The notes beneath the pieces were generated by a model. That model was not told the origin of the DNA, did not search any database, and saw nothing but the letters and a program-made list of their open reading frames with translations. From Deltaproteobacteria bacterium (GTDB taxonomy: Bacteria; Desulfobacterota; Desulfobacteria; Desulfobacterales; SpSt-501), in the NCBI GenBank assembly GCA_016219005.1, contig JACRCN010000097.1, forward strand, positions 1-64,000: a stretch of 64,000 nt of DNA. The letters run 5' to 3'. The stretch's first letter is position 1. Every line of letters starts with the position of its first letter. Below are positions 1-64,000 of this stretch, piece after piece. The translations under genes and the position numbers were made by a program.

Positions 1-100
1 CTAGTCTATGCCTTGGTTCAAGTTTGAGCGCACGACGCATGGACTTTCGTACAAACGCGCGGTGATCGGCAATGACGAGCCGTATGGTGGGGTGGCTCAT
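1..100 (-). CDS. Response regulator receiver domain, N-terminal part only (runs off the left edge)
   Basis: Reading leftward from an ATG at position 100, the 33 visible codons give a typical NarL/LuxR-type receiver start: a short beta strand (IRLVIAD) ending in the acidic pocket, then helix 1 (AFVRKSMRRALKLEP). Family members normally have two acidic residues at the end of strand 1; here only D12 is seen, followed by H13, as in many ADDH-type regulators. The phosphoacceptor and any output domain lie outside the window. No strong ribosome binding site precedes the ATG. A second receiver gene lies about 250 bases upstream on the same strand, so this may be a small cluster of response regulators. 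Family membership is inferred from a short stretch only. Confidence 0.55.
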   Translation of the reverse strand, partial: MSHPTIRLVIADHRAFVRKSMRRALKLEPRHRL

Positions 101-353
101 AGGTCACCAGAAGATAGGTGGTCCCGGTTTAATCGGAAGAAGATTCAATCGTGGAGGAAGCGGTAGCGAAGCGCATGTGTTACTCATGTAAGCCGGAATG
201 GACCCGGCTCCCTTCGCACCAGCGTGACACTGGATGTGCCGGCATGGGATCAGGTCCATGTCAGGGCCTTGTCGCGAATGTTTCATAGGTCCTCAGAGAA
301 GCTCAAGGTTAAGACCACGATGCTGAAAGGCTGATCTCGTATATTCGGGTACG

Positions 354-773
354 TCAGGGGTAGGGTTGGTCCGGTGGGTGCCCAATAACCTTCGAGGGTT
401 CGGACGAGCATTTCAAGATTGCGTCAAGGATGTCGTCCATGTGGCATCCCTTAGCGAGAAAACGGCAAGCTCCGGCTTGGAATGCCCTGTTTGAGTAGGT
501 TTGGTCGATGTACATAGTGAATACGATGACCTTGGTATCGGGGAAATTGGACGTGATGCTGCGGGTAGCTTCAATTCCGTCAAGGATAGGCATGGTAATA
601 TCCATCAGAACGACATCTGGTCTGTGTTTTTGCACGGCTTGGATGGCATATCGTCCATCCCCTGCCTCTGCAACGACCTGCAGGTTTGGCTGCTTCTCAA
701 GCATTCCGCAGATCACACCTCGGTAGAGAGGACTATCGTCGACAACAACAATCCGGATAGGTGTAGCTGTCAT
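354..773 (-). CDS. Stand-alone response regulator receiver protein (NarL-type receiver, no output domain)
   Basis: This 139-residue protein is a single receiver domain. The acidic pair D12-D13, the phosphoacceptor D58 (in VLLMDITMP-like context, read here as VVLMDITMP), T86 and the conserved K108 (FLAKG) are all present, so phosphotransfer chemistry should be intact. The sequence resembles NarL/LuxR-type receivers, but the chain ends about 20 residues after the domain with a proline-rich tail and no helix-turn-helix. It therefore probably acts by protein contact, like CheY or Spo0F, or it is a regulator that has lost its DNA-binding half. Two hybrid kinases in the same region (5.9-9.2 kb and 10.5-14.8 kb) are possible phosphodonors; this pairing is an inference. 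Confidence 0.85.
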   Translation of the reverse strand: MTATPIRIVVVDDSPLYRGVICGMLEKQPNLQVVAEAGDGRYAIQAVQKHRPDVVLMDITMPILDGIEATRSITSNFPDTKVIVFTMYIDQTYSNRAFQAGACRFLAKGCHMDDILDAILKCSSEPSKVIGHPPDQPYP

Positions 774-815
774 AAAGATCCTTCTTTGACAGAGACCTCA
801 ACAACAGCTTACCAT

Positions 816-1037
816 TCATTGCGATGGGAGCCATAAGGTAAAGACCGTATTTGCCATGTAGGCGAACGGGAAATCGGCAGGGAAATAAGCGGCAACTCTA
901 TCAGCAGCAATATCCGAGAGAGGATAGCCTGTAGTTCGGGTAATTAAATTAAAAATACCAGCGAGGCCCCAAACGGTTGCTGTTCGCTGTTGGCACGCCA
1001 CGCCGTTCCGGGTAAACCCATTCCCCTTGTTGCACAT
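816..1037 (-). pseudogene. Possible remnant of a PAS domain from a sensor protein
   Basis: A 73-codon minus-strand frame contains the stretch IFNLITRTTGYPLSDIA. It resembles the PAS domain found in CheB/CheR-PAS kinases, where the consensus is roughly FNL-I-x-x-D-x-G-R-P-L-S-D-I-A. Only about 25 residues match; the sequence before and after is unlike any domain I recognise, and the conserved R of GRPL is replaced by Y. It sits directly upstream of the lone receiver gene on the same strand, consistent with a decayed sensor gene. The call rests on pattern memory of a short motif and may be wrong. Confidence 0.25.
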
Positions 1038-1110
1038 GCGCCGACGAGAAAATACAGGATCAACCCCATTTATTTGCTTTACCCGTTAAAGTAGGTTCGG
1101 AAACAAAAGG

Positions 1111-1123
1111 GTTTACAGTAAAC
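1111..1123. promoter_or_regulatory. Perfect 13-bp palindrome upstream of the dksA-like gene
   Basis: GTTTACAGTAAAC has two perfect 6-bp arms around one central base. It begins 51 bases before the start codon of the DksA-like gene, in an A+T-rich stretch. The position suits an operator, but no regulator can be named. Confidence 0.35.
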
Positions 1124-1161
1124 AACTCCGATTCCTAATCGTCAAGGGGGGCTAATTCGGA

Positions 1162-1551
1162 ATGAACGAAAGGCAGCTCGACTATTTCAGAAAAAAACTG
1201 GCGGACGAGATCAACCAACTGGTTTCAAACGAAGCGGCGATGAAGGTTTCCCTGCAGGATTATTCCGAGGTGCATCCTGATATTCTCGACCGGGCTGTTT
1301 ATGAAGGACAGCGCGCCTTTGCTTTCCGAATTCGCGAACGGGAGAGATTACTGGGCAGAAAGATCAAGCATGCCCTGCGCAAGATAGAGGAAGGCCGCTA
1401 TGGTATCTGCGAGGAGTGCGGGGAAGATATCCCGATCGTCAGATTGAAAGCACGACCGGTTACCAACTACTGCCTGGACTGCAAAACCCGTATGGAGGCC
1501 CAAGAAAGGCTTGTCGACAGCGGTCGCATCGGGTTTTTGGAGATGAGGTGA
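1162..1551 (+). CDS. DksA/TraR family zinc-finger regulator of RNA polymerase
   Basis: DksA-type proteins insert a coiled coil into the secondary channel of RNA polymerase and act with ppGpp on stable RNA and biosynthetic promoters. This 129-residue protein has an N-terminal coiled coil with the tip motif D40-x-x-D43-x-A45 (DILDRA). This is the DxxDxA signature needed for DksA activity in E. coli. A complete C4 zinc finger follows (C83-x2-C86 and C104-x2-C107). It is about 20 residues shorter than E. coli DksA. The start at 1162 is preceded by an AAGGGGGG-like purine stretch. It is the only DksA-like gene here, so I cannot say whether it is the main cellular DksA or an accessory paralogue. 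A start-less frame follows immediately in the same reading phase. Confidence 0.85.
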   Translation: MNERQLDYFRKKLADEINQLVSNEAAMKVSLQDYSEVHPDILDRAVYEGQRAFAFRIRERERLLGRKIKHALRKIEEGRYGICEECGEDIPIVRLKARPVTNYCLDCKTRMEAQERLVDSGRIGFLEMR

Positions 1552-1806
1552 TTTCTCGTCCGTGTCAAGTTCTATCCGGATCGGGACATTGATCGGAGTA
1601 CTGGCGGGAATGCTCATCATTGCAGCGCGTATAGTTGTTTCTGGAAACGGCGAAATAAAAAGGCCTGTCGAGGGGTATTGAAAATCGAGTTGGTGCCGGG
1701 AACGAATGATATCCACTGGAGATGCCCTGCTTGTGGGAACGAGGGGACTGTCAGCGGATGGGAAGGTGCGCTATGGAATATGACGTGGTCTTTCGATTAT
1801 GCTTGA
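1552..1806 (+). pseudogene. Start-less small reading frame with a zinc-ribbon-like C-x2-C motif
   Basis: Directly after the TGA of the dksA-like gene, and in the same phase, 84 codons stay open until TGA at 1804-1806. The peptide looks like real protein: VRVKFYPDRDI near the start, KACRGVLKIELVPG in the middle, then HWRCPACGNEGTVSGWEG. It resembles small hypothetical proteins with a RCPxCG-x-G-x-I-x-GW ending. No ATG, GTG or TTG occurs in frame before a TTG at 1678, which would leave only 42 residues and no good ribosome binding site. Likely explanations are loss of the original start, use of the late TTG, a rare start codon, or readthrough of the dksA stop. Confidence 0.4.
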
Positions 1807-1835
1807 CAATTGCATTATGAATCGCATCGTTAGAT

Positions 1836-1861
1836 CGGATAACGCCGAAATCCGTTATCCG
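1836..1861. promoter_or_regulatory. Inverted repeat, 9-bp arms
   Basis: CGGATAACG (1836-1844) and CGTTATCCG (1853-1861) are perfect inverted arms around an 8-base spacer. The element lies about 27 bases after a TTGACA hexamer at 1803-1808 and about 165 bases before the small cysteine-rich gene. It could be an operator or an RNA hairpin near a transcript start. No matching -10 hexamer is clear. Confidence 0.35.
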
Positions 1862-1999
1862 AGGAAGAGGGTGGCAAGCTGATGTTGAAAGGGTGAGGTT
1901 TCATCCTTGCTGTACATAGCCTCAAGCCCTCCCACCTCGTGAACTCAAGAAGAACGCCCGGGCGATGCCGGAATCTTGCAGGATGGCCCGTGTTGAGAG

Positions 2000-2022
2000 G
2001 ATACCTCGAATGAGGAGGTATC
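2000..2022 (+). promoter_or_regulatory. Hairpin that would sequester the Shine-Dalgarno sequence of the next gene
   Basis: GATACCTC (2000-2007) pairs perfectly with GAGGTATC (2015-2022) across a 7-base loop. The Shine-Dalgarno core GGAGG at 2014-2018 lies largely inside the right arm, eight bases before the ATG at 2026. In RNA this 8-bp stem would hide the ribosome binding site, so initiation may depend on temperature, a ligand, a protein or an antisense RNA. Confidence 0.45.
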
Positions 2023-2025
2023 GTG

Positions 2026-2271
2026 ATGAGCGAAAGAGAAAGAGGGTTTATTTACAAGAATTGCATCAGTCGATGCCGGTTCAAGGCCAAGAACTGTATC
2101 CTGAAGGATGATGGGAAATCGGATTGTTCAACCAAGCTGGAAAACTGCATCTACCTGTGCGAAATAGACGACCCGAGAAAGATGTTGAGAGGCCGACAGC
2201 CGCAGTCACGGGAAATGGCTCAGGCCGCCAATCGCCCTGCAATTACCTTTGCTGATCGCCTGCACCATTAG
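2026..2271 (+). CDS. Small cysteine-rich protein of unknown function, symmetric Cys spacing
   Basis: This 81-residue protein is not recognised. Counting from the ATG at 2026, its first 45 residues hold six cysteines: C13, C17, C24, C34, C41 and C45. The spacing C-x3-C-x6-C-x9-C-x6-C-x3-C reads the same in both directions. Twin CX3C motifs flanking a helical hairpin suggest either disulfide stapling or metal binding. The remaining 36 residues are polar, basic and cysteine-free. No signal peptide or membrane segment is visible, which argues for a cytosolic metal or redox role over an exported disulfide protein. A GTG three bases upstream is an alternative start. GAGGAGG at 2012-2018 supports 2026 and sits in a hairpin. 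Confidence 0.6.
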   Translation: MSERERGFIYKNCISRCRFKAKNCILKDDGKSDCSTKLENCIYLCEIDDPRKMLRGRQPQSREMAQAANRPAITFADRLHH

Positions 2272-2334
2272 CGCATCCAAAAATCACTTCAATATATCCC
2301 CGCAACATTCACCCAAGGTGTTTCAAAAATTTAG

Positions 2335-2373
2335 TTGACTTTGATTTTTAACAGATATACTGGTTCTACCAGT
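2335..2373 (+). promoter_or_regulatory. Promoter with overlapping GntR/FadR-type operator
   Basis: TTGACT (2335-2340) and TATACT (2356-2361) form a sigma-70-like promoter with a short 15-base spacer. The palindrome ACTGGTTCTACCAGT (2359-2373) overlaps the -10 end and the likely start point. It fits the TGGTNNNACCA pattern bound by FadR-subfamily GntR regulators. The GntR gene begins 43 bases downstream, so autorepression that also controls the transporter and hydrolase behind it is the simplest reading. Confidence 0.65.
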
Positions 2374-2416
2374 AGCTAAGTTGCTCAGCTTAAATCCCTC
2401 TTCAATCGGAGAAGCC

Positions 2417-3112
2417 ATGCTTACACCCATAAAAAAGAAACGCGTCTCAGACATGGCCATAGAGCAGATAAATCAGCTCATATCCGCGGGTCACCTCAAA
2501 CCTGGTGATACGCTCCCTTCAGAGAGAAAACTGATGGAGAAATTTAAAATTAGCCGAGTTCCGGTGCGAGAAGCCTTGCGGGTCCTTGAGATGATGGGAG
2601 TGGTTGAGGTCAAACCTGGCAGAGGCATATACGTCACGGACCCTGAAAACTCACTCTTTAGTCCCTTGAGGCAATGGCTCTCTGTCCAGAAGGAGACGCT
2701 TGTCAACCATTTTGAAGTGCGACTGCTTATTGAACCCCGCGCCGCAGCGTTCTGTGCGGAGCGAGCCTCCAAAGAACAAATCAAAGCCATGAAAAAATGC
2801 TTGCGCAGCTTTTTTGAAGCCCAGGCTGAAAATAAACTGGTGGATATGATCAGAGCAGATACTCAACTTCACCAGTTGATTGCTGAAGCAACAGGGAACA
2901 GAACATTGGCGACCCTGATGAGTACTTTCACCAACTCGCTCCTTGAGGGGTGGAAAGCAAGCCTTAGGACGGAAGGTCGTGGGGAGAAAACGGTTGAAGA
3001 GCACGCCACAATCGTTGAAGCCATTGAAAAAAAAGACGGTGCAAAAGCCGAGAAACTGATGAAGAACCACCTGCTTAATGCACTCTCTGACCTGAAACGG
3101 GCCGGTCTTTAG
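2417..3112 (+). CDS. GntR family transcriptional regulator, FadR subfamily (FCD ligand domain)
   Basis: This 231-residue protein has an N-terminal winged helix-turn-helix. The GntR signature is clear at about residues 8-70 (LKPGDTLPSERKLMEKF, then SRVPVREALRVLEMMGVV and a VKPGRGIYV wing). An all-helical FCD domain follows, with the usual HQLIAEATGN-type segment and a late conserved histidine region (EEHATIVEAI). FCD domains bind small carboxylates or other metabolites, often with a metal ion. A TTG at 2381 is in frame, but the ATG at 2417 has GGAG five bases upstream and gives the normal N-terminus. A FadR-type palindrome overlaps the promoter. The transporter starts 67 bases downstream with no terminator between, so it is the probable target. 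The effector is unknown. Confidence 0.85.
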   Translation: MLTPIKKKRVSDMAIEQINQLISAGHLKPGDTLPSERKLMEKFKISRVPVREALRVLEMMGVVEVKPGRGIYVTDPENSLFSPLRQWLSVQKETLVNHFEVRLLIEPRAAAFCAERASKEQIKAMKKCLRSFFEAQAENKLVDMIRADTQLHQLIAEATGNRTLATLMSTFTNSLLEGWKASLRTEGRGEKTVEEHATIVEAIEKKDGAKAEKLMKNHLLNALSDLKRAGL

Positions 3113-3179
3113 AATTATTAAATCTGTTCGAAGCTGACAGGAGCATGACATGAACTTGAAAAAATGAGAGGAGGGTGTA

Positions 3180-4619
3180 ATGGCTGCAGCGCAGGCAAAT
3201 GAAAGAGGCGGTGGAGTGGAAGTTGCAGACCCCCCCAAGGGGCTCGCGATTCTTTCAATGATCGGGCCCGGCGTTGTCTGGGCGGGACTTGCCATCGGAG
3301 GGGGGGAGCTTGTTCTGATCCCCCGTGTGGGAAGTGTTTACGGAATGATGTTCCTATGGATGTCCCTCCTCGCCATCGCTCTAAAGTATTTCATGCTTAA
3401 CGAAGTCGGCAGGTGGTCAGTTGCCACCGGAACAAGCATTTTTGATGGTCTTGCCCTGATACCCGGGCCCAGAAAATGGCTGAGTTGGACACTCCTTTTT
3501 GTTTCAATTTACCTCGGTGCTGTGCACATTGGCGGTTTGGTGTCGATGGTGGGCATCATTTTCCACACAATGGTTCAAGTATTCACTCCTTTTGTTTGGT
3601 CAATAATCATCATGGTGTCCTTCGTTGCGATATCTTGGACACATAAATACAGCCTTTTGGAGAGGGTTCTGATTGTTTTTGTTGGGTTGCTTACGGTGAG
3701 CGCAGTAATAATCGGGATTGCCTTTTTCCCTCCGCTTAAGGATCTGGCGGAAGGCTTCATGTTCCAGATTCCATCTGCAACCCCGGATTGGGCTGTTACA
3801 AATTATAAAATTTCTAAATCTCCAATGGTGGAGATATTGCCAGCCATGGCTTTTGCAGGATGTGGCGCTGTTAACAGCCTTTGGTACTCTGATTGGGCGC
3901 TTTCCAAAGGGTTGGGCTTGGGCAAGTATTTTGATGGACTGGAGAACACGGCGTTAGGTTACCAGGATCTTAAAAACTTGGATCGACCAACTGCAAGCAA
4001 AATCAAGGGCTGGATTCGCGTTATGTTCAACGATGCCCTTTGGGGGGCAAATTTTCTAACCCTCATTGTCACATTTTCCTACCTTGTTCTGGCCATCGTC
4101 ATTCTTCATCCGCTGAAAGAGGCACCTGGTGGTTTGAAATTCATCACTACGCTCTCCCAGACTTTCACAAAGACCTTAGGGCCTTGGGCCCATTGGCTGT
4201 ATCTGGCCGGTGCCTTTGGAGTAATATACAGCACCATGGCAACGATTTATGACGGATACGCCCGCACCATCAACAAGCTAATCCTTATTTGCGCTCCAAA
4301 TTGGGAAGCGTATCGGAAACTGTCTCCTTTATGGCGTTACCGCATGTGGTTTCTTTATGGTACGTGTGCGAACTTTTTTCTTGTTTACATTTTTAATGCC
4401 GTGCCGGTTGATTTCCTTCAGGCTGCAGCATGGGTCGAGGGCACTTTCTTGTTCCCAGTGGTGGCTTTCGCCGTAGCCTATCTTACAGCAAGAAAGCTCC
4501 CTTCCTTTTACAGCGAATCAACAAGAGACTTAATCAAACCCAATCCTGTGTTCACGATTGGAACGATCGTAGGTGGCATTTTTTACATTGTACTGATTGT
4601 CATTTTGATAGCGCGGTAA
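3180..4619 (+). CDS. Nramp-fold membrane transporter with non-canonical metal site
   Basis: This 479-residue protein has about 11 hydrophobic helices and the overall pattern of the Nramp (SLC11) family. In classical Nramp proteins, TM1 carries a DPGN motif and TM6 an MPH motif that bind Mn or Fe. Here the TM1 region reads GPGVVWAGLAIGGGELVLIP, with GGGE (residues 40-43) where DPGN would be. The TM6 equivalent reads ILPAMAFAGCGAVNSLW, with no MPH. It therefore probably belongs to a divergent Nramp-like branch with another substrate. Related proteins are often annotated only as Nramp family transporters. GAGGAGGG lies just upstream of the ATG. The gene follows the GntR regulator by 67 bases and precedes an MBL-fold enzyme by 72, so all three probably form one operon. 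Membrane location is secure; the cargo is not. Confidence 0.7.
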   Translation: MAAAQANERGGGVEVADPPKGLAILSMIGPGVVWAGLAIGGGELVLIPRVGSVYGMMFLWMSLLAIALKYFMLNEVGRWSVATGTSIFDGLALIPGPRKWLSWTLLFVSIYLGAVHIGGLVSMVGIIFHTMVQVFTPFVWSIIIMVSFVAISWTHKYSLLERVLIVFVGLLTVSAVIIGIAFFPPLKDLAEGFMFQIPSATPDWAVTNYKISKSPMVEILPAMAFAGCGAVNSLWYSDWALSKGLGLGKYFDGLENTALGYQDLKNLDRPTASKIKGWIRVMFNDALWGANFLTLIVTFSYLVLAIVILHPLKEAPGGLKFITTLSQTFTKTLGPWAHWLYLAGAFGVIYSTMATIYDGYARTINKLILICAPNWEAYRKLSPLWRYRMWFLYGTCANFFLVYIFNAVPVDFLQAAAWVEGTFLFPVVAFAVAYLTARKLPSFYSESTRDLIKPNPVFTIGTIVGGIFYIVLIVILIAR

Positions 4620-4691
4620 CATAATCATGTGTAAACGGCGGGTGGAAACCTTGAAGCCCCTTCCACCCGCCTCGATCACAAAGGAGTTGAC

Positions 4692-5552
4692 ATGTCGATA
4701 CCGGGCTGGAAATTGAAAATTCTTGTGAATAATTGGGTGGGCGAAGGGGCTTGTATTGCGGAGCATGGTCTTTCCATGGCCATCGAAGGCGGCGATCTGG
4801 CTGACGACCAGTTTGTTTTGTTCGACACTGGTCGCTCGCCGCAGGTACTTTTCAACAATGCCCAGGCAATGAACGTCGACTGGAGCAAGCTTTTGTTAAT
4901 AGCTCTGAGCCATTCGCATTACGACCATTCCGGTGCCTTGGTTGGCATTGGCAGATACCTATGTAGAAATATATCGGTAATCGTACACGCCGACACCTTT
5001 ACCCCCAAGGCGAATTTCAAACCGACATTCAGGGACATTAGCATCCCCTGCTCAAAGGAGGAGCTTCAGGCTGCAAATATTCTGCTATCGGCAGATTCAA
5101 ATGATAGATTCCTCACGCCCAACCTATGTTTGACGGGAAAGATAGAGCGAGTAGTCGCCTTTGAGGACCTTTCTCATAAAAATCTATTCAGGATGAGTCT
5201 TGGAGAGTATGTCCCTGATATTGTTATGGACGACCGAGCCCTCGTGATACGCGAGCCAGGAGTGGGTTTTCACCTGATCTGCGGCTGCTGCCACTCGGGC
5301 CTGCTTAATACCCTCAATCATGCTGCTGCGATCAGTGGTGAACGCCGTGCCTTGACGATCATGGGAGGCTTGCATTTGGGCTCCTATGATGACGACGCGA
5401 TGAAGCGAGTCACCGATCAGCTCGCTCAATGGGAACCGCGCAGGATTATTCCGCTGCATTGCACAGGGTTGAGGGGTTCCGCCCAACTGTGGAGCCGTTT
5501 CGGAGACATCGTTGAATTTCACGGTGCGGGAGAGACAATAGAGCTTACCTGA
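4692..5552 (+). CDS. Metallo-beta-lactamase-fold hydrolase (dihydropterin/RFA-P synthase-like)
   Basis: This 286-residue protein has the MBL metal-binding motif HSHYDHSG around residues 75-82, a later CGCCHSG histidine, and a C-terminal PLHCTG histidine. The arrangement with GGLHL resembles the family annotated as 7,8-dihydropterin-6-methyl-4-(ribofuranosyl)-aminobenzene-5-phosphate synthase (MJ0301-like). That name comes from methanogen biochemistry and is often spread by homology, so the true substrate here is unknown. The first acidic-histidine ligands are complete, so activity with two metal ions is plausible. AAGGAG lies seven bases before the ATG. Its position behind a GntR regulator and a transporter suggests uptake followed by hydrolysis of one compound. 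No signal peptide is visible, so it is cytoplasmic. Confidence 0.75.
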   Translation: MSIPGWKLKILVNNWVGEGACIAEHGLSMAIEGGDLADDQFVLFDTGRSPQVLFNNAQAMNVDWSKLLLIALSHSHYDHSGALVGIGRYLCRNISVIVHADTFTPKANFKPTFRDISIPCSKEELQAANILLSADSNDRFLTPNLCLTGKIERVVAFEDLSHKNLFRMSLGEYVPDIVMDDRALVIREPGVGFHLICGCCHSGLLNTLNHAAAISGERRALTIMGGLHLGSYDDDAMKRVTDQLAQWEPRRIIPLHCTGLRGSAQLWSRFGDIVEFHGAGETIELT

Positions 5553-5881
5553 ATCCTCCAGGAAAGAACCGCCAGAAGAGAAGATATTCCATTTACTTCG
5601 AAGGAAGCTTTTAGATATTATCAGCAGCGAAATATCATAGAGGCGGAGGATCGGTGATGATTCGGATCTGATATCCGTACTCCCGTTACGCTGCCAGCTG
5701 CACGTGCCCGCGGCCATTCGGATTTTGTGGGATTTACCCAATAGGCACAGACTGTCGGACTCTTGCTCAGCGAAGATTTTCCCCTCACTTTTCCATGCAC
5801 CCGTTTGGTTACGATCAGCCGACCAACACGCCGGCATAATCTCAAAGAAATGCTAAAAAAAGAATCGTCTTAAATCTTACC
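5553..5881. other. Intergenic region without recognisable gene
   Basis: These 329 bases separate the convergent MBL gene (plus) and hybrid kinase gene (minus). Minus-strand open frames here have no family resemblance and no ribosome binding site. No stem with a T-run is clear, so the terminators of both flanking genes remain unidentified. Confidence 0.4.
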
Positions 5882-8800
5882 TTAGGCGTCGAGAGCCCTC
5901 CTTACTGCAGCGGCAAGGTCTCTAGCAACCAGCGGTTTGAGCAGAAAGGACTTGATCCCAAGAGAATACGCCTGTTTCTCATCGATCTGATCGCTGAAGC
6001 CAGTGCACAAAATGATCGGCACACCAGGGCGGATCTGAATCATCTGTCGTACCAGCTTTATCCCGGTCATCTGCGGCATAGTCAGATCCGTGATGACGAG
6101 ATCGAAACTTTCAGGCTTCGCTCGAAAGGCTTCGAGAGCCTCGACGGCGCTGGTCCTGACCTCAACATCGTATCCCAGCCAATTAAGCATTTGTTTTTCG
6201 ATATCGGCGAGTGCCTTTTCGTCATCCACCAGCAAAATCCGCTCTTTCCCACCGGGAGGCGTCGCGAGGGGTTTGGTTTCAGTCGAATCATAACCCTCCG
6301 CGCGAGGAAGAAGGATCTGGAACGAGGTTCCTATCCCTATTTCGCTATATACTTTGATCGTCCCTCCGTGAGCTTTTACAATCCCGTGCACTACGGATAG
6401 CCCGAGTCCGGTTCCCTTGCCTTTTTCCTTGGTGGTGAAATAGGGGTCGAAAATTCGATTCATGACATCCGGGGCGATGCCGTGACCTGTATCTGTCACA
6501 TCCAGTCTGACGTATTGGCCTGGTTCCATGTCCGAGTCAAATCGGACGTCATCTTGGTTAAATGTGACGTTCGAAAGGTGTATTTGGAGAACGCCACCGG
6601 TCTTTTCCATGGCATGGGCCGCGTTTGCGCCCAGATTCATCAAAATCTGTTGCATCTGGGTGGGGTCGGCCATGATATTGCCTGCCTTTGGATCAATCTG
6701 CTGGCGCAGCTGGATGTTTGATGGAAGGGAGGCGCGTAGGAACTCGAACGTCTCTTTTATGATGGCCTTCAAATTGAGCAGGATTTTTTCCTGCTTGGCA
6801 TGGCGGCTGAAGGCGAGAATCTGGCGTACCAAATCCTTTGCCCGCTGGGAGGCCGTTATGATGTTACCTAACGTGTCCTTGGACGAACTCGCTACCGCGT
6901 TCGTCCAATCAAGCATCTCAGCGCTCCCCATGATTACCCCGAGAATGTTGTTAAAATCGTGGGCAATGCCCCCGGCAAGGGTGCCCAGGGACTCCATCTT
7001 CTGCGCCTGCTGCAGTCGGCTTTCCAGCTTTTCTTTATCTTGGTCTGCCCGTAGCCGTTTAACGGTGGTGCCCAGCTGAAGCGCCGCCGTCTCCAACATT
7101 TCGACCACTTCCAACGGCACCATGCCCTCGCGACGGTCGGCCACATGGATCAATCCCAGTATCCGGTCGCCGTCACGGAATGGAACCAGCGCCACAGACT
7201 CGTAGCCCTCCTGGTTGCACCTGTTGCGCGTTTGCCCCTTGTCTTTCTCCGAAACCGTTGCCAGAAAACGGGTAGTACCGCTCATGTAAAAAGAGCCCCC
7301 TTGGGTATAAAACGGGAGAGCGGGGTCGGTAGTTCCCTTGATAACGTTGATGCACATGCACTGGTTCGACTTTATGGAAAGAGGGCTTTCCAAATTAAAA
7401 AATTCCTGACTGAAGCCCGTGCAAGCCCAATATGGAATTCTGCCTTCCTCGTCGAGAATCCTTATACCGACAGCCTCACACCCCGTGTATGCTTTGATTT
7501 CGGACAAAAATGCCTCAAGCAGAGGTGTCATCTCCCTATGGTCGTGAACGATCTCAAGAAAACGATGAGAGACTCTAAGCGCCGTCTCGTCCTTTTTGCG
7601 CTTGGTGATATTTTCAAAGACCGCAACAAAGTGATACCGTTGCGGGCTATATGCTGAAACGGAGAGCCAACTGGCCAACGGTTTGAAATAGATCTCAAAC
7701 GGTTCGGCCTTGCCGGTCAACGCAATACGGCCATAAATCTCAAGCAGTTCGGGCGACATTTCTCTGATCCCCGGAATCACATCACTGACTTTTCTGCCGA
7801 CTACGTTTTCCAATCCAGTCAGCCGGGTGAATGCCTGGTTGACATCGAGATAGACAAAGTCTACCGGGCGGCCCTGGTCATCGAAAAGCATTTTACAATA
7901 TGCAAACCCGTTTAACATGTTTGCAAAGAGAGCCCGATATCGCTCCCCGCTCTCCTGAACGGCGATTTCCGCTCGCTTGCGCTCCGTGATGTCCAATATT
8001 ACCCCGACCATCCCGGTGGTATTACCATCGGCTCCGGAGAGGGTCGCCTTGTGAAAAACGATATCGCGAAGCGTCCCGTCCGCAGCTAAACTCTGACCCT
8101 CATACATCTGAGGTTCACCATGATCGTACAATTCCTTATCTTTCTGCAGATAGATACCGGCCAGTTCCGGGGGGGAGATGTCAGATACGGATTTGCCGAT
8201 GATTTCTTCCCGCCGAATACCCTTGAACTCCTCGAAGGCTTTATTGCAGCCGGTGTAAGCTCCTTTAACATCCTTGAAAAAGATCGGAGCGGGGATGGCA
8301 TTGACCAGCTGCTGCAGGAATGCGAACTGATGCCGCAAATCCTCTTCTGCCTTCTTGCGGCCGCTGATATCACGGAAGACAGCGAAATTTTGAGTTTCGC
8401 CCTGGTACTGAACTGGCACTCCAGTAGACTCCACTATTATTGCCTGCCCATCCAGAGCTGAAATTCGGTGCTCCCGAGGAGGGGCAATCCATTTTTCATT
8501 CATCCCCCTTTTAATCCGTTCAATGGACTCGGGTCGGTCATCCGGGTGAACCAAGTCCAAATAACGCTTTCCCACCAATTCTCTTGCGTGGCTTGCCCGG
8601 AAAAGCTTAACGGCAGCTGGGTTCGCGTAAATAACGAACTCAGAGGATCGCACCAGGATTGCATCTATCGAGGACTCAACAATTTGGCGGTGCCGCTCTT
8701 CGCTTTCGCGCAGCGTATCCTCTGCTTGCTTGCGCTCCGTGATATCGCGGATAACAGAGAGGATGACGTCTTCCTGATTCAAGCTCAAGACACGAGCCGA

Positions 8801-9220
8801 CATAAGCCCGATTCCAACCTTCAAATTTTTCTTACGGTATCTTATTTCTAAATTTTCGATAGATCCCTGGCTTAGGAGGTTATTAACAAAGCACTGCCCA
8901 TCCCCCGGGGAATCCCAAATATTTAAATCAATGGGGGTTTTTCCAAGGGCCTCCTCTTGGGTATAGCCCGTCAGTTTCGTAAACCCTTCATTGACATCAA
9001 TATACCTTTCATCTGAAAGCCGATTCAGGCTAATTGAGTCCGGGCTAGTCTGAAATATGAGCCTGAACTTCTCCTCGCTCTGAATCAGGGAGGTTTGTGC
9101 ATTCTTCTGGTGAGAAGACAGACTGCTCTGCGGGGATGCCAGATTCCCCTTCCGAAGCAATAAAACTTCGGCTTTGAGGCTTTCAATCTGGCGACGGAGG
9201 TATTCCATTTCACCATTCAT
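5882..9220 (-). CDS. Cytoplasmic hybrid histidine kinase: PAS x4, GAF, HisKA, HATPase, receiver
   Basis: This 1112-residue protein has no membrane segment. A short coiled coil opens the chain. Four PAS domains follow, at about residues 45-165, 170-290, 295-415 and 425-545, each ending in the DIT-ERK linker motif. A GAF-like domain lies at about 555-715 and contains a cysteine-rich loop (SNQCMCINV). The HisKA domain carries the phosphorylatable histidine in GGIAHDFNNIL, and the HATPase domain shows the [11 protein letters not shown] box. A C-terminal receiver (about 985-1105) has its phosphoacceptor in LVITDLTMP. It is thus a hybrid kinase of the NtrB-like class that senses internal signals, perhaps redox or small molecules through PAS and GAF. 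It needs a downstream phosphotransfer partner; the lone receiver at 354-773 is one candidate. The ATG at 9220 lacks a strong ribosome binding site; MEYL four codons later is an alternative. Confidence 0.9.
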   Translation of the reverse strand: MNGEMEYLRRQIESLKAEVLLLRKGNLASPQSSLSSHQKNAQTSLIQSEEKFRLIFQTSPDSISLNRLSDERYIDVNEGFTKLTGYTQEEALGKTPIDLNIWDSPGDGQCFVNNLLSQGSIENLEIRYRKKNLKVGIGLMSARVLSLNQEDVILSVIRDITERKQAEDTLRESEERHRQIVESSIDAILVRSSEFVIYANPAAVKLFRASHARELVGKRYLDLVHPDDRPESIERIKRGMNEKWIAPPREHRISALDGQAIIVESTGVPVQYQGETQNFAVFRDISGRKKAEEDLRHQFAFLQQLVNAIPAPIFFKDVKGAYTGCNKAFEEFKGIRREEIIGKSVSDISPPELAGIYLQKDKELYDHGEPQMYEGQSLAADGTLRDIVFHKATLSGADGNTTGMVGVILDITERKRAEIAVQESGERYRALFANMLNGFAYCKMLFDDQGRPVDFVYLDVNQAFTRLTGLENVVGRKVSDVIPGIREMSPELLEIYGRIALTGKAEPFEIYFKPLASWLSVSAYSPQRYHFVAVFENITKRKKDETALRVSHRFLEIVHDHREMTPLLEAFLSEIKAYTGCEAVGIRILDEEGRIPYWACTGFSQEFFNLESPLSIKSNQCMCINVIKGTTDPALPFYTQGGSFYMSGTTRFLATVSEKDKGQTRNRCNQEGYESVALVPFRDGDRILGLIHVADRREGMVPLEVVEMLETAALQLGTTVKRLRADQDKEKLESRLQQAQKMESLGTLAGGIAHDFNNILGVIMGSAEMLDWTNAVASSSKDTLGNIITASQRAKDLVRQILAFSRHAKQEKILLNLKAIIKETFEFLRASLPSNIQLRQQIDPKAGNIMADPTQMQQILMNLGANAAHAMEKTGGVLQIHLSNVTFNQDDVRFDSDMEPGQYVRLDVTDTGHGIAPDVMNRIFDPYFTTKEKGKGTGLGLSVVHGIVKAHGGTIKVYSEIGIGTSFQILLPRAEGYDSTETKPLATPPGGKERILLVDDEKALADIEKQMLNWLGYDVEVRTSAVEALEAFRAKPESFDLVITDLTMPQMTGIKLVRQMIQIRPGVPIILCTGFSDQIDEKQAYSLGIKSFLLKPLVARDLAAAVRRALDA

Positions 9221-9380
9221 TTATAGGTTCTCCGAATGCTTCCGATAACGCAGTAGTCAAAACCAAAGAACATGTTATTTATTTAATGATAGCAGTAACA
9301 TGTCGGTTTCAACAATAAGGCGAAGGCTGAAAGATTTGTAGGTGCAGGACTACACAGGAAGGTTACCGTCCAAACGGAGG

Positions 9381-9412
9381 GCTAAGCAGCCTCCTACCGG
9401 AGGTTGCTTAGC
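9381..9412. repeat. Stem-loop, 14-bp arms
   Basis: GCTAAGCAGCCTCC (9381-9394) pairs with GGAGGTTGCTTAGC (9399-9412) across a TACC loop, with one G-T wobble. No T-run follows on either strand, so it is not a standard terminator. It overlaps the truncated end of the cupin remnant and may mark the point of truncation. Confidence 0.45.
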
Positions 9413-9590
9413 AGTCTTTCCCGGACCAATCCGTGCCCGAGTGCGTAACGGACCATTTCGACGTCATTTTTTTAACATTCCAGCCGGGTGCGACTATTGC
9501 ACGGCCAATCGTTGCGCCGCCTGTCTTTATGAGCTCCAATCGGTCCTTAGGAAATGTCCTGGCTTTATCCGGTTTACCGGAGCTTTTCAC
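9408..9590 (-). pseudogene. Remnant of a cupin-domain protein (N-terminal part)
   Basis: Sixty minus-strand codons from a GTG at 9590 give a typical start of a small cupin protein: PDKARTFPKDRLELI, then GGATIGRAIVAPGW. In intact relatives this leads into a histidine-rich barrel. Here the frame turns into unrelated sequence after GWNVKK and stops at 9408 without any cupin metal histidines. It is therefore a 3'-truncated remnant. The assignment rests on about 35 residues of resemblance. Confidence 0.45.
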
Positions 9591-9700
9591 TTCGGCTTAT
9601 TTCGTAACAGCCTGCAAGTTTTTGCAATGCGGATGAAATCCAATTCCATTTATGATAATATTGCGGCCGCTCTATTCGAGGTTAACCCAAAGGACTCGGC

Positions 9701-10092
9701 ATGCGATCTAATCACAATCCTACCCTCACGGCATCTAAAATCGCTTTAATCTATGCCCTCATTTCGATGGTCTGGATACTTTTTTCAGACCAACTCCTGG
9801 CTGCGACGGTGACAACCGAGGGGACCATAACGATAATGCAGCTGACCAGGGGTTGGGCGTTTGTCTTGACAACAAGCGCCTTAATCTTTTTTCTGATGCG
9901 AAAGGAGTTGAGCCGATTTTTCAAGGCCGATGAGGCTCAAATGGAATGCAGCCTTGGATACTGAAAAGGATATTTGAGCCGTATTTCACCACCAAGGCGA
10001 CTGGGAAGGGAACCGGCTTGGGTCTATCCGTCGTCCATGGGATTGTGAAGTCTCATGGCGGGGCTGTCAAGGTCAGCTGGATGCCTGTATAA
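9701..10092 (+). pseudogene. Sensor histidine kinase gene with a large internal deletion
   Basis: From the ATG at 9701 the frame encodes a membrane anchor of two hydrophobic helices typical of PAS sensor kinases (IALIYALISMVWILFSDQLL, then a GWAFVLTTSALIFFLMR helix). It meets TGA at 9962-9964. Two bases further, in a different phase (9967-10092), comes the end of a kinase ATPase domain: [10 protein letters not shown], then [20 protein letters not shown]. Everything between, normally PAS, HisKA and the first half of the HATPase domain, is missing, and the two ends are out of frame. The C-terminal end is also cut short. The tail closely matches the equivalent part of the kinase at 5882-9220, so both belong to the same kinase class. 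Confidence 0.75.
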
Positions 10093-10320
10093 AAGCAAAA
10101 GGGTTGGTATTTCGCTAACCCACGAAAGCAGGCGGGACGTGGTGTTGATTAAATGATATTCGCCTTCTCTCTATTGAGCGACCTAATATTGTACATGTAT
10201 GATTGCAGGATGCCTAACCGCGAGTCGTTCGGTGTGGACTTTCATGGGCTTTCAATAGCAAGAATCCTTCGAAAGTTGTGATGGACTACATGAAGAACAC
10301 TTGGCTGTTTGCTTGAGACC
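10093..10320. other. Intergenic region without recognisable gene
   Basis: These 228 bases follow the broken kinase gene and precede the dispersed repeat. Neither strand shows a coding pattern, a tRNA or a clear promoter. The base composition is that of the low-G+C left part of the window. Confidence 0.4.
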
Positions 10321-10464
10321 GGAAGCCATCCCAAAAATAGCGGATCACAGCCGAGGGCAAGGCGCACGTCGATCAAAAAGCGCCGCCGCGGCGGGTGGTG
10401 AGCATTTTTCAGAAGCGGGCCACGCCGCCCGCGACTGTGAGATGCATTCTTGAGATAGTTTCTA
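10321..10464. repeat. Dispersed ~140-bp intergenic repeat, copy 1
   Basis: This segment aligns along almost its whole length with 18820-18963. Both copies share CAAAAATAGC at the left, GATCACAGCCGAGGGCAAGG next, a GTGGTGAGCATTTTTCAG core and GATGCATT-TTGAG at the right. The two ends are imperfect inverted repeats of each other, so it resembles a small non-autonomous mobile element or a folded REP-like unit. It ends 13 bases before the start codon of the large sensor kinase and so must contain part of that gene's upstream region. Confidence 0.75.
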
Positions 10465-10477
10465 ACAAAAGGTTCAA

Positions 10478-13400
10478 ATGGCAAAGCAATCCCCAGGCGG
10501 ATTTCCAATCACGCGGTTCAGCAGACTTGGGCTTGGCGCGATCTTGGTGCTGCTCTTGGTGATGATCATAGCAGGGACCGTGGGAGTGATCGGGTACCTT
10601 TCCTTCCGCAACGGACTGGAAGGGGTGAACGATATGGCTGCCCAGATCCAGCACTCTCTGCAGGCTCGCATCAAACACGATCTCGACGAATTCTTATCAA
10701 AGCCTCACGCGCTTAATCGGATCAACGCCGAGGCCCTCCGGAGCGGGTTGGTCAACCCGCGCGATTACCCCGGCCAGCGAGCGCGGTTTCTGCAGCAAAT
10801 CCAGGCGTTCGCCTCGGTGGTAACCTGCGCGTTTGGATCGGCGAGAGGCGACTTCATCGGTGCGGGGTGGCGGAGCGATGGCGTCTTCGACAGCGCGCTC
10901 GCGGACAAAGCGGTAGATAACGATTACCGCGTCTACATTCTGGATGAACGGGGCCAGCCCGCCGAGTTGGTAAGCGTCGTCCCTGATTACGACCCGAGAT
11001 CCCGGTCTTGGTACCAAGCCGCGCTCAACGCGGGGCAGCCCGCCTGGAGTCCGATTTACATCTGGGCCTCTCAGAACAACGTCGGCATCGGTGCCGTGCT
11101 GCCTGTCTACGACGGGTCAGGGGCATTGATGGGGGTGCAGCTTTCCGCACTTTCACTGGAACATATCGGCCGCTTTCTCAGCCGCCTGAAAATCGGGAAA
11201 TCGGGTCAGGCATTCATAGTCGAGCGGTCCGGCATGCTGGTGGCCTCGTCATTCGAACCGCCTACCCGTTTGGGCCCTGAGAGTCAGGAGCCCACGGCGG
11301 AAAGATTTCAAGCCGTCGAAAGTACCTCGCCTTTGATCCGTTCGGCCGCCGGATACCTGATCGAACGCTTTGGAAATTTCGACCGGATTGCCGGCGATGA
11401 AAGCATGCGGGTTACGCTGTCCGATCAGAATTATTTTCTCAATGTAACACTATTCTCAGACGGGCGCGGCCTGGAATGGCTCATCGCCGTCATCGTTCCA
11501 GAGTCGGATTTCATGGCACACGTAAATGCCAATGCCCACGCCACGCTTCTCATGAGCATCCTGGCTCTGATTGCGGCAGGCTCGATTGGCATTTTTACGG
11601 CGCGGTGGATCACGCAGCCAATTCTCAAGCTCAATGCCGCCGCTCAACAAATGAGTCAGGGACGGTGGCAAGAAATCATAGTCCCTGACCGTTTCCACGA
11701 AGTGGGACAACTCGCAGCCTCGTTCAACCGGATGGGGAATCAACTCCGGGAGGCGTTTGGAACATTGGAGGACCGTGTCCGTGAACGCACCCGTGAGCTC
11801 GCCGTTGCGAATGAGCATTTGAACGCTGAAATCGTGGAGCACAAGCGGGACGAGGAGGCGCTGCGAGAGAGCGAGGAGCGCGTGCGCCGGAAGTTGGAGA
11901 GCGTGCTCTCGCCCGAGGGCGACCTGGGTGTGCTCGAACTGGCCGACCTCATCGACACCCCGGCCCTCCAGAAGCTCATGGACGATTTCTACGCGGTGGC
12001 CCGCATTTCGATGAGCATCATAGACGTCAAGGGACGGGTGCTGGCGGGCGTGGGCTGGCAGGACATCTGCACCCGATTCCACCGGGTGCAGGCGGACACC
12101 TGCCGGAATTGCCTGGAGAGCGACACCCGCCTCTCGGCCGGGCTGACCCAGGGCGAGTACCGCCTGCACAAGTGCAGGAACAACCTGTGGGACATGGCTA
12201 CCCCCATCATCGTGGCTGGCCAGCATGTGGGCAACATCTTCACCGGGCAGTTCTGCTTCGAGGACGAGACGATCGACCGCGAGCTCTTCCGCGCCCAGGC
12301 ACGAGGATACGGCTTCGACGAAAAGGAGTACCTGGCCGCTCTGGACCGCGTCCCCCGGCTGAGCCGTGAGGCCGTCGATCGGGGCATGTCGTTTTTCCTC
12401 AAGCTGGCCGACACGCTCTCCCAGCTTGGGTACAGCAACGTCAAACTCGCCCGGCTGCTGGCTGAACGCGACCGTTTGACCGATTCGCTGCGGGAGAGCC
12501 GGGCGAAGCTGGAGGCGGCTTTGGCCAGCATGACCGACGCCGTGCTCATTTCCGATGCGCAGGGGCGGTTCGTTGACTTCAACGATGCATTCGCGACCTT
12601 TCACAGGTTCAGGGACAAGCACGAGTGCTCCAAGACCTTCGCCGAGCACCCTGACATTCTGGATGTTTTTATGGCCAACGGGGAACCGGCGCCTCTGGAT
12701 CAGTGGGTGGTTCCCAGGGCGCTGCGGGGCGAGACGGTCACGAACGCCGAGTACAGCCTGCGGCGCAAGGACACGGGCGAAATCTGGGTCGGAAGTTACA
12801 GCTTGGGTCCCATTCGCGACAAGGACGGCGCGATCGTCGGGTCAGTGGTGGTGGGTCGCGACATCACCGAGCACCAGCGGGCGAAGGAGGTGCTGCGGGA
12901 AAGCGAATCCTTCTACCGACAGACACTGGAGTCCATTCCCGGAATGGTCTTTACCACCCGCCCGGACGGCTACTGTGATTATCAGAGCCAGCAGTGGGTG
13001 GATTACACCGGCATTCCAATGTCGGAGCACCTAGGCGATGGTTGGAACCGCTTGCTCTACCAGGAGGATCAGGCGCGCGCGTTTGCGGCCTGGCGGGCCG
13101 CCGTCGAGGGTCGGGCACCTTACGACCTGGAATACCGCGTCCGGCGCCATGACGGGGCCTACGAGTGGTTCAAGGTAATAGGCCGACCCATCCGAAACGC
13201 GTCGGGCGAGATTGTGCGATGGTTCGGCGTGGCAATGAACATTGAAGACCTCAAGCGGGCCGAGGAGGCCCTCCGGAAAAGCGAAGCCAAATATCGCAAT
13301 CTTTTCACCAACATGGCCGAGGAAGTTCATTTCTGGGAAATCGTTCGCAACGAAGCGGGTGGGATCATGACCTGGCGACTGGTGGATGTCAATCCGCCGG

Positions 13401-14809
13401 CGCTCAAGACCTGGGGCAGGAGCACGGCCGAAGAGATCATAGGAAAGGCCACGGACGAGATTTTTGGCCCCGGTGCCACGGATCATTACATGCCGGTCGT
13501 GCGGAAGATCATGACCGAAGATGTCCCCTATTTTTTCGAGGACTACTTCCCCAATCTCGATAAGTACTTTCGCTTTACAAGCGTTCCCCTGGGAGACTAC
13601 TTCATTACTACAGGTACTGACATCACTGCCATAAGGAAGGCACATGAGGCGCTGCGGCAGTTGAATGAAACCCTGGAGCAGCGCGTGGCCGAGCGCACCG
13701 AGCTGGCCGAAGCCAGAGCCAAGCAGCTCCAGGCCCTGGCGATGGAGCTGATCGAGGCCGAGGAGCGGGAAAGGCGGCGAGTGGCCGAGCTCCTGCACGA
13801 TGATCTGCAACAGATTCTGGCCGCCGCTCGGATGCAGCTACAGGCGGCCCGTGAGAGTCTGCCCCCCGAGCCCATGCTGGCGAACGTGGAGCGAATGCTG
13901 GAAGAAAGCATCGAAAAATCGCGTCGCCTATCGCACGAGCTGAGCCCGGCGGTGCTGCATCACTCCGGCCTGGGCGCCGCCCTGCAGTGGCTGGCCGGGC
14001 AGATGAGGGATCAGTTCGGGCTGCAAGTCCAGCTGGAAGCGGACTCAGCCCAGCCGTTTGAAAGCGCGTCCCTGAAGGTGTTTCTATTCCGCGCCGTGCA
14101 GGAGCTTCTGTTCAATGTCGTCAAGCATGCCGGCGTCAGAATCGTCCAAGTTGTTCTCTCAGGCTCCGACTCCAGCCTTGCCATCACCGTCAGCGATCAA
14201 GGCCGGGGGTTCAATCCGGACATCCTGGATTCCTACACGGCGACGCGCGGTTTCGGGCTGCTGAGCCTGCGGGAGCGTGCCCGCTACATCGGGGGCAGGC
14301 TTGCGATCGAAAGTGCTCCAGAGCAGGGCAGCCGCTTCACTCTGACAGTTCCCATCAGCCACGCCGGAGCCGATGAGGTAGAACCGCCGGCGGTCGACCC
14401 GCAACCCCTCACCCAGGCCGGATCTCCGGTTTCATCCGGCATGGGCGGCATTCGGGTGCTGTTCGTCGACGATCACGCCATCATGCGTCAGGGGCTGATT
14501 CGGTTGATGGCGGGCCAGCCGAACATCCAGGTGGTGGGCGAGGCGGCCAATGGGCGGGAAGCCATTGAACGGGTTCGACAGCTCAAGCCGGATGTGGTCG
14601 TGATGGACATCTCCATGCCGGAGATGGACGGCATCGAAGCCACCCGACGCATTAAATCTGATCAGCCCTTTGTGCGGGTGATCGGCCTGTCAATGTATGA
14701 GGAGGAGCATCTCGCTCGCTCGATGCGCGAGGCTGGGGCGGAGGCTTTTGTAAGCAAAACCGCCTCCCCGGCTGAATTGTTGGAAGCGATCTATGGGTTC
14801 GACCATTAG
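10478..14809 (+). CDS. Membrane hybrid sensor kinase: dCACHE, HAMP, PocR, PAS x3, HisKA_3, HATPase, receiver
   Basis: This 1443-residue protein starts with a membrane helix (about 20-45), an extracytoplasmic dCACHE sensor (about 46-345; note [11 protein letters not shown]), a second helix (about 350-372) and a HAMP domain. A PocR ligand-binding domain follows (about 480-650), rich in paired cysteines ([10 protein letters not shown] and HKCRNNLWD). Three PAS domains (about 670-1060) lead to a NarX/DesK-type HisKA_3 domain with the phospho-histidine near residue 1107 ([11 protein letters not shown]), an HATPase domain and a NarL-type receiver with its aspartate near residue 1377 (VVMDISMP). HisKA_3 kinases normally pass phosphate to NarL-type receivers. 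Here the receiver is fused and no helix-turn-helix follows. PocR domains bind small organic ligands such as propanediol; the ligand here is unknown. A dispersed repeat lies immediately upstream. Confidence 0.9.
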
Positions 14810-15039
14810 AAGGATCGCAGACCATCATCTCCCGCGGAGATAAGCCTTGCCAAAATTTTCGCTTTGAAGATCAGCAGCTGATTGGATGCGGTTCATGGTC
14901 TATCGAATAGCTTGAAATCAAGAGGAAAGCCGCGTATGTCTTGGGTTTGCTCGTTTTGGCCTGTATGGCGGGAACATCCCCCCGTCCTTGTTTAGCATGC
15001 GATTTTGCCCGGAGGATCGGGGCATGACCCCGGCGGGTT

Positions 15040-15228
15040 TCAGCGCTTCTTGTCCTCCTCGATTTTCTCCGCTTCCTTCTCCTTGTTTTCTTCCTCGGTG
15101 GTGGCGCCCTTGAAATTCTTGATAGCCTTGCCGATTCCGGAACCGATGTCCGGCAGCTTGCCGGCGCCAAAAATGATGAGGATGATCACCAGGATGATGA
15201 TGAGCTCTGGCATACCGATTCCAAACAT
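15040..15228 (-). CDS. tatA: Sec-independent (twin-arginine) translocase subunit TatA/E
   Basis: TatA proteins form the size-variable pore of the Tat pathway, which exports folded, often cofactor-containing proteins. This 62-residue protein has the standard layout: a short N-terminus, a single membrane helix (about residues 5-20, [12 protein letters not shown]), the [10 protein letters not shown] hinge with the conserved FG pair, an amphipathic helix ([10 protein letters not shown]), and a highly charged tail. The start has GAGGTAACACACC-like spacing on the minus strand, with AGGAGG nearby. It lies 20 bases downstream of a zinc-ribbon protein gene on the same strand, so the two are probably co-transcribed. 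TatB and TatC are not in the window. Confidence 0.92.
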
Positions 15229-15248
15229 GGTGTGTTACCTCCTGTACC

Positions 15249-15650
15249 TCAGGAATTCTTGAATTCCTGAATCAGTCTTAGAAATTCCTTGGATTTGACG
15301 TAGCGGTCGACGCTGCCCTGGTAGTCGATCCATTTGCGCCAGGCGTCGAGCCACTCGTCGTTGTGCCAGTAGCAATCCGGGTCACCCCGCCCCTGCAGGC
15401 GTTCGATGTAATCCTGGTATTCATCCTCGCAGGCCTCGCAGAACTTGTAGGGGAAGCGCGAGTGGGGGCAACGCTCCGAGGTGCCGGCCGCACCCGCTTC
15501 GATCTGGGTCCCGCACTTTTCACACTTGAGGCTGCAATTGGTGCACTGCAACACGCGCCGCACGGTAACGGCCTTGTGCTGGCGCCTAACGGCCGCTTTC
15601 TTTTCGCGGGCGACTTCGATCTTGTCGTCGAGGGGAATGATGTCGGCCAA
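15249..15650 (-). CDS. Zinc-ribbon-like protein of unknown function, upstream of tatA
   Basis: This 133-residue protein is not assigned to a named family. It begins at a TTG (15650) with GAGG seven bases upstream. Its centre carries C36-x2-C39-x3-C43-x2-C46, then C61, and C71-x2-C74, an arrangement that could hold one or two zinc ions or an Fe-S cluster. The C-terminal half is acidic and aromatic (DPDCYWHNDEWLDAW) and probably helical. No signal peptide or membrane helix is seen, so it should be cytoplasmic. It shares an apparent transcription unit with tatA, 20 bases apart. A role in Tat substrate quality control or cofactor handling is possible but only suggested by position. Confidence 0.7.
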   Translation of the reverse strand: MADIIPLDDKIEVAREKKAAVRRQHKAVTVRRVLQCTNCSLKCEKCGTQIEAGAAGTSERCPHSRFPYKFCEACEDEYQDYIERLQGRGDPDCYWHNDEWLDAWRKWIDYQGSVDRYVKSKEFLRLIQEFKNS

Positions 15651-15762
15651 AGAAGACCTCGCGGCGGATGGTGCATAAAAGCGCTATCCAACGGCGCATA
15701 TATAACATCGGCCTGATGGGCTGTCAATTCATAGAACAGGCGAAAACAGCGCCCCCCGAACC
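15651..15762. other. Divergent intergenic region between the zinc-ribbon gene and upp
   Basis: The full gap runs to 15997. This first part holds no gene and no clear minus-strand promoter hexamers. The rest contains the candidate upp promoter described separately and a roughly 200-base leader in which I see no riboswitch. Confidence 0.35.
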
Positions 15763-15792
15763 TTGACACCCGCTTGGTGATTCGGCTATAGC
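15763..15792 (+). promoter_or_regulatory. Candidate sigma-70 promoter for upp
   Basis: TTGACA (15763-15768) is a perfect -35 hexamer. TATAGC (15787-15792) follows after 18 bases as a weaker -10. The transcript would carry a leader of about 200 bases before the upp start codon. Assignment is by hexamer match only. Confidence 0.45.
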
Positions 15793-15997
15793 AAGCGCAA
15801 AGCGGCTGAAAATGAACCCTTAACAGGGTTTGAAAGACAAGCATCAGGCCGTCAGCCACGGCATGCGGCGTATTAAAAAGCGCAGCCTATTTTTTCAGCG
15901 ATAGGTGAGTCTTTACAAGAGCCGCACAACGCCGGTTCCCGGCCTCAGGCGCGGTTTTTCAGAACCCTGTCATAGCCGTCAACCCAAGGAGACCACC

Positions 15998-16624
15998 ATG
16001 CCCCTGCACGTCGTGCAACACCCCTTGATCCAGCACAAAATCGCCCTGGCACGCGAAAAGAATGTGACGACGAAAGACTTCCGGGAGCTTGCCTCGGAGA
16101 TCGCCACCCTGCTGACCTACGAGGCCACCAAGGATCTGGAAACCGAAAAAGAAACCATCCAGGGCTGGGCCGGCCCCGTGCAGGTTGAAAAAATCAAGGG
16201 CAAGAAGATCACGGTGGTCCCGATCTTGCGGGCCGGGCTCGGCATGATGCCGGGCGTGCTGGACCTCATCCCCTCGGCCAAGGTGAGCATCGTGGGGCTT
16301 TACCGCAACGAAGAGACCCTCGACCCGGTGCGCTACTATGTCAAGCTTGCCAAGAACATGGATGAGCGCATCGCCCTCATCCTCGACCCGATGCTCGCCA
16401 CCGGCGGCTCAACAGTAGCCGCCATCGATCTGCTCAAGGAGTCCGGCTGCAAGCAGATCAAGGGCATCTTCATGGTGGCCGCACCCGAAGGCATCCGCCG
16501 CGTGGAAAAAGCCCACCCGGACGTGAACATGTACGTCGCTGCCGTGGATGAGAGATTGAACGACATTGGCTACATCCTCCCCGGTCTGGGGGACGCTGGC
16601 GACAAGATTTTCGGCACGAAGTAG
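15998..16624 (+). CDS. upp: Uracil phosphoribosyltransferase
   Basis: This enzyme salvages uracil by joining it to PRPP to make UMP in the cytoplasm. The protein has 208 residues, the usual length. The hallmark PRPP-binding loop is present ([11 protein letters not shown]). The C-terminal uracil-binding segment ([16 protein letters not shown]) is intact, as is the LRAGLGM stretch near residue 70. The ATG at 15998 has AAGGAGA eight bases upstream and gives the standard [15 protein letters not shown]-terminus. Longer in-frame readings back to 15905 have no such support. It appears to stand alone with its own promoter, and the next gene starts 168 bases downstream. Confidence 0.96.
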
Positions 16625-16792
16625 CCTTCGGCGGATCCATCACCAGAAATTGCTCACCGGCGCTTCGGTGTCGGTTTTATTGCTTCCGGGACTTCAGTTC
16701 AACGATCCGGCTGCAGCACTCCCTTGTCAAAGCCCCCCGCTGCGTGTTAACAACGACGCGTTGTACGAGTTCCATTAACGGAGGAATCTCCC

Positions 16793-17863
16793 ATGAGCAG
16801 CAAACGTTTCTATGGCAACGGCCTGCCCTTCCTGATCGGGAGCCTCCCGGTGCGGGATCATACAGAGGCCGCCGGCCTGGTCTGGGAGTACACGCCGGAG
16901 ATACCCCTTTGGGCCCAGCTGCCCGCCAGACCCGGCGAGGGCATGATGGACCAGTTCACTACCGGGCTTCCCGGCTGGGTCGAAAAAGCCGGCAAATCCT
17001 TCGTCGATACCGAAGCCCCAGGCTTCGCGGATGACATGCTACGCTTTTACGAGGACTTTCTCGCGGCGCAGGCAGACCGCGGCGGTTCCGGGACATCGCG
17101 GTTTGAGCTGAAGGCCGATACGGCCCAGGGATTCTTCACCCTGATCGAGCATATCGGCCGCGCGCCGCACAAACCGGCGGCCCTGAAGGGCCAGGTCACG
17201 GGGCCTTTCACCTTGACCACCGGTATTCACGACAACCGGGGCAGGGCGATCATTTACGACGATCAGCTGCGGGATGCGGCGGTGAAACTGATCGCCCTGA
17301 AAGCGCGGTGGCAGGCCAAGCGGTTGGCCGCCTTTGGCCGGCCGGTGATCATCTCTCTTGATGAGCCCGCCCTGGCCGGCTTCGGATCCTCCGAGTTCAT
17401 CAGTATCTCCCGGGACGACGTCGCCGCCTGCCTGGAAGAGGTCATCGATGCCGTCCATGACGGGGGCGGCCTCGCCGCGATCCACGTCTGCGCCAACACG
17501 GACTGGGCGCTGGTTCTGGGCTCCTCCGCCGACATCGTCAGCTTCGATGCCTACGCCTATTTCGACCGCTTCATCCTCTACCGCGCAGAGCTGCAGCGCT
17601 TTCTTGCGTCCGGCCGCCTTCTGGCTTGGGGCATCGTGCCCACTCTCAGCCCGGACGATCTCGCCCGGGCCGCCGCGGGCCCCCTCGTGGAGCGCCTGAA
17701 GTCCCATGCCGCCCAGGTGATGGCACTCGGCTTCACCTGGGAGCAGGTCCGGGCGCAGTCGCTGGTGAGCCCGGCCTGCGGAATGGGGTCGCTGACCCCT
17801 GACCTGGCATTGAGGGCGCTTCAGTTGACGCGGGCAGTATCGTTGCAAGTCAGGAACGAGTAG
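16793..17863 (+). CDS. MetE C-terminal-like (cobalamin-independent methionine synthase/UROD superfamily) protein
   Basis: This 356-residue protein corresponds to the catalytic barrel of cobalamin-independent methionine synthase without the N-terminal half that binds folate in MetE. The metal-binding pattern survives: IHVCANTDW supplies a histidine and a cysteine, and SPACGMGSL supplies a C-terminal cysteine. SLDEPAL and a GPFTL segment match the substrate barrel. Such short MetE-like proteins occur in many anaerobes and probably take methyl groups from a donor other than methyl-folate, for example a corrinoid protein; this is inference from known families. GGAGG precedes the ATG by nine bases. 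The MoxR gene starts about 100 bases downstream. No SAM riboswitch is visible upstream. Confidence 0.75.
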   Translation: MSSKRFYGNGLPFLIGSLPVRDHTEAAGLVWEYTPEIPLWAQLPARPGEGMMDQFTTGLPGWVEKAGKSFVDTEAPGFADDMLRFYEDFLAAQADRGGSGTSRFELKADTAQGFFTLIEHIGRAPHKPAALKGQVTGPFTLTTGIHDNRGRAIIYDDQLRDAAVKLIALKARWQAKRLAAFGRPVIISLDEPALAGFGSSEFISISRDDVAACLEEVIDAVHDGGGLAAIHVCANTDWALVLGSSADIVSFDAYAYFDRFILYRAELQRFLASGRLLAWGIVPTLSPDDLARAAAGPLVERLKSHAAQVMALGFTWEQVRAQSLVSPACGMGSLTPDLALRALQLTRAVSLQVRNE

Positions 17864-17968
17864 AGCGTGATCATACGGTGCCAGGTTCAAGGTGCACGGC
17901 TCCGGGCGGATGCCGAGAAAACGTATTCCTTGATCAACGCAACGGACCCAACGGACTCAAAGGATGCC

Positions 17969-18820
17969 ATGAAATCACAAGACTCCCGACACCATTTTGC
18001 CGGCGGCTCCCGCTATGTTTTAGACGATGAACTCGCCAAGATCGTGAACATCTCGATTGCGCTCGAGATGCCGCTGCTGCTCAAGGGCGAGCCGGGCACC
18101 GGCAAGACCATGCTGGCGCATGCCATCGCCGAGGCCCTGCGAATGCCGCTGATCGTGCTGAACGTTAAATCCAGCATGAAGCTTATTGAAGCCCTCTACC
18201 AGTACGACACGCTCACGCGCCTGAACGACAGCCGTTTCGGCGATTCCAAGCGCGACGTGAGCCGGATCGAGGACTACATCCGCATGGGCAAGATCGGCCA
18301 GGCTTTCAAAGCGGAGACCCGCACGGTGCTGCTGATCGACGAGATCGACAAGGCCGACACCGACTTCCAGGACGACATGCTCGATGTACTCGACCAGATG
18401 GAGTTCGACATCATCGAGATCGACAAAACCGTGCCGGCCCGGAATCGGCCGGTCATCATCATCACTTCCAACGCCAAGAAAGACCTGTCTGACCCGTTTC
18501 TGGGCCGCTGCAATTTCCACCACATCGCCTTTCCGGACCCGGACATGATGCGGCGCATCGTGCGGGTGCACTTCCCGGACATCGACGGCGACCTCGTGGA
18601 GAACAGCATTGCGGCCTTCTACCGGGTGCGGCAGGTCGAAGGTGTCGAAAAGCGGCCAGCCACCCGGGAGCTGATCAACTGGATCCGAGCGCTGCAGTCC
18701 GACCCGGATCTCACCCCCCGGCAGCTGGCCAAGGGCGAGCTGCCCTACCTGGGGGTGCTTTTCAAGAAAAGCCTGGACTACCAGCGCGCCCGGGATGCCT
18801 TCAGCCGGAAACGCTTATAG
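17969..18820 (+). CDS. MoxR-family AAA+ ATPase
   Basis: MoxR ATPases act as chaperones that help assemble or metallate enzyme complexes, nearly always with a von Willebrand A domain partner. This 283-residue protein has a Walker A motif near residue 38 (GEPGTGKTM), a Walker B motif (VLLIDEIDKAD), sensor 1 (IIITSNAKKDL) and an arginine finger region (FLGRCNFHHI). It keeps the helix-2 insert that marks the MoxR clade. The ATG at 17969, preceded by AAAGGA, gives the normal N-terminus; an upstream in-frame start at 17867 would overlap unrelated sequence. A VWA gene follows at 19037, but a ~140-bp repeat separates the two. The target enzyme is unknown. Confidence 0.88.
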   Translation: MKSQDSRHHFAGGSRYVLDDELAKIVNISIALEMPLLLKGEPGTGKTMLAHAIAEALRMPLIVLNVKSSMKLIEALYQYDTLTRLNDSRFGDSKRDVSRIEDYIRMGKIGQAFKAETRTVLLIDEIDKADTDFQDDMLDVLDQMEFDIIEIDKTVPARNRPVIIITSNAKKDLSDPFLGRCNFHHIAFPDPDMMRRIVRVHFPDIDGDLVENSIAAFYRVRQVEGVEKRPATRELINWIRALQSDPDLTPRQLAKGELPYLGVLFKKSLDYQRARDAFSRKRL

Positions 18821-18963
18821 AGGCCGTCTCAAAAATAGCAGATCACAGCCGAGGGCAAGGCGCATGCCGATGAAAAAGCGCAGCCGCGGCAGGTGGTGAG
18901 CATTTTTCAGGGGCCTGCAACGTCGCCATCGACTGTCAGATGCATTTTTGAGTCAGCTTCTAA
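18820..18963. repeat. Dispersed ~140-bp intergenic repeat, copy 2
   Basis: This is the partner of 10321-10464. Its left end (AGAGGCCGTCTCAAAAATAG) and right end (reverse complement AGAAGCTGACTCAAAAATG) are imperfect inverted repeats. The element begins at the stop codon of the MoxR gene and lies between MoxR and its VWA partner, which are normally adjacent, so insertion into a pre-existing operon is likely. Confidence 0.75.
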
Positions 18964-19036
18964 TTTAGGCAGGCTGAGGTCTCAAAGGAATTTGTTATTT
19001 TTGTTTTGAGCTTCGAGCTGGCAAACGGAGTGGGCC

Positions 19037-20227
19037 GTGTTCGTCGATTTCTTCTACAAGCTGCGGGACGTCGGCATCCCGGCCAGCCCCACCGCGTTCC
19101 TCACCCTGCACCGGGCGCTCGCCACGGGACTGGTGAGCTCGCTCGAGGATTTCTACACGGCTTCGCGCTGCATTTTGGTGAAGAGCGAGCGCTACTTCGA
19201 TTTATTCGATCAGGTCTTCGCCCATCAATTCAAGGGGGCGGAGATGCCCGATCCCCGGGGGCTCGAGCTGGATGAGCTGGCACGCTCGATGCTGGAGGTC
19301 TGGCTGCAGAACCCGGGAGAGCTGTCGCGGCTGCTCGGCATGGACGAGAGCGCGCTTAAGAAACTGCCCCCGGAGCAGCTGATCGAATACTTCAAAGAGC
19401 GACTCAAGGAACAGAACGAGGCGCACCACGGCGGGGCCAAATGGATCGGCACGGGCGGCTATTCCCCGGTCGGCCACTCCGGCTACCACCCGGAGGGCAT
19501 GCGGGTGGGCGGTGTGTCCCGCAGCAAGTCGGCGGTGAAGGTTGCCCTGGAGCGCCGGTACCGGGATTACTCCCAGGACGGACCCCTGACCCAGGCCATG
19601 GTGGGTGAAGCCCTGAAACGGCTGCGGCACCTGGCGCCGCACGGCCCGAAAGACCGCCTGAACGTCGAGGAAACCATCTACCAGACCACCCGCAACGGCG
19701 GCGAGATCGAGATCATTTTCGCCCGAGCGTTCAAGGACAAGCTCAAGGTGATTCTCGCCATCGACAACGGCGGCTGGTCCATGGACCCTTACATCTCTGT
19801 GGTTCAGACCCTTTTTGACTACGCCCGCGCCCAGTTCAAGGACCTCAAGACCTTTTTCTTCCACAACACCATCTACAGCACCCTTTGGAGCGATGCGGCG
19901 CGTTACAGGAAGCCCCAACGCATCGATGAACTCGCGCGCCTCGATCCGGAGACGCGCGTGGTGGTGGTCGGTGACGCCAGCATGGCCCCCTATGAGTTGA
20001 TGGCCGCCGACGGCTCCATCTACGTCGAAGAGCGCAGCGGCCGACCGAGCATCGAGTGCCTCAATTTCCTGGCGAAGACCTTTCCCCGCTCGGTTTGGCT
20101 CAACCCCAAGCCGGCTGACGCCTGGCCCTACACCCGCAGCATCGCTGCCATCCGCCAGATTTTCCCCATGTTCGAGCTCACCATCGACGGTCTGGAGCAG
20201 GCGGTGACGCATCTGATGAAAAAGTAA
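19037..20227 (+). CDS. VWA-domain protein, CoxE-like (MoxR partner)
   Basis: This 396-residue protein has a helical N-terminal half (DFFYKLRDVGIPASPTAFL) and a C-terminal von Willebrand A-like domain, the usual architecture of CoxE-type partners of MoxR ATPases. The metal site of VWA domains is normally D-x-S-x-S; here the equivalent reads AIDNGGWSMD, so the first serine is glycine and the metal site is altered. A later VVVVGDASMAPYEL segment fits the conserved aspartate loop. The GTG start at 19037 has GGAG about six bases upstream. The MoxR gene precedes it, separated by a dispersed repeat, and an MFS gene follows 15 bases later. The pair probably remodels a metalloenzyme or membrane complex, which I cannot identify. 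Confidence 0.8.
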   Translation: MFVDFFYKLRDVGIPASPTAFLTLHRALATGLVSSLEDFYTASRCILVKSERYFDLFDQVFAHQFKGAEMPDPRGLELDELARSMLEVWLQNPGELSRLLGMDESALKKLPPEQLIEYFKERLKEQNEAHHGGAKWIGTGGYSPVGHSGYHPEGMRVGGVSRSKSAVKVALERRYRDYSQDGPLTQAMVGEALKRLRHLAPHGPKDRLNVEETIYQTTRNGGEIEIIFARAFKDKLKVILAIDNGGWSMDPYISVVQTLFDYARAQFKDLKTFFFHNTIYSTLWSDAARYRKPQRIDELARLDPETRVVVVGDASMAPYELMAADGSIYVEERSGRPSIECLNFLAKTFPRSVWLNPKPADAWPYTRSIAAIRQIFPMFELTIDGLEQAVTHLMKK

Positions 20228-20242
20228 ACGGAAGGCGTTCCT

Positions 20243-21535
20243 GTGACGGCAGATGTAAGTGTGGAAAAGCGGACACGGTTTGACGGGTGGCTGGCCGGGA
20301 TCTGCGCCTCGCGGGTGTTCAACGGCCTGGTGTTCATGAGCTACGCTGCGGCGCTCCCGGTGCTGCAACGGGAGTGGGAGATGTCGGCGGCCCAGGCGGG
20401 GGCCATCGCCAGCGGGTTCCAGATGGGCTATGCCGTCTCCCTGGTGGTCTTCTCAAGCGTCGCGGACCGCATCAGCCCAAAGCGATTGTACCTTTGGTCC
20501 CTTTTTACCGCCGGGGTTTTTAGCCTGGGCTTTGCCTTCTTCGCCCGGGGCTTCGCCTCCGCCCTGGTCCTGCACACCGTCGTGGGGATCTCCCTGGGAG
20601 GCACTTACACCACCGGGGTCATGATCATCGCCGACCAGTACGTGGCCCGCCACCGGGGCATGGCCGTGGGGTTCTTCATCGCCAGCACCTCCTGCGGCTA
20701 CGCATTTTCCCTCGCCATCAGCGGGGTGGCCATTCCCGTCGGCGGCTACACGCTCTCGTTTCTCCTGACCTGCCTCGGGCCCATTCTGGGATGGTTTCGG
20801 GCCTGGATCACCCTCCGGCGTACCGCCGTGCCGGCGGCCGGCCGCCGCAAGGAGCAGCGCTTCACGCGGGAGGTCCTGGGCAACCGGCCCGCCATGCTCT
20901 TGATCTGGGGTTACATCTGTCACAACTGGGAGCTTCTGGGCATGTGGTCCTGGACCCCGGCGTTTCTGGCGGCCTGCCTCGCGCAGGCGGGGTCAATGCA
21001 GGCCAGTGCTGCGGGCTACGGGGCCTTCATCACCGCGTCGTTCCATTTTGTGGGGCTTCTGGCCTCGTTTTCCATGGGGGCCCTCTCCGACCGCATGGAC
21101 CGCGCCAGGATCCTGCTGATCCTGGCAGCCGCGGGCATGGCCTGCTCCTTCCTGTTCGGTTGGTCCGCGGGGTGGCCCCTGGCGCTGGTGGTGGGAATCG
21201 GCCTGGTCTATGCCTTCACGGCCCTGGGGGACTCGCCCGTCCTGTCGGCGGCCCTCACCGAAGAGGTGGACGCCGCTTGCCTGGGTGTCGCCCTCGGTTT
21301 CAGATCGCTGGTGGGGTTCGGCGCCGGGGCGGTAGCGCCGGTCGCCTTTGGGGTCGTTCTCGACTGGACCAATCCCGTGATCGATGGGCAGCGAGTCTAC
21401 GCCGATTGGGGCTGGGCCTTCAGCGTGCTCGGCCTGGGCGGGGGCGGGGCGGCTTGGGCCGCCTTTCGGTTCGGTCGGAGTCGCCGGCAGGAAACGCGCG
21501 GCCAACTGAACCCTGCCGGAGAAAAGGAGACGTAG
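20243..21535 (+). CDS. Major facilitator superfamily transporter
   Basis: This 430-residue protein has about 12 hydrophobic helices with the MFS half-repeat. The loop between helices 2 and 3 reads SSVADRISPKRLYL, a version of the G-x-x-x-D-R-x-G-R-R motif, and its counterpart in the second half reads GALSDRMDRARIL. Both support a sugar-, acid- or drug-type antiporter or symporter fold, but the sequence gives no specific substrate. The GTG start lies 15 bases after the VWA gene, so the two are probably co-transcribed. The C-terminus ends in a short hydrophilic tail. No frameshift or unusual feature is seen. Confidence 0.85.
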   Translation: MTADVSVEKRTRFDGWLAGICASRVFNGLVFMSYAAALPVLQREWEMSAAQAGAIASGFQMGYAVSLVVFSSVADRISPKRLYLWSLFTAGVFSLGFAFFARGFASALVLHTVVGISLGGTYTTGVMIIADQYVARHRGMAVGFFIASTSCGYAFSLAISGVAIPVGGYTLSFLLTCLGPILGWFRAWITLRRTAVPAAGRRKEQRFTREVLGNRPAMLLIWGYICHNWELLGMWSWTPAFLAACLAQAGSMQASAAGYGAFITASFHFVGLLASFSMGALSDRMDRARILLILAAAGMACSFLFGWSAGWPLALVVGIGLVYAFTALGDSPVLSAALTEEVDAACLGVALGFRSLVGFGAGAVAPVAFGVVLDWTNPVIDGQRVYADWGWAFSVLGLGGGGAAWAAFRFGRSRRQETRGQLNPAGEKET

Positions 21536-21620
21536 TTGATTGTGTCAGCGGGCATCGAGCCCGGGGCCGGCATATGCGCGGGCCGCACGGTCGATTAGGG
21601 AGCACCGGCGCCAAATCAGC

Positions 21621-21649
21621 TTGACAACAAACAAAATTCAAAGTAGACA
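21621..21649 (+). promoter_or_regulatory. Candidate promoter for sat
   Basis: TTGACA (21621-21626), a 17-base A-rich spacer and TAGACA (21644-21649) resemble a sigma-70 promoter with a strong -35 and weak -10. It would give sat a leader of about 70 bases. The aprB promoter candidate has the same strong -35 and weak -10 layout. Confidence 0.45.
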
Positions 21650-21727
21650 TGAAACCTTAACCTGTCGGCCGTAAGCCCGCGTCTACCGGGCATGACTATA
21701 ACAACGCTGGAAAGGAGAGAGGAACAC

Positions 21728-23011
21728 ATGTCACAGTTGATACCCCCTCATGGCGGAAAAGGATTGACCTGTTGCCTGTTGGAAGGCGCCGCGCTGCAAG
21801 CGGAAATGAAAAAGGCGCAAGGACTCAAGAAGATTTCGGTTTCCCCGCGTGAAAAGGGCGACCTGATCATGATGGGCATCGGCGGCTTCAGCCCGCTGAC
21901 CGGCTTCATGACCAAGGCCGACTGGAAGGGCGTCTGCGAAAAGTTTATGATGGCCGATGGCACCTTCTGGCCGATCCCGGTCACCATGTCGGCCTCCAAA
22001 ACGGAGGCGGCCGGAATCAAGATCGGTGAAGAGATCGCTCTTTACGACGCCGAGGGCAAAGAGATCGTGGCCACCATGAAGGTCACCGAGAAATACGAAA
22101 TGGGCGTGGCCGAGAAACGTTTCGAGTGCGAAAAAACGTTCATGGGCGAAGGATCCAAGACGGTTGAAGATTTCTGGAAGATCGCCGAAAAGGATCACCC
22201 GGGCGTTCAGATGGTCATGAAGCAGAAGGACGTCAACCTCGCCGGGCCGGTCAAGGTGCTGAGCGAAGGGGAGTACCCCAAGAAATACGCCGGGGTCTAC
22301 ATGCGGCCGGCCGAGTCCCGCAAGATCTTCGATGAGCGCGGGTGGAAAGAAATCGCGGCCCTGCAGCTGCGCAACCCCATGCACCGCTCCCACGAATACC
22401 TGTGCAAGATCGCGGTGGAAGTCTGCGACGGCGTCTACATCCACTCGCTGGTCGGCAACCTGAAGCCCGGGGACATCCCCGCCGAGACCCGGGTCAAATG
22501 CATCGACGCCCTCGTGAAGTACTACTTCGTCGAGAAGAACGTGCTCCAGGGCGGCTACCCGCTGGACATGCGCTACGCCGGCCCGCGTGAAGCCCTCCTG
22601 CATGCCACCTTCCGGCAGAACTACGGCTGCTCCCGCATGATCATCGGCCGCGACCACGCCGGTGTGGGTGACTTCTACGGCATGTTCGAGGCCCAGACCA
22701 TCTTCAACAAGATCCCGTATCCCAAGGAAGCCGGCAAGGCGCTGCTTTGCAAACCTCTTATGATCGACTGGACCTTCTACTGCTTCAAGTGCGACGGCAT
22801 GGCGTCCCTGCGTACCTGCCCGCACGGCAAGGAAGACCGCGTGCTGCTCTCCGGCACGATGCTGCGCAAGATGCTCTCCGAAGGCAGCAAGGTGCCGGAC
22901 CACTTCGGCCGCGACGAGGTCCTCGAAATCCTGCGCGAGTACTACAAGGGCCTGGACGAAAAAGTCGAGATCAAACTGCACGGGGCCGCCACCGGCGCCG
23001 AAAAGAAGTAA
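21728..23011 (+). CDS. sat: Sulfate adenylyltransferase (ATP sulfurylase), dissimilatory type
   Basis: Sat activates sulfate with ATP to adenosine-5'-phosphosulfate (APS) and pyrophosphate in the cytoplasm, the first step of dissimilatory sulfate reduction. The 427-residue protein carries the nucleotide-binding motifs [13 protein letters not shown] (HxxH type) and GRDHAGVG. It also has the zinc-binding pattern [18 protein letters not shown] of prokaryotic dissimilatory enzymes. There is no APS kinase domain. The ATG at 21728 has AAAGGAGAGAGGA just upstream, better than the in-frame start at 21692. The gene stands alone, has its own terminator at 23031-23067, and faces the qmoC end of the minus-strand apr-qmo series. 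All enzymes needed to carry sulfate to sulfite are thus encoded within 10 kb. Confidence 0.97.
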
Positions 23012-23030
23012 GATTCCCTCCGACGTTCCA

Positions 23031-23067
23031 AACAAGAATGCCCGCCGTTTCGGCGGGCATTCTTGTT
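23031..23067 (+). terminator. Terminator of sat
   Basis: A perfect 17-bp stem with a TTT loop (left arm 23031-23047, right arm 23051-23067) ends in TTCTTGTTTGG. It has A-rich sequence on the left and T-rich sequence on the right, so it can stop transcription in both directions. It lies 20 bases after the sat stop codon. Confidence 0.85.
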
Positions 23068-23100
23068 TGGCCTCCCGGCTGCCGAGCCTTCCCGCGCACC

Positions 23101-23137
23101 AATGCAAAAAGGGGGCGTCTCCGCCCCCCTTTTGCAT
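23101..23137 (-). terminator. Terminator of the qmo operon
   Basis: A 17-bp stem with one mismatch (left arm 23101-23117, right arm about 23121-23137) lies 21 bases beyond the qmoC stop. On the minus strand the right arm is T-rich. With the sat terminator it insulates two convergent, probably highly expressed units. Confidence 0.75.
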
Positions 23138-23157
23138 TTCCGCTTTTGTCGCGATTG

Positions 23158-24321
23158 CTACTTGACGAACTTGCGTCCCGCGTATTCCGAGTACACCATC
23201 GCCGCCGTTCGATAGGCCAGGTGGGCCAGCTTCGTGAACGGCAGGTAGGCGATCAGGAAAAAAATGCAGATGAGATGCAGGAAATACATCGCGAATGTCA
23301 CGGGCGCCCAACCGGCGATGCGGGTGAGCTCGGTGAGCATACCGGTGAGCCCCAGGCCGAAGGCGATGCCAATGAGGAACCAGTCCTTGTAGGCGCTCTT
23401 CTGGTCGGGTTTGTTCAGCCGGCTCTTGATCATCATCCCGGTGCCGACGATCAGGGCGATGCCGCTGATGTTGGCCAACCACTTGATGGGGTTGATCTGC
23501 GCCCAGGGACCGTGCAACGGCCCGGTGGGAAGCAGGTACGAGCCGTAGAGCACGAGAAAGATCACGCTGGTCACAATGAACAGCCCCACAAACGACCAGA
23601 ACGTAAGGAAGTGGGCGATGTAGCGGTCCTTGTTCTCGGTGCACTCGGAGAACTTCTTGTGCGTCAAGATGGTCGGGATCACCCGGATGACGGCCTGGAC
23701 GAAGCCTGCGACCTCAATGGTTTGCTGGTCGGTCTTGCCCTCTGCCAGGGCGTTCTGGTGGATGTCGCCAACGAAGCGCTTCAGACCCAGGGCAAGCACC
23801 GTCACGGCGAAGAGCATCGCCGGCACCATGTGCATGTCCACCAGCCAGGTGGAGAAGAACTTGTAGTGCGCGATGCCTCCGCTCAGGTCGGGCTTGAAGT
23901 TGAGCAGGCCGGTGATGGAGCCTACCACCAGGAAGAGGGCGACCGGGATCGCGATCAGGATCGGCAGCTTCTTGGGGTCGTTGACCGCCTCGGCCAGCCA
24001 GCGCGGCCGCGAGTACTCGACGATGGCCTGGGCCCGGATCGCGGCCAGCACGTCGGCCGGCTTGGCCTTGCGCGGGCAGCGCGTCGAGCAGTCGCCGCAG
24101 TTGTGGCACAGCCACGGGTCCGCGCTCTTGACCACCTTGTCCTTCAGGCCCCAGGACGAAGCGATCATCTCCTTGCGCGGGAAGGGCTTGTTGTCGGGTG
24201 AGATCGGGCAGGCCACCGAGCAGGTGGCGCACTGGTAGCACTTCTTGAGATCGTCGCCGCCCAGTATCCCCAGATCTTTGATGAACTTGAGATCGGGCTC
24301 AACCAGAATTCTTTCCGCCAT
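23158..24321 (-). CDS. qmoC: Quinone-interacting membrane-bound oxidoreductase subunit QmoC
   Basis: QmoC is the membrane subunit of the Qmo complex, which exchanges electrons between menaquinone and APS reductase. The 387-residue protein is an HdrC-HdrE fusion. Its N-terminal half holds two [4Fe-4S] cluster motifs (CYQCATCSVACP and CHNCGDCSTRCP). The C-terminal half has about six membrane helices resembling a b-type cytochrome of the NarI/HdrE type, with histidines for heme. The second ATG (24321) is preferred because GGAGG is seven bases upstream; the first ATG at 24327 almost touches it. The gene is last in qmoABC, 69 bases after qmoB, and a terminator follows. Confidence 0.95.
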   Translation of the reverse strand: MAERILVEPDLKFIKDLGILGGDDLKKCYQCATCSVACPISPDNKPFPRKEMIASSWGLKDKVVKSADPWLCHNCGDCSTRCPRKAKPADVLAAIRAQAIVEYSRPRWLAEAVNDPKKLPILIAIPVALFLVVGSITGLLNFKPDLSGGIAHYKFFSTWLVDMHMVPAMLFAVTVLALGLKRFVGDIHQNALAEGKTDQQTIEVAGFVQAVIRVIPTILTHKKFSECTENKDRYIAHFLTFWSFVGLFIVTSVIFLVLYGSYLLPTGPLHGPWAQINPIKWLANISGIALIVGTGMMIKSRLNKPDQKSAYKDWFLIGIAFGLGLTGMLTELTRIAGWAPVTFAMYFLHLICIFFLIAYLPFTKLAHLAYRTAAMVYSEYAGRKFVK

Positions 24322-24390
24322 AACCATACCTCCTCTATGGAAACGAGGAGAGACGGGGCTGCCGCCTCTCCTCCGCTGAACCGCTGCTGG

Positions 24391-26724
24391 TTAGAATCCC
24401 TTGAACGGGTTCGGGCCGAGGCCCTCGATGGTTCCCACGAACCCCTGAACCATCTGCGGGATCTTGTCGTACTCGTCGATGGCGACCTGGAACTGCGCCA
24501 CCCGCTCCGGCTCGAGCGCCAGGCTGGAGAGCGCCTCGCCGATTTTCCTCACGCGGATATCGGCCAACTCGCTGCCCTTGACGAAGTGGCACTGGTAGTC
24601 GTCCCCGTGCTTGCAGCCCATGAGGAAAACGCCGTCCATGCCCTTGGAGAGCGCGTCCTTGATCCAGATCACGTTGACCGACCCCAGACAGCGCACCGGG
24701 ACAAAACGCACGTCCGCGTTCCAGGACAGGCGGTTCAGCGCGGCGATGTCCAGCGCCGGGTAGGCGTCGTTTTCGCAGATGAGCCCCAAAACGCGCAGGG
24801 GCGGCTCGTCGAAATCGTCGGTCGAGGGCACCTTGATCGCCTTGACCATCGAGCTGATGCTGTCGATGCTGTAGTTGGCGAAGTTGATGATGCGCTCGGG
24901 GCAGGCCCCCATGCACGTGCCGCAGCGGCGGCAGCGCGTGGGGTTGGTCTTGGGCGTGCCGCGCTCGTCGTCGTCGAGGGCGCCGAAGGGGCACTCCTGG
25001 GTGCAGCGCTTGCACTGGGTGCAGCGCTGGAAGAAGAAATCCGGGAAGGTCAGGTCGCCGGAGCGCGGGTGCACGGAGACCCCGCGGTTGACCGACTCGA
25101 GGCACTGGATGGCCTTGAGGGCCGCGCCGGTGGCGTCCTCCATGGACTCCTCGGTGCTCAGACTGCGCCGGATGGCGCCGGCCGCGTAAATGCCGGTGCG
25201 CTGGGTCTCGGAGGGGAAGCAGATGTAGTTCGAATCCGCGTAGTCGTTGAACAGGGCGTTGTCGCGGAAGCCCGGCCCCTGGCGGTAGGCCAGGTTGATT
25301 ACCGGGTCGTCCTTGGTCGCCGGCACCATGCCGGTGGCGAGCACCACGATATCGGCTTTGATCTGGATCGGCTGGCCGAGCAGGGTGTCGTCGGCATTGA
25401 CGATCAGGCCCGCCCCGTTCGGGGCGACCTGGGTCACCTGCCCCTTGGTCAGGAACACGCCCGGGTCCTGCTGGACGGCCTTGTAGAAGTTCTCGGTCAG
25501 GCCGGGGGTGCGCATGTGCTGGTAGATGATGTAGGCCTTGCCGTCGGCGTAGTCCTCGCGCACGTATTTGGCCTGCTTCAGGGCCACCAGGCTCGTCACC
25601 GAGCCGGCGTAGGGGAAGTCCTGGTCGCCGCCTTGCCCCGGGCTCTGGATGAAGACCACGGACTTGGCCTCCTTGCCGTCGGAGGGGCGCTTGATCTTGC
25701 CGGCCGCAGCGATCTGCTCGAACTGGGCATTGGTGACCACGTCCGGTGTGATGCCGAAGCCCAGATGGGCGTATTCGTTCTCCTGGGGCTGGTACGGCCG
25801 CCAGCCGGCCGCGAGCACGACGGCGCCGAACTTCTCGCCGTTCGGGTCGAACGTCAGGATGTCCTGCCGACCCTGGTTGTATTCCAGGTAGCGGGCGTGG
25901 AGCTTCTCGGACTCGAGCTCCTTGCCGCTTTCATCCACCTTCATCTCGGGCGGCAGCGGGAAGGGGACGTCAAACTCGATCTTCTCGCCCGGTTTCTTGA
26001 AGGTCACGGTGAAGTCGCCCGGCTGGCCGGCGATGCGGGCGACGACGGTCGCGGTTTTGACCTGGATGTTGGGGAAGCTTCCGAGTTCCTTGATTTTGGC
26101 CTGGATCACCGGAGCCATGGACTTTTCGTAGGGATACTCCGTGGGCAGCTGCTTGCGCCACTTGGCGGCGTTGCCGCCCAGGGCGGGCTCCTTCTCGGCG
26201 ATGGTGACTTCGTAGCCGGCCTTGGCGGCGTCGAGGGCGGCCGAAATGCCGGTGATGCCGCCACCGATGACCAGGATCTTCCGGCACAGGGTCTCGAGCT
26301 TGAAGGCGGTGGGCAGATCGATCTTCTTCACCTTGGCGAGAGCCATCATGAGGTAGTCCGAGGCCATCATCTGGACATGGTCGATGAACGTTTCGTCGTC
26401 TTTCTGCGCCTCGGTCGGCGCCGGCCAGGTCGCCCGCGGGTGAGACCAGACCACCTGCTCGCGCAGGTTGACCCGCTCCACGATGCAGCCGTCGAAGCGG
26501 AACGTGTCGTACAGGACGCGCGGCGAGCAGGCGGCGAGCACCAGCGTGTTGACGCCGCCGGCGACCTCCTTCTGAAGCAGCTCGACTCCCGCCTTGCCGC
26601 ACAGGGCCGGGCAGGTTTTTACGGCGTAGCCTTCGTCCTCGGCGACCTCGCTGAGCTTTTCGATGTTGAGGGACTCGCCGATGCCGCAACCTTCGCAAAT
26701 ATACACACCATACTTTTTATTCAT
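24391..26724 (-). CDS. qmoB: Quinone-interacting membrane-bound oxidoreductase subunit QmoB
   Basis: QmoB is a soluble flavin and iron-sulfur subunit related to HdrA with an MvhD-like extension. The 777-residue protein begins with a short CEGCGIGESL segment. An FAD-binding domain follows with the GGGITGISAALDAAKAGYEV fingerprint around residue 150. Near residue 560 come two ferredoxin motifs (CTQCKRCTQECPFGA and CRRCGTCMGACPERI). The C-terminal MvhD-like domain has conserved cysteines (VRCLGSVN, MGCKHGDDYQCHF). It is thought to relay electrons between AprBA and QmoC, possibly with electron confurcation; the latter is proposed for the family and not shown here. It lies 10 bases after qmoA and 69 before qmoC. 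Confidence 0.95.
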   Translation of the reverse strand: MNKKYGVYICEGCGIGESLNIEKLSEVAEDEGYAVKTCPALCGKAGVELLQKEVAGGVNTLVLAACSPRVLYDTFRFDGCIVERVNLREQVVWSHPRATWPAPTEAQKDDETFIDHVQMMASDYLMMALAKVKKIDLPTAFKLETLCRKILVIGGGITGISAALDAAKAGYEVTIAEKEPALGGNAAKWRKQLPTEYPYEKSMAPVIQAKIKELGSFPNIQVKTATVVARIAGQPGDFTVTFKKPGEKIEFDVPFPLPPEMKVDESGKELESEKLHARYLEYNQGRQDILTFDPNGEKFGAVVLAAGWRPYQPQENEYAHLGFGITPDVVTNAQFEQIAAAGKIKRPSDGKEAKSVVFIQSPGQGGDQDFPYAGSVTSLVALKQAKYVREDYADGKAYIIYQHMRTPGLTENFYKAVQQDPGVFLTKGQVTQVAPNGAGLIVNADDTLLGQPIQIKADIVVLATGMVPATKDDPVINLAYRQGPGFRDNALFNDYADSNYICFPSETQRTGIYAAGAIRRSLSTEESMEDATGAALKAIQCLESVNRGVSVHPRSGDLTFPDFFFQRCTQCKRCTQECPFGALDDDERGTPKTNPTRCRRCGTCMGACPERIINFANYSIDSISSMVKAIKVPSTDDFDEPPLRVLGLICENDAYPALDIAALNRLSWNADVRFVPVRCLGSVNVIWIKDALSKGMDGVFLMGCKHGDDYQCHFVKGSELADIRVRKIGEALSSLALEPERVAQFQVAIDEYDKIPQMVQGFVGTIEGLGPNPFKGF

Positions 26725-26734
26725 GGTTGACCTC

Positions 26735-28012
26735 CTACCGTCTCACCAGGGTTTGAATCGCCTTGAGGGCCATGCCGGTGGCGTTCTGGTTCGAAGAAAC
26801 GACATCCGCCGGTTTGTGGGCGCAACCGGCACCCAACATGCCGCCGGCGGCGTAGTCGTTCATAATGAACCCGTCCGGGCTCGTCTTGACCGCCGCCGGG
26901 AGTTTCTTCACGGCAGCGCTCGGCTGCATGCCGGTGGCCAGGACCACCATCTCGACGGCCTGGTGGATCTTCTCGCCGGTGACCGCATTCTCGGCGACCA
27001 CGGTGATGTTCCCGGTGGACGGGTCCTCGCTGACTTCGGCGACCTTGCCCTTGATGAAGAAGACGTTTGGGTCCTTCTTGATGGTCTCGTAGAATCGCTC
27101 GTAGCGAAGCCCCGGCGCCCGCAGATCGATGTAGAAGATGTAGATCTTGGCCTCGGGGTACTGGCTGCGCAGGTAGGTGGCCTGTTTGAGGGAGGCCATG
27201 CAGCAGATGTAGGAGCAGTACGGCAGGTAGTTCTCGTCCCGGGAGCCGGCGCACTGCACGAAGGCGACGCTCTCCGGCGCCTTGCCGTCGGAGGGACGGG
27301 CGATCTTGCCCTGAGTCGGACCATTCGGTGCGGCCAGGCGCTCCATCATCATGTTGGTGATGATGTTCGCATGCCGGCCGAAGCCGAGGTTGTCCATCTT
27401 CTTGGCGTCGTAAGGCACCCACCCCGTGGCCCAGACCACGGCGCCGACGTTGAGGGTGAGCGTTTTCGGCTGCATCTCGAGCTCGACGGCGTCATACGGG
27501 CAGGCCTGCTTGGCCCGCTGGCCGTCTTCCGTTCCGACGATCTCGGGGGCGATTACGAACCGGGCCGGGAAGGCCATAGCAAACGGCAGGTAGGCGGCCT
27601 TGATTTTTTTCATGCCGAAGTCGTAGTCGCTCGCGATCTCGGTCTGGCAGGCATCGGCGCAGGCCCCGCAGCAGGTGCAGTTTTCATTCACGTAACGGGG
27701 TTTCAGCTTGACGGACACCGCGTAGTTCCCGGGGCCCCCCTCGACTTTCTCCACCTCGGCCAGCGTCAGGACCTTGATGCGCGGGTTGTCCTTGATGCGT
27801 TTGAAGTTGATCTCCAGCCCGCAGGTCGGCGGGCAGAGCTTCGGGAAATACTGGTTCAGCTGGGCGACTCGGCCGCCCAGGTAGGGATTTTTTTCGACCA
27901 GAAACACTTCGTACCCGACTTCGGCTGCTTCCAGGGCCGTGGTCAGGCCGCTGATGCCTCCGCCGACTACCAGAATGCTTCCACTCACAGGGGCTGCTTT
28001 TTCGTCGGTCAT
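26735..28012 (-). CDS. qmoA: Quinone-interacting membrane-bound oxidoreductase subunit QmoA
   Basis: QmoA is the smaller HdrA-like flavoprotein of the Qmo complex. The 425-residue protein opens with an FAD dinucleotide fold (ILVVGGGISGLTTALEAAE), followed by the GGRVAQLNQYFPKLCPPTCG segment typical of HdrA/QmoA. A cysteine-rich motif (CTCCGACADACQTE) near residue 115 probably binds an iron-sulfur cluster. QmoA and QmoB form the cytoplasmic arm that contacts APS reductase, and QmoC provides the membrane anchor. The gene is first in qmoABC. It is separated from aprA by 291 bases containing a strong terminator and a long inverted repeat, so it may have its own promoter there. Confidence 0.95.
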   Translation of the reverse strand: MTDEKAAPVSGSILVVGGGISGLTTALEAAEVGYEVFLVEKNPYLGGRVAQLNQYFPKLCPPTCGLEINFKRIKDNPRIKVLTLAEVEKVEGGPGNYAVSVKLKPRYVNENCTCCGACADACQTEIASDYDFGMKKIKAAYLPFAMAFPARFVIAPEIVGTEDGQRAKQACPYDAVELEMQPKTLTLNVGAVVWATGWVPYDAKKMDNLGFGRHANIITNMMMERLAAPNGPTQGKIARPSDGKAPESVAFVQCAGSRDENYLPYCSYICCMASLKQATYLRSQYPEAKIYIFYIDLRAPGLRYERFYETIKKDPNVFFIKGKVAEVSEDPSTGNITVVAENAVTGEKIHQAVEMVVLATGMQPSAAVKKLPAAVKTSPDGFIMNDYAAGGMLGAGCAHKPADVVSSNQNATGMALKAIQTLVRR

Positions 28013-28123
28013 GCCTTCCCTCCGTGCTGTGCCTGGTGCTGGACAGCGGTTAAGAGTTGCGAACGATGGTTCGCCGTACAGGCGATATCCTTAAAATAAC
28101 CTGCAGTATTCTGCGATCCGTCT

Positions 28124-28168
28124 GAATGCGAAAATGCTTCCCGGGCTAAACGAAGCCCTTTCGCATTC
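28124..28168. promoter_or_regulatory. Long inverted repeat in the qmoA leader
   Basis: Arms GAATGCGAAAATGCTT (28124-28139) and AAGCCCTTTCGCATTC (28153-28168) pair over 16 positions with two mismatches around a 13-base loop. It lies about 110 bases upstream of qmoA, after the aprA terminator. It may be an operator for a qmo promoter or an RNA structure in the leader. No T-run marks it as a terminator. Confidence 0.5.
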
Positions 28169-28217
28169 GGGCGATCCGGGGCGTATCGCTTTGGCCGATG
28201 GAACGTGGGCCGCCTGC

Positions 28218-28256
28218 TTAAAAAAAACCTCCAGGTGCCTTGCGGCACCTGGAGGT
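28218..28256 (-). terminator. Strong rho-independent terminator of aprBA
   Basis: On the minus strand a perfect 12-bp G+C-rich stem (arms 28244-28255 and 28228-28239, GCAA loop) is followed by eight T residues (28227-28220). It lies about 45 bases after the aprA stop, so most aprBA transcripts should end here and not continue into qmoABC. Confidence 0.88.
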
Positions 28257-28303
28257 GTTGCGGGTTAGATACGAATTCGCTGACTCACTGTAAGATCCAT
28301 GGA

Positions 28304-30280
28304 TTACGGGATGAGCTTAATGTAGTCCTTCTTGAACACATCCCACTTGGCGGCCTTGGGATCGTACTTGGAGTTGACGAAGCAGAACCAGTTCTTGTCG
28401 TCCTGGCCCGGGTGATCGGCCTGGTAGTAGAAACCCGGGTAGCGGGTCTCTTTGCGGAACTGGATGTGGCGCAGGTGCGACTCCACGGTCCAGATGCGGT
28501 GCATGATTTCCCAACACCGCATCAGCTCGTGCAGGTCTCCGGCCGCGAGCTTCTCGCAGTCCTCGCGCATAGTGGCCAGCATCTCCATGACGATCTCGAG
28601 GTTCTTGTTGGTGGTCATGTAGAAGGTGGCCGTTCCGGCGCCGTACTCGTGCGTCGCCTTCATCATCCGGTACATCATCCCGTTCGGTTTGATGTAGTTC
28701 GGGTTGATGTCATCGGCCGTGGTGTAGGCGGCGCTGGCCAGGTAGGTACGCACCGGCTTGTACGCCAGATCGACGATCTGCTGCTTGCTCAGGGGCAGTT
28801 CGGGTTTGAAGTCGGCGTGGTCCTTCGCGTAGCGCACCAGCTGCTTGGCGACCATGCGGCCCTCGGCGTGGGACCCGGAGGAAAACTTATGCCCGGAGCA
28901 GCCCACCCCGTCGCCGGCGGTGAACAGGCCGCCCACGGTGGTCATGCGGTTGTACACTTTGCCGTTGTCCGCTTTAACTTTGTAGGCAGCCGGCACCCAG
29001 TCATAGTCCGGACCGGAGACCCAGAACCCGCAGCAGCCGGAGTGGGACCCGAGCAGGTAGGGCTCGGTCGGCATGACTTCGGAGTTCTTCTTCTCGGGCT
29101 CGGTGTTGGTGGCGCACCACAGGTTGGCCTGGCCGCAGGTCATGTCCAGAAAGTCTTCCCACGCCTCGGACTCGAGGTGTTTGAGTTCCTTCTTGTCCAT
29201 GGTCTTGCCCAGCTCGGCCAGCGCGGTCACGGTGTCCATCATGATCGGGCCGCGGCCTTCCTTCATCTCGAAGAGCATCAGGTGGTTGCGCAGGCAGGTC
29301 GGGGTGATGGCGGCGGTGCCATACGGGGCATACTTCTGCAGCTCCTTCTTGGCGGCGTCGCTGCCGGCGAAGTTCTCGCCCAGGCCGTTGAGGGTCTTTG
29401 CCTTGAACAGCAGGAACCAGGCGCCGACCGGGCCGTAGCCGTCCTTGAACCGGGCCGGGGTGAAACGGTTCTCCATCATGGAGAGCTCGGCCCCGACTTT
29501 GGCACCCAGGTAGTAGGTGGAACCCGAGTTCCACACCGGGTACCAGGCACGCCCCTTGCCTTCGCCGACCGATCGCGGCTGATAGATGTTGACCGCGCCG
29601 CCGCAGGCGACCATGGCGGTCTTGCACTTGATGATATAGACTTTGTTCTCGCGCACGGAGAAGCCGACCGCGCCGGCGATCTGGTTGGGCTTGTTCTTGT
29701 CCAGCAGCATCTCGACGATGAAGACGCGCTCGAGGATGTTGGTGTCTCCGATGGCTTTCTTGGCGGCTTCGGCGACGATCCGCTTGTAGGATTCGCCGTT
29801 GATCATGATCTGCCACTTACCGGTGCGGACCGGTTTGCCGCCGGTCTTCAGGGTCCCCATCTTCTTACCCTTAATGCCGTCCAGGGTCTTGCCCGCCTCG
29901 TCCTTCTTCCAGATCGGCAGACCCCATTCCTCGAACAGCCATACCGAGTCGTCGACGTGGCAGCCCAGGTCGAAGATCAGGTCTTCACGGACGATGCCCA
30001 TGAGGTCGTTGCGGACCATGCGGACGTAGTCGTCCGGGCTGTTCTCGCCGATGTAGGTGTTGATGGCGGAGAGGCCCTGGGCCACCGCGCCGGAGCGCTC
30101 GAGAGCGGCCTTGTCGACCAGCAGAACCGTCTGGTTCGGCTGGAGCCATTTCTTGACTTCGAAAGCCGTGCCGCAGGCAGCCATGCCGCCGCCGACGATG
30201 AGGACGTCCACTTCCTTTTCGACAACTTCCGGATCCTTCACGGCCTTGAGTTCACCCTTGGGTTTATTCGGCAATGCCAT
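28304..30280 (-). CDS. aprA: Adenylylsulfate (APS) reductase, alpha subunit
   Basis: AprA is the FAD-containing catalytic subunit that reduces APS to sulfite and AMP in the cytoplasm. The 658-residue length is typical. The N-terminal FAD fingerprint VLIVGGGMAACGTAFEVKK lies near residue 30. Further marks of the fumarate-reductase-like flavoprotein fold follow, for example GEGKGRAWYPVWNSGSTYYL, the FTPARFKDGYGPVGAWF active-site region, and GLFTAGDGVGCSGHKFSSGS. The C-terminal cap is intact. The gene follows aprB by 60 bases with GGAGGAAAT upstream of its ATG, forming the usual aprBA unit. The sequence is a good phylogenetic marker and should place the organism among sulfate reducers; the direction cannot be proved from sequence alone, since some sulfur oxidisers use the reverse reaction. 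Confidence 0.97.
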   Translation of the reverse strand: MALPNKPKGELKAVKDPEVVEKEVDVLIVGGGMAACGTAFEVKKWLQPNQTVLLVDKAALERSGAVAQGLSAINTYIGENSPDDYVRMVRNDLMGIVREDLIFDLGCHVDDSVWLFEEWGLPIWKKDEAGKTLDGIKGKKMGTLKTGGKPVRTGKWQIMINGESYKRIVAEAAKKAIGDTNILERVFIVEMLLDKNKPNQIAGAVGFSVRENKVYIIKCKTAMVACGGAVNIYQPRSVGEGKGRAWYPVWNSGSTYYLGAKVGAELSMMENRFTPARFKDGYGPVGAWFLLFKAKTLNGLGENFAGSDAAKKELQKYAPYGTAAITPTCLRNHLMLFEMKEGRGPIMMDTVTALAELGKTMDKKELKHLESEAWEDFLDMTCGQANLWCATNTEPEKKNSEVMPTEPYLLGSHSGCCGFWVSGPDYDWVPAAYKVKADNGKVYNRMTTVGGLFTAGDGVGCSGHKFSSGSHAEGRMVAKQLVRYAKDHADFKPELPLSKQQIVDLAYKPVRTYLASAAYTTADDINPNYIKPNGMMYRMMKATHEYGAGTATFYMTTNKNLEIVMEMLATMREDCEKLAAGDLHELMRCWEIMHRIWTVESHLRHIQFRKETRYPGFYYQADHPGQDDKNWFCFVNSKYDPKAAKWDVFKKDYIKLIP

Positions 30281-30340
30281 ATTATTTCCTCCTTGATGTG
30301 ATCGTAAGATGATCGTCGCTTGGTGAAAGGGGCCCGCTGA

Positions 30341-30781
30341 CTACTTCACGAGTTCCTTGGGCCGCGGAAGCTGCCGGCCTTCGGACTCTTCCGTGGACAG
30401 GAGCTGGCTTTCGAGGTCCTTGCCCTTCAAAGCATCATAGGCATTGGCCGCGCCCTCGGGAGTGGTCCGGATGGGGAACTTGAACCGCTTGATCAGGCCG
30501 TTGCGGAATTTGCAGGTCCACATGACATCCTCGGTGCCCAGCATCGGCATGATGCTGCTTCCCAACGGCACGAAGTCGGCATAGCCGCGCACTTCGATCG
30601 CCTGGGTCGGGCAGATCTTGACGCAGGAGAAGCATTCCCAGCACTGATCGGGTTCCTGGTTGTAGGCCTTCATGGCCGTCGGATCCAGAACCATCAGGTC
30701 GTTGGGGCAGATGTACATACAGGCGGTTTTATCGCCGCCCTTGCAACCGTCGCACTTTTCATTAATGACAAAGCTTGGCAT
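30341..30781 (-). CDS. aprB: Adenylylsulfate (APS) reductase, beta subunit
   Basis: AprB is the iron-sulfur subunit that feeds electrons to the flavin of AprA. The 146-residue protein has an N-terminal ferredoxin-like domain with two cluster motifs: the expanded CDGCKGGDKTACMYICP, typical of AprB, and CWECFSCVKICP. A C-terminal extension wraps around AprA in known structures. The ATG at 30781 is preceded by GAGGAGGTATTTAA, an excellent ribosome binding site. It is the first gene of aprBA. A promoter candidate with a perfect TTGACA lies about 250 bases upstream, giving a long leader. Confidence 0.97.
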   Translation of the reverse strand: MPSFVINEKCDGCKGGDKTACMYICPNDLMVLDPTAMKAYNQEPDQCWECFSCVKICPTQAIEVRGYADFVPLGSSIMPMLGTEDVMWTCKFRNGLIKRFKFPIRTTPEGAANAYDALKGKDLESQLLSTEESEGRQLPRPKELVK

Positions 30782-31033
30782 TTAAATACCTCCTCGGGAG
30801 TGGGGTGATTGAATGAGTTGGCGCTACGAACTGTTACGGAGTCCGGATTGTTGAAATGGTTTTGCACCTCCCTTCGTTAGTTTTATTGATGCTCAGCCAT
30901 ATGTGGGGCTAAATTCCGCTTTACTGCTCATCGTCGCCGGCCTGTTTTGCAGCCCGCGGCGTAAATGACCATCGAAGAAAAAGACGAAGAATATTCATTC
31001 AAATCAGGAGGATAATTTTTTAGGGGAAGTTGA
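30782..31033. other. Long 5' leader of aprBA
   Basis: These roughly 250 bases lie between the candidate promoter and the aprB start. They contain no reading frame of note. Poly-A and poly-T tracts are present and the sequence is A+T-richer than the flanking genes. I see no known riboswitch. Confidence 0.35.
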
Positions 31034-31062
31034 CCAATACCATCCCATATATGGCTTGTCAA
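31034..31062 (-). promoter_or_regulatory. Candidate promoter of aprBA
   Basis: On the minus strand TTGACA (31062-31057), a 17-base spacer and TATTGG (31039-31034) form a sigma-70-like promoter with a perfect -35. The remaining ~220 bases up to the divergent YkgJ-type gene at 31281 hold no gene that I can see. Confidence 0.45.
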
Positions 31063-31280
31063 GAATTTTTGAAAACGGAAATTTAAACAAAACACCCGAT
31101 TTAGAAGGCCCCGGGCGAAATTTCAACATATTGGATTATTTCGCACGGGAGGCACAAAATGCAGGTCGACCGCTGCTGCAGCACCCGTTGCCGGCACCCT
31201 GAAAATATTCCAATTGACACCGCCCTGGAAATTGAGCAAATCAATTTGCAGGGTTATTTATTTCTGCGAGGTGCAGCGGA

Positions 31281-32057
31281 ATGGACGCTCAATTGACCGC
31301 TTTGGGGTTGGACGAAGCCTTCCGGTTTGCATGCGGGCCGGAGGTGGCCTGCTTCAACGACTGCTGCCGGGACCTGAACCAGGCGCTGACACCGTATGAC
31401 GTGCTGCGCCTGAAGCGCGGTCTCGGCGTGCCGTCCGGCCGTTTCCTCGCGGAATTCACCCGCCGTCACACCGGCCCCGGGTCGGGGCTGCCGGTGGTCA
31501 CCCTTGCACCGTCCGACCCGGAAACCCTGGTCTGCCCGTTTGTGTCCGCGGCCGGCTGCCGGGTCTACCCGGACCGCCCGGCCTCCTGCCGTACCTACCC
31601 GCTCGTGCGCTCGGTGCGCCGCTACCGGGAGACGGGTGCCGCCGTCGCCTCCTATTTCATTTTGACCGAACCGCACTGCCGTGGGTTTGGCGGAAACCGA
31701 ACTCAAAGCGCTCGGCAGTGGACCGCAGACCAGGGGATCGGGGACTACAACACCGAGAACGACCGGATGATGGAAGTCATCAGCCTCAAAAACGGCCTGC
31801 GCCGGGGGCCGCTTTCGCCGTCATCGGCCGAAGGTGTTTACACCGCCCTCTACGACCTGGACGCCTTCCGCCGTCGCCTCTTCGACGACGGCGTGGCGGC
31901 CGAGTCGGGGGTGGGTGAAGACCTGCTGGAGGCCGCCCGCCACGACGAGCTTGCGCTGCTGCGGGCGGGACTGGAATGGGTGAAGCAGTTGCTTGAAAGG
32001 ACGTTTGCCCGTTGGACCGTGGCATTATGCAGATGCAGGATCCGGGATACTGGATAA
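31281..32057 (+). CDS. YkgJ-type cysteine-cluster protein (CxxCxxCC family), paralogue 1
   Basis: This 258-residue protein belongs to the family whose conserved cysteines are thought to bind zinc or iron. The pattern CGPEVACFNDCC appears near residue 18, followed by PYDVLRLKRGLG and the second cluster CRVYPDRPASCRTYPL. The function of the family is not established. The protein closely resembles the one at 33496-34284: both share the Cys spacing, the YDV-RL-R motif and the late DLDAFRRRLF/VDRFREFVF segment, so they are paralogues. It has a short A+T-rich leader with GAGGTG upstream of the ATG. It is transcribed divergently from aprBA. A link to iron supply for sulfate reduction is possible but unproven. 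Confidence 0.75.
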   Translation: MDAQLTALGLDEAFRFACGPEVACFNDCCRDLNQALTPYDVLRLKRGLGVPSGRFLAEFTRRHTGPGSGLPVVTLAPSDPETLVCPFVSAAGCRVYPDRPASCRTYPLVRSVRRYRETGAAVASYFILTEPHCRGFGGNRTQSARQWTADQGIGDYNTENDRMMEVISLKNGLRRGPLSPSSAEGVYTALYDLDAFRRRLFDDGVAAESGVGEDLLEAARHDELALLRAGLEWVKQLLERTFARWTVALCRCRIRDTG

Positions 32058-32141
32058 CGACGCAACAGACCTGATTTGTATCGAGCGTCGATCATCCTTC
32101 GTTCGAGCGGGATAACCCAATACACAGAGAAGATTCAGGCG

Positions 32142-32957
32142 ATGAACTTGGAAGGAAAAGCCGCACTCGTCCTCGGGGGCATTAAGGGCATCGGCAAGGA
32201 GGTTGGTCTGGCTCTGGCGCAGGCCGGGGCGCGTGTCGCCCTGAACTACTATGACTGGGAGGAGGAACTCGACACCCTCAAGCGCGATGTTGCCGCAATG
32301 GGGCGAGATCATCTTATCCTGAAGACGGATCTGCGGGAAGTGGCAGGCATCCCCCTCCTGGTGCAGGCCGTGGTCGGTCGTTTCGGCCGCCTGGACATCC
32401 TGGTCAACAACATCGAACGCGGCGGCTGGCCCGTGGTCCACGGGCCTTACGTCCGCGAACAGTGGGATCTCGAAATGGAAACCACCCTGCGCGCGAAACG
32501 CTGGGTGTTCCAGGCCGCCCTGCCTCACCTGAAAGCCTCGGGCGGCGGGGCCGTGATCAACCTGTCTTCGATAGCCGCGATCGTCGGCCGCTCGGGGCCG
32601 GCTGCGCCCGTGTTCAACGACGGTTATGCCGCGGCCAGCCGCGCTGTGTCCCTCTTGACTGAAAGCTGGGCCCGCGAGGCCGCGCCGGAAGTGCGGGTAA
32701 ACGAGATCATGCTCGGCTTCGTCGAAACCCGCCACGGCCCAGGCACCCGCGGCTGGGGGCTTCTGGGAGACGCGGAAAAGCAGGCCATCCGCGACCACAC
32801 CCTGCTCGGCCGCACCGGTTCCATCGCGGACGTCGTCAAGGCCGTGATGTTCATCCTCCGCGACGCCCCCTTCATGACCGGGAGCGTGCTCCGGCTGGAC
32901 GGCGGGTATGTGCTGGGCGGGCAGAAGATGCAGCCGATGCCCAAGGGGGTGCTGTAG
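32142..32957 (+). CDS. SDR-family protein lacking the catalytic lysine
   Basis: This 271-residue protein has the short-chain dehydrogenase fold. The nucleotide-binding loop reads GGIKGIG in place of TGxxxGIG, the NNAG motif is altered to NNIERGG, and a catalytic serine is present in INLSSIA. The catalytic tyrosine is Y162, but the residue four positions later is S166 where active SDRs have lysine (YAAASR instead of YxxxK). It may bind a nucleotide without normal dehydrogenase activity, or use Arg167. The ATG at 32142 is preferred since MNLEGKAALVLGG is a standard N-terminus. The C-terminal RLDGGYVLGG is typical of FabG-like members. It lies between two YkgJ-type genes. Confidence 0.8.
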   Translation: MNLEGKAALVLGGIKGIGKEVGLALAQAGARVALNYYDWEEELDTLKRDVAAMGRDHLILKTDLREVAGIPLLVQAVVGRFGRLDILVNNIERGGWPVVHGPYVREQWDLEMETTLRAKRWVFQAALPHLKASGGGAVINLSSIAAIVGRSGPAAPVFNDGYAAASRAVSLLTESWAREAAPEVRVNEIMLGFVETRHGPGTRGWGLLGDAEKQAIRDHTLLGRTGSIADVVKAVMFILRDAPFMTGSVLRLDGGYVLGGQKMQPMPKGVL

Positions 32958-33002
32958 AGATTTTTAAGGTGAGCCTGGACCTCCCCGCAGGGGGTTGGCG
33001 GA

Positions 33003-33459
33003 AATAAAATCTCGTCCAATGTTCAACTACATTGCGTTTTAGACGGGGATGCTATTGTTGAACATGGCCGATCGCGCCCGCGACGCCGATGCCGCCCCCA
33101 ACACGGCCAAAACCTGACTGTCCATTACCGCGACGATGACTGGCAGGCTTACGTTGTATTATCTGAGACTGGTGACGAGATGCGGGTCATGGAACAAAAC
33201 CAATCGCCGATCTTAAGCCAAGGTGTCCATCTGGTAATCTGCGCAGGCGACTTCGATTATGAACGGGCCGGGGCTTGGTTGGCAGGCCACGACACTGCCA
33301 AACTGATTCGCCGCCACAGTTCTGATCCAGAGCGTATTGAAGATAAGGCTCCGGTCGATCCTTACGCCGGAGGTTGACCCTGGCGGTCCGTTAGCCTGAT
33401 CGGAGAAGTCATTGATATGGATATGAGCGCGGAACGGGCGCTGAAGATGCTCGCTGCAG
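33003..33459 (+). pseudogene. Degraded coding region, end resembling DUF502
   Basis: One plus-strand phase stays open from about 33003 to TGA at 33375-33377 and then continues open for about 27 codons. The first part (with HYRDDDWQAYVVLSETGDEM and an ATG at 33180) is protein-like but I do not recognise it. After the stop, GEVIDMDMSAERALKML closely resembles the C-terminal signature of DUF502 membrane proteins (VI-x-x-DMS-x-E-x-ALK). The rest of DUF502, including its membrane helices, is absent. The region between the SDR and YkgJ genes is therefore best read as decayed DNA with one or two gene remnants. Confidence 0.3.
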
Positions 33460-33495
33460 AAAGTTCCTGCACGAATGCGACGTGCACACCCTGGG

Positions 33496-34284
33496 CTAAC
33501 GCCCCTTGGGCTTCAGCCTCTGGCTCTTGATCCCCCAGAGGAAGAGCTTGATCCAGTCGAAGCCGAGCAACATCAGTTGCGCGTCGTCCTTTTTTATCCT
33601 GCTAAGCAGCTCCGGTTTGACCTTGAAGCGCTTGAGGAAGCTGCTGCCGAAGACGAACTCCCGGAAGCGGTCGACGTTGTAGGCTGCCATGAAGGTCATC
33701 TTGGCGCGCGAACCCGTCGGGCCCTCGGCCCCCCACGGGTCGTTTTGAAATAGCCCCCTCAGCTCGGCCCAGCGGATGGTCATGCGGTGGTAGTCCTCCG
33801 CCGCCTGATCCGCCACCCACTCCGGCACGGTCCAGGCTCTTTCCTCGTACGGCCCCAGACAAAAATCCGGCGGCCGGAGGAAGAAGAACGGTTCGTCTTC
33901 ACCGGTTTCGGCGTCATGCAGCAGCCCCTGCTCCAGGGGAAAGGTGCGGCAGGTATCGGGGCGGTCGGGGTAGACGCGGCAGCCCTCGGGAGTTAGAAAC
34001 GGGCAGGTCTTATCCTCGTTTTCCGCCATGCGCAGCAGGACATCCGGGAAATGGCTCCCGGAGCGCAGCACCACGTCCACGTGAGAATCGAGGAATTTAT
34101 CCGACGTGAGCCCCAGGCGGGTCCTGAGGCGAATCACATCATACGGGTAGAGGAATAGATTGAGGTTGCGGCAGCAGCGGTTGAAGCAGCCGATGCCCGG
34201 GTGGCAGCGGAAACGGAACGAGCCGCCTGCGCTCAGACGGATGCCCGGAAGCTTCTCGAAATCGGTGACGTCGAGCTGTTTCAC
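33496..34284 (-). CDS. YkgJ-type cysteine-cluster protein (CxxCxxCC family), paralogue 2
   Basis: This 262-residue protein has the same arrangement as the one at 31281: CHPGIGCFNRCC near residue 28, PYDVIRLRTRLG, and CRVYPDRPDTCRTFPLEQG about 75 residues later. Eight or more conserved cysteines could ligate zinc, iron or an Fe-S cluster. Its start overlaps the stop of the upstream YkgJ-type gene by four bases (34281-34284), which indicates translational coupling. It is last in a minus-strand unit dgt-ykgJ-ykgJ. The biochemical role of the family is unknown. No signal peptide is present. Confidence 0.75.
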   Translation of the reverse strand: MKQLDVTDFEKLPGIRLSAGGSFRFRCHPGIGCFNRCCRNLNLFLYPYDVIRLRTRLGLTSDKFLDSHVDVVLRSGSHFPDVLLRMAENEDKTCPFLTPEGCRVYPDRPDTCRTFPLEQGLLHDAETGEDEPFFFLRPPDFCLGPYEERAWTVPEWVADQAAEDYHRMTIRWAELRGLFQNDPWGAEGPTGSRAKMTFMAAYNVDRFREFVFGSSFLKRFKVKPELLSRIKKDDAQLMLLGFDWIKLFLWGIKSQRLKPKGR

Positions 34285-34856
34285 GGCGCCAGCCTGTCGC
34301 TCAGCAGCATTTCGGCGATGGTGTGCTTGAACCGGCGGCGCACCCCCAGCGCCTGCTGGAATTCGGACTCAAGCCGCGCGAGCTCTGCGTAGAGGGGCGT
34401 GCGGTCGAAGGGATGATAGGGCAAGCGGTCGCAGCGGCGGTTGAATTCCCCGCAGCCCGGGCTGCGCTGCTCGAGCTGCCCCGGCCGGCGCAGCTCATGG
34501 GGGATTCCGTGCAGCCGGCAGATCATGGGCCGGTGAGCGTAGAGCACGCAGCGGCCCCCCGAGTTGAGCGGGCAGAGGGATCGGGCCTCCGAAACCGGCC
34601 GAGCCTGTTCGGCACACCAGGACTCGGCCCGGGCCAGAATTTCCGCCTGCCGCACCGCGGGCAGCCGCTCGAAGCCGTCCCGGAGACCGTGATACTCCAC
34701 CAGAGTGTGGTGATGGAACCGGGTGCGGCAGCAGCTGTCCTCGCAGCCCGTGCAGACGAACCGATAGGCGGCGGCCGCCGCTTCGTAGGCGGCGTCCATG
34801 GCGGCATACAGCGGCACCAAGCGCTTCAGGATGTCTGCGCGAAGCGCCGAATCCAT
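34281..34856 (-). CDS. YkgJ-type cysteine-cluster protein, more distant member
   Basis: This 191-residue protein has CTGCEDSCCRTRFHHH near residue 35, then CPLNSGGRCVLYAHRPMICRLHG and a further cysteine pair (GCGEFNRRC). This is the CxxCxxCC layout with an extra histidine cluster, so a metal site is likely. It differs from the two paralogues nearby in lacking the YDV-RL motif. Translation from 34856 gives MDSALRADIL; the ATG shares one base with the stop of the dGTPase-like gene (TGATG), a coupling signal. An in-frame upstream start at 34949 would lie within that gene and is unlikely. Function unknown. Confidence 0.75.
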   Translation of the reverse strand: MDSALRADILKRLVPLYAAMDAAYEAAAAAYRFVCTGCEDSCCRTRFHHHTLVEYHGLRDGFERLPAVRQAEILARAESWCAEQARPVSEARSLCPLNSGGRCVLYAHRPMICRLHGIPHELRRPGQLEQRSPGCGEFNRRCDRLPYHPFDRTPLYAELARLESEFQQALGVRRRFKHTIAEMLLSDRLAP

Positions 34857-35929
34857 CAATTGACCTTTTCCTGGAAAGGCGAGGGAAAAAACAGCCGGGT
34901 ATATAAGTTCATGGCGTAGCGATCGGTCATGCTGGCGATGAAGTCGCATACCAACCGCTCCCGAGGCTGCCCATTGGTGATACAGCCCTCCATCTGAAGG
35001 TCGGCCAGGCCTTGGCGGAGCACGGGTTCGTTTTCGAGGAAAAAGGAAAAGAGCTCGGTGAGGATCTTCTTCGACTTTTCGAAATCCTGGTGGACGCGGT
35101 CGGAACGATACACGTTCTCGTACATGAACTGCCTCAGCTCGATCATGGCGGCGTGCACGTCGGCGCTCAGCGCCAGGTTGAGCCTTCCGTCTTGCGCCTG
35201 GGACGAGAAGATGAGGTCTTTGATCATGGTGGTCGCACGCTCCGAATGGGTGACCCCGAGCAGCCGGGTGCAGGCGACGGGGACCTGCCCGGGCCGGACG
35301 ACGCCGCTGCGGATGGCATCGTCCAGGTCGTGGTTCAGGTACGCCATGAAATCGGCAATGCGCACCACCCGGCCCTCGTAGGTGCTGGCGAGTTCCTCGG
35401 GATCCTGCGGCAGGACCTGGCCGTATCCCTTGGAATGCTTGAGAATGCCGTCCATGACCTCGCCGGTGAGGTTGAGGCCGCGGCCGCTGTTCTCCAGCAC
35501 CTTAACCACCCGGATGCTCTGCTCGGCGTGGGAGAAATCCGTGGAATAGATCTCTTTCAGAACGGTTTCGCCGCTGTGCCCGAAAGGCGTGTGGCCGAGA
35601 TCGTGCCCCAGGGCGATGGCCTCGGTCAGGTCCTCGTTGAGGCGCAGGGCCCGGGAAATGGCCCGCGCCATCTGGGCCACCTCCAGGGTATGGGTCAGGC
35701 GCGTGCGGTAGTCGTCCACCATGGGCGCCAGGAACACCTGCGTCTTGTGCTTGAGCCGGCGGAAGGCGTTGCAGTAAACGATGCGGTCCCGGTCCACCTG
35801 AAAGGCGGTGCGCACCTCGCAGGAATTCTCCGCGACCGACCGTCCCTTGGATTTGGAGCTGGGGCAGGCGAAGGGCGACATGAACGCGTCTTCACGTTGC
35901 TCATACTGCTCCCGGATCGAGGATTTCAT
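34856..35929 (-). CDS. dgt: Deoxyguanosinetriphosphate triphosphohydrolase-like HD protein
   Basis: This 357-residue protein belongs to the dGTPase-like branch of the HD superfamily, which removes triphosphate from dNTPs or cleaves related nucleotides. The metal-binding residues are visible: H80 in THTLEVAQ, and H109-D110 in ALGHDLGHTPFGHSGE. FRRLKHKTQVF, conserved in the family, precedes them. Length and C-terminal region match the shorter class of these enzymes (type 2). It heads a minus-strand operon with two YkgJ-type genes that overlap in sequence by one and four bases. No clear promoter was found in the 253-base gap before the next gene. Confidence 0.9.
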   Translation of the reverse strand: MKSSIREQYEQREDAFMSPFACPSSKSKGRSVAENSCEVRTAFQVDRDRIVYCNAFRRLKHKTQVFLAPMVDDYRTRLTHTLEVAQMARAISRALRLNEDLTEAIALGHDLGHTPFGHSGETVLKEIYSTDFSHAEQSIRVVKVLENSGRGLNLTGEVMDGILKHSKGYGQVLPQDPEELASTYEGRVVRIADFMAYLNHDLDDAIRSGVVRPGQVPVACTRLLGVTHSERATTMIKDLIFSSQAQDGRLNLALSADVHAAMIELRQFMYENVYRSDRVHQDFEKSKKILTELFSFFLENEPVLRQGLADLQMEGCITNGQPRERLVCDFIASMTDRYAMNLYTRLFFPSPFQEKVN

Positions 35930-36182
35930 TTGCGATACAGGTGTAAGTCTTGGTGATGGCTTCGCTGGGGCGAAACAAGCGGCCGCCCTGCCTTGCTGGC
36001 GGCAATAGTAGACAGATCACCGCGCTTTGTAAAGCACAATCTGTGCCGGGATCCGCTGGCCGGTCGCCCCCGTCAACCGGTTGCCGGTTCAGGTCGGATG
36101 GTGTACTATTAGTGTTAAAGGTCAGGATGTTTTTCGGGCTCGGCGGTTTGAATCCTTGGCTCTGCAGCTGTTTTGATGCCAT

Positions 36183-36734
36183 ATGGGCGGCCATCATTTA
36201 ATACTCGGCGCCCTCTCCGATATCATCACCGGGGAGGTCTTCGACGACACCCTGGATGAGCGGTACCGGCAGAAGATTGCCGGGCTGCTCGTGAACCATA
36301 AGGGCTACCTGAGGTCGGACATCGAACCCCGGCGTGAGCTCCGGCTGCAGGCCGACGACCGGCGGGCCGTTATCAAGGTGGACTTCGTCGTGCGGGTGGC
36401 CGAGCGGGCGGCCATGGTCATCCGCTTCGGGCCGGGCTCGCTGGTATCCCGCGAACGCCCGGCGCTGGCGATATCCCGGCTGGTCGAGCCCTACCAGATC
36501 CCGGTGGTCGTCGTGACGAACGGGGAGGATGCCGAAATCATGGATGGCGCGTCCGGGAAGATATTCGGCCAGGGGCTCGCGGCCATCCCTACAAAGACGG
36601 AGCTCGCGGAGATACTCGCCGGTGCCCGGTTAACGGCCATTTCACCCGATCGGGCAGCAATGGAATCACGGATCGCCTACTGCTACGACGTCGACGGCGC
36701 CTGCCCGTGTGATGACACGATCTGCCGGCTTTAA
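36183..36734 (+). CDS. Protein with an HsdR N-terminal-like (HSDR_N_2) nuclease-fold domain
   Basis: This 183-residue protein resembles stand-alone proteins with the N-terminal domain of type I restriction HsdR subunits. The characteristic run is VDFVVRVAERAAMVIRF, then LVEPYQIPVVVVTNGEDAEI. In active PD-(D/E)xK nucleases an ExK or similar motif follows the acidic residue. Here that place reads AMVIRFGPGS, with no lysine, so cleavage activity is doubtful. A C-terminal cysteine pair (DGACPCDDTIC) is an additional feature. No HsdM or HsdS genes are nearby. It ends three bases before the deaminase gene, so the two are coupled. Function uncertain. Confidence 0.6.
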   Translation: MGGHHLILGALSDIITGEVFDDTLDERYRQKIAGLLVNHKGYLRSDIEPRRELRLQADDRRAVIKVDFVVRVAERAAMVIRFGPGSLVSRERPALAISRLVEPYQIPVVVVTNGEDAEIMDGASGKIFGQGLAAIPTKTELAEILAGARLTAISPDRAAMESRIAYCYDVDGACPCDDTICRL

Positions 36735-36737
36735 ATT

Positions 36738-37238
36738 ATGGATTATGATTTTTTCATGGACGAGGCGCTGAACGAGGCCCAAAAGGCTCTTGCACGGGGG
36801 GACTTCCCCGTGGGATGCGTCATGGTGCATCGGGACCGCATTGTCGCGCGCGGCTCGCGGAGAGGCACGGCCGCAGGCGGCCGCAACGAACTGGACCATG
36901 CTGAGATGGTGGCCCTGCGGCAGCTCGTCCATCTGAACGAGGAACTGGAACCGGCCGGCCTCACCGTCTTCTGCACCATGGAGCCGTGCCTGATGTGCTT
37001 CAGCGCCCTCATCCTGGCCGGCGTCGGCGAGGTCGTGTTCGCCTACGAGGATGCGATGGGCGGCGGGAGCGGCTGCGATCGATCTCAGATGAACCCGCTC
37101 TACCGCGACAGCCCGATCGTCGTGCGGCCCCACGTGCGCCGCAGCGAAAGCCTGGCGCTGTTCCAGAAGTTCTTTGCCGACCCTGCCAACCGGTATTGGC
37201 GCGGCAGCCTGTTGGCGCAATACATCCTGGACCGCTAA
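36738..37238 (+). CDS. Nucleoside/tRNA-adenosine deaminase-family protein
   Basis: This 166-residue protein has the cytidine-deaminase-like zinc fold. The catalytic HAE (DHAEMVAL) and PCLMC motifs are intact and supply the zinc ligands and the proton-shuttling glutamate. TadA, the tRNA A34-to-inosine enzyme, belongs here, but so do guanine deaminases; the loop GGGSGCDRSQM differs from typical TadA, so I do not fix the substrate. It starts three bases after the HsdR-N-like gene. No ribosome binding site is obvious in that overlap zone, consistent with coupling. A promoter for infC lies just downstream. Confidence 0.75.
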   Translation: MDYDFFMDEALNEAQKALARGDFPVGCVMVHRDRIVARGSRRGTAAGGRNELDHAEMVALRQLVHLNEELEPAGLTVFCTMEPCLMCFSALILAGVGEVVFAYEDAMGGGSGCDRSQMNPLYRDSPIVVRPHVRRSESLALFQKFFADPANRYWRGSLLAQYILDR

Positions 37239-37274
37239 AGCGGGGCGCCGGGAGCGGGCGGTTGTATTTTTTTC

Positions 37275-37303
37275 TTGCATTTCTTTATGTTGTCGATTAT
37301 TAG
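37275..37303 (+). promoter_or_regulatory. Promoter of the infC operon
   Basis: TTGCAT (37275-37280), a 17-base spacer and TATTAG (37298-37303) form a good sigma-70-like promoter. It would give infC a leader of about 110 bases that contains a terminator-like hairpin. Confidence 0.55.
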
Positions 37304-37318
37304 GTGCTCAAAAGATGG

Positions 37319-37371
37319 CGGTGCGCTGATAGCACGGCACTTTTAACCGTTCATAATTGCACCGTTTTTTT
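37319..37371 (+). terminator. Terminator-like hairpin (possible attenuator) in the infC leader
   Basis: CGGTGC (37319-37324) can pair with GCACCG (37359-37364), which is followed by seven T residues (37365-37371). The 34-base loop could fold further. The same left arm can also pair partly with GCAC at 37332-37335, so two alternative structures are conceivable. Confidence 0.4.
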
Positions 37372-37422
37372 GAGTGCCAGCCCAAAATGGCTGGCCGTAA
37401 CACTACCGCGGGAGGTGAGAAG

Positions 37423-37968
37423 ATAGCAACCCCGACTCGACAGATGCGGTCATTACCAGTTCGAGCTGACAGGACCAACATCAACCAGGAAATTCGGGCC
37501 AGGCAGGTCCGGGTGATCGACCCGGAGGGCACACAACTCGGAGTCATCACGATCGAGCAGGCGCTCGCCGCGGCTGCGGAATTCGGCCTCGATCTTGTGG
37601 AAGTCTCGCCGAACGCTGATCCGCCGGTCTGCAAGATCATGGATTACGGCCGGTATCGCTACGAGCAGACCAAAAAGAAGCACGAAGCCAAGAAGAAACA
37701 GGCTTCCTTCAAGCTCAAGGAAATAAAGGTCCGCCCCAAGACCGGCGAGCACGATTTAATGGTCAAGCTTGGTCGGATCAAGGAGTTCATCTCCAAAAAA
37801 GACAAGGTCAAAGTGACCGTCATGTTCCGCGGGCGCGAGATTGCCCTCACCAACATGGGCAGAAGCCTGCTGGAAAGAATTGCGGCCGAAACCCAGGATA
37901 TCGCCCTGGTCGAACAATTCCCGAAGTTCGACAACCGCACTCTTTTTATGGTGCTGGCCCCGAAGTGA
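37423..37968 (+). CDS. infC: Translation initiation factor IF-3, probable AUA start
   Basis: IF-3 binds the 30S subunit and rejects incorrect start codons and tRNAs. The protein shows the full two-domain layout: NINQEIRARQVRVIDPEG at the N-terminus, the PPVCKIMDYGRYRYEQ linker region, and KEIKVRPKTGEHDLMVKL at the start of the C-domain. The frame is open upstream to 37357, but GGGAGGTGA (37410-37418) sits ideally before ATA at 37423. This gives a 181-residue protein of normal length. The first ATG inside the gene (37444) has no ribosome binding site. A rare start codon would match the known AUU start of E. coli infC, where IF-3 represses its own synthesis. It heads infC-rpmI-rplT-pheS-pheT. 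Confidence 0.93.
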   Translation: MATPTRQMRSLPVRADRTNINQEIRARQVRVIDPEGTQLGVITIEQALAAAAEFGLDLVEVSPNADPPVCKIMDYGRYRYEQTKKKHEAKKKQASFKLKEIKVRPKTGEHDLMVKLGRIKEFISKKDKVKVTVMFRGREIALTNMGRSLLERIAAETQDIALVEQFPKFDNRTLFMVLAPK

Positions 37969-38040
37969 GGCTCGCCGGCATTTAACGGCAAGGCCAGCGG
38001 TTCGGCTCCAGAAAACCCAAGTCCATACGTGTCATTGCGA

Positions 38041-38084
38041 AGTTGGCGTGGGCCGGTGGTGACGTTGCTCACGCCAACTGTTTT
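38041..38084 (+). promoter_or_regulatory. Stem-loop in the infC-rpmI spacer (possible L20 regulatory site or attenuator)
   Basis: AGTTGGCGTG (38041-38050) pairs perfectly with CACGCCAACT (38070-38079), followed by GTTTTG. In other bacteria ribosomal protein L20 binds RNA structures in this operon to repress rpmI-rplT; this position fits such a role. A weak terminator is the alternative. Confidence 0.45.
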
Positions 38085-38131
38085 GTAATTGGCAAATTCA
38101 TTACGTTTGCGGCAGCAAAGGAGACCAACAT

Positions 38132-38329
38132 ATGCCCAAGATCAAAACCAATCGTTCGGCGGCCAAGAGGTTCAAGAAGACCGGAACCGGGAAAATCTCT
38201 TACCACAAGGCCTTCGGCAGCCATATCCTGTCTTCCAAGTCCAGGAAGCGCAAACGCTCCCTGAGAAAAAGCCCAATCATTGACCCGAGCAACGTGAAGG
38301 GCATTAAACTGCTTCTTCCCAACGGATGA
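38132..38329 (+). CDS. rpmI: 50S ribosomal protein L35
   Basis: L35 is a small basic protein of the large ribosomal subunit. The 65-residue chain has the standard features: [20 protein letters not shown] at the start, the [12 protein letters not shown] lysine- and arginine-rich core, and a short C-terminal KLLLPNG. AAGGAGA lies eight bases before the ATG. It follows infC by 163 bases and precedes rplT by 89, the usual order. The upstream hairpin at 38041 may control it together with rplT through L20. Confidence 0.97.
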
Positions 38330-38418
38330 CGACGTCGCCACCCGTCGAGCGTGTGCATGTGGCACGATTTGTAATGACCCGACATACGGTGAACATCTTC
38401 GAATTGAGGTAATATACC

Positions 38419-38769
38419 ATGCGCGTAAAACGTGGATTCAAAGCCAGACATCGTCGTCAAAAGGTTCTCAAACTCGCCAAGGGCTTCCGCGGCGGCCGCA
38501 GCAAGATCTATCGTACCGCCGCCGGCGCCGTGGACCGGGCCCTGCGTTACGCCTACCGGGACCGCAAGGCCCGCAAACGGGATTTCCGCGCCCTCTGGAT
38601 CATCCGGCTCAACGCCGCCGTGCGTATGCACAACGTGTCCTACAACAAGTTCATCCATGGCCTGAAATTGGCCAATGTGGGGCTGGACCGCAAGGTCCTC
38701 GCCGAACTGGCCATTTCGGACCCGCCCGGGTTTGCCCGTATCGTCAAGCTGGCCACCCCGCAGGCGTAA
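38419..38769 (+). CDS. rplT: 50S ribosomal protein L20
   Basis: L20 is required early in large-subunit assembly and binds 23S rRNA. The 116-residue protein has the conserved start [20 protein letters not shown], the long helical RNA-binding arm ([23 protein letters not shown]), and the C-terminal [12 protein letters not shown] globular domain. TTGAGGTAATATACC precedes the ATG. In many bacteria L20 also represses its own operon by binding leader RNA. pheS begins 85 bases downstream with no terminator visible between, so the two are probably co-transcribed. Confidence 0.97.
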
Positions 38770-38854
38770 GCCCGGAGGGCGCCGGCTGCCGGCTGAGCCC
38801 GCATCCGGATGCGCCCACCGCAGGCACGCGTGTCATTTCACGTCACGGAGCAGA

Positions 38855-39865
38855 GTGGAACATCAACTGGACCAGATTGATTCGGAGGCGCGGCGGGAAC
38901 TGGAAGCGTCCGCCGGGGACTCCCAGAAACTCCAGGCACTGAGCGTCAAGTATCTCGGCCGCAAGGGGGTCCTTACCCAGTTCCTGCGTTCCATCGCCAG
39001 CCTGCCGCCCGAGGCGCGTCCGGGCGCCGGCCAACGCGCCAACGCGATCAAACAGCGTCTGGCAGCCGACTTGGCCGCAGCCGTGGAGGCCCTCGCAATG
39101 TCCGGCCGGGGTGCGACGCCGCCGATCGACGTGTCCCTGCCCGGGCGCGCGCTCGTCTGCGGCGCGCTGCACCCGATCACCCAGATCAGTGGGGAGATCT
39201 GCGACATCTTTTCCCGGCTGGGGTTCGACATCGTCGAGGGGCCCGAGGTCGAAAAAGACTACTACAACTTCGAGGCCCTGAACATCCCCCCCAACCACCC
39301 GGCCCGCGACATGCAGGACACGTTCTTCGTTTCCGAGGCGGTCGTCCTGCGCACCCACACCTCGCCCCTGCAGATCCGCACGATGGAAAAACAGCCCCCG
39401 CCCGTGCGCATCATCGCACCGGGCAAGGTGTTCCGCTGCGACTCGGACCAGACGCACACGCCCATGTTTCACCAGGTGGAGGGCCTGCTGGTGGATGAGA
39501 ACGTGTCGTTCGGGGACCTCAAAGGCACGCTCACGGCGTTCGTGCACCAGATGTTCGACGAACAGACCCGCCTGCGTTTCCGTCCCAGCTTCTTTCCGTT
39601 CACCGAGCCCAGCGCCGAGGTGGACATCCTGTGCGTCATCTGCCGGGGCCAGGGCTGCCGGGTCTGCAAGCAGACCGGATGGCTGGAAATCCTCGGTTCG
39701 GGCATGGTGCACCCTGCGGTTTTCGAAAACGTGGGCTACGACGCCACGCGGTACACGGGGTTCGCCTTCGGCATGGGGGTCGAGCGGATCGCCATGCTGA
39801 AATACGGCATCGATGATCTGCGCAAGTTCTTCGAGAATGATTTGAGGTTCCTGAGCCAATTCTGA
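38855..39865 (+). CDS. pheS: Phenylalanyl-tRNA synthetase alpha subunit
   Basis: PheS is the catalytic subunit of the heterotetramer that charges tRNA-Phe. The 336-residue protein has the class II motifs: motif 2 ([19 protein letters not shown]) and motif 3 ([17 protein letters not shown]). The N-terminal coiled-coil region (about 1-85) binds the tRNA. The GTG at 38855, with GGAG five bases upstream, gives the standard length; the open frame further upstream overlaps rplT and is not used. A cysteine cluster in the C-terminal part ([16 protein letters not shown]) is common in this subunit and may bind zinc. pheT follows after 118 bases containing heptad repeats. Confidence 0.95.
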
Positions 39866-39869
39866 AAGG

Positions 39870-39968
39870 GTCGGTGTTTAGTGCTTGGTGCTTGGTGATG
39901 ACCCGACCGCTGCAGGATCCGGCAACGCCAAGCACCCGCGAACACGACTCACCCAACACCCAACACCC
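39870..39968. repeat. Heptad-type repeats in inverted arrangement between pheS and pheT
   Basis: The left side has tandem GCTTGGT units (GTGCTTGGTGCTTGGTG, about 39880-39896). The right side has tandem CACCCAA units (about 39949-39968), which are roughly the reverse complement of the left pattern. The two sides could form a long imperfect hairpin. A similar layout lies at 54890-54970. Confidence 0.5.
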
Positions 39969-39983
39969 GTCATCGGTAGTATC

Positions 39984-42398
39984 ATGAAAGTAAGTTTAAG
40001 CTGGCTGAGCGAATACACCCCGATCAAGATGGATGCGGCCGAACTGGCCGAAGCCTTGACCCTGGTCGGGTTGGCGGTCGATACGGTGGTCGATCGGTTC
40101 CGCTATCTGGACACGGTCATGGTCGGCCGGGTTGTCTGCGTGGAGGCGCACCCCGCTGCGGACAAGCTCACGGTCTGCCGGGTCGACACCGGCCGGGGCG
40201 TTGTCCCCGTCGTGTGCGGCGCCCCCAATCTCGAAGCCGGCATGCTGGCGCCGGTGGCGCTGCCCGGCAGCCTGCTGCCCAACGGGACGACTCTGGAGGT
40301 CGGCGTGATCCGCGGCCAACGCTCCGAGGCCATGCTTTGCAGTGCCGCCGATCTCGCCCTCGGCACGGACGCCAGCGGCATCATGCGCCTGAAGACCGCA
40401 ACGACGGTCGGCACTCCGTTGAACACGGCCCTTTCGTTGTCGGACCCCGTCCTGGAGATCGACCTCACGCCGAACCGGGCGGACTGCCTCAGCATCCTTG
40501 GCGTGGCCCGGGAGGCGGCTGCCATCCAGAAGACCCGCCTGCGGTATCCCGCCGACGGCATCCCGGACGCGGATGAGCGCATCCATCGCATCGCCGCGGT
40601 GGCGATCGAGGCTCCGGGCCTCTGCCCGCGCTACGCCGCGCGGGCTCTGGAAAACATCGCGGTGAAACCCTCCCCCTTCTGGCTCCAGGATCGACTGCTG
40701 TCGGTGGGGTTGAGGCCGATCAACAACATCGTGGATGTGACCAACTTCGTCATGCTGGAGTTCGGACAGCCGCTGCACGCCTTCGACCTGGACCGCCTGG
40801 CCGGAAACCGGATTGTCGTGCGCACGGCCGCTCCGGGGGAAGCTTTTGTCACCCTGGACGGGAAGGATCGCACCTTAGATGCCGAGATGCTGATGATTTG
40901 CGACGGTGAAAAACCAGTCGCCGTGGCCGGCGTCATGGGCGGGCTCAACTCGGAAATCGAGGCGGGCACAACGCGGGTGCTGATCGAAAGCGCCTGTTTC
41001 AGCCCGGTGAGCGTACGCAAGACGTCAAAGAAACTCGGGCTGTCGACCGATGCCTCCCGGCGCTTCGAGCGCGGGGTCGACCCACAGGGGACCGTGCGCG
41101 CCGCCACGCGGGCTGCTGCTTTGATGGCGGAGGTGGCCGGAGGTGCGATCGTTGGCGGCATTATCGATGCGCACCCGCGGCCCTGGTCAGCGACCCCCGT
41201 CCGGCTGAGCGTCAGCCGTACGCAGCGCCTCTTGGGTACACCGGTGAGCAAAAAGAAAATCAGCCGGCTGCTCACCGCGATCGACTTTGCGGTGGAAAAC
41301 ACGCCGCAGCGCGACGCGCTGATGGTGACCCCGCCCTCGTTCCGGGTGGACGTGTCCCGCCCGGAGGACCTGGTGGAGGAGGTGGCGCGGCTTTCCGGCT
41401 TCGACACCATTCCGACGACCTACCCCGCCGTGCCGGCCGGGGAGCGGCACCAGGCCCCGCGGCTGGCCCTGCGCCAGCGGATCAAGTCCGTGCTTACGGG
41501 ATTCGGCTTCACTGAGGTCATCACCTACAGTTTCGTGCACACGCTCGCCGCTGAGCGCCTGCGGCTGCCCGCGGACGACCCGCGGCGTCGGACCGTGGCG
41601 GTCCTGAATCCGTTGACCGAGGACCAGGCGGTCATGCGCTCCTCGCTCATCCCCGGCCTGCTCGAGACCATGCGTTTCAACCTGGCCCAGCAGGTGCGGA
41701 GCCTGAAGATTTTTGAAACCGGAAAGGTTTTCATCCCGTCCCACGCGGAGCTTCCGGAGGAGCCGGAAATCATCGCCGGCCTGTGGACCGGCGCTCGCGC
41801 CGCGCTCTCCTGGCACGGCAAGGAGACGTCCTGCGATTTCTATGACATCAAGGGCGCGGTGGAGGGGCTGCTCGGCGCCCTGAAGCTCGAGACCGTCCGC
41901 TTCACCCGGATGCCGGTGGAGGACTGCCGTTACACACGGCCGGGCCACTCGGCCCGCCTTCTGGCCGGGGACCGGCCGGTCGGCATCGTCGGAGAGCTTC
42001 ACCCGCAGGTGTGCGACGCCTTCGATCTCAAGCAACCAGTTTTCGTCTTCGAACTGGACGCGGACGGCCTTCAGGCGCTGCTGTCGGAAACAAAATACCG
42101 CCTGCGCATCCCCCGGTTTCCCGCGCTGGTCCGGGACATCACCCTCATCCTCGACCAGGACCAGGAGGCCCGCGAGGTGCTCGACGCCGCCGAGCGTATA
42201 CGGTCGGACCTGCTCGAGCGCGCTGACCTGTTCGACGTGTTTTCGGGCGATCCGATCCCGGCGGGCAAAAAGAGCCTGTCGTTGCGGTTCACCTATCGTT
42301 CCCCGGAGAAAACACTGGGAGACGAGGACATCCACGACCAGCACCAGTCCCTGACGGAGCGGCTGATGGCCGCCTTCAACGCAACGCTGCCGGGTTGA
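39984..42398 (+). CDS. pheT: Phenylalanyl-tRNA synthetase beta subunit
   Basis: PheT provides tRNA binding and editing functions of phenylalanyl-tRNA synthetase. The 804-residue protein starts with the conserved MKVSLSWLSEYTP and has an EMAP/tRNA-binding fold (about 40-150, VVCGAPNLEAGMLAPVALPG), the B3/B4 editing domain, B5, a catalytic-like core without full motif chemistry, and a C-terminal FDX-ACB anticodon-binding domain (about 715-804, RFPALVRDITLIL). The ATG at 39984 is chosen because it gives the canonical N-terminus; the open frame extends upstream to 39885 through the repeat region. It closes the infC-pheT operon. A MerR gene overlaps or follows its stop at once. Confidence 0.96.
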   Translation: MKVSLSWLSEYTPIKMDAAELAEALTLVGLAVDTVVDRFRYLDTVMVGRVVCVEAHPAADKLTVCRVDTGRGVVPVVCGAPNLEAGMLAPVALPGSLLPNGTTLEVGVIRGQRSEAMLCSAADLALGTDASGIMRLKTATTVGTPLNTALSLSDPVLEIDLTPNRADCLSILGVAREAAAIQKTRLRYPADGIPDADERIHRIAAVAIEAPGLCPRYAARALENIAVKPSPFWLQDRLLSVGLRPINNIVDVTNFVMLEFGQPLHAFDLDRLAGNRIVVRTAAPGEAFVTLDGKDRTLDAEMLMICDGEKPVAVAGVMGGLNSEIEAGTTRVLIESACFSPVSVRKTSKKLGLSTDASRRFERGVDPQGTVRAATRAAALMAEVAGGAIVGGIIDAHPRPWSATPVRLSVSRTQRLLGTPVSKKKISRLLTAIDFAVENTPQRDALMVTPPSFRVDVSRPEDLVEEVARLSGFDTIPTTYPAVPAGERHQAPRLALRQRIKSVLTGFGFTEVITYSFVHTLAAERLRLPADDPRRRTVAVLNPLTEDQAVMRSSLIPGLLETMRFNLAQQVRSLKIFETGKVFIPSHAELPEEPEIIAGLWTGARAALSWHGKETSCDFYDIKGAVEGLLGALKLETVRFTRMPVEDCRYTRPGHSARLLAGDRPVGIVGELHPQVCDAFDLKQPVFVFELDADGLQALLSETKYRLRIPRFPALVRDITLILDQDQEAREVLDAAERIRSDLLERADLFDVFSGDPIPAGKKSLSLRFTYRSPEKTLGDEDIHDQHQSLTERLMAAFNATLPG

Positions 42399-42421
42399 GC
42401 CGGCAGCAGCGGCGGGTGGAC

Positions 42422-42769
42422 ATGAAAACGCAATCGCCGTCGAGCCCGGAAATCATCCCCGACAAGCTCTACTTTAAAATCGGGGAAGTGAGCGAGATCG
42501 CAGGGGTCCCGCCGCATGTCCTGCGATTCTGGGAATCGGAGTTCCCCCGGATCAGCCCCAAACGGACCTCCTCCGGCCAGCGACTGTACAGCCGCCGCGA
42601 TGTGGAGCTGGTCCTGAAGATCAAGTCTCTCCTCTACCAGCGCAAGTTCACCATCGCGGGCGCGCGTCAGCACCTGCGCGACGCGGCCGGCCGCACGGAG
42701 CCCGATTCCCGGCTGATGCTGGACGAGCTGCGCACCGAGCTCAAACGCCTCCGGGACCTTCTCGAATGA
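42422..42769 (+). CDS. MerR family transcriptional regulator
   Basis: This 115-residue protein has a MerR-type winged helix-turn-helix: YFKIGEVSEIAGVPPHVLRFW, then the EFPRISPKRTSSGQRLYSRRDVELV wing. A short C-terminal helix (about 90-115) would form the dimer coiled coil. There is no cysteine-rich effector domain, so it is not a metal-sensing MerR of the classic type. The ATG at 42422 is chosen; a TTG at 42395 overlaps the pheT stop and would add nine residues, so translational coupling is possible. In many proteobacteria ihfA follows pheT; a MerR-like gene next to pheT or ihfA is seen in other Deltaproteobacteria. Target unknown. Confidence 0.85.
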   Translation: MKTQSPSSPEIIPDKLYFKIGEVSEIAGVPPHVLRFWESEFPRISPKRTSSGQRLYSRRDVELVLKIKSLLYQRKFTIAGARQHLRDAAGRTEPDSRLMLDELRTELKRLRDLLE

Positions 42770-42888
42770 CACCCGCCGGCGCCGCATTCCGACCGGCGCG
42801 CCCGCGCTTCCAACGCGGCCTGTGCGCCGTCTGCACCGCACTCGGGGGCATGGCACAGCAATCACCGGGATTGCTTAATTAAAATGTA

Positions 42889-42917
42889 TTGACAAGGTGC
42901 CGCTTTTGACATAATTA
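42889..42917 (+). promoter_or_regulatory. Promoter of tRNA-Gly
   Basis: TTGACA (42889-42894), a 17-base spacer and TAATTA (42912-42917) lie just before the tRNA gene. The perfect -35 and correct spacing make this one of the clearest promoters in the window. Confidence 0.7.
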
Positions 42918-42932
42918 GTCTGTCTCGGATGA

Positions 42933-43008
42933 GCGGGCATAGCTCAGCTGGTAGAGTACAAGCTTCCCAAGCTTGGTGTCGCGAGTTCGAATCTCGTTGC
43001 CCGCTCCA
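42933..43008 (+). tRNA. tRNA-Gly, anticodon CCC
   Basis: A 76-base cloverleaf. The acceptor arm GCGGGCA (42933-42939) pairs with TGCCCGC (42998-43004), followed by discriminator T (43005) and an encoded CCA (43006-43008). The D-arm is AGCTCAGCTGGTAGAG-like. The anticodon stem CAAGC/GCTTG encloses the loop TTCCCAA with anticodon CCC, which reads GGG. The T-arm has the standard GTTCGAATC. U73 at the discriminator suits a glycine tRNA. Confidence 0.97.
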
Positions 43009-43138
43009 TCCATGCAGTATCCGTTTTGCTCGGTGGTTTACGGTAGGACTTTATGTGATGCGGACTGGATGCAACCATGATTCTGGTATGAGCGAATGAC
43101 TCTTTAAGCTCCCCTGCACAAGGTCCACCTGATCATGA

Positions 43139-43167
43139 GAAAACGGGCGAAAGCCCGTTTTTTATTT
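43139..43167 (+). terminator. Rho-independent terminator after tRNA-Gly
   Basis: AAAACGGGC (43140-43148), a GAAA loop and GCCCGTTTT (43153-43161), followed by TTATTT, form a textbook terminator between tRNA-Gly and rimP. It separates the tRNA from the next operon. Confidence 0.88.
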
Positions 43168-43175
43168 GCTCGAAG

Positions 43176-43757
43176 ATGGGGGGATGCCCGGTGGGCAGAC
43201 CGAACGAATCTCACGACAAGCGTACGCCCAAACCGGATCCGCAGCCGGTCACGCCGGCGGTCGAAAAGCGGGTTGTGGCCGAGGTGCGGTCTCTGGCGGA
43301 GGTGTTGTGTGACTCCGAGGGGATCGAACTCGTCCATGTCGAGTTCCTGCGCGACCGCGGCGGTCGAGTGCTGCGGCTCTTTATCGACAAGCCGGCCGGC
43401 GTGACGCTGGAGGACTGCGCCACGGTCAGCCGGGAATTGGGGGACGTGCTCGACGTGCACTTGCCCGATATCGGGCGCTATCATCTGGAAGTGTCCTCTC
43501 CCGGGCCCAACCGCCCGTTGTCGCGCGCAGAGGACTTCGAGCGTTTCAGAGGGCATCCAGCGAAGATCAGAACCATCTGCCCGATGGACGGGCAGAGGCA
43601 TTTCAGCGGCGTGCTGGCGGGAATATCCGGCGGGGCGGTCTGTCTGGTCAACGGCCAGACGAGGGTGACCATACCACTTGAGGATATTTCCAAGGCACAC
43701 CTCGTCAACTACACGGAGAAAGCCCATGTTGATTTCGGAAATCAAACGGGTCGTTGA
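43176..43757 (+). CDS. rimP: Ribosome maturation factor RimP
   Basis: RimP assists assembly of the 30S subunit. This 193-residue protein has a disordered, basic N-terminus (about 1-25) that is longer than usual, an alpha/beta domain (VEFLRDRGGRVLRLFIDKP, then SRELGDVLDVH), and the hallmark YHLEVSSPGPNRPL loop. An SH3-like C-terminal domain follows. An in-frame GTG at 43191 (MGRPNESH) after GGGGGGA is an equally possible start; the choice cannot be made from sequence. The gene overlaps the start of nusA by 32 bases, the conserved order rimP-nusA-infB. The terminator just upstream suggests the promoter is inside the short gap or that readthrough feeds the operon. Confidence 0.93.
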   Translation: MGGCPVGRPNESHDKRTPKPDPQPVTPAVEKRVVAEVRSLAEVLCDSEGIELVHVEFLRDRGGRVLRLFIDKPAGVTLEDCATVSRELGDVLDVHLPDIGRYHLEVSSPGPNRPLSRAEDFERFRGHPAKIRTICPMDGQRHFSGVLAGISGGAVCLVNGQTRVTIPLEDISKAHLVNYTEKAHVDFGNQTGR

Positions 43758-45105
43758 ACAGGTCAGCCGGGACAAGGGCATCGATCGCCAAGTGCTCGTC
43801 AAGGCGCTGGAAGAGGCTTTGAAGTCCGCCGCCCGCAAGAAATACGGTCCCAAGATCGACATCGAAGTCCAGTACAGCGAGGAGACCGGCGACCTGGAGG
43901 TGTTCCAGTTCAAAGAAGTGGCCGAGCAGATCGAGGATCCGATGCTGCAGATCAGCCTCGTTGAGGGCCGCTTGCTCGACCCGGACTGCGAGGTCGGCGA
44001 CAGCCTCGGCACCAAGATGGACACGAACACCTTCGGCCGCATCGCGGCCCAATCCGCCAAGCAGGTCATCATCCAGAAGCTGAAGGACGCGGAAAAGGAC
44101 GCGGTCTATGCGAGCTTCATCGAGCGCCGGGGCGAGATCATCAACGGGATCGTGCAGCGGGTCGATCGGGGGGACATCATCGTCAATCTCGGCCAGACCG
44201 AGGGCATCCTGCCGGTGCGCGAGCAGGTCTCCAAGGAGAGCTACCGCCGCGGCGATCGCATCCGGGCCCTCATCCTGGATGTGCTGCAGGATTCGCGGGG
44301 GCCGCAGATCGTGCTGTCGCGGACGCACCCGAATTTTATCGTCACCCTCTTCCGCACCGAGGTCCCGGAAATCAGCGAGGGCATCGTATCCATCATGGGG
44401 GCCGCCCGGGAGGCGGGGGTGCGGGCCAAGATCGCCGTCGCCTCCAACAACTCCGACATCGACCCGGTGGGCGCCTGCGTGGGGATGAAGGGCAGCCGGG
44501 TCCAGAGCGTCGTTCAGGAACTGCGCGGCGAGAAGATCGACATCATCCCCTGGCACGTGGACACCGCCAAGTTCGTGTGCAACGCCCTGGCTCCGGCCGA
44601 TGTCTCGCGGGTTATCATCGACGAGGACAACCGGTCGATGGAGGTCATCGTGCCCGATGAGTTCCTCGCCATCGCCATCGGCAAGAAGGGGCAGAACGTC
44701 CGATTAGCCAGCAAGCTGACAGGGTGGCATCTCGACGTGAAGAGCGAGAGCACCTATAACCAGACCATGCAAAGCGGTTACAATTCGCTCATGGCGCTTC
44801 CCGGCGTCGGGATCAGTCTGGCCGACGCCCTCTATGAAAAAGGGTTTTATTCCGCCGAGGAAATCGGGAAGGCCTCCGTTGAGGACCTCCTGCAGGTCCG
44901 GGGAATCGACGAGGAAATGGCCCGCGGCCTGATCGAGGCCGGGGTGGCCGCCGCCGAGCAGGCGGCCCAGGCGGAAGCGGACGAAGCGGCGAAAACGACT
45001 GAAACGGAAACGGATGGAGCCGTGGAGACGGGTGCAACTGCCGCGGACGAAGAGGCTTCGGAACCCGGCAAGGAAGAGACGGGCCAGCCATCGAATGAAG
45101 CGTAG
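43726..45105 (+). CDS. nusA: Transcription termination/antitermination factor NusA
   Basis: NusA binds RNA polymerase and nascent RNA, promoting pausing, termination or antitermination. The 459-residue protein has the N-terminal polymerase-binding domain, an S1 domain (about 135-200, [20 protein letters not shown]), and two KH domains ([18 protein letters not shown], then [15 protein letters not shown]). A single C-terminal helix-hairpin domain follows ([16 protein letters not shown]), and the chain ends in a low-complexity Ala/Glu/Thr tail of about 45 residues. The ATG at 43726 gives the standard [18 protein letters not shown] start and lies within the end of rimP. infB begins 79 bases downstream. 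Confidence 0.96.
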
Positions 45106-45183
45106 GCTGCAGCCCATCGCTCGCCGCCGCGCGGTCTGCCGCCGGCGGAGCCCCTTGAGCCAAGGGGATGGGGGGAAAAGTTC

Positions 45184-47832
45184 ATGTCGAAAATCCGGGT
45201 GTACGAACTGGCCAAAGAACTCAATCTGACCAACAAAGCGCTGATGGAAAAGCTCACCGGCCTGAACATCACCGTGGCGAGCCATATGAGTTCTCTGGAC
45301 GACGATGCGGTCCACCGGGTCAAGGCCGCGTTGTTCGGCAAAAAAGAAAGCGCGGTAGAGGAAAAGCGGGTCAAGTCCACCGTCATCCGGCGCCGCAAAA
45401 AGGTGCCCGAGGTCCAGGCGGAGGAACCGCCGGCGGTTGCGGCTCCGGCAGAGCCGCCCGCGGTGCCGGTCGAACCCGCTGCGCCCGCCGTCGAGGCGGT
45501 GGTAGCCGTCGAGGCCATTGCGCCTGCGCCTGCGCCCGAGCCGCCCGTTCCGGCCGAGACCGAGGTCGCCATACCGGAAGAGCCCCCGGCCAGCGCTGCG
45601 GCCGAACCTGCCGAACCTGCCGAACCGGCCGATGCCGCCGCGGAACCGGCCCCGCCTCCCGCCACCGAAAGGCTGAGAAAAGGCGAAAAGATCGTCAAGA
45701 AGGTCAAACGGGACGAACCGGCCCGAATCATCAAGCTGGCGGTGCCGCCGGTCGAGAGGACCGGTGAACAACTCCGGGCGCGGCCGAAGATCGTGGAACC
45801 CCGGGGGCCCAAGGTCGTGGCCGCCCCGATCGAGGTCGGCCCGGCGGCACCGGGTGCCGACGACCGGGATGACAAGAAGCGCAAGAAGAAGTGGGGCACG
45901 GACGACGAGGCGGGTAAAAAGTTTATCAAGAAAAAGATTTCGTTTCGCACCAAGGCGGTGGTCGAAGCGGAGGACCTCTACGATGAGGGGTCCCGGGCCC
46001 GCAAACCCCGCAAGGGCGGCAAAGCCCAACCAGAGGTCGCCACCCACAAGTCGCAGGTCACCGTGGCCAAGGCGATCAAGCGCAGGATTAAAATGGATGA
46101 AGCGATCGTGCTGTCGGAGCTGGCCAAGCGCATGGGTGTCAAGGCCGGCGAAATCATCAAGGTTCTCATGGGCATGGGCGTGATGGCCACCGTTAACCAG
46201 CCCATCGATTTTGACACCGTGGTGCTCATCGCGGCAGAGTTCAACTACGAAGCGGAGCGTACTTCCTTCGAGGAAGACAACCTGCTTAAACCGGTCGATG
46301 ACGAACTCGGCACACTCCTCGCCCGGCCGCCGGTCGTCACCATCATGGGACATGTCGACCACGGCAAGACCTCGCTGCTCGATGTCATCCGCAAAACGCA
46401 CGTCACCGAAACCGAGGCCGGTGGGATCACCCAACACATCGGCGCCTACCACGTGACCACGGATCGCGGCAGCATCGCTTTTCTCGACACGCCGGGCCAT
46501 GAAGCCTTCACGGCGATGCGCGCCCGGGGTGCCCGCGTGACCGATCTGGTGGTGCTGGTGGTGGCGGCCGACGACGGGGTCATGCCTCAGACCGTGGAGG
46601 CGATCAACCACGCCCGGGCGGCCAACGTGCCCATCATCGTGGCCGTCAACAAGATCGACAAGCCGGGAGCCGACCCGGACCGCGTCAAGCGCTCGCTGGT
46701 GGAGAAAGGCCTGACGCCGGAAGACTGGGGCGGGGATACGATCTTCGTGCACGTGTCCGCCAAGCAGAACACCGGCATCGACCAACTGCTCGAGATGATT
46801 CTGCTCCAGGCCGAGGTCATGGAGCTTAAGGCCAACCCCGATAAGCTCGCCCGCGGCCACGTGGTGGAGGCGAAAATCGATTCCGGCCGCGGCCCGGTCG
46901 CCACGATACTGGTGCGCGAAGGCACGCTGCGCGCCGGCGACCCCGTCGTGTGCGGTGTCCACCACGGCAAAATTCGGGCCATGCTGAACGACCGCGGCCA
47001 GCCCATTGAATCCGCCGGGCCCTCGGTGCCGGTGGAGATCCTCGGACTGTCCGGGGTTCCCATGGCCGGGGATGAATTCGTGGCGGTTCAGGACGAAAAG
47101 GGCGCCAAACAGATCAGCGAGCGGCGCATGCAGAAGCAGCGCTCCAAAGATCTGGCCCAGACCAGCGCGCGGCCCAGCCTGGAGAGCCTGTTCGAGCGCC
47201 TGCAGCAGGGCGAGATGAAGGAACTCACGCTCATCCTGAAGGCTGACGTCCACGGCTCGGTCGAGGCCCTCTCGGAGTCCCTGACCAAGCTGTCCAACGC
47301 CGAGGTCAAGGTGAATGTGGTGCACGCCGCCACCGGCGCCATCACCGAGTCCGACGTGTCGCTCGCGGCCGTGTCGAGTGCCATCATCATCGGCTTCAAC
47401 GTGCGGCCGACGCCGAAGGTGCAGGCCTTGGCCAATGAAGAAAACGTGGACATGCGCTTCTACAACGTGATCTACGACGCCATCAACGATGTGAAGAACG
47501 CCCTGACGGGCCTGATGGCTTCGCGCTTCGAGGAGCGCATTCTCGGCTCCGCGGAGGTGCGCGAGGTGTTCCAGATCCCCAAGGTGGGTACCATTGCCGG
47601 TTGTCAGGTCACCGACGGCAAGCTCGAGCGCGGGAAAAGCCTGCGCCTGATCCGTGACGGGGTGGTCGTTTACGAGGGCAAGAACTCCTCCCTGCGGCGG
47701 TTCAAGGACGACGCCAAGGAGGTCCAGAGCGGCTACGAGTGCGGCATCGGCATCGAGAACTTCAACGACATCAAGGTCGGCGATCGCATCGAGTTCTTCT
47801 ACATGGAAGAGTTCCGGCCCGAAGTGTCGTGA
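45184..47832 (+). CDS. infB: Translation initiation factor IF-2
   Basis: IF-2 is the GTPase that brings fMet-tRNA to the 30S subunit and promotes subunit joining. The 882-residue protein has an IF2-N domain at residues 1-52, a proline/alanine/glutamate-rich low-complexity segment (about 75-160), a second IF2-N domain near 290-345, and the G domain. In the G domain, G1 (GHVDHGKTS) is near residue 389, G3 is DTPGHEAF and G4 is NKID. Domains II to IV at the C-terminus bind fMet-tRNA. The catalytic histidine region after G1 and in PGHE is intact. GATGGGGGGAAAAGTTC lies upstream of the ATG. It follows nusA, and a DUF503 gene begins 55 bases after it. Confidence 0.97.
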
Positions 47833-47887
47833 AAACGGGAGCCCGGACGGAGGGGCCTTGGCCGTGGGAGGTCCATCAGAGGCGAGC

Positions 47888-48175
47888 ATGGCGGTGGGCA
47901 TCGGGCTGATCACCTTCCGTCTGCACGAATGCCACTCGCTGAAGGAGAAGCGCAGCGTCGTCAAGGCGATCATCGCCCAGCTGCGCAATAATTTCAACGC
48001 GTCGGTGGCCGAAGTCGATGCCCAGGACGTGCACCAGCGGGCGGTCGTCGGTTTCGCGCTGGTAGGCAACGACAAGGCCCTGATCAACTCGAAGATCGAC
48101 AAAATGTTCAACCTGGCCGAGGAACTCGGCCTGGCGGAAGTCATCGACTCGCAGATGGAGCTGTTTATCGTATGA
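47888..48175 (+). CDS. DUF503 family protein
   Basis: This 95-residue protein belongs to the DUF503 (YlxP) family, which is commonly encoded between infB and rbfA. Recognisable features are the start GIGLITFRLHECHSLKEKRSV and VHQRAVVGFALVGND in the middle. Members have a ferredoxin-like fold and have been linked to ribosome assembly, but their role is not settled. The ATG at 47888 gives the family's usual length. Its stop codon overlaps the rbfA start (ATGA), so translation is coupled. The gene lies within the nusA-pnp operon. Confidence 0.9.
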   Translation: MAVGIGLITFRLHECHSLKEKRSVVKAIIAQLRNNFNASVAEVDAQDVHQRAVVGFALVGNDKALINSKIDKMFNLAEELGLAEVIDSQMELFIV

Positions 48176-48543
48176 CGTCGCTTGCCCGATCGGAGAGAGT
48201 CGGTGGACTCATCCAGGAAATCCTATCGGAGCTGCTGCGGCGGGACATCAGCGATCCCCGCCTGGCGCTGACGACCATCACCGGCGTCAAGGTGACGAAA
48301 GACCTGCGCCTGGCGCGCGTGTATTTCGCCACCGCCGGCGGCAAGAGCACCTCCGACGCGGCGGCCCTGGGGTTTGCGAGTGCTGCGGGGTTCATCAAGC
48401 GGCATCTGGCCCGGCAGCTGGGGCTGCGTTACATGCCCGCGGTCGAGTTTTTTTACGACGAGTCCTTCGACCACGGTGCCCGCATCGATCAACTGCTGAA
48501 ATCGATACCCAAAGATCATGGACCTGATTCTTCAGATAATTAA
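48172..48543 (+). CDS. rbfA: Ribosome-binding factor A
   Basis: RbfA is a KH-fold protein that binds the 30S subunit near helix 1 of 16S rRNA and supports late maturation and cold adaptation. The 123-residue protein has the typical RSERVGGLIQEILSELLRRD start, the LTTITGVKVTKDLRLARVYF strands, the FIKRHLARQLGLRYMPAVEF region and the final D-ID-LLKSI motif. Its start overlaps DUF503 by four bases, and its end overlaps nrnA by 26 bases, so the three are translated as a coupled set. Length and motifs are normal. Confidence 0.95.
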   Translation: MTSLARSERVGGLIQEILSELLRRDISDPRLALTTITGVKVTKDLRLARVYFATAGGKSTSDAAALGFASAAGFIKRHLARQLGLRYMPAVEFFYDESFDHGARIDQLLKSIPKDHGPDSSDN

Positions 48544-49489
48544 GCGCGCCGGCCACCTCCTTGTCACCTCCCACGCGGACCCGGACGGAGATGCTGTCGG
48601 CTCGCTGTTGGCATTGGGGCTCGCCCTTAAAAAGATCGGCAAGCAGACGACCCTCTACAACCATAGCGCCATCCCGGCCGTCTACCAGTTTCTACCGGGG
48701 GTGGACGGTATATCGCGCCGACTGCAGTCGCCCGAGACCTACGACGCCGCCTTGGTTCTGGACTGTGGGGACATTTCCCGCATCGGTGAGAGTTGGCCCG
48801 CGGTGGCCCGGGTGGGAGTCATCATCAACATCGATCATCACATTTCCAACACCGGGTTCGGCCGGCACCAGCTGATCGACGGCGAGGCCTGCGCCACAGC
48901 GGAGATCGTCTACCGCCTGATCCGGGCGCTGGACGTGGAGCTTGACCGGGAGATCGCCACGGCGCTGTATACCGGGATCCTCACCGACACGGGCTCATTC
49001 CGGTTCTCGAATACCAATGTGGCCGCGTTCGCCATCGCCCGGGAGATGACGGAGCTGGGTGTTGACCCTTACCGCGTCGCGCAGCACGTGTTCGGCTCCT
49101 ACTCGCTCGGCCGCATCAAGCTGCTCAACCTGGCGCTCAACTCGATCGAGATATCGCGCAACGGCAAGCTCTCGATCATGGCCATCACCCGCAGTATGCT
49201 GGACGAGACGGGAACCCAGCCGGAAGATACGGACGGCATCATCAACTACGCCCGGCGGATCGAGGATGTGAAAGTGGCGGCATTGATCCAGGAGCAAGCC
49301 AACGGGACGGCCGGCCCGGACGGTCGCACAGGCGTTCACGTCAGCCTGCGCTCCGATGGCACGGTGGATGTCGCCGCCATGGCCGGCGCGTTCGGCGGCG
49401 GCGGGCATTACAGCGCGGCCGGCTTCCAGATCGAGTCGACGATTGCCGACATCAAGTCCCGGCTGATCGACTGGGCGGAAAACATTTGA
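48518..49489 (+). CDS. nrnA: Bifunctional oligoribonuclease/PAP phosphatase NrnA (DHH/DHHA1)
   Basis: NrnA degrades short oligonucleotides and hydrolyses 3'-phosphoadenosine 5'-phosphate (pAp). The 323-residue protein shows the DHH domain motifs: SHADPDGDAVGS near the N-terminus, LVLDCGDISRIG, NIDHHISNTGFG with the namesake DHH, and TGILTDTGSFRFSN. The DHHA1 substrate-binding domain at the C-terminus has FGGGGHYSAAGF. In a sulfate reducer the pAp activity is less obviously needed than nanoRNA removal, since sulfate is activated only to APS. The ATG at 48518 lies inside rbfA (26-base overlap), and truB overlaps its stop. All catalytic motifs are present. Confidence 0.94.
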   Translation: MDLILQIIKRAGHLLVTSHADPDGDAVGSLLALGLALKKIGKQTTLYNHSAIPAVYQFLPGVDGISRRLQSPETYDAALVLDCGDISRIGESWPAVARVGVIINIDHHISNTGFGRHQLIDGEACATAEIVYRLIRALDVELDREIATALYTGILTDTGSFRFSNTNVAAFAIAREMTELGVDPYRVAQHVFGSYSLGRIKLLNLALNSIEISRNGKLSIMAITRSMLDETGTQPEDTDGIINYARRIEDVKVAALIQEQANGTAGPDGRTGVHVSLRSDGTVDVAAMAGAFGGGGHYSAAGFQIESTIADIKSRLIDWAENI

Positions 49490-50406
49490 ACGGCATCCTA
49501 GTCATCAACAAGCCGGCAGCCATCTCGTCGGCTGGCGTGGTGGCCCACGTCAAGCGCCTGCTCCAAGCCAGACGCGTCGGGCACACCGGGACCCTGGATC
49601 CGTTTGCGCGCGGGGTGCTGGTCTGCTGCGTCAACCAGGCGACGAAGTTGGCCCGGTTCATGCTGCAGGGCAGCAAGGCCTACGCGGCCGTGATGACGCT
49701 GGGAGTCGAAACCGACACCCAGGACGTCACAGGCCGCGTGGTGGCCAGGGGCGACTGGACCGGGGTCTCCGAGGCGGCTATCGTGCGCGCTGTCCGCCGT
49801 TTCGCGGGAGTCATTGCGCAGGCACCGCCGGTGTTTTCGGCCCTGAAGCACGAGGGTGTTCCGCTGTACAGCCTGGCCCGGAGCGGCCAGCCGGTCCAGA
49901 AGCCGCCGCGGGAAGTGCATGTCCATCGGATCCGGGTGCTCGGGGTGGCACTGCCCGAGGTCCGTTTCGAGGTGCGCTGTTCGGCGGGGACCTATGTGCG
50001 CACGCTGGCCGTGGACATCGGCCGGGAGCTGGGCTGCGGTGCCCACTTGAGCGAGTTGACGCGCACGGAGAGCGGCGGCTTCAGCCTGGCGCAGGCCCTG
50101 ACCCTGGAAGAGGTGGAGGAGCTGACCCGGTGTGGGACCGTGCGTGAACGGCTCATTCCGATGGCCCGGGCTTTGGCCGGATGGCCGGAAATAGCCGCCG
50201 ACCGGCAGCTGCTCGAAAACGTGCGCACCGGCCGCCGACTCAGCCGCCGGGAGCTGTCGACCCCGCGTGACGGAGGGCCGGCCGGAGCCGGCGACGGCTT
50301 GCTCAAGGTCATGGATGAGCAGGGGGAACTGGCGGCGGTGCTTCTCTTCAAGGCCGGGCAGGACGATCTGGAGTATGCCTGCGTTTTCGCGCGGCACGAG
50401 GGCTGA
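49486..50406 (+). CDS. truB: tRNA pseudouridine(55) synthase TruB
   Basis: TruB makes pseudouridine at position 55 in the T-loop of most tRNAs. The 306-residue protein has NGILVINKPAAISSAGVV at the start, the catalytic aspartate D38 in VGHTGTLDPFARGVL, and later motifs (KAYAAVMTLGVETDTQD, and the Y/R pair in VRFEVRCSAGTYVRTL). A C-terminal extension of about 60 residues resembles a PUA-like domain. The start is TTG at 49486 and overlaps the nrnA stop (TTGA), so no separate ribosome binding site is expected. A 244-base gap follows before rpsO. Confidence 0.95.
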   Translation: MNGILVINKPAAISSAGVVAHVKRLLQARRVGHTGTLDPFARGVLVCCVNQATKLARFMLQGSKAYAAVMTLGVETDTQDVTGRVVARGDWTGVSEAAIVRAVRRFAGVIAQAPPVFSALKHEGVPLYSLARSGQPVQKPPREVHVHRIRVLGVALPEVRFEVRCSAGTYVRTLAVDIGRELGCGAHLSELTRTESGGFSLAQALTLEEVEELTRCGTVRERLIPMARALAGWPEIAADRQLLENVRTGRRLSRRELSTPRDGGPAGAGDGLLKVMDEQGELAAVLLFKAGQDDLEYACVFARHEG

Positions 50407-50650
50407 GACGTGGTGATTTCTGTTGCACTTGACGCCGTGTTGCTTTAAGGTGGTCAACGGAATTACCGGTGGTTTACAGTGGCGTTTTGGGGATGTCGTC
50501 GAACGCGCATGAAGAAAATAATCGCAAGCATTTCACGATGAGACAGCTTCGTCAAAAACCCAACTTCAAGGTGCACCTCGCCCGCGGCGGGAAACCGCCA
50601 CGCCGAAGATGGTTTTTTTCCGAAGCCGCCCAGAAGGAGGAAGGAAGAAA

Positions 50651-50920
50651 GTGACTTTGTCAACCGAAGACAAAAAGAAACTGATCGAGAAGTTCAAGGT
50701 GCACGAGTCCGACACCGGTTCGCCCGAGGTTCAGGTCGGCCTGCTCACCAACCGCATCACGTATCTGACCGAGCATTTGAAGGTTCACAAGAAGGATCAT
50801 CACTCCCGGCGCGGGTTGCTGATGCTCGTCGGCCGGAGGCGTCGGTTGTTGAACTACGTGAAGTACAAGGATGTCAATCGCTACCGGTCCATCATCGAGA
50901 CGCTGGGCCTGAAAAAGTAG
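50651..50920 (+). CDS. rpsO: 30S ribosomal protein S15
   Basis: S15 binds 16S rRNA early in 30S assembly. The 89-residue protein matches the family throughout: [61 protein letters not shown] and [12 protein letters not shown]. The GTG at 50651 with AAGGAGGAAGGA upstream gives the correct length; an in-frame ATG at 50609 would add unrelated residues. In many bacteria S15 represses its own synthesis through its leader RNA. The pnp gene follows 146 bases later, with a hairpin in between, as in E. coli. Confidence 0.97.
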
Positions 50921-50953
50921 CTCATACGCATGTGACGCGCCGGCGCGCCCGCC

Positions 50954-50973
50954 GAGGGGCAGTGCTGCCCCTC
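50954..50973 (+). promoter_or_regulatory. Stem-loop in the rpsO-pnp spacer
   Basis: GAGGGGCAG (50954-50962) pairs perfectly with CTGCCCCTC (50965-50973) across a two-base loop. No T-run follows. In E. coli this spacer holds an RNase III processing hairpin that lets PNPase control its own mRNA; the position suggests a similar role. Confidence 0.5.
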
Positions 50974-51066
50974 AAGAGACGTCCGAGGTGGTGACTGCAT
51001 CACACCGGCTCCGCGGCTTGTTGAGGCGGAGCGCAGACGGTTTTGGCTTCGCATGAGGAGACTTAT

Positions 51067-53166
51067 ATGGAAATTCTATTGAAGGAAGAGATCGGCGGTA
51101 AAACTTTGAGCATCCAGACCGGCAAGGTGGCCAAGCAGGCCTCCGGGTCCGTGGTGGTCCAATACGGGGACACGGTGGTGCTGGTGACCGTGGTGTCCAC
51201 CCTTGAAGCGCGACCCGGCGACTTTGTGCCGCTGACGGTGGAATACCAGGAGAAGATCTACGCGGCCGGGCGAATCCCGGGCAACTACTTTCGCCGTGAA
51301 ATCGGGCGGCCCAGCGAAAAGGAAACCCTGACCGCGCGGCTGATCGACCGGCCCATGCGCCCTCTGTTCCCGAAGAGCTACCGCTTTGAAACCCAGGTGA
51401 TTGCCACGGTCCTGTCCATGGATCAGGAAAACGACGCGGACACCCTGGCCATGGTGGGCGCCTCCGCCGCGCTGCACCTTTCGGACATCCCCTTCGCCGG
51501 GCCGATCGCCGCCGTGCGCGTCGGCCGAATCGACGGCCAGCTAAGAATCAACCCCGCCATCACAGAATTGGACCTCTGCGACATCAACATCATCGTGGCC
51601 GGGTCCAAGACCGGTGTCGTGATGGTCGAGGGCGGGTCCGGCGTGGTGAGCGAAGACGAAATGATTGAAGCGATCTTTTTCGGTCACCGGGCCCTGCAGC
51701 CCCTGATCGACCTGCAGATCAAGCTCCGCGAAGCGCACGGCGCACCCAAGCGCGCCTTCGCCCCCCCGATTGTGGACGCCGAGTTCGTCGCCAAGGTGGA
51801 ATCGCTGGCCGCCGGGCCCCTGCGGGAGGCCCTGCTGATCCCGCAGAAGATTGAGCGCTACGCCGCCGCACGGGTGGCCAAGCTCGGCGTCATCGAGGCC
51901 CTCGGCGAGGAATGCGCCGATCGCCGCGAGCAGGTCGTCGGTATCATCGAGGCCCTTAAGCGGCGCATCCTGCGGGACCTGATTCTGATCGAGGGCCGGC
52001 GTGTCGACGGCCGCCGATTCGACGAAGTCCGCCCGATCACCTGCGAGGTAGGGGTTCTGCCCCGGCCGCACGGCAGCGCCCTGTTCACGCGGGGGGAGAC
52101 CCAGGTGCTCGGCGTGCTCACCCTGGGCTCGGGGCAGGACGAGCAGCGGGTGGAGACGCTTTCCGGCGAAGAGTTCCGCCCCTTCATGCTGCACTACAAC
52201 TTTCCGCCCTACTCGGTGGGGGAAGCCAAGCGCATCTCCGGCCCCAGCCGGCGCGACATTGGCCACGGCGGCCTGTCCACCCGCGCGATCGAGAAGATCC
52301 TGCCGGCGAAGGAAACCTTCGACTACACCATCCGGCTGGTCTCCGAGGTGCTGGAATCCAACGGCTCTTCATCGATGGGGACCGTGTGCGCCTGCTGCCT
52401 CGCCCTGATGGACGGCGGGGTGCCCATCAAGGCGCCGGTGGCCGGGATCGCCATGGGACTGGTCAGCGAGGCCGATAAGACCGTGGTGCTCTCCGACATC
52501 CTCGGCGACGAAGACCACGCCGGCGACATGGACTTCAAGGTCACCGGCACTCAGGAAGGGATCACCGCCCTGCAGATGGACATCAAGATCCATGAGCTGT
52601 CGCGGGAGATCCTGATGAAAGCCCTGGAGCAGGCCCGCCAGGGGCGTATTCACATCCTGGGCCGGATGCTCGCGGCCCTTGCCGCGCCGCGCCCGGCGAT
52701 CTCCCCCTACGCGCCGACCATCACCACCATCACCATCCACCCCGACAAGATCCGCGAGGTGATCGGCCAGGGCGGCAAGACCATCCGCGCGATCCAGAGC
52801 CAGACCAACACCACCATCCAGATCGAAGACTCGGGTCAGGTGAAAATTGCCGCCTTCTCCAAGCAGGAAGCCGAGGCGGCCCTCGAACTGGTCCGGCAGA
52901 TCACGGCCGACCCCGAGGTGGGCGCCATCTACGAGGGCACGGTGGTCAAGATCACCGACTTCGGGGCTTTCGTCAATATCCTGCCGGGGACCGACGGGCT
53001 GGTGCACATCTCGCAGCTGGCCAACCACCGGGTCACCAAGGTGTCCGACGTGGTCAAAGAGGGTGACAAGCTGAAAGTCAAAGTGCTTGAAGTCGGCCGG
53101 GACGGGAAGATCCGGCTGAGCCACAAGGCGCTCCTGGAAGAGGGCGATGGACAGACCCATCGATAA
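51067..53166 (+). CDS. pnp: Polyribonucleotide nucleotidyltransferase (PNPase)
   Basis: PNPase degrades RNA 3'-to-5' with phosphate and can add tails. The 699-residue protein has two RNase PH-like domains: the first begins [20 protein letters not shown] and holds [15 protein letters not shown]; the second has [13 protein letters not shown] and [14 protein letters not shown], plus the catalytic [19 protein letters not shown] domain ([13 protein letters not shown]) and an S1 domain ([20 protein letters not shown]) close the chain. The ATG at 51067 has GAGGAGA upstream and is better than 51043. The last 20 bases overlap the start of the M16 peptidase gene. A hairpin in the rpsO-pnp spacer may serve autoregulation. 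Confidence 0.97.
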
Positions 53167-54421
53167 GACGGTCCTTCTCAACGGTGTGCGGATCGTGAGC
53201 CATCACATGCCGCACACCCGCTCTGTCTCCATGGGGGTCTGGGTGAACGCGGGGGCCCGGGATGAAACCGACGCCGAAAACGGGCTGTCCCACTTCATCG
53301 AGCATATGATCTTCAAGGGAACCCGCAAACGCTCCGCGTATCAGATCGCCAAGGAGTTCGATGCCATCGGCGGGCACACGAACGCCTTCACCAGCATGGA
53401 GAACACCTGCTACCACGCCAAGGTGCTCGACACCCAGGTCGAGACCATGGTGGACGTCCTTTCGGACATCTTTCTGAACTCCATCTTCGACGCTCGCGAA
53501 GTGGAGCGGGAGCGGCCGGTCATCCTGCAGGAGATAGGAATGGTGGAGGACAGCCCGGACGAGTACATCCACTACCTGGCCGGGAACAACTTCTGGGGCA
53601 ACAATCCGCTGGGGCGTTCGATCCTCGGCACACGCGAGACCATTGCGCAGTTTGGCACTGACGCGATCAAAGGGTTCTTCCAGCGGCTCTACCAGCCCGA
53701 ACGCATCGTGATCGCCGCCGCCGGCAACTTGGGCCACCAGCGCCTGGTGGACCTCATCGGACCGGCCTTCGAGTCCGTGCGGCGGGGGGACGGCTTTCCC
53801 AAGCGCATCACCCCGGCTAATTACTGCCTCGTGGACATCCGCCCGCGGGAGCTCGAGCAAGTTCACATCTGCCTCGGAACGGCCGGCCTGTCGATGGTCG
53901 ACCCCCGGCGCTATGCGTTTTCGCTGCTGAACACGATTCTGGGGGGGAACATGAGCTCCCGGCTGTTCCAGGAGGTGCGCGAAAAACGCGGGCTGGCCTA
54001 CGCCGTCTACTCCTTCATCGCCTCGCATGTGGACACGGGCATGTTCGGGGTCTACCTGGCGGTCAGCCCGGAGCAGGCGTTGCCCGCCGTCGCGCTGGTG
54101 GCGAGCGAGCTGTCCCGGATGGCGTGCGAACCGGTCGACCCCGCCGAACTCACCGGCGCCATCGAGTACACGAAGGGCAGCCTGCTGCTCGCATCCGAAA
54201 GTGCCGACAACCAGATGGTCCGTGTCGCCCAGAACGAAATTCTCTTCGAAGCGGACATCCCCCTGCACACCGTCATCGAACACATCGAGTCCGTCACCCG
54301 GGAAGACATCCAGCAGCTCGCGCAGGAACTTTTCCGGAAGGACCAGATCATGCTGACCCTGCTCGGGCCGGCGGTAACGCCGAAAAACGCCTTCGAGAAC
54401 TGTCTCTATTCCCATCGGTGA
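53147..54421 (+). CDS. M16 family zinc peptidase (processing-peptidase-like)
   Basis: This 424-residue protein belongs to the pitrilysin/M16 family. The inverted zinc motif H49-x-x-E52-H53 (SHFIEHMIF) is intact, and the distal glutamate is expected about 76 residues later in the [13 protein letters not shown] helix. The second half has the R/Y-type substrate region ([21 protein letters not shown]). It resembles small cytoplasmic M16 enzymes such as YmxG, which often lie after pnp in bacteria. Its start lies inside the pnp 3' end (20-base overlap), and dut begins eight bases after its stop. Substrate unknown. No signal peptide is seen. Confidence 0.9.
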
Positions 54422-54429
54422 GGTTCCGA

Positions 54430-54882
54430 GTGGGGCCTGTCGTAAAAATCCTGCGCCTTCGTCCGGACGAGGACGCCGACATCCCGCTGCCGCGCTACAT
54501 GACCCCGGATTCCGCCGGCATGGACATCTGTGCCGCCGTGCGCGAGGATACCGTGCTGGACAAAGGCACGATCGCCCTGCTGCCCACCGGACTCGCCCTC
54601 GCCCTGCCCAGGGGCTACGAGGCCCAGGTCCGCCCGCGCAGCGGGCTGGCGGTCAAGTACGGGATCGGGTTGATCAACGCCCCCGGCACCATCGACGCCG
54701 ATTACCGCGGCGAGGTGATGATCGCCCTCGTGAACCTCGGCCCTTCGGCTTACACGGTGCGCCGCGGCGACCGCATCGCCCAGGTGGTCATCCAGCGGGT
54801 CGAGCAGGCCCGGCTGGAGCAAGTGCCCGCGCTCGACGTCACCGAACGCAACAGCGGTGGCTTCGGTCACACGGGGAGATGA
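54430..54882 (+). CDS. dut: Deoxyuridine 5'-triphosphate nucleotidohydrolase (dUTPase)
   Basis: dUTPase hydrolyses dUTP to dUMP and pyrophosphate, keeping uracil out of DNA and feeding dTMP synthesis. The 150-residue protein shows the trimeric dUTPase motifs in order: SAGMDICAA (motif 1), [11 protein letters not shown] (motif 2), [11 protein letters not shown] (motif 3), [11 protein letters not shown] (motif 4) and [11 protein letters not shown] (motif 5). The GTG at 54430 with GAGG six bases upstream is chosen; another GTG at 54418 overlaps the stop of the M16 gene and would add four residues. It ends the long nusA-dut unit. A repeat-rich gap follows. Confidence 0.94.
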
Positions 54883-54889
54883 AAAAAGC

Positions 54890-54970
54890 TCCAAGCTGGA
54901 AGCTCGAAGCTCAACAGGAAGAGGTGATCAAGGGTTCATCTTACCTTCCGGCTTCGAGTTTCGAGCCGCA
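54890..54970. repeat. Heptad-type repeats in inverted arrangement after dut
   Basis: AAGCTGGAAGCTCGAAGCTC (54893-54912) is built from tandem AAGCTSG-like units. GGCTTCGAGTTTCGAGCC (about 54950-54967) is approximately its reverse complement. Together they could form a long imperfect hairpin. The layout resembles the pheS-pheT spacer repeats. Confidence 0.5.
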
Positions 54971-54993
54971 AGGTCGCTACCAGTTGAGATGAG

Positions 54994-55815
54994 ATGAATC
55001 CTGAATCCCCGGAGCAACCTGAAACCGGCGCGTGCGCGTTGTCCGTCTGCGTTCTGGCAAGCGGCAGCAAGGGCAATGCGATCTACGTCTCCGACGGCAC
55101 CACCTCGCTTCTGGTCGATGCGGGGCTGTCGGCACGGGAAATCGGCCGGCGTCTGGACAGCCGCGGGCTGAAGGCCGCGGCGCTGAGCGCCATCCTGGTC
55201 ACCCACGAACACGGCGATCACGTGCACGGCGTGGAGCGGCTGTGCCGACGCTACCGGCTGCCGGTCTACCTGACGCCCGGCACGCTGCGCGCCGCCCCAG
55301 CGCTCCGGGAACTGCCTGACACCCGCACCTTCGACTGCGGCCGCCCGTTCCGGGTCGGCACCCTGACGGTTCACCCCTTCTCTATCTCGCACGACGCTCA
55401 GGACCCGGCCGGTTTCACGATCGGCGGCAACGGGAGCCGGATCGGCATCGCCACCGACCTGGGCCATGTCACCGCCGTGGTGCGGGAGCACTTGCGCGGC
55501 TGCCGCCTGCTGGTGCTGGAGGCCAACCACGACCCGGACATGCTGATGGACGGCCCCTACCCATGGTATTTAAAGCAGCGCATTCGCGGCCGCACCGGCC
55601 ATCTCTCGAATTCGGAATCCGGACAACTGCTCGCCGAGATCGCGCACCCGGGCCTCGAACAGGTGGTTCTCGCCCATCTCAGCGCGACCAACAACACCCC
55701 CGAAAAGGCCCTTGCGGTGGCGGGCCGAGCACTCGTCGGCACCCGCATCCGCCTGGCGGCGGCGGGCCAGTCCCAGTGCTCGTCGCTCATCCACCTCCGC
55801 CCTGCGAACCCGTGA
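54994..55815 (+). CDS. MBL-fold metallo-hydrolase, YycJ/WalJ-like
   Basis: This 273-residue protein begins its fold with CVLASGSKGNAIYVSDGTTS and has the metal motif THEHGDHVHG, as in YycJ/WalJ-type hydrolases linked to cell-wall or DNA double-strand-end processes in Gram-positives. Later ligand segments are GIATDLGHVT, LEANHD and LAHLSATNN. The ATG at 54994 has GAGATGAGATGA upstream. It lies alone between the repeat region after dut and the convergent kbl-like gene. The physiological substrate is unknown; nuclease activity has been described for related proteins. No signal peptide is seen. Confidence 0.85.
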   Translation: MNPESPEQPETGACALSVCVLASGSKGNAIYVSDGTTSLLVDAGLSAREIGRRLDSRGLKAAALSAILVTHEHGDHVHGVERLCRRYRLPVYLTPGTLRAAPALRELPDTRTFDCGRPFRVGTLTVHPFSISHDAQDPAGFTIGGNGSRIGIATDLGHVTAVVREHLRGCRLLVLEANHDPDMLMDGPYPWYLKQRIRGRTGHLSNSESGQLLAEIAHPGLEQVVLAHLSATNNTPEKALAVAGRALVGTRIRLAAAGQSQCSSLIHLRPANP

Positions 55816-55831
55816 AAAGCGCAACCCCGCG

Positions 55832-57058
55832 CTACCCGGTGAACGTGGCGAGCGCCTTCAGCACGTGGTCGATGTCCGCCTCGGTGTGGGCCGCGTTGAT
55901 CTGAAAACGGATGGTCTCATCCCCCCGGGGGACCACGGGATACGTCAGGCCGACCGCCAGCACGCCCGCGTTGTACAGATGCTGCACCAGGGCGTGGGTG
56001 CGAGGCGTGTCGCGCACGAGCAGCGGCACGATCGGGTGCGGGCCGGGGATGGATGGCCAGCCCATCGTTTCGATCCCCCGGCGAAAGCGCACCACCATGG
56101 CCTGCACGTGGTCCAGGCGCGATCTGCCTTCCCGGCCGTCGCACAGATCGACCGCCCGCAGGGCCGCCGCACAGTCGGCGACACTCAGAGGGTTGGTGTA
56201 GATGTACGTGTCCGCCTTCTGGCGGACCGCTTCGACCACCATCCGGCTCGCCGCGATGAAGCCCCCGTTGACGCCGAAGGCCTTGCCGAAGGTGCCGATG
56301 ACGATGTCCGGCAGCGCCCCCGTGTGGTCGGCCGTGCCGCGGCCGCGCGGTCCGAAGGCACCGATGCCGTGGGAATCGTCCATCACGGTGACGACGCCTT
56401 CTTTGAATCTGCCTCCGCAGGGGCCCGCGATGGCTACAATCTGATCGACCGGCGCGCAGTCCCCCCGCATGCTGAAGATTCCGTCGAAAATGACCACCAC
56501 CCGTTGCATGTCCGCGGGGACCGCCTCCAGGCACCGGGCGAGAGCCGCCATGTCGTTGTGGGCGTAGATGGCTTTGTTGGCGGAGGGCACGCCGGCGATG
56601 CGCATGGCCCGGATGATGCTGTTGTGGTTCAGCTGGTCGCCGATCCAGTAGGTCGTAGCGCTGGAGATGGTGAGTGCCAGGCCGCAGTTGGCCGTGTAGG
56701 CGGAGTTGAAGATCTTGGCGGCGGGTTTTCCCACGAAGCGCGCGACCCGCTCCTCCAGCGCCGCGTGAGGCGCAAACGTCCCGTCGATGAAACGCACCGC
56801 GCCGGGTCCCACCCCGAACTGCCGGGACGCCTCGTCCGCGGCCGCGATCAGCTCCGGCTGCAGGGACAGCGACAGATAGCTGTTGGAGTTCATCCGGATG
56901 AACTCCCGCTCGGAGCCTTTCAAGCGGTAGCGCGGCCCGCGGGCGCCGGCCGGCGGGATGACGCCGACAATGACCCGCTCCGGCGGCTTGGCCCGGCCCT
57001 CGACCCTGAGCGCATCGAGCTCCAGTTCTAATGCTTTATCCAATGCCTCGAGTGACAT
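55832..57058 (-). CDS. kbl: Alpha-oxoamine synthase family aminotransferase, 2-amino-3-ketobutyrate CoA ligase-like
   Basis: This 408-residue PLP enzyme belongs to the family of glycine C-acetyltransferase (Kbl), AONS (BioF) and related enzymes. The PLP lysine is in GTFGKAFGVNGGF, and the family motif DDSHGIGAFGPRGRG precedes it. With the threonine dehydrogenase-like gene directly upstream (64-base gap), the natural reading is Kbl, which splits 2-amino-3-ketobutyrate with CoA into glycine and acetyl-CoA. BioF or a secondary-metabolite role cannot be excluded. The ATG at 57058 is chosen since AAGGAG lies nine bases upstream. The N-terminus of about 40 residues is longer than usual. Confidence 0.8.
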   Translation of the reverse strand: MSLEALDKALELELDALRVEGRAKPPERVIVGVIPPAGARGPRYRLKGSEREFIRMNSNSYLSLSLQPELIAAADEASRQFGVGPGAVRFIDGTFAPHAALEERVARFVGKPAAKIFNSAYTANCGLALTISSATTYWIGDQLNHNSIIRAMRIAGVPSANKAIYAHNDMAALARCLEAVPADMQRVVVIFDGIFSMRGDCAPVDQIVAIAGPCGGRFKEGVVTVMDDSHGIGAFGPRGRGTADHTGALPDIVIGTFGKAFGVNGGFIAASRMVVEAVRQKADTYIYTNPLSVADCAAALRAVDLCDGREGRSRLDHVQAMVVRFRRGIETMGWPSIPGPHPIVPLLVRDTPRTHALVQHLYNAGVLAVGLTYPVVPRGDETIRFQINAAHTEADIDHVLKALATFTG

Positions 57059-57121
57059 GGCTTTCTCCTTCGTACCAAGTCCCACCGCAGATACGCGAAG
57101 GCCGCAGAGGGGTTGATTTTT

Positions 57122-58159
57122 TCAACCCTCCCAGGTGAGGATGACTTTCCCGGACTTTCCGGACCGCATCGCCTCGAACCCTTTTTGGAACTCGGTGTAG
57201 TGAAAGCGGTGCGTGATGACGGGGGTGATGTCCAGGCCGCTTTGGATCATGACCGTCATCTTGTACCAGGTCTCGTACATCTCGCGACCGTAGATACCCT
57301 TGAGGGTCAGGCTGTTGAAGATCACGGTGTCCCAGTCGACGGCGGTGGCCGGAGGCAGGATACCGAGCAGCGCGATCTGGCCGCCGTGGCACATGCTGGT
57401 CAGCAGGTCCCGAAACGCCTGGGGGTTGCCGGACATTTCCATCCCCACGTCGAAGCCCTCCTTCATGCCGAGCTTCTTCTGAGTGCCCGCGATGGAGCCC
57501 CGGCGCACGTCGAGAGCGATGGTTGCGCCCATTTTTTTGGCGATCTTCAGACGGAAGGGATTCACATCGGTTACCACCACGTGACGCGCGCCGGCGTGCC
57601 GTACAATGGCGGTCGCCATGCAACCGATCGGCCCGGCGCCGGTGATGAGCACGTCCTCGCCAAGCACATCCGCGGAAAGCGCCGTGTGGGTGGCGTTGCC
57701 GAGCGGGTCGAAGCAGGCAAGCACGTCGGTGGGAATGGCGGGGTCGCAGTACCAGACATTGGTGACCGGGATGCAGAGATACTCCGCAAACGCGCCCGGC
57801 CGGTTGACGCCGACCCCGCTCGTGTGCGGGCACAGGTGCCGGCGGCCCGCCAGGCAGTTGCGACACCGGCCGCAGACCAGGTGCCCCTCGCCGGAGACGA
57901 GATCTCCGGGCTTGAAGTCGTGCACATTGCTTCCGGCCGCAGCTACCCGCCCCACGAATTCGTGGCCGACGGGCATGGGCACGGGGATGGTGCGCTGCGC
58001 CCACTCGTCCCAGTTGTAAATGTGCACGTCCGTGCCGCAGATGGCCGTCTTGTGGATCTTGATGAGGACGTCGTTGATGCCCGGCTCGGGCACCGGCACC
58101 TCTTCAAGCCACAGCCCCGGCTCGGGCTTGGCTTTGACCAACGCCGGCATGGTTTGCAT
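57122..58159 (-). CDS. tdh: L-threonine 3-dehydrogenase
   Basis: Tdh oxidises L-threonine with NAD to 2-amino-3-ketobutyrate, the substrate of Kbl. The 345-residue zinc-dependent medium-chain dehydrogenase has the catalytic zinc site ([24 protein letters not shown]), the structural zinc cysteines ([15 protein letters not shown]), and an NAD-binding fold with [16 protein letters not shown] is a feature of threonine dehydrogenases as opposed to sorbitol dehydrogenases. The product, acetyl-CoA plus glycine, could feed central metabolism. A HD-domain gene precedes it with a 25-base gap, so the three may be co-transcribed. Confidence 0.88.
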
Positions 58160-58184
58160 GACCGCCTCCCTGAAAATAATGGAT

Positions 58185-59345
58185 TCAACGCGCCTTGATT
58201 CCCTCGGCGCTGATGCCGCGGATGAAATAGTGAGAATCGTTGAGAAAGCCCAGGAAAATGACGATGAAAGCGATGGAGGTCTGGATCATCAGCGGTTTGT
58301 TCTGATACAGGCTGTCCAGTTGCTGGTTCAGGGCCTTCTTCTGGGTAGGGGCGAAATAGGTCGAGAAGAGCCCATCCAGCAGCCGTGAGCCGTCGGGTTT
58401 GGTGACGAGGTCGCTCCGGCCGCTGTAACAGTAGTCCATGGCGTCGAGGATCAGGTCGCGCTGGGCGCGGTGATCCTTGAGGTGATAGCCGACGAGGTGC
58501 ATCAGGGTGCGCTGCGCCTCCCGGAGGCTCGCCTCCGCAATCGCGTCGAAAAGGATTTTGCGGCAACGGCGGTCGGATGCGGGCGCCAGCTGCCGGATCA
58601 AGGAAAGGAGCACCGCGTTTTTAAAGAGCTGGTAGAGACGGCGGGCGCCGTTCATTACGGTGCTGGGCAGGTGCTCGGAGCGGGGCACGTAGCCGGGGTA
58701 GTTGTTGACGAAGAGCAGTTGGAAGATGTTCTGGAAGGAGTCGATCCCCACCAGTGAATCCTCGAGGTCGACGCGCATGTCCAGGGTGTTGTCCAGCCGA
58801 TCGGCGAGTTTTGCCTCCACCACGTCCGGAAAACACGACGAGCTCTCGAGCATTCGTCCGATGTACCGGTAGTAGGACTCCAATGGGGTGCGCGTCAGGC
58901 ACTTGAGGCGCTGGATGAGCTGCGACTCCTGCTCCGGCTCCATGTGCTCCAGCAATTGGAAAAGCCGTTGCTCCATCTCCTTCCACTCCTGGGCCTCGAA
59001 ATCGATGGACTTCACGTCCTCCAGGATGTCGTGAAGGAGCACCGTGAGGATGCTGTCGAGATCAACCTCGTCCGCGGCGCGGGTCATGAGCGCGGCGGCC
59101 CGCAGCGGGTGCAGAACGGCCATGGGGCCGAGACGGCGGCGCTTGTGGCTGTAGGCGCTGAACAGGTAACCCAGCACTTCCATGAGGAGGGCCTTGCTTT
59201 CCCGGTCTCTATTTTCATCCGGATCGAGCTGCTTTCCGGCGAGGATGTACTTCAGCACATTGTAGCGGTTCAGCGACGCCGCGCTCAGGTTGTAGTTGAG
59301 CACCGCTGAGAGCTTGAAGAATTCGGTGAGATCGAACATCGACAT
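58185..59345 (-). CDS. SpoT-like HD-domain protein with a C-terminal membrane helix
   Basis: This 386-residue protein contains the HD hydrolase pattern of the RelA/SpoT family: H79 in VLHPLRAA, H105-D106 with E109-D110 in LLHDILEDV, and later KLADRLDNT. These are the metal and ppGpp-binding motifs of SpoT hydrolase domains. No synthetase, TGS or ACT domain follows. The C-terminal 50 residues include a hydrophobic helix ([14 protein letters not shown]) that could anchor it in the membrane. It would thus be a small alarmone hydrolase, possibly membrane-bound, but the substrate is inferred. An ATG six bases further (59339) is an alternative start. The gene lies upstream of tdh-kbl on the same strand. 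Confidence 0.7.
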
Positions 59346-59494
59346 GCGTTGCCTCGGGTAGACCGGCGGTTCGCTCGTGACACGGGGCTGAACCGCACCC
59401 GAAAAACAATTATGTCAAAGCATCCAGCAAGTCAACGACGCACCTCGCCGTGGGGGCGGTGCTTCCGGCAGTTGGGGCGGTGACGGCGATAGAC

Positions 59495-59522
59495 TTGACA
59501 CGACGTTGGGAACATTTCATAA
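59495..59522 (+). promoter_or_regulatory. Candidate promoter of the PepD-type gene
   Basis: TTGACA (59495-59500), a 16-base spacer and TCATAA (59517-59522) lie about 100 bases before the start codon at 59622. The -35 is perfect. The 276-base gap between the divergent HD and dipeptidase genes shows no other feature. Confidence 0.5.
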
Positions 59523-59621
59523 GAGGGCCGCACCGGGTGCCCCCCGCGGGTGCCCATTCCGGGAAAGATTCATGCCGCCAAACGCCGCCGGTTTTTGGCG
59601 ACATCGGACAGGAGCGCCACC

Positions 59622-61076
59622 ATGAACGCCAAGACCCGCCGACTCTTGGAGATCTTTGAAGAGATCAACCGCATCCCCCGCTGCTCGAAAAACGAGGAGG
59701 CCATTGCCTGCTGGTTCGACGCCTGGGCCCGTGCGAAAAGCTTCCCGAGCCGCAGGGACCGGGCGGGGAACCTGCTGATCACCGTCCCGGCCACGCCGGG
59801 CCGTGAGGCGGCGCCGGCAGTGGTGATCCAGGGGCACCTCGACATGGTCTGCGAGAAGACCCCCGCATCGACGCACGACTTCACCCGGGACCCGATCCGC
59901 ATCATCCACGACGGCGACTGGATTCACGCGGATGAAACCACCCTGGGCGCCGACAACGGGGTGGCTTTGGCCTTGGGGCTGGCACTCGCCGAAGACGGGA
60001 GCCTGATCCGCCCGACACTGGAACTGCTCTTCACGGTGGACGAGGAAACCGGCCTGACCGGCGCCAAGAAACTGGAGCCCGGCTTCTTCCGGGGCCGGAC
60101 GCTGATCAACCTGGATTCCGAAACCGAGGGGGTGTTCACGGTCGGCTGCGCCGGAGGCCGGGATGTCACCATCACCCGGGAACTCCGGCTGGCCTCCGTT
60201 CCGGATGAGTTCCGGTTCACGCGTCTCGCCGTCGGCGGCCTGTACGGCGGACACTCCGGCATCGACATCCACCGGCAGCGCGCCAATGCCCTCAAGCTGC
60301 TGGCGCGCGTCCTGGGCGATCTGCCGGCCGGAGACGACTTCCGTCTGGTTGAGATCGCCGGCGGCACGAAACGCAACGCCATCCCCCGGGATGCCTCGGC
60401 CCGGGTGGCCTGTGCCGTCGGGCGTCTTACGGAACTTCGAAAACGCGTGGCTGAGGCCGAACGCACGTTCCGCCGCGAATATGCCACCGAGAGGTCCCTT
60501 TTTTTTTCGTTCACGCAAGAGGATGGGCTCCCTCACGGTCGGAAGGCCATTGCCCCGGAGGAGGCGCGCACAATGGTCGACCTGCTCCTGGCCCTGCCGC
60601 ATGGCGCGGCGCAGATGTCCCCGGATTTCAGCGATCTGGTGATGACGTCGAGCAATTTGGCCGTAACCCACACGGCGGATAGCAGGCTCAGCGTCATCAC
60701 CAGCCAACGCAGCCTGAACGTGCCCGCCTTGAACGCCATGTCGGGAACCGTCCGGGCCATTGCCGCGCTGGCCGGCGCACAGGCCACGACCGAGTCGGAA
60801 TACCCGCCCTGGACGCCGCAGCTCGAATCCCCGCTGCTCCAGCGCTGCCGCGAGGTCTACCGCGGCTGTTACGGCAAGGAGCCGGGTGTCCGTGCCATCC
60901 ACGCCGGCCTGGAGTGCGCCATCATCGGCGATCTTTACCCGGACATGGACATGATCTCCCTCGGGCCCACCACGGAGAACGCCCACTCTCCGAACGAGCG
61001 GCTGTACGTGCCGTCGCTGTCGCATGTGTGGGATTTTCTGGTGGCGCTGCTGCAGTCGCTATCGCAGGACCGTTGA
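59622..61076 (+). CDS. pepD: Aminoacyl-histidine dipeptidase, PepD type (M20 family)
   Basis: PepD-type enzymes are cytoplasmic zinc dipeptidases that cleave dipeptides such as carnosine-like Xaa-His. The 484-residue protein has the M20 metal-binding sequence: IQGHLDMVCE (about residue 72), LGADNGVALALG with the bridging aspartate, VDEETGLTGAKKL with the catalytic glutamate pair, LINLDSE, and HAGLECAIIG near the end. The inserted lid domain is present. The ATG at 59622 has AGGAG ten bases upstream and gives the normal length; an open frame to 59550 is longer but unsupported. It is divergent from the HD gene and convergent with lonB-type gene, 35 bases from its stop. Confidence 0.92.
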   Translation: MNAKTRRLLEIFEEINRIPRCSKNEEAIACWFDAWARAKSFPSRRDRAGNLLITVPATPGREAAPAVVIQGHLDMVCEKTPASTHDFTRDPIRIIHDGDWIHADETTLGADNGVALALGLALAEDGSLIRPTLELLFTVDEETGLTGAKKLEPGFFRGRTLINLDSETEGVFTVGCAGGRDVTITRELRLASVPDEFRFTRLAVGGLYGGHSGIDIHRQRANALKLLARVLGDLPAGDDFRLVEIAGGTKRNAIPRDASARVACAVGRLTELRKRVAEAERTFRREYATERSLFFSFTQEDGLPHGRKAIAPEEARTMVDLLLALPHGAAQMSPDFSDLVMTSSNLAVTHTADSRLSVITSQRSLNVPALNAMSGTVRAIAALAGAQATTESEYPPWTPQLESPLLQRCREVYRGCYGKEPGVRAIHAGLECAIIGDLYPDMDMISLGPTTENAHSPNERLYVPSLSHVWDFLVALLQSLSQDR

Positions 61077-61111
61077 CGTATCGGCGGGCGCGGCCCTCGA
61101 CCCCTTCCCGT

Positions 61112-63406
61112 TCAGCCGGCGGCCCCGATAGCGTCCCCGGAGGCATGTTCGGGCGCATGGCGGGCGTTCCTGAGAAACGTAAGGTCCATGCGACTGCGCT
61201 CGATCATGCGCGCCTCGACCCCCTCGCGGTTGAGTCCCATCAGGATCGTGTAGGCGTTGTATTTGGTCTTGCAGAAGTAGATGTCGAAGGGTTCCGTTTT
61301 CCCCTTGCCGCGATAGATGCGGATGCCGGGGATGTCTTGCTCCTGGATGTACTCCGCCTCGGCGTTGACCAGGAGCGGCTCGATGTCGTGCTTGTTCAGC
61401 CAGGGGATGCAGGCGCCCCCCATGCCCAGGTCCGGGTCCATGATGGACCGGATCTTCTCGGTCACCCCGCCCACCGCCAGCATGATGTCGCCCGTGAGGG
61501 AGCCGGTCACGCCGTAGCGCTGGTTGACGGGCTGCTGGATGAAATCCGATATCAGAGCGATGTCCATCGCCACCGAGGCGCTGTCGCCCTCCACCCCGCC
61601 GTGGGCCTGGATGTATTCCACGTGCATCTCGTAGCCGAGGTTCGGCGCCCCGATGTTCTTCAGCACCTTCTTGATCGAGGCCCGGACGTTCTGGGCCGCC
61701 GCCTGGGCGATTTCGCCGATCTTGCCCGGAGCGGCCACCTTGTCCGCGCTGCCCACGGTGATCTGGCAGTGGATCGGCAGCGGCTGGCCGTACATCTGGC
61801 CGCTCGATTTGGCGTGGATGACGGCCAGCCCCACGACGTAGCCGATCGAGTCCGTCATAGAGGTGATGTATTTCTTGAGGTACTTCTTGTGCTCGCCGAT
61901 GTCCCGGGAGAGGTTGCCTTCCAGGCTGAGGTGCTCCGTCAGCGCCCGGCGCACGTGGCCGGGCTCCACCCGGGTCGAATTTTCCAGGATGGCCTCGAAT
62001 TCCGCGGACTTGATGATTCCGTTGATCGGTCGCAGGATGCTGCTGAGCTTGCCGTCCGAGGCACGGCAGCGCAGCTCCTTGACGATCTCCGCCACGGCGC
62101 CCCGCGAGAACTCGCGCTCCTGCAGCCGGAAGTCCGCCGGCAGGCCCTTGCCGAAGATATGCTCGCTGCGGCGGCGCACGCTCTCGTAGCCCTCCCGGGT
62201 GATCACCTCGCCCCAGCTGCGCTGGAAGTCCCGGCCGAGGTTGACGATCTCCTGTTTGATGTACTGGGCCACGTGCCGGACGGCTTCCGGCGTTTCGGGG
62301 ACCGCGCTTTCCATGTCGACGATTTCGCCTTTGTCCTCGATGCGTGACAGAAAGGCACCGTCGCCCTCCTCCTGGAGGTAGGCGAGTGTATCGTGGTTGC
62401 AGCAGGCGACGATGATGTTGTCCGCCCGCAGGGGGTTCTCGGAGCGGTCCGCTGCGCCGCTGCCGGCGTTCTTCCCGCCCTCCAGGATGTACTTCTTGTT
62501 CTGCATGATCTCCAGCAGGTCCGCCATGTAGCCCATTTTTATCAGGGTCTTGAGCTCATCGATGTAGATAATGGGCGCGCTGGCGTGGGCCCCCAGGTAG
62601 GCGCGCTTGTGGCAGGGCGTGTGGAGGTTTCCGGACTGGTACGGGTCGTGCCGGAAGCCGCCCTTCATGTTGCGAGCGCTCGGCTCGGAGATGCGCGCCA
62701 TGAGTTCCCGCTCCTGGCGCGGGTCGTAGAGCACCTCGGGCACCATGTCATGGAGGTGTTTCAAATCGTGGCGTACCCCGGGGTTGGTTTCGCGCTGGAT
62801 CTTCTCCTGCACCCGGTGGTTGTTCTCCTGCATGTACATGAAAATAGCGCCCATCCCGGCCAGGCCGGCCGCGACCAGAGCGGGGGGAAAGAAAACCCCG
62901 GCCGCCAGGGCCGTGCCAGCCGCGGCCAGAAGCCATCGCTTGACCTTGCGCACCGCCCGGATCTGGTCTTCCAGGGTGAACTCCTCACCGCTGTTCTGGG
63001 CCGCTTCGAGCGCTTTCTGGATGTCGGCCAGCGCCCGGTCAACCTTCTCCGGTGTTTCGTAGGCGACCCGGATGTGGTTCTTGTCCTTGCCGGGATAGGC
63101 CAGGATGGCCTCCTGCGGCCTCAGGTAGTCGCCGATCGACCGGTCCAGGACCTCTTTGAACATCTCCGCCAGCATGGATTTGCCGGTGCCGGGCCGGCCC
63201 ACCATCAGCATGTGCCCGCGGTTCTGAGCGACCTTGCGGATGGCCATCTTGGCCCGGTCCTGGAAGATGACGCGTTCGATCGGGTCCTCCGGGAGGCGGA
63301 TCTGGGAGGTGTCGTCGAAGAACCCGAGGCGCTCCGCAAGGGTGCGCGGGTAGTCCAGCAGCTCGCGGATCCAGGTGTAGTCGCTCTCGCGGTAGTCACT
63401 CGGCAT
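61112..63406 (-). CDS. LonB-type membrane-associated ATP-dependent protease
   Basis: This 764-residue protein is of the archaeal LonB type. A Walker A motif is at residues 70-77 (GRPGTGKS). A hydrophobic hairpin of two helices follows at about 150-187, then a Walker B region (IIYIDELKTL). The C-terminal serine protease domain has the Lon dyad S609 (GVEGDSASVAMD) and K651 (AVGGVTEKI), 42 residues apart. Unlike bacterial LonA it lacks the large N-terminal substrate domain and is probably anchored to the inner membrane. Its start overlaps the upstream gene by 11 bases. LonB-type proteases occur in some bacteria and are less studied than in archaea. The substrate is unknown. Confidence 0.88.
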   Translation of the reverse strand: MPSDYRESDYTWIRELLDYPRTLAERLGFFDDTSQIRLPEDPIERVIFQDRAKMAIRKVAQNRGHMLMVGRPGTGKSMLAEMFKEVLDRSIGDYLRPQEAILAYPGKDKNHIRVAYETPEKVDRALADIQKALEAAQNSGEEFTLEDQIRAVRKVKRWLLAAAGTALAAGVFFPPALVAAGLAGMGAIFMYMQENNHRVQEKIQRETNPGVRHDLKHLHDMVPEVLYDPRQERELMARISEPSARNMKGGFRHDPYQSGNLHTPCHKRAYLGAHASAPIIYIDELKTLIKMGYMADLLEIMQNKKYILEGGKNAGSGAADRSENPLRADNIIVACCNHDTLAYLQEEGDGAFLSRIEDKGEIVDMESAVPETPEAVRHVAQYIKQEIVNLGRDFQRSWGEVITREGYESVRRRSEHIFGKGLPADFRLQEREFSRGAVAEIVKELRCRASDGKLSSILRPINGIIKSAEFEAILENSTRVEPGHVRRALTEHLSLEGNLSRDIGEHKKYLKKYITSMTDSIGYVVGLAVIHAKSSGQMYGQPLPIHCQITVGSADKVAAPGKIGEIAQAAAQNVRASIKKVLKNIGAPNLGYEMHVEYIQAHGGVEGDSASVAMDIALISDFIQQPVNQRYGVTGSLTGDIMLAVGGVTEKIRSIMDPDLGMGGACIPWLNKHDIEPLLVNAEAEYIQEQDIPGIRIYRGKGKTEPFDIYFCKTKYNAYTILMGLNREGVEARMIERSRMDLTFLRNARHAPEHASGDAIGAAG

Positions 63407-64000
63407 GGGCGGCCCCCGTGATCGAATCGAGCAGGTAGAACCTGCCGGCCTCCGCGGTGAAGGCGCGCTTGCTCATCTCGGCATAGACCGCCGGCAGGCT
63501 TTTCCGCAAGGGCTCGAGGGCCCGCAGGTCGTGCAGGATGGAAATCTGGGAGAAGAGCTTCCCGTTCCCGACCTCGGCCGCCGGCTGGTAGCTGAGAGAC
63601 ACCGCGGTCTGCATGAAATTCAAAACCGGCTTGACCAAGTTCCGGTGAGAGGCGTCGACATCGACCGCGCGGAAGATGTCGCGGTAGATCTCGGGCAGGT
63701 TTGCCTTGGCGTAGTCCACCTCGAGCTGCTTGTTGAAGAACAGGCTCAGCGGCCGGCCGCTGCCCAGGAAGCAGCTGTCGAAGGCCCGCCGCAGTTCCGG
63801 GTTGGCTTTCAGGGTGTGCTCGAGCAGGTTCAGGTATTTCAGCACATGGGGGTCGGACAGCCGGAAGTCCAGGTTCCCGAGGGAGGTCAGGACGCAGGCC
63901 GCCGGCTCGCCGTCCCGGGTGTAGGCGCACAGCCGGAAGGCGTTGGCCGGGTTGTAAGTCCCAGGAGGGAACCCCCGCAGCTCGAAGAGCCCCTCGGACA
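63396..64000 (-). CDS. Uncharacterised protein upstream of the LonB-type protease (5' end outside the window)
   Basis: An open frame enters from the right edge and continues for about 200 codons to a stop that overlaps the LonB-type start. The visible part is soluble and mostly helical; recognisable segments are LRGFPPGTYNPANAFRLCAY, LGNLDFRLSDPHVLKY and NLLEHTLKANPELRRAF. I do not recognise a family. A GTG at 63845 could be read as a start, but the frame is fully open to the edge with good coding character, so the true start lies outside. Translational coupling suggests it acts with the protease, perhaps as an adaptor or regulator. Confidence 0.75.
   Translation of the reverse strand, partial: SEGLFELRGFPPGTYNPANAFRLCAYTRDGEPAACVLTSLGNLDFRLSDPHVLKYLNLLEHTLKANPELRRAFDSCFLGSGRPLSLFFNKQLEVDYAKANLPEIYRDIFRAVDVDASHRNLVKPVLNFMQTAVSLSYQPAAEVGNGKLFSQISILHDLRALEPLRKSLPAVYAEMSKRAFTAEAGRFYLLDSITGAAHAE

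Follow-up and report, generated by a model that had tools for sequence, protein, structure and literature searches.

In the window, as we call the whole stretch of 64,000 nucleotides analyzed here, positions 2026-2271 of the forward strand hold an ORF coding for an 81-aa protein (ATG at 2026, stop codon at 2269-2271), which consists of MSERERGFIYKNCISRCRFKAKNCILKDDGKSDCSTKLENCIYLCEIDD followed by a tail up to residue 81. The core C13-x3-C17-x6-C24-x9-C34-x6-C41-x3-C45 spans 2062-2160 (+), with Cys codons starting at 2062, 2074, 2095, 2125, 2146 and 2158, and the ORF, its coordinates and the x3-x6-x9-x6-x3 arrangement of six cysteines are all as described in the initial annotation. In the window protein, the residue numbers of each mirror pair sum to 58, and the mirror centre is therefore D29, within the turn D28-D29-G30 (2107-2115, +), where Gly at position 30 is found in 15 of 16 aligned rows. 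The C-terminal tail of 36 residues (2161-2268, +) has no counterpart at the other places examined, is modelled with low confidence from residue 56 onward, and is possibly the product of a lost stop codon. No export signal was visible by eye in MSERERGFIYKN, in line with the initial annotation.

The ORF listing begins one codon upstream, at GTG 2023, but we took ATG 2026 as the start since the Shine-Dalgarno sequence AGGAGGT (2013-2019, +) sits 6 nt upstream of it. This site is overlapped by a hairpin, GATACCTC / GAGGTATC (2000-2022, +), with a stem of 8 bp (2000-2007 / 2015-2022) and a 7-nt loop. Its predicted stability of -15.5 kcal/mol was equalled by none of 200 shuffles (z -4.8), and a second set of shuffles gave the same picture (z -5.2, 0 of 200). 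The proposal of a hairpin-controlled start thus holds for the presence of a hairpin in the window, whereas no comparable structure was found in 16 relatives: over the same 56-nt stretch, their start regions have z values between -1.4 and 1.4 and do not stand out from shuffles. A further place was left out for shortage of upstream DNA. Averaged over a longer stretch, the predicted pairing of the Shine-Dalgarno site does not set the window apart either, since its value of 0.71 falls within the 0.43 to 0.87 of the relatives. The hairpin is a local feature of the window, and since none of the 16 shows one, control of the start would be at most a local trait. A scan of window positions 1540-2430 gave no sigma-70 promoter, Rfam gave no match on positions 1-6000, and no second genomic copy of the start region was found at E<=0.001.

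When the window protein was used in a single-sequence search of 96 genomes (its own included), weak matches appeared in three other genomes, all with the exact six-Cys spacing. Profiles made from these first matches were then run through samples of the same order, where A1 recovered 13 of 291 genomes, A2 15 of 389, and A3, at E<=2e-9, 19 places spread over 16 of the 389 genomes, the next row standing at E 0.004. The 33 further A3 rows with E 0.004-0.05 were excluded from the count, and the six-Cys core, exact or loosened, was absent from the 14 of them that were scanned. The profiles are dominated by Cys, and relatives without these residues could have been missed for this reason. The exact spacing is kept in 18 of the 19 places, the window included, which represent 15 distinct cores; the nineteenth (G201) lacks C1 and C6 and retains the four inner cysteines C2-C5. 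In G148 two places share an identical core, one of them at a contig end, and they may be one gene assembled twice. Besides the start Met, the six cysteines are the only fixed columns in the alignments of exact-spacing members (A2, 12 rows; A3, 9 rows), and the G189 member carries an additional, seventh Cys close to its N-terminus. With starts chosen by hand, the other 17 exact-spacing places code for 47 to 53 aa, with 1 to 6 residues beyond the sixth Cys. Because the relatives keep the spacing while the remaining sequence changes, the six-Cys proteins form a genuine family. The homology search with the Cys pattern proposed in the initial annotation thus came out in its favor, and homologues devoid of the cysteines, which would have spoken against it, did not appear apart from the partial loss in G201.

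Three subfamilies can be recognized by the motifs ICKTRERNC, DGTWDC and DCIE[DE]C. They are probably paralogues, since G093 holds one member of each. The window protein has RCxFxAKNC and DG..DC in common with the DGTWDC subfamily.

That such a small ORF, without an annotated family and sporadic in its occurrence (16 of 389 genomes), could be a chance reading frame with no function was also considered. Across all six reading frames of the window, the exact spacing is expected 3e-5 times and occurs once. This expectation refers to one pattern chosen post hoc and not to any mirror pattern; the relatives are a stronger argument than this figure for a real motif. Sites resembling a Shine-Dalgarno sequence, of 4-8 nt, precede the gene in all 17 places with upstream DNA. 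In six pairs of equal length and over 60% identity, none of the core cysteines differ, and silent codon differences outnumber replacements in four (G234/G689 5:0, G004/G005 3:1, G189/G004 13:7, G189/G005 14:7), which supports coding constraint in the closer pairs; the two distant ones gave 13:14 (G130/G684) and 11:17 (G093b/G189). Together with the exact spacing in nearly all places, these results stand against a chance ORF, a reading that the existence of relatives refutes in practice.

Two samples of the phylum, each with 12 or more genomes from the window's order (the window's own genome among them), yielded only that genome (1 of 395 and 1 of 297). Other phyla were covered by the genome-contig scan only, in which 6 of 66 pattern matches were confirmed; the confirmation used the divergent window sequence and may have dropped true relatives among the other 60. 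Five of these loci are named as Desulfobacterales and one as an Olavius-associated proteobacterium Delta 1, and they appear to be the places already known in G211, G148 (two), G189, G005 and G004, adding no members. Of the 18 and the 3 pattern matches from two scans of viral contigs, not one could be confirmed, and phages gave no match to a DCIEDC member. A plasmid row (E 0.3, 48% coverage) was rejected, leaving no plasmid relative.

That the initial annotation named no known family is borne out by the searches: Pfam, NCBIfam and PADLOC returned no match, and PHROGs only two rows, of one member each (E 0.16 and 0.26). We found no published description of the six-Cys family in a literature search of partial coverage. 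It is therefore a small-protein family unmatched in four family libraries and marked by a palindromic Cys spacing. The only row from the PDB by sequence profile, at E 3.7, was rejected. The Foldseek comparison of both structural models with the PDB (best E 0.31 and 2.2) is uninformative for a bare hairpin.

Twin Cys motifs in a hairpin are known from mitochondrial proteins, namely the small Tim proteins (twin CX3C, four Cys) and the CHCH proteins (twin CX9C). The window family differs from both in being bacterial and unmatched in Pfam, and in its six Cys spaced x3-x6-x9-x6-x3. It has the twin CX3C of the small Tim proteins, but with two extra kept cysteines, and its single C-x9-C (C24-C34) lies across the turn. 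Another comparison is with SCIFF peptides, which are defined by a profile and adjoin a radical-SAM maturase. Six cysteines within about 45 residues, encoded by a short ORF, would suit a RiPP precursor of this kind. Such a precursor is nevertheless very improbable, given that NCBIfam is unmatched and that CX3CX2C is absent from the nearest predicted proteins of at least 120 aa, up to six per locus, at 18 loci (the G684 locus being excluded).

The mirror layout is compatible with any two-arm hairpin centred on D29-G30. The initial annotation had suggested a helical one. Arithmetically, steps of 4 and 7 between cysteines stay on one face of a helix, but both AlphaFold models are beta hairpins. 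With the window protein as first sequence, strands cover residues 9-26 and 32-48 (block pLDDT 78-92 over residues 11-40, pTM 0.30); with the L024 member first, they cover 14-27 and 33-46 (best mean pLDDT 69.6, the other four 52.5-58.7). Both jobs took the same six sequences as input and do not count as independent. From geometry, we infer that a step of 7 along a regular strand would turn C3-C4 away from the face of the other pairs, and that the distance from C1 to C2 would be too great for one metal site. Chou-Fasman values and hydrophobic moments over 16 rows give a mixed picture. The former favor helix in arm 1 in 11 rows (2 tied, strand higher in 3) and in arm 2 in all 16; the moment peaks at about 160 degrees in arm 2 and at 100 degrees (60-65 with shorter segments) in arm 1. 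We have a slight preference for helical arms, against the only computed models. The family may serve as a test case for structure prediction, its spacing suiting a helix where the model gives a strand.

Regarding the connection of the cysteines, a nested pairing C1-C6, C2-C5, C3-C4 is favored by the sequences, since G201 loses the outer two together, a single event in a single case, and by the symmetry. In the 15 cores, positions adding up to 58 showed no covariation signal (0.004, against 0.057 for the neighboring sum of 59).

Mirrored six-Cys peptides with a helix-loop-helix fold do exist. The alpha-hairpinins, plant antimicrobial peptides, have the motifs CX3CX4-20CX3C (4C) or CX3CX3CX4-20CX3CX3C (6C), and the cysteines are sometimes their only fixed residues (PMC11591084). 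They share with the window protein a mirror-symmetric twin CX3C, the possibility of six Cys and a hairpin layout. The window family differs in its inner spacing of x6 instead of x3, in being bacterial and in showing no secretory precursor; between its two CX3C there are 23 residues with two more Cys, which departs from both motifs. Its genomes are bacterial and no signal peptide is seen by eye, unlike what defines a secreted plant peptide.

The likeness raises the possibility of a disulfide-stapled mini-protein, whose structural cysteines would form three nested disulfides, in a helical or a strand ladder, and which would function as a peptide for binding or inhibition. It might act outside the cytosol, reached by lysis or by a route that needs no signal peptide. 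The near absence of other fixed residues, as in alpha-hairpinins (PMC11591084), the paired Cys loss in G201 and the fit of a cystine ladder to the hairpin models are in its favor. The members that were read have no signal peptide by eye, however, and their hosts are, going by the names of related records, Desulfobacterales, presumably with a reducing cytosol; nor does any Pfam family recur beyond 3 of 62 gene neighbors. We consider this reading tentative and place it second.

The window gene is preceded by a gene for a DksA-type protein and followed by those of a GntR/FCD regulator and a Nramp-type transporter. These neighbors are not conserved: among the 25 most numerous of 122 Pfam families, none is represented in over 3 of the 62 neighboring proteins, and no metal- or redox-related family recurs, so that the stress- or metal-responsive role put forward in the initial annotation gains nothing from the gene context. 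The set comprises the nearest two proteins per side of at least 120 aa at 18 loci under a longest-ORF rule, some of which may not be genes; it omits one of 63, proteins longer than 1200 aa or containing unknown letters, and the G684 locus, and some recurrences in it stem from near-identical genomes. Within the same 25 families there is also no recurring regulator or thiol-oxidoreductase, which counts against a thiol redox sensor or buffer, in which the pairs would normally be reduced and, on exposure to oxygen, become oxidized and alter the binding of a partner. The three possible Cys pairs and the lack of a visible export signal would agree with such a sensor, which we find doubtful and rank third.

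We place first, with a probability of roughly 0.35, a cytosolic thiol hairpin that would bind soft metal and be able to oxidize to stacked disulfides. A mini-protein of some 50 residues, not exported, would form a two-arm hairpin around the D/N-G turn at the mirror centre, in which the cysteines would oppose one another as the nested pairs named above. Since an anaerobe has a reducing cytosol, its thiolates would most likely hold a soft metal, Cu(I) or Zn(II), as an ion or a small cluster; upon oxidation the cysteines could shut into three stacked disulfides. Both functions, metal binding and redox switching, are proposed by analogy. Two of the six codon comparisons (the distant pairs), the beta hairpins of both models, the lack of a recurring metal- or redox-related family among the neighbors listed and the missing covariation at sum 58 weigh against the metal-binding hairpin, and the cysteines could be mere staples of the fold. 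If a metal or redox role holds, stacked thiol pairs would have in this family a natural scaffold of very small size, and at about 50 residues it would be readily testable.

A partial analogue is Csp3, in which CXXXC motifs of one helix and Cys of a neighboring helix bind Cu(I) (PMC5171941). CXXXC motifs, many Cys and the lack of a signal peptide are common to both (PMC5171941), but the Csp3 monomer is a four-helix bundle with 18-19 Cys, while the window family has two arms and six Cys and gave no match to Pfam or NCBIfam. By dimerizing, a two-arm hairpin could resemble the Csp bundle. Going further, although we think it unlikely, two identical hairpins might dimerize into a four-arm bundle with twelve Cys, a miniature cytosolic metal store or buffer that would have evolved independently of Csp and metallothionein, whose palindromic Cys code would lock as three stacked disulfides per chain with oxygen.

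Other short Cys-containing ORFs were seen in these genomes. A 42-aa ORF with CPAC, at window positions 1678-1806 (+), has a weak likeness to a zinc ribbon (E 0.008, below the cut-off). A second small Cys-rich family, of about 58 aa, has the pattern CC..CDYC..CYRR..C in two members and fewer Cys in others; it includes L044 9052-9225 (G207), L048 9109-9282 (G047) and, in the genome of the window, L088 (G000:C9:74581-74751). Two of its members gave one Pfam row, below the cut-off (E 0.13). It lies downstream of the six-Cys gene by 36 bp in G047, about 0.3 kb in G207 and about 1.1 kb in G189; in G005 (E 9.7e-4) it is located upstream instead, at about 0.4 kb and on the opposite strand. It occurs in 10 of 16 carriers and in 6 of 32 hand-picked non-carriers, counts that ignore relatedness. 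Between the two genes in G189 there is another short Cys-rich ORF, MSDDKEKHDECKLTQTDSEGNTNLCCCYILNQDGQYEDPCYLPVEDCCC (L043 3545-3694, -).
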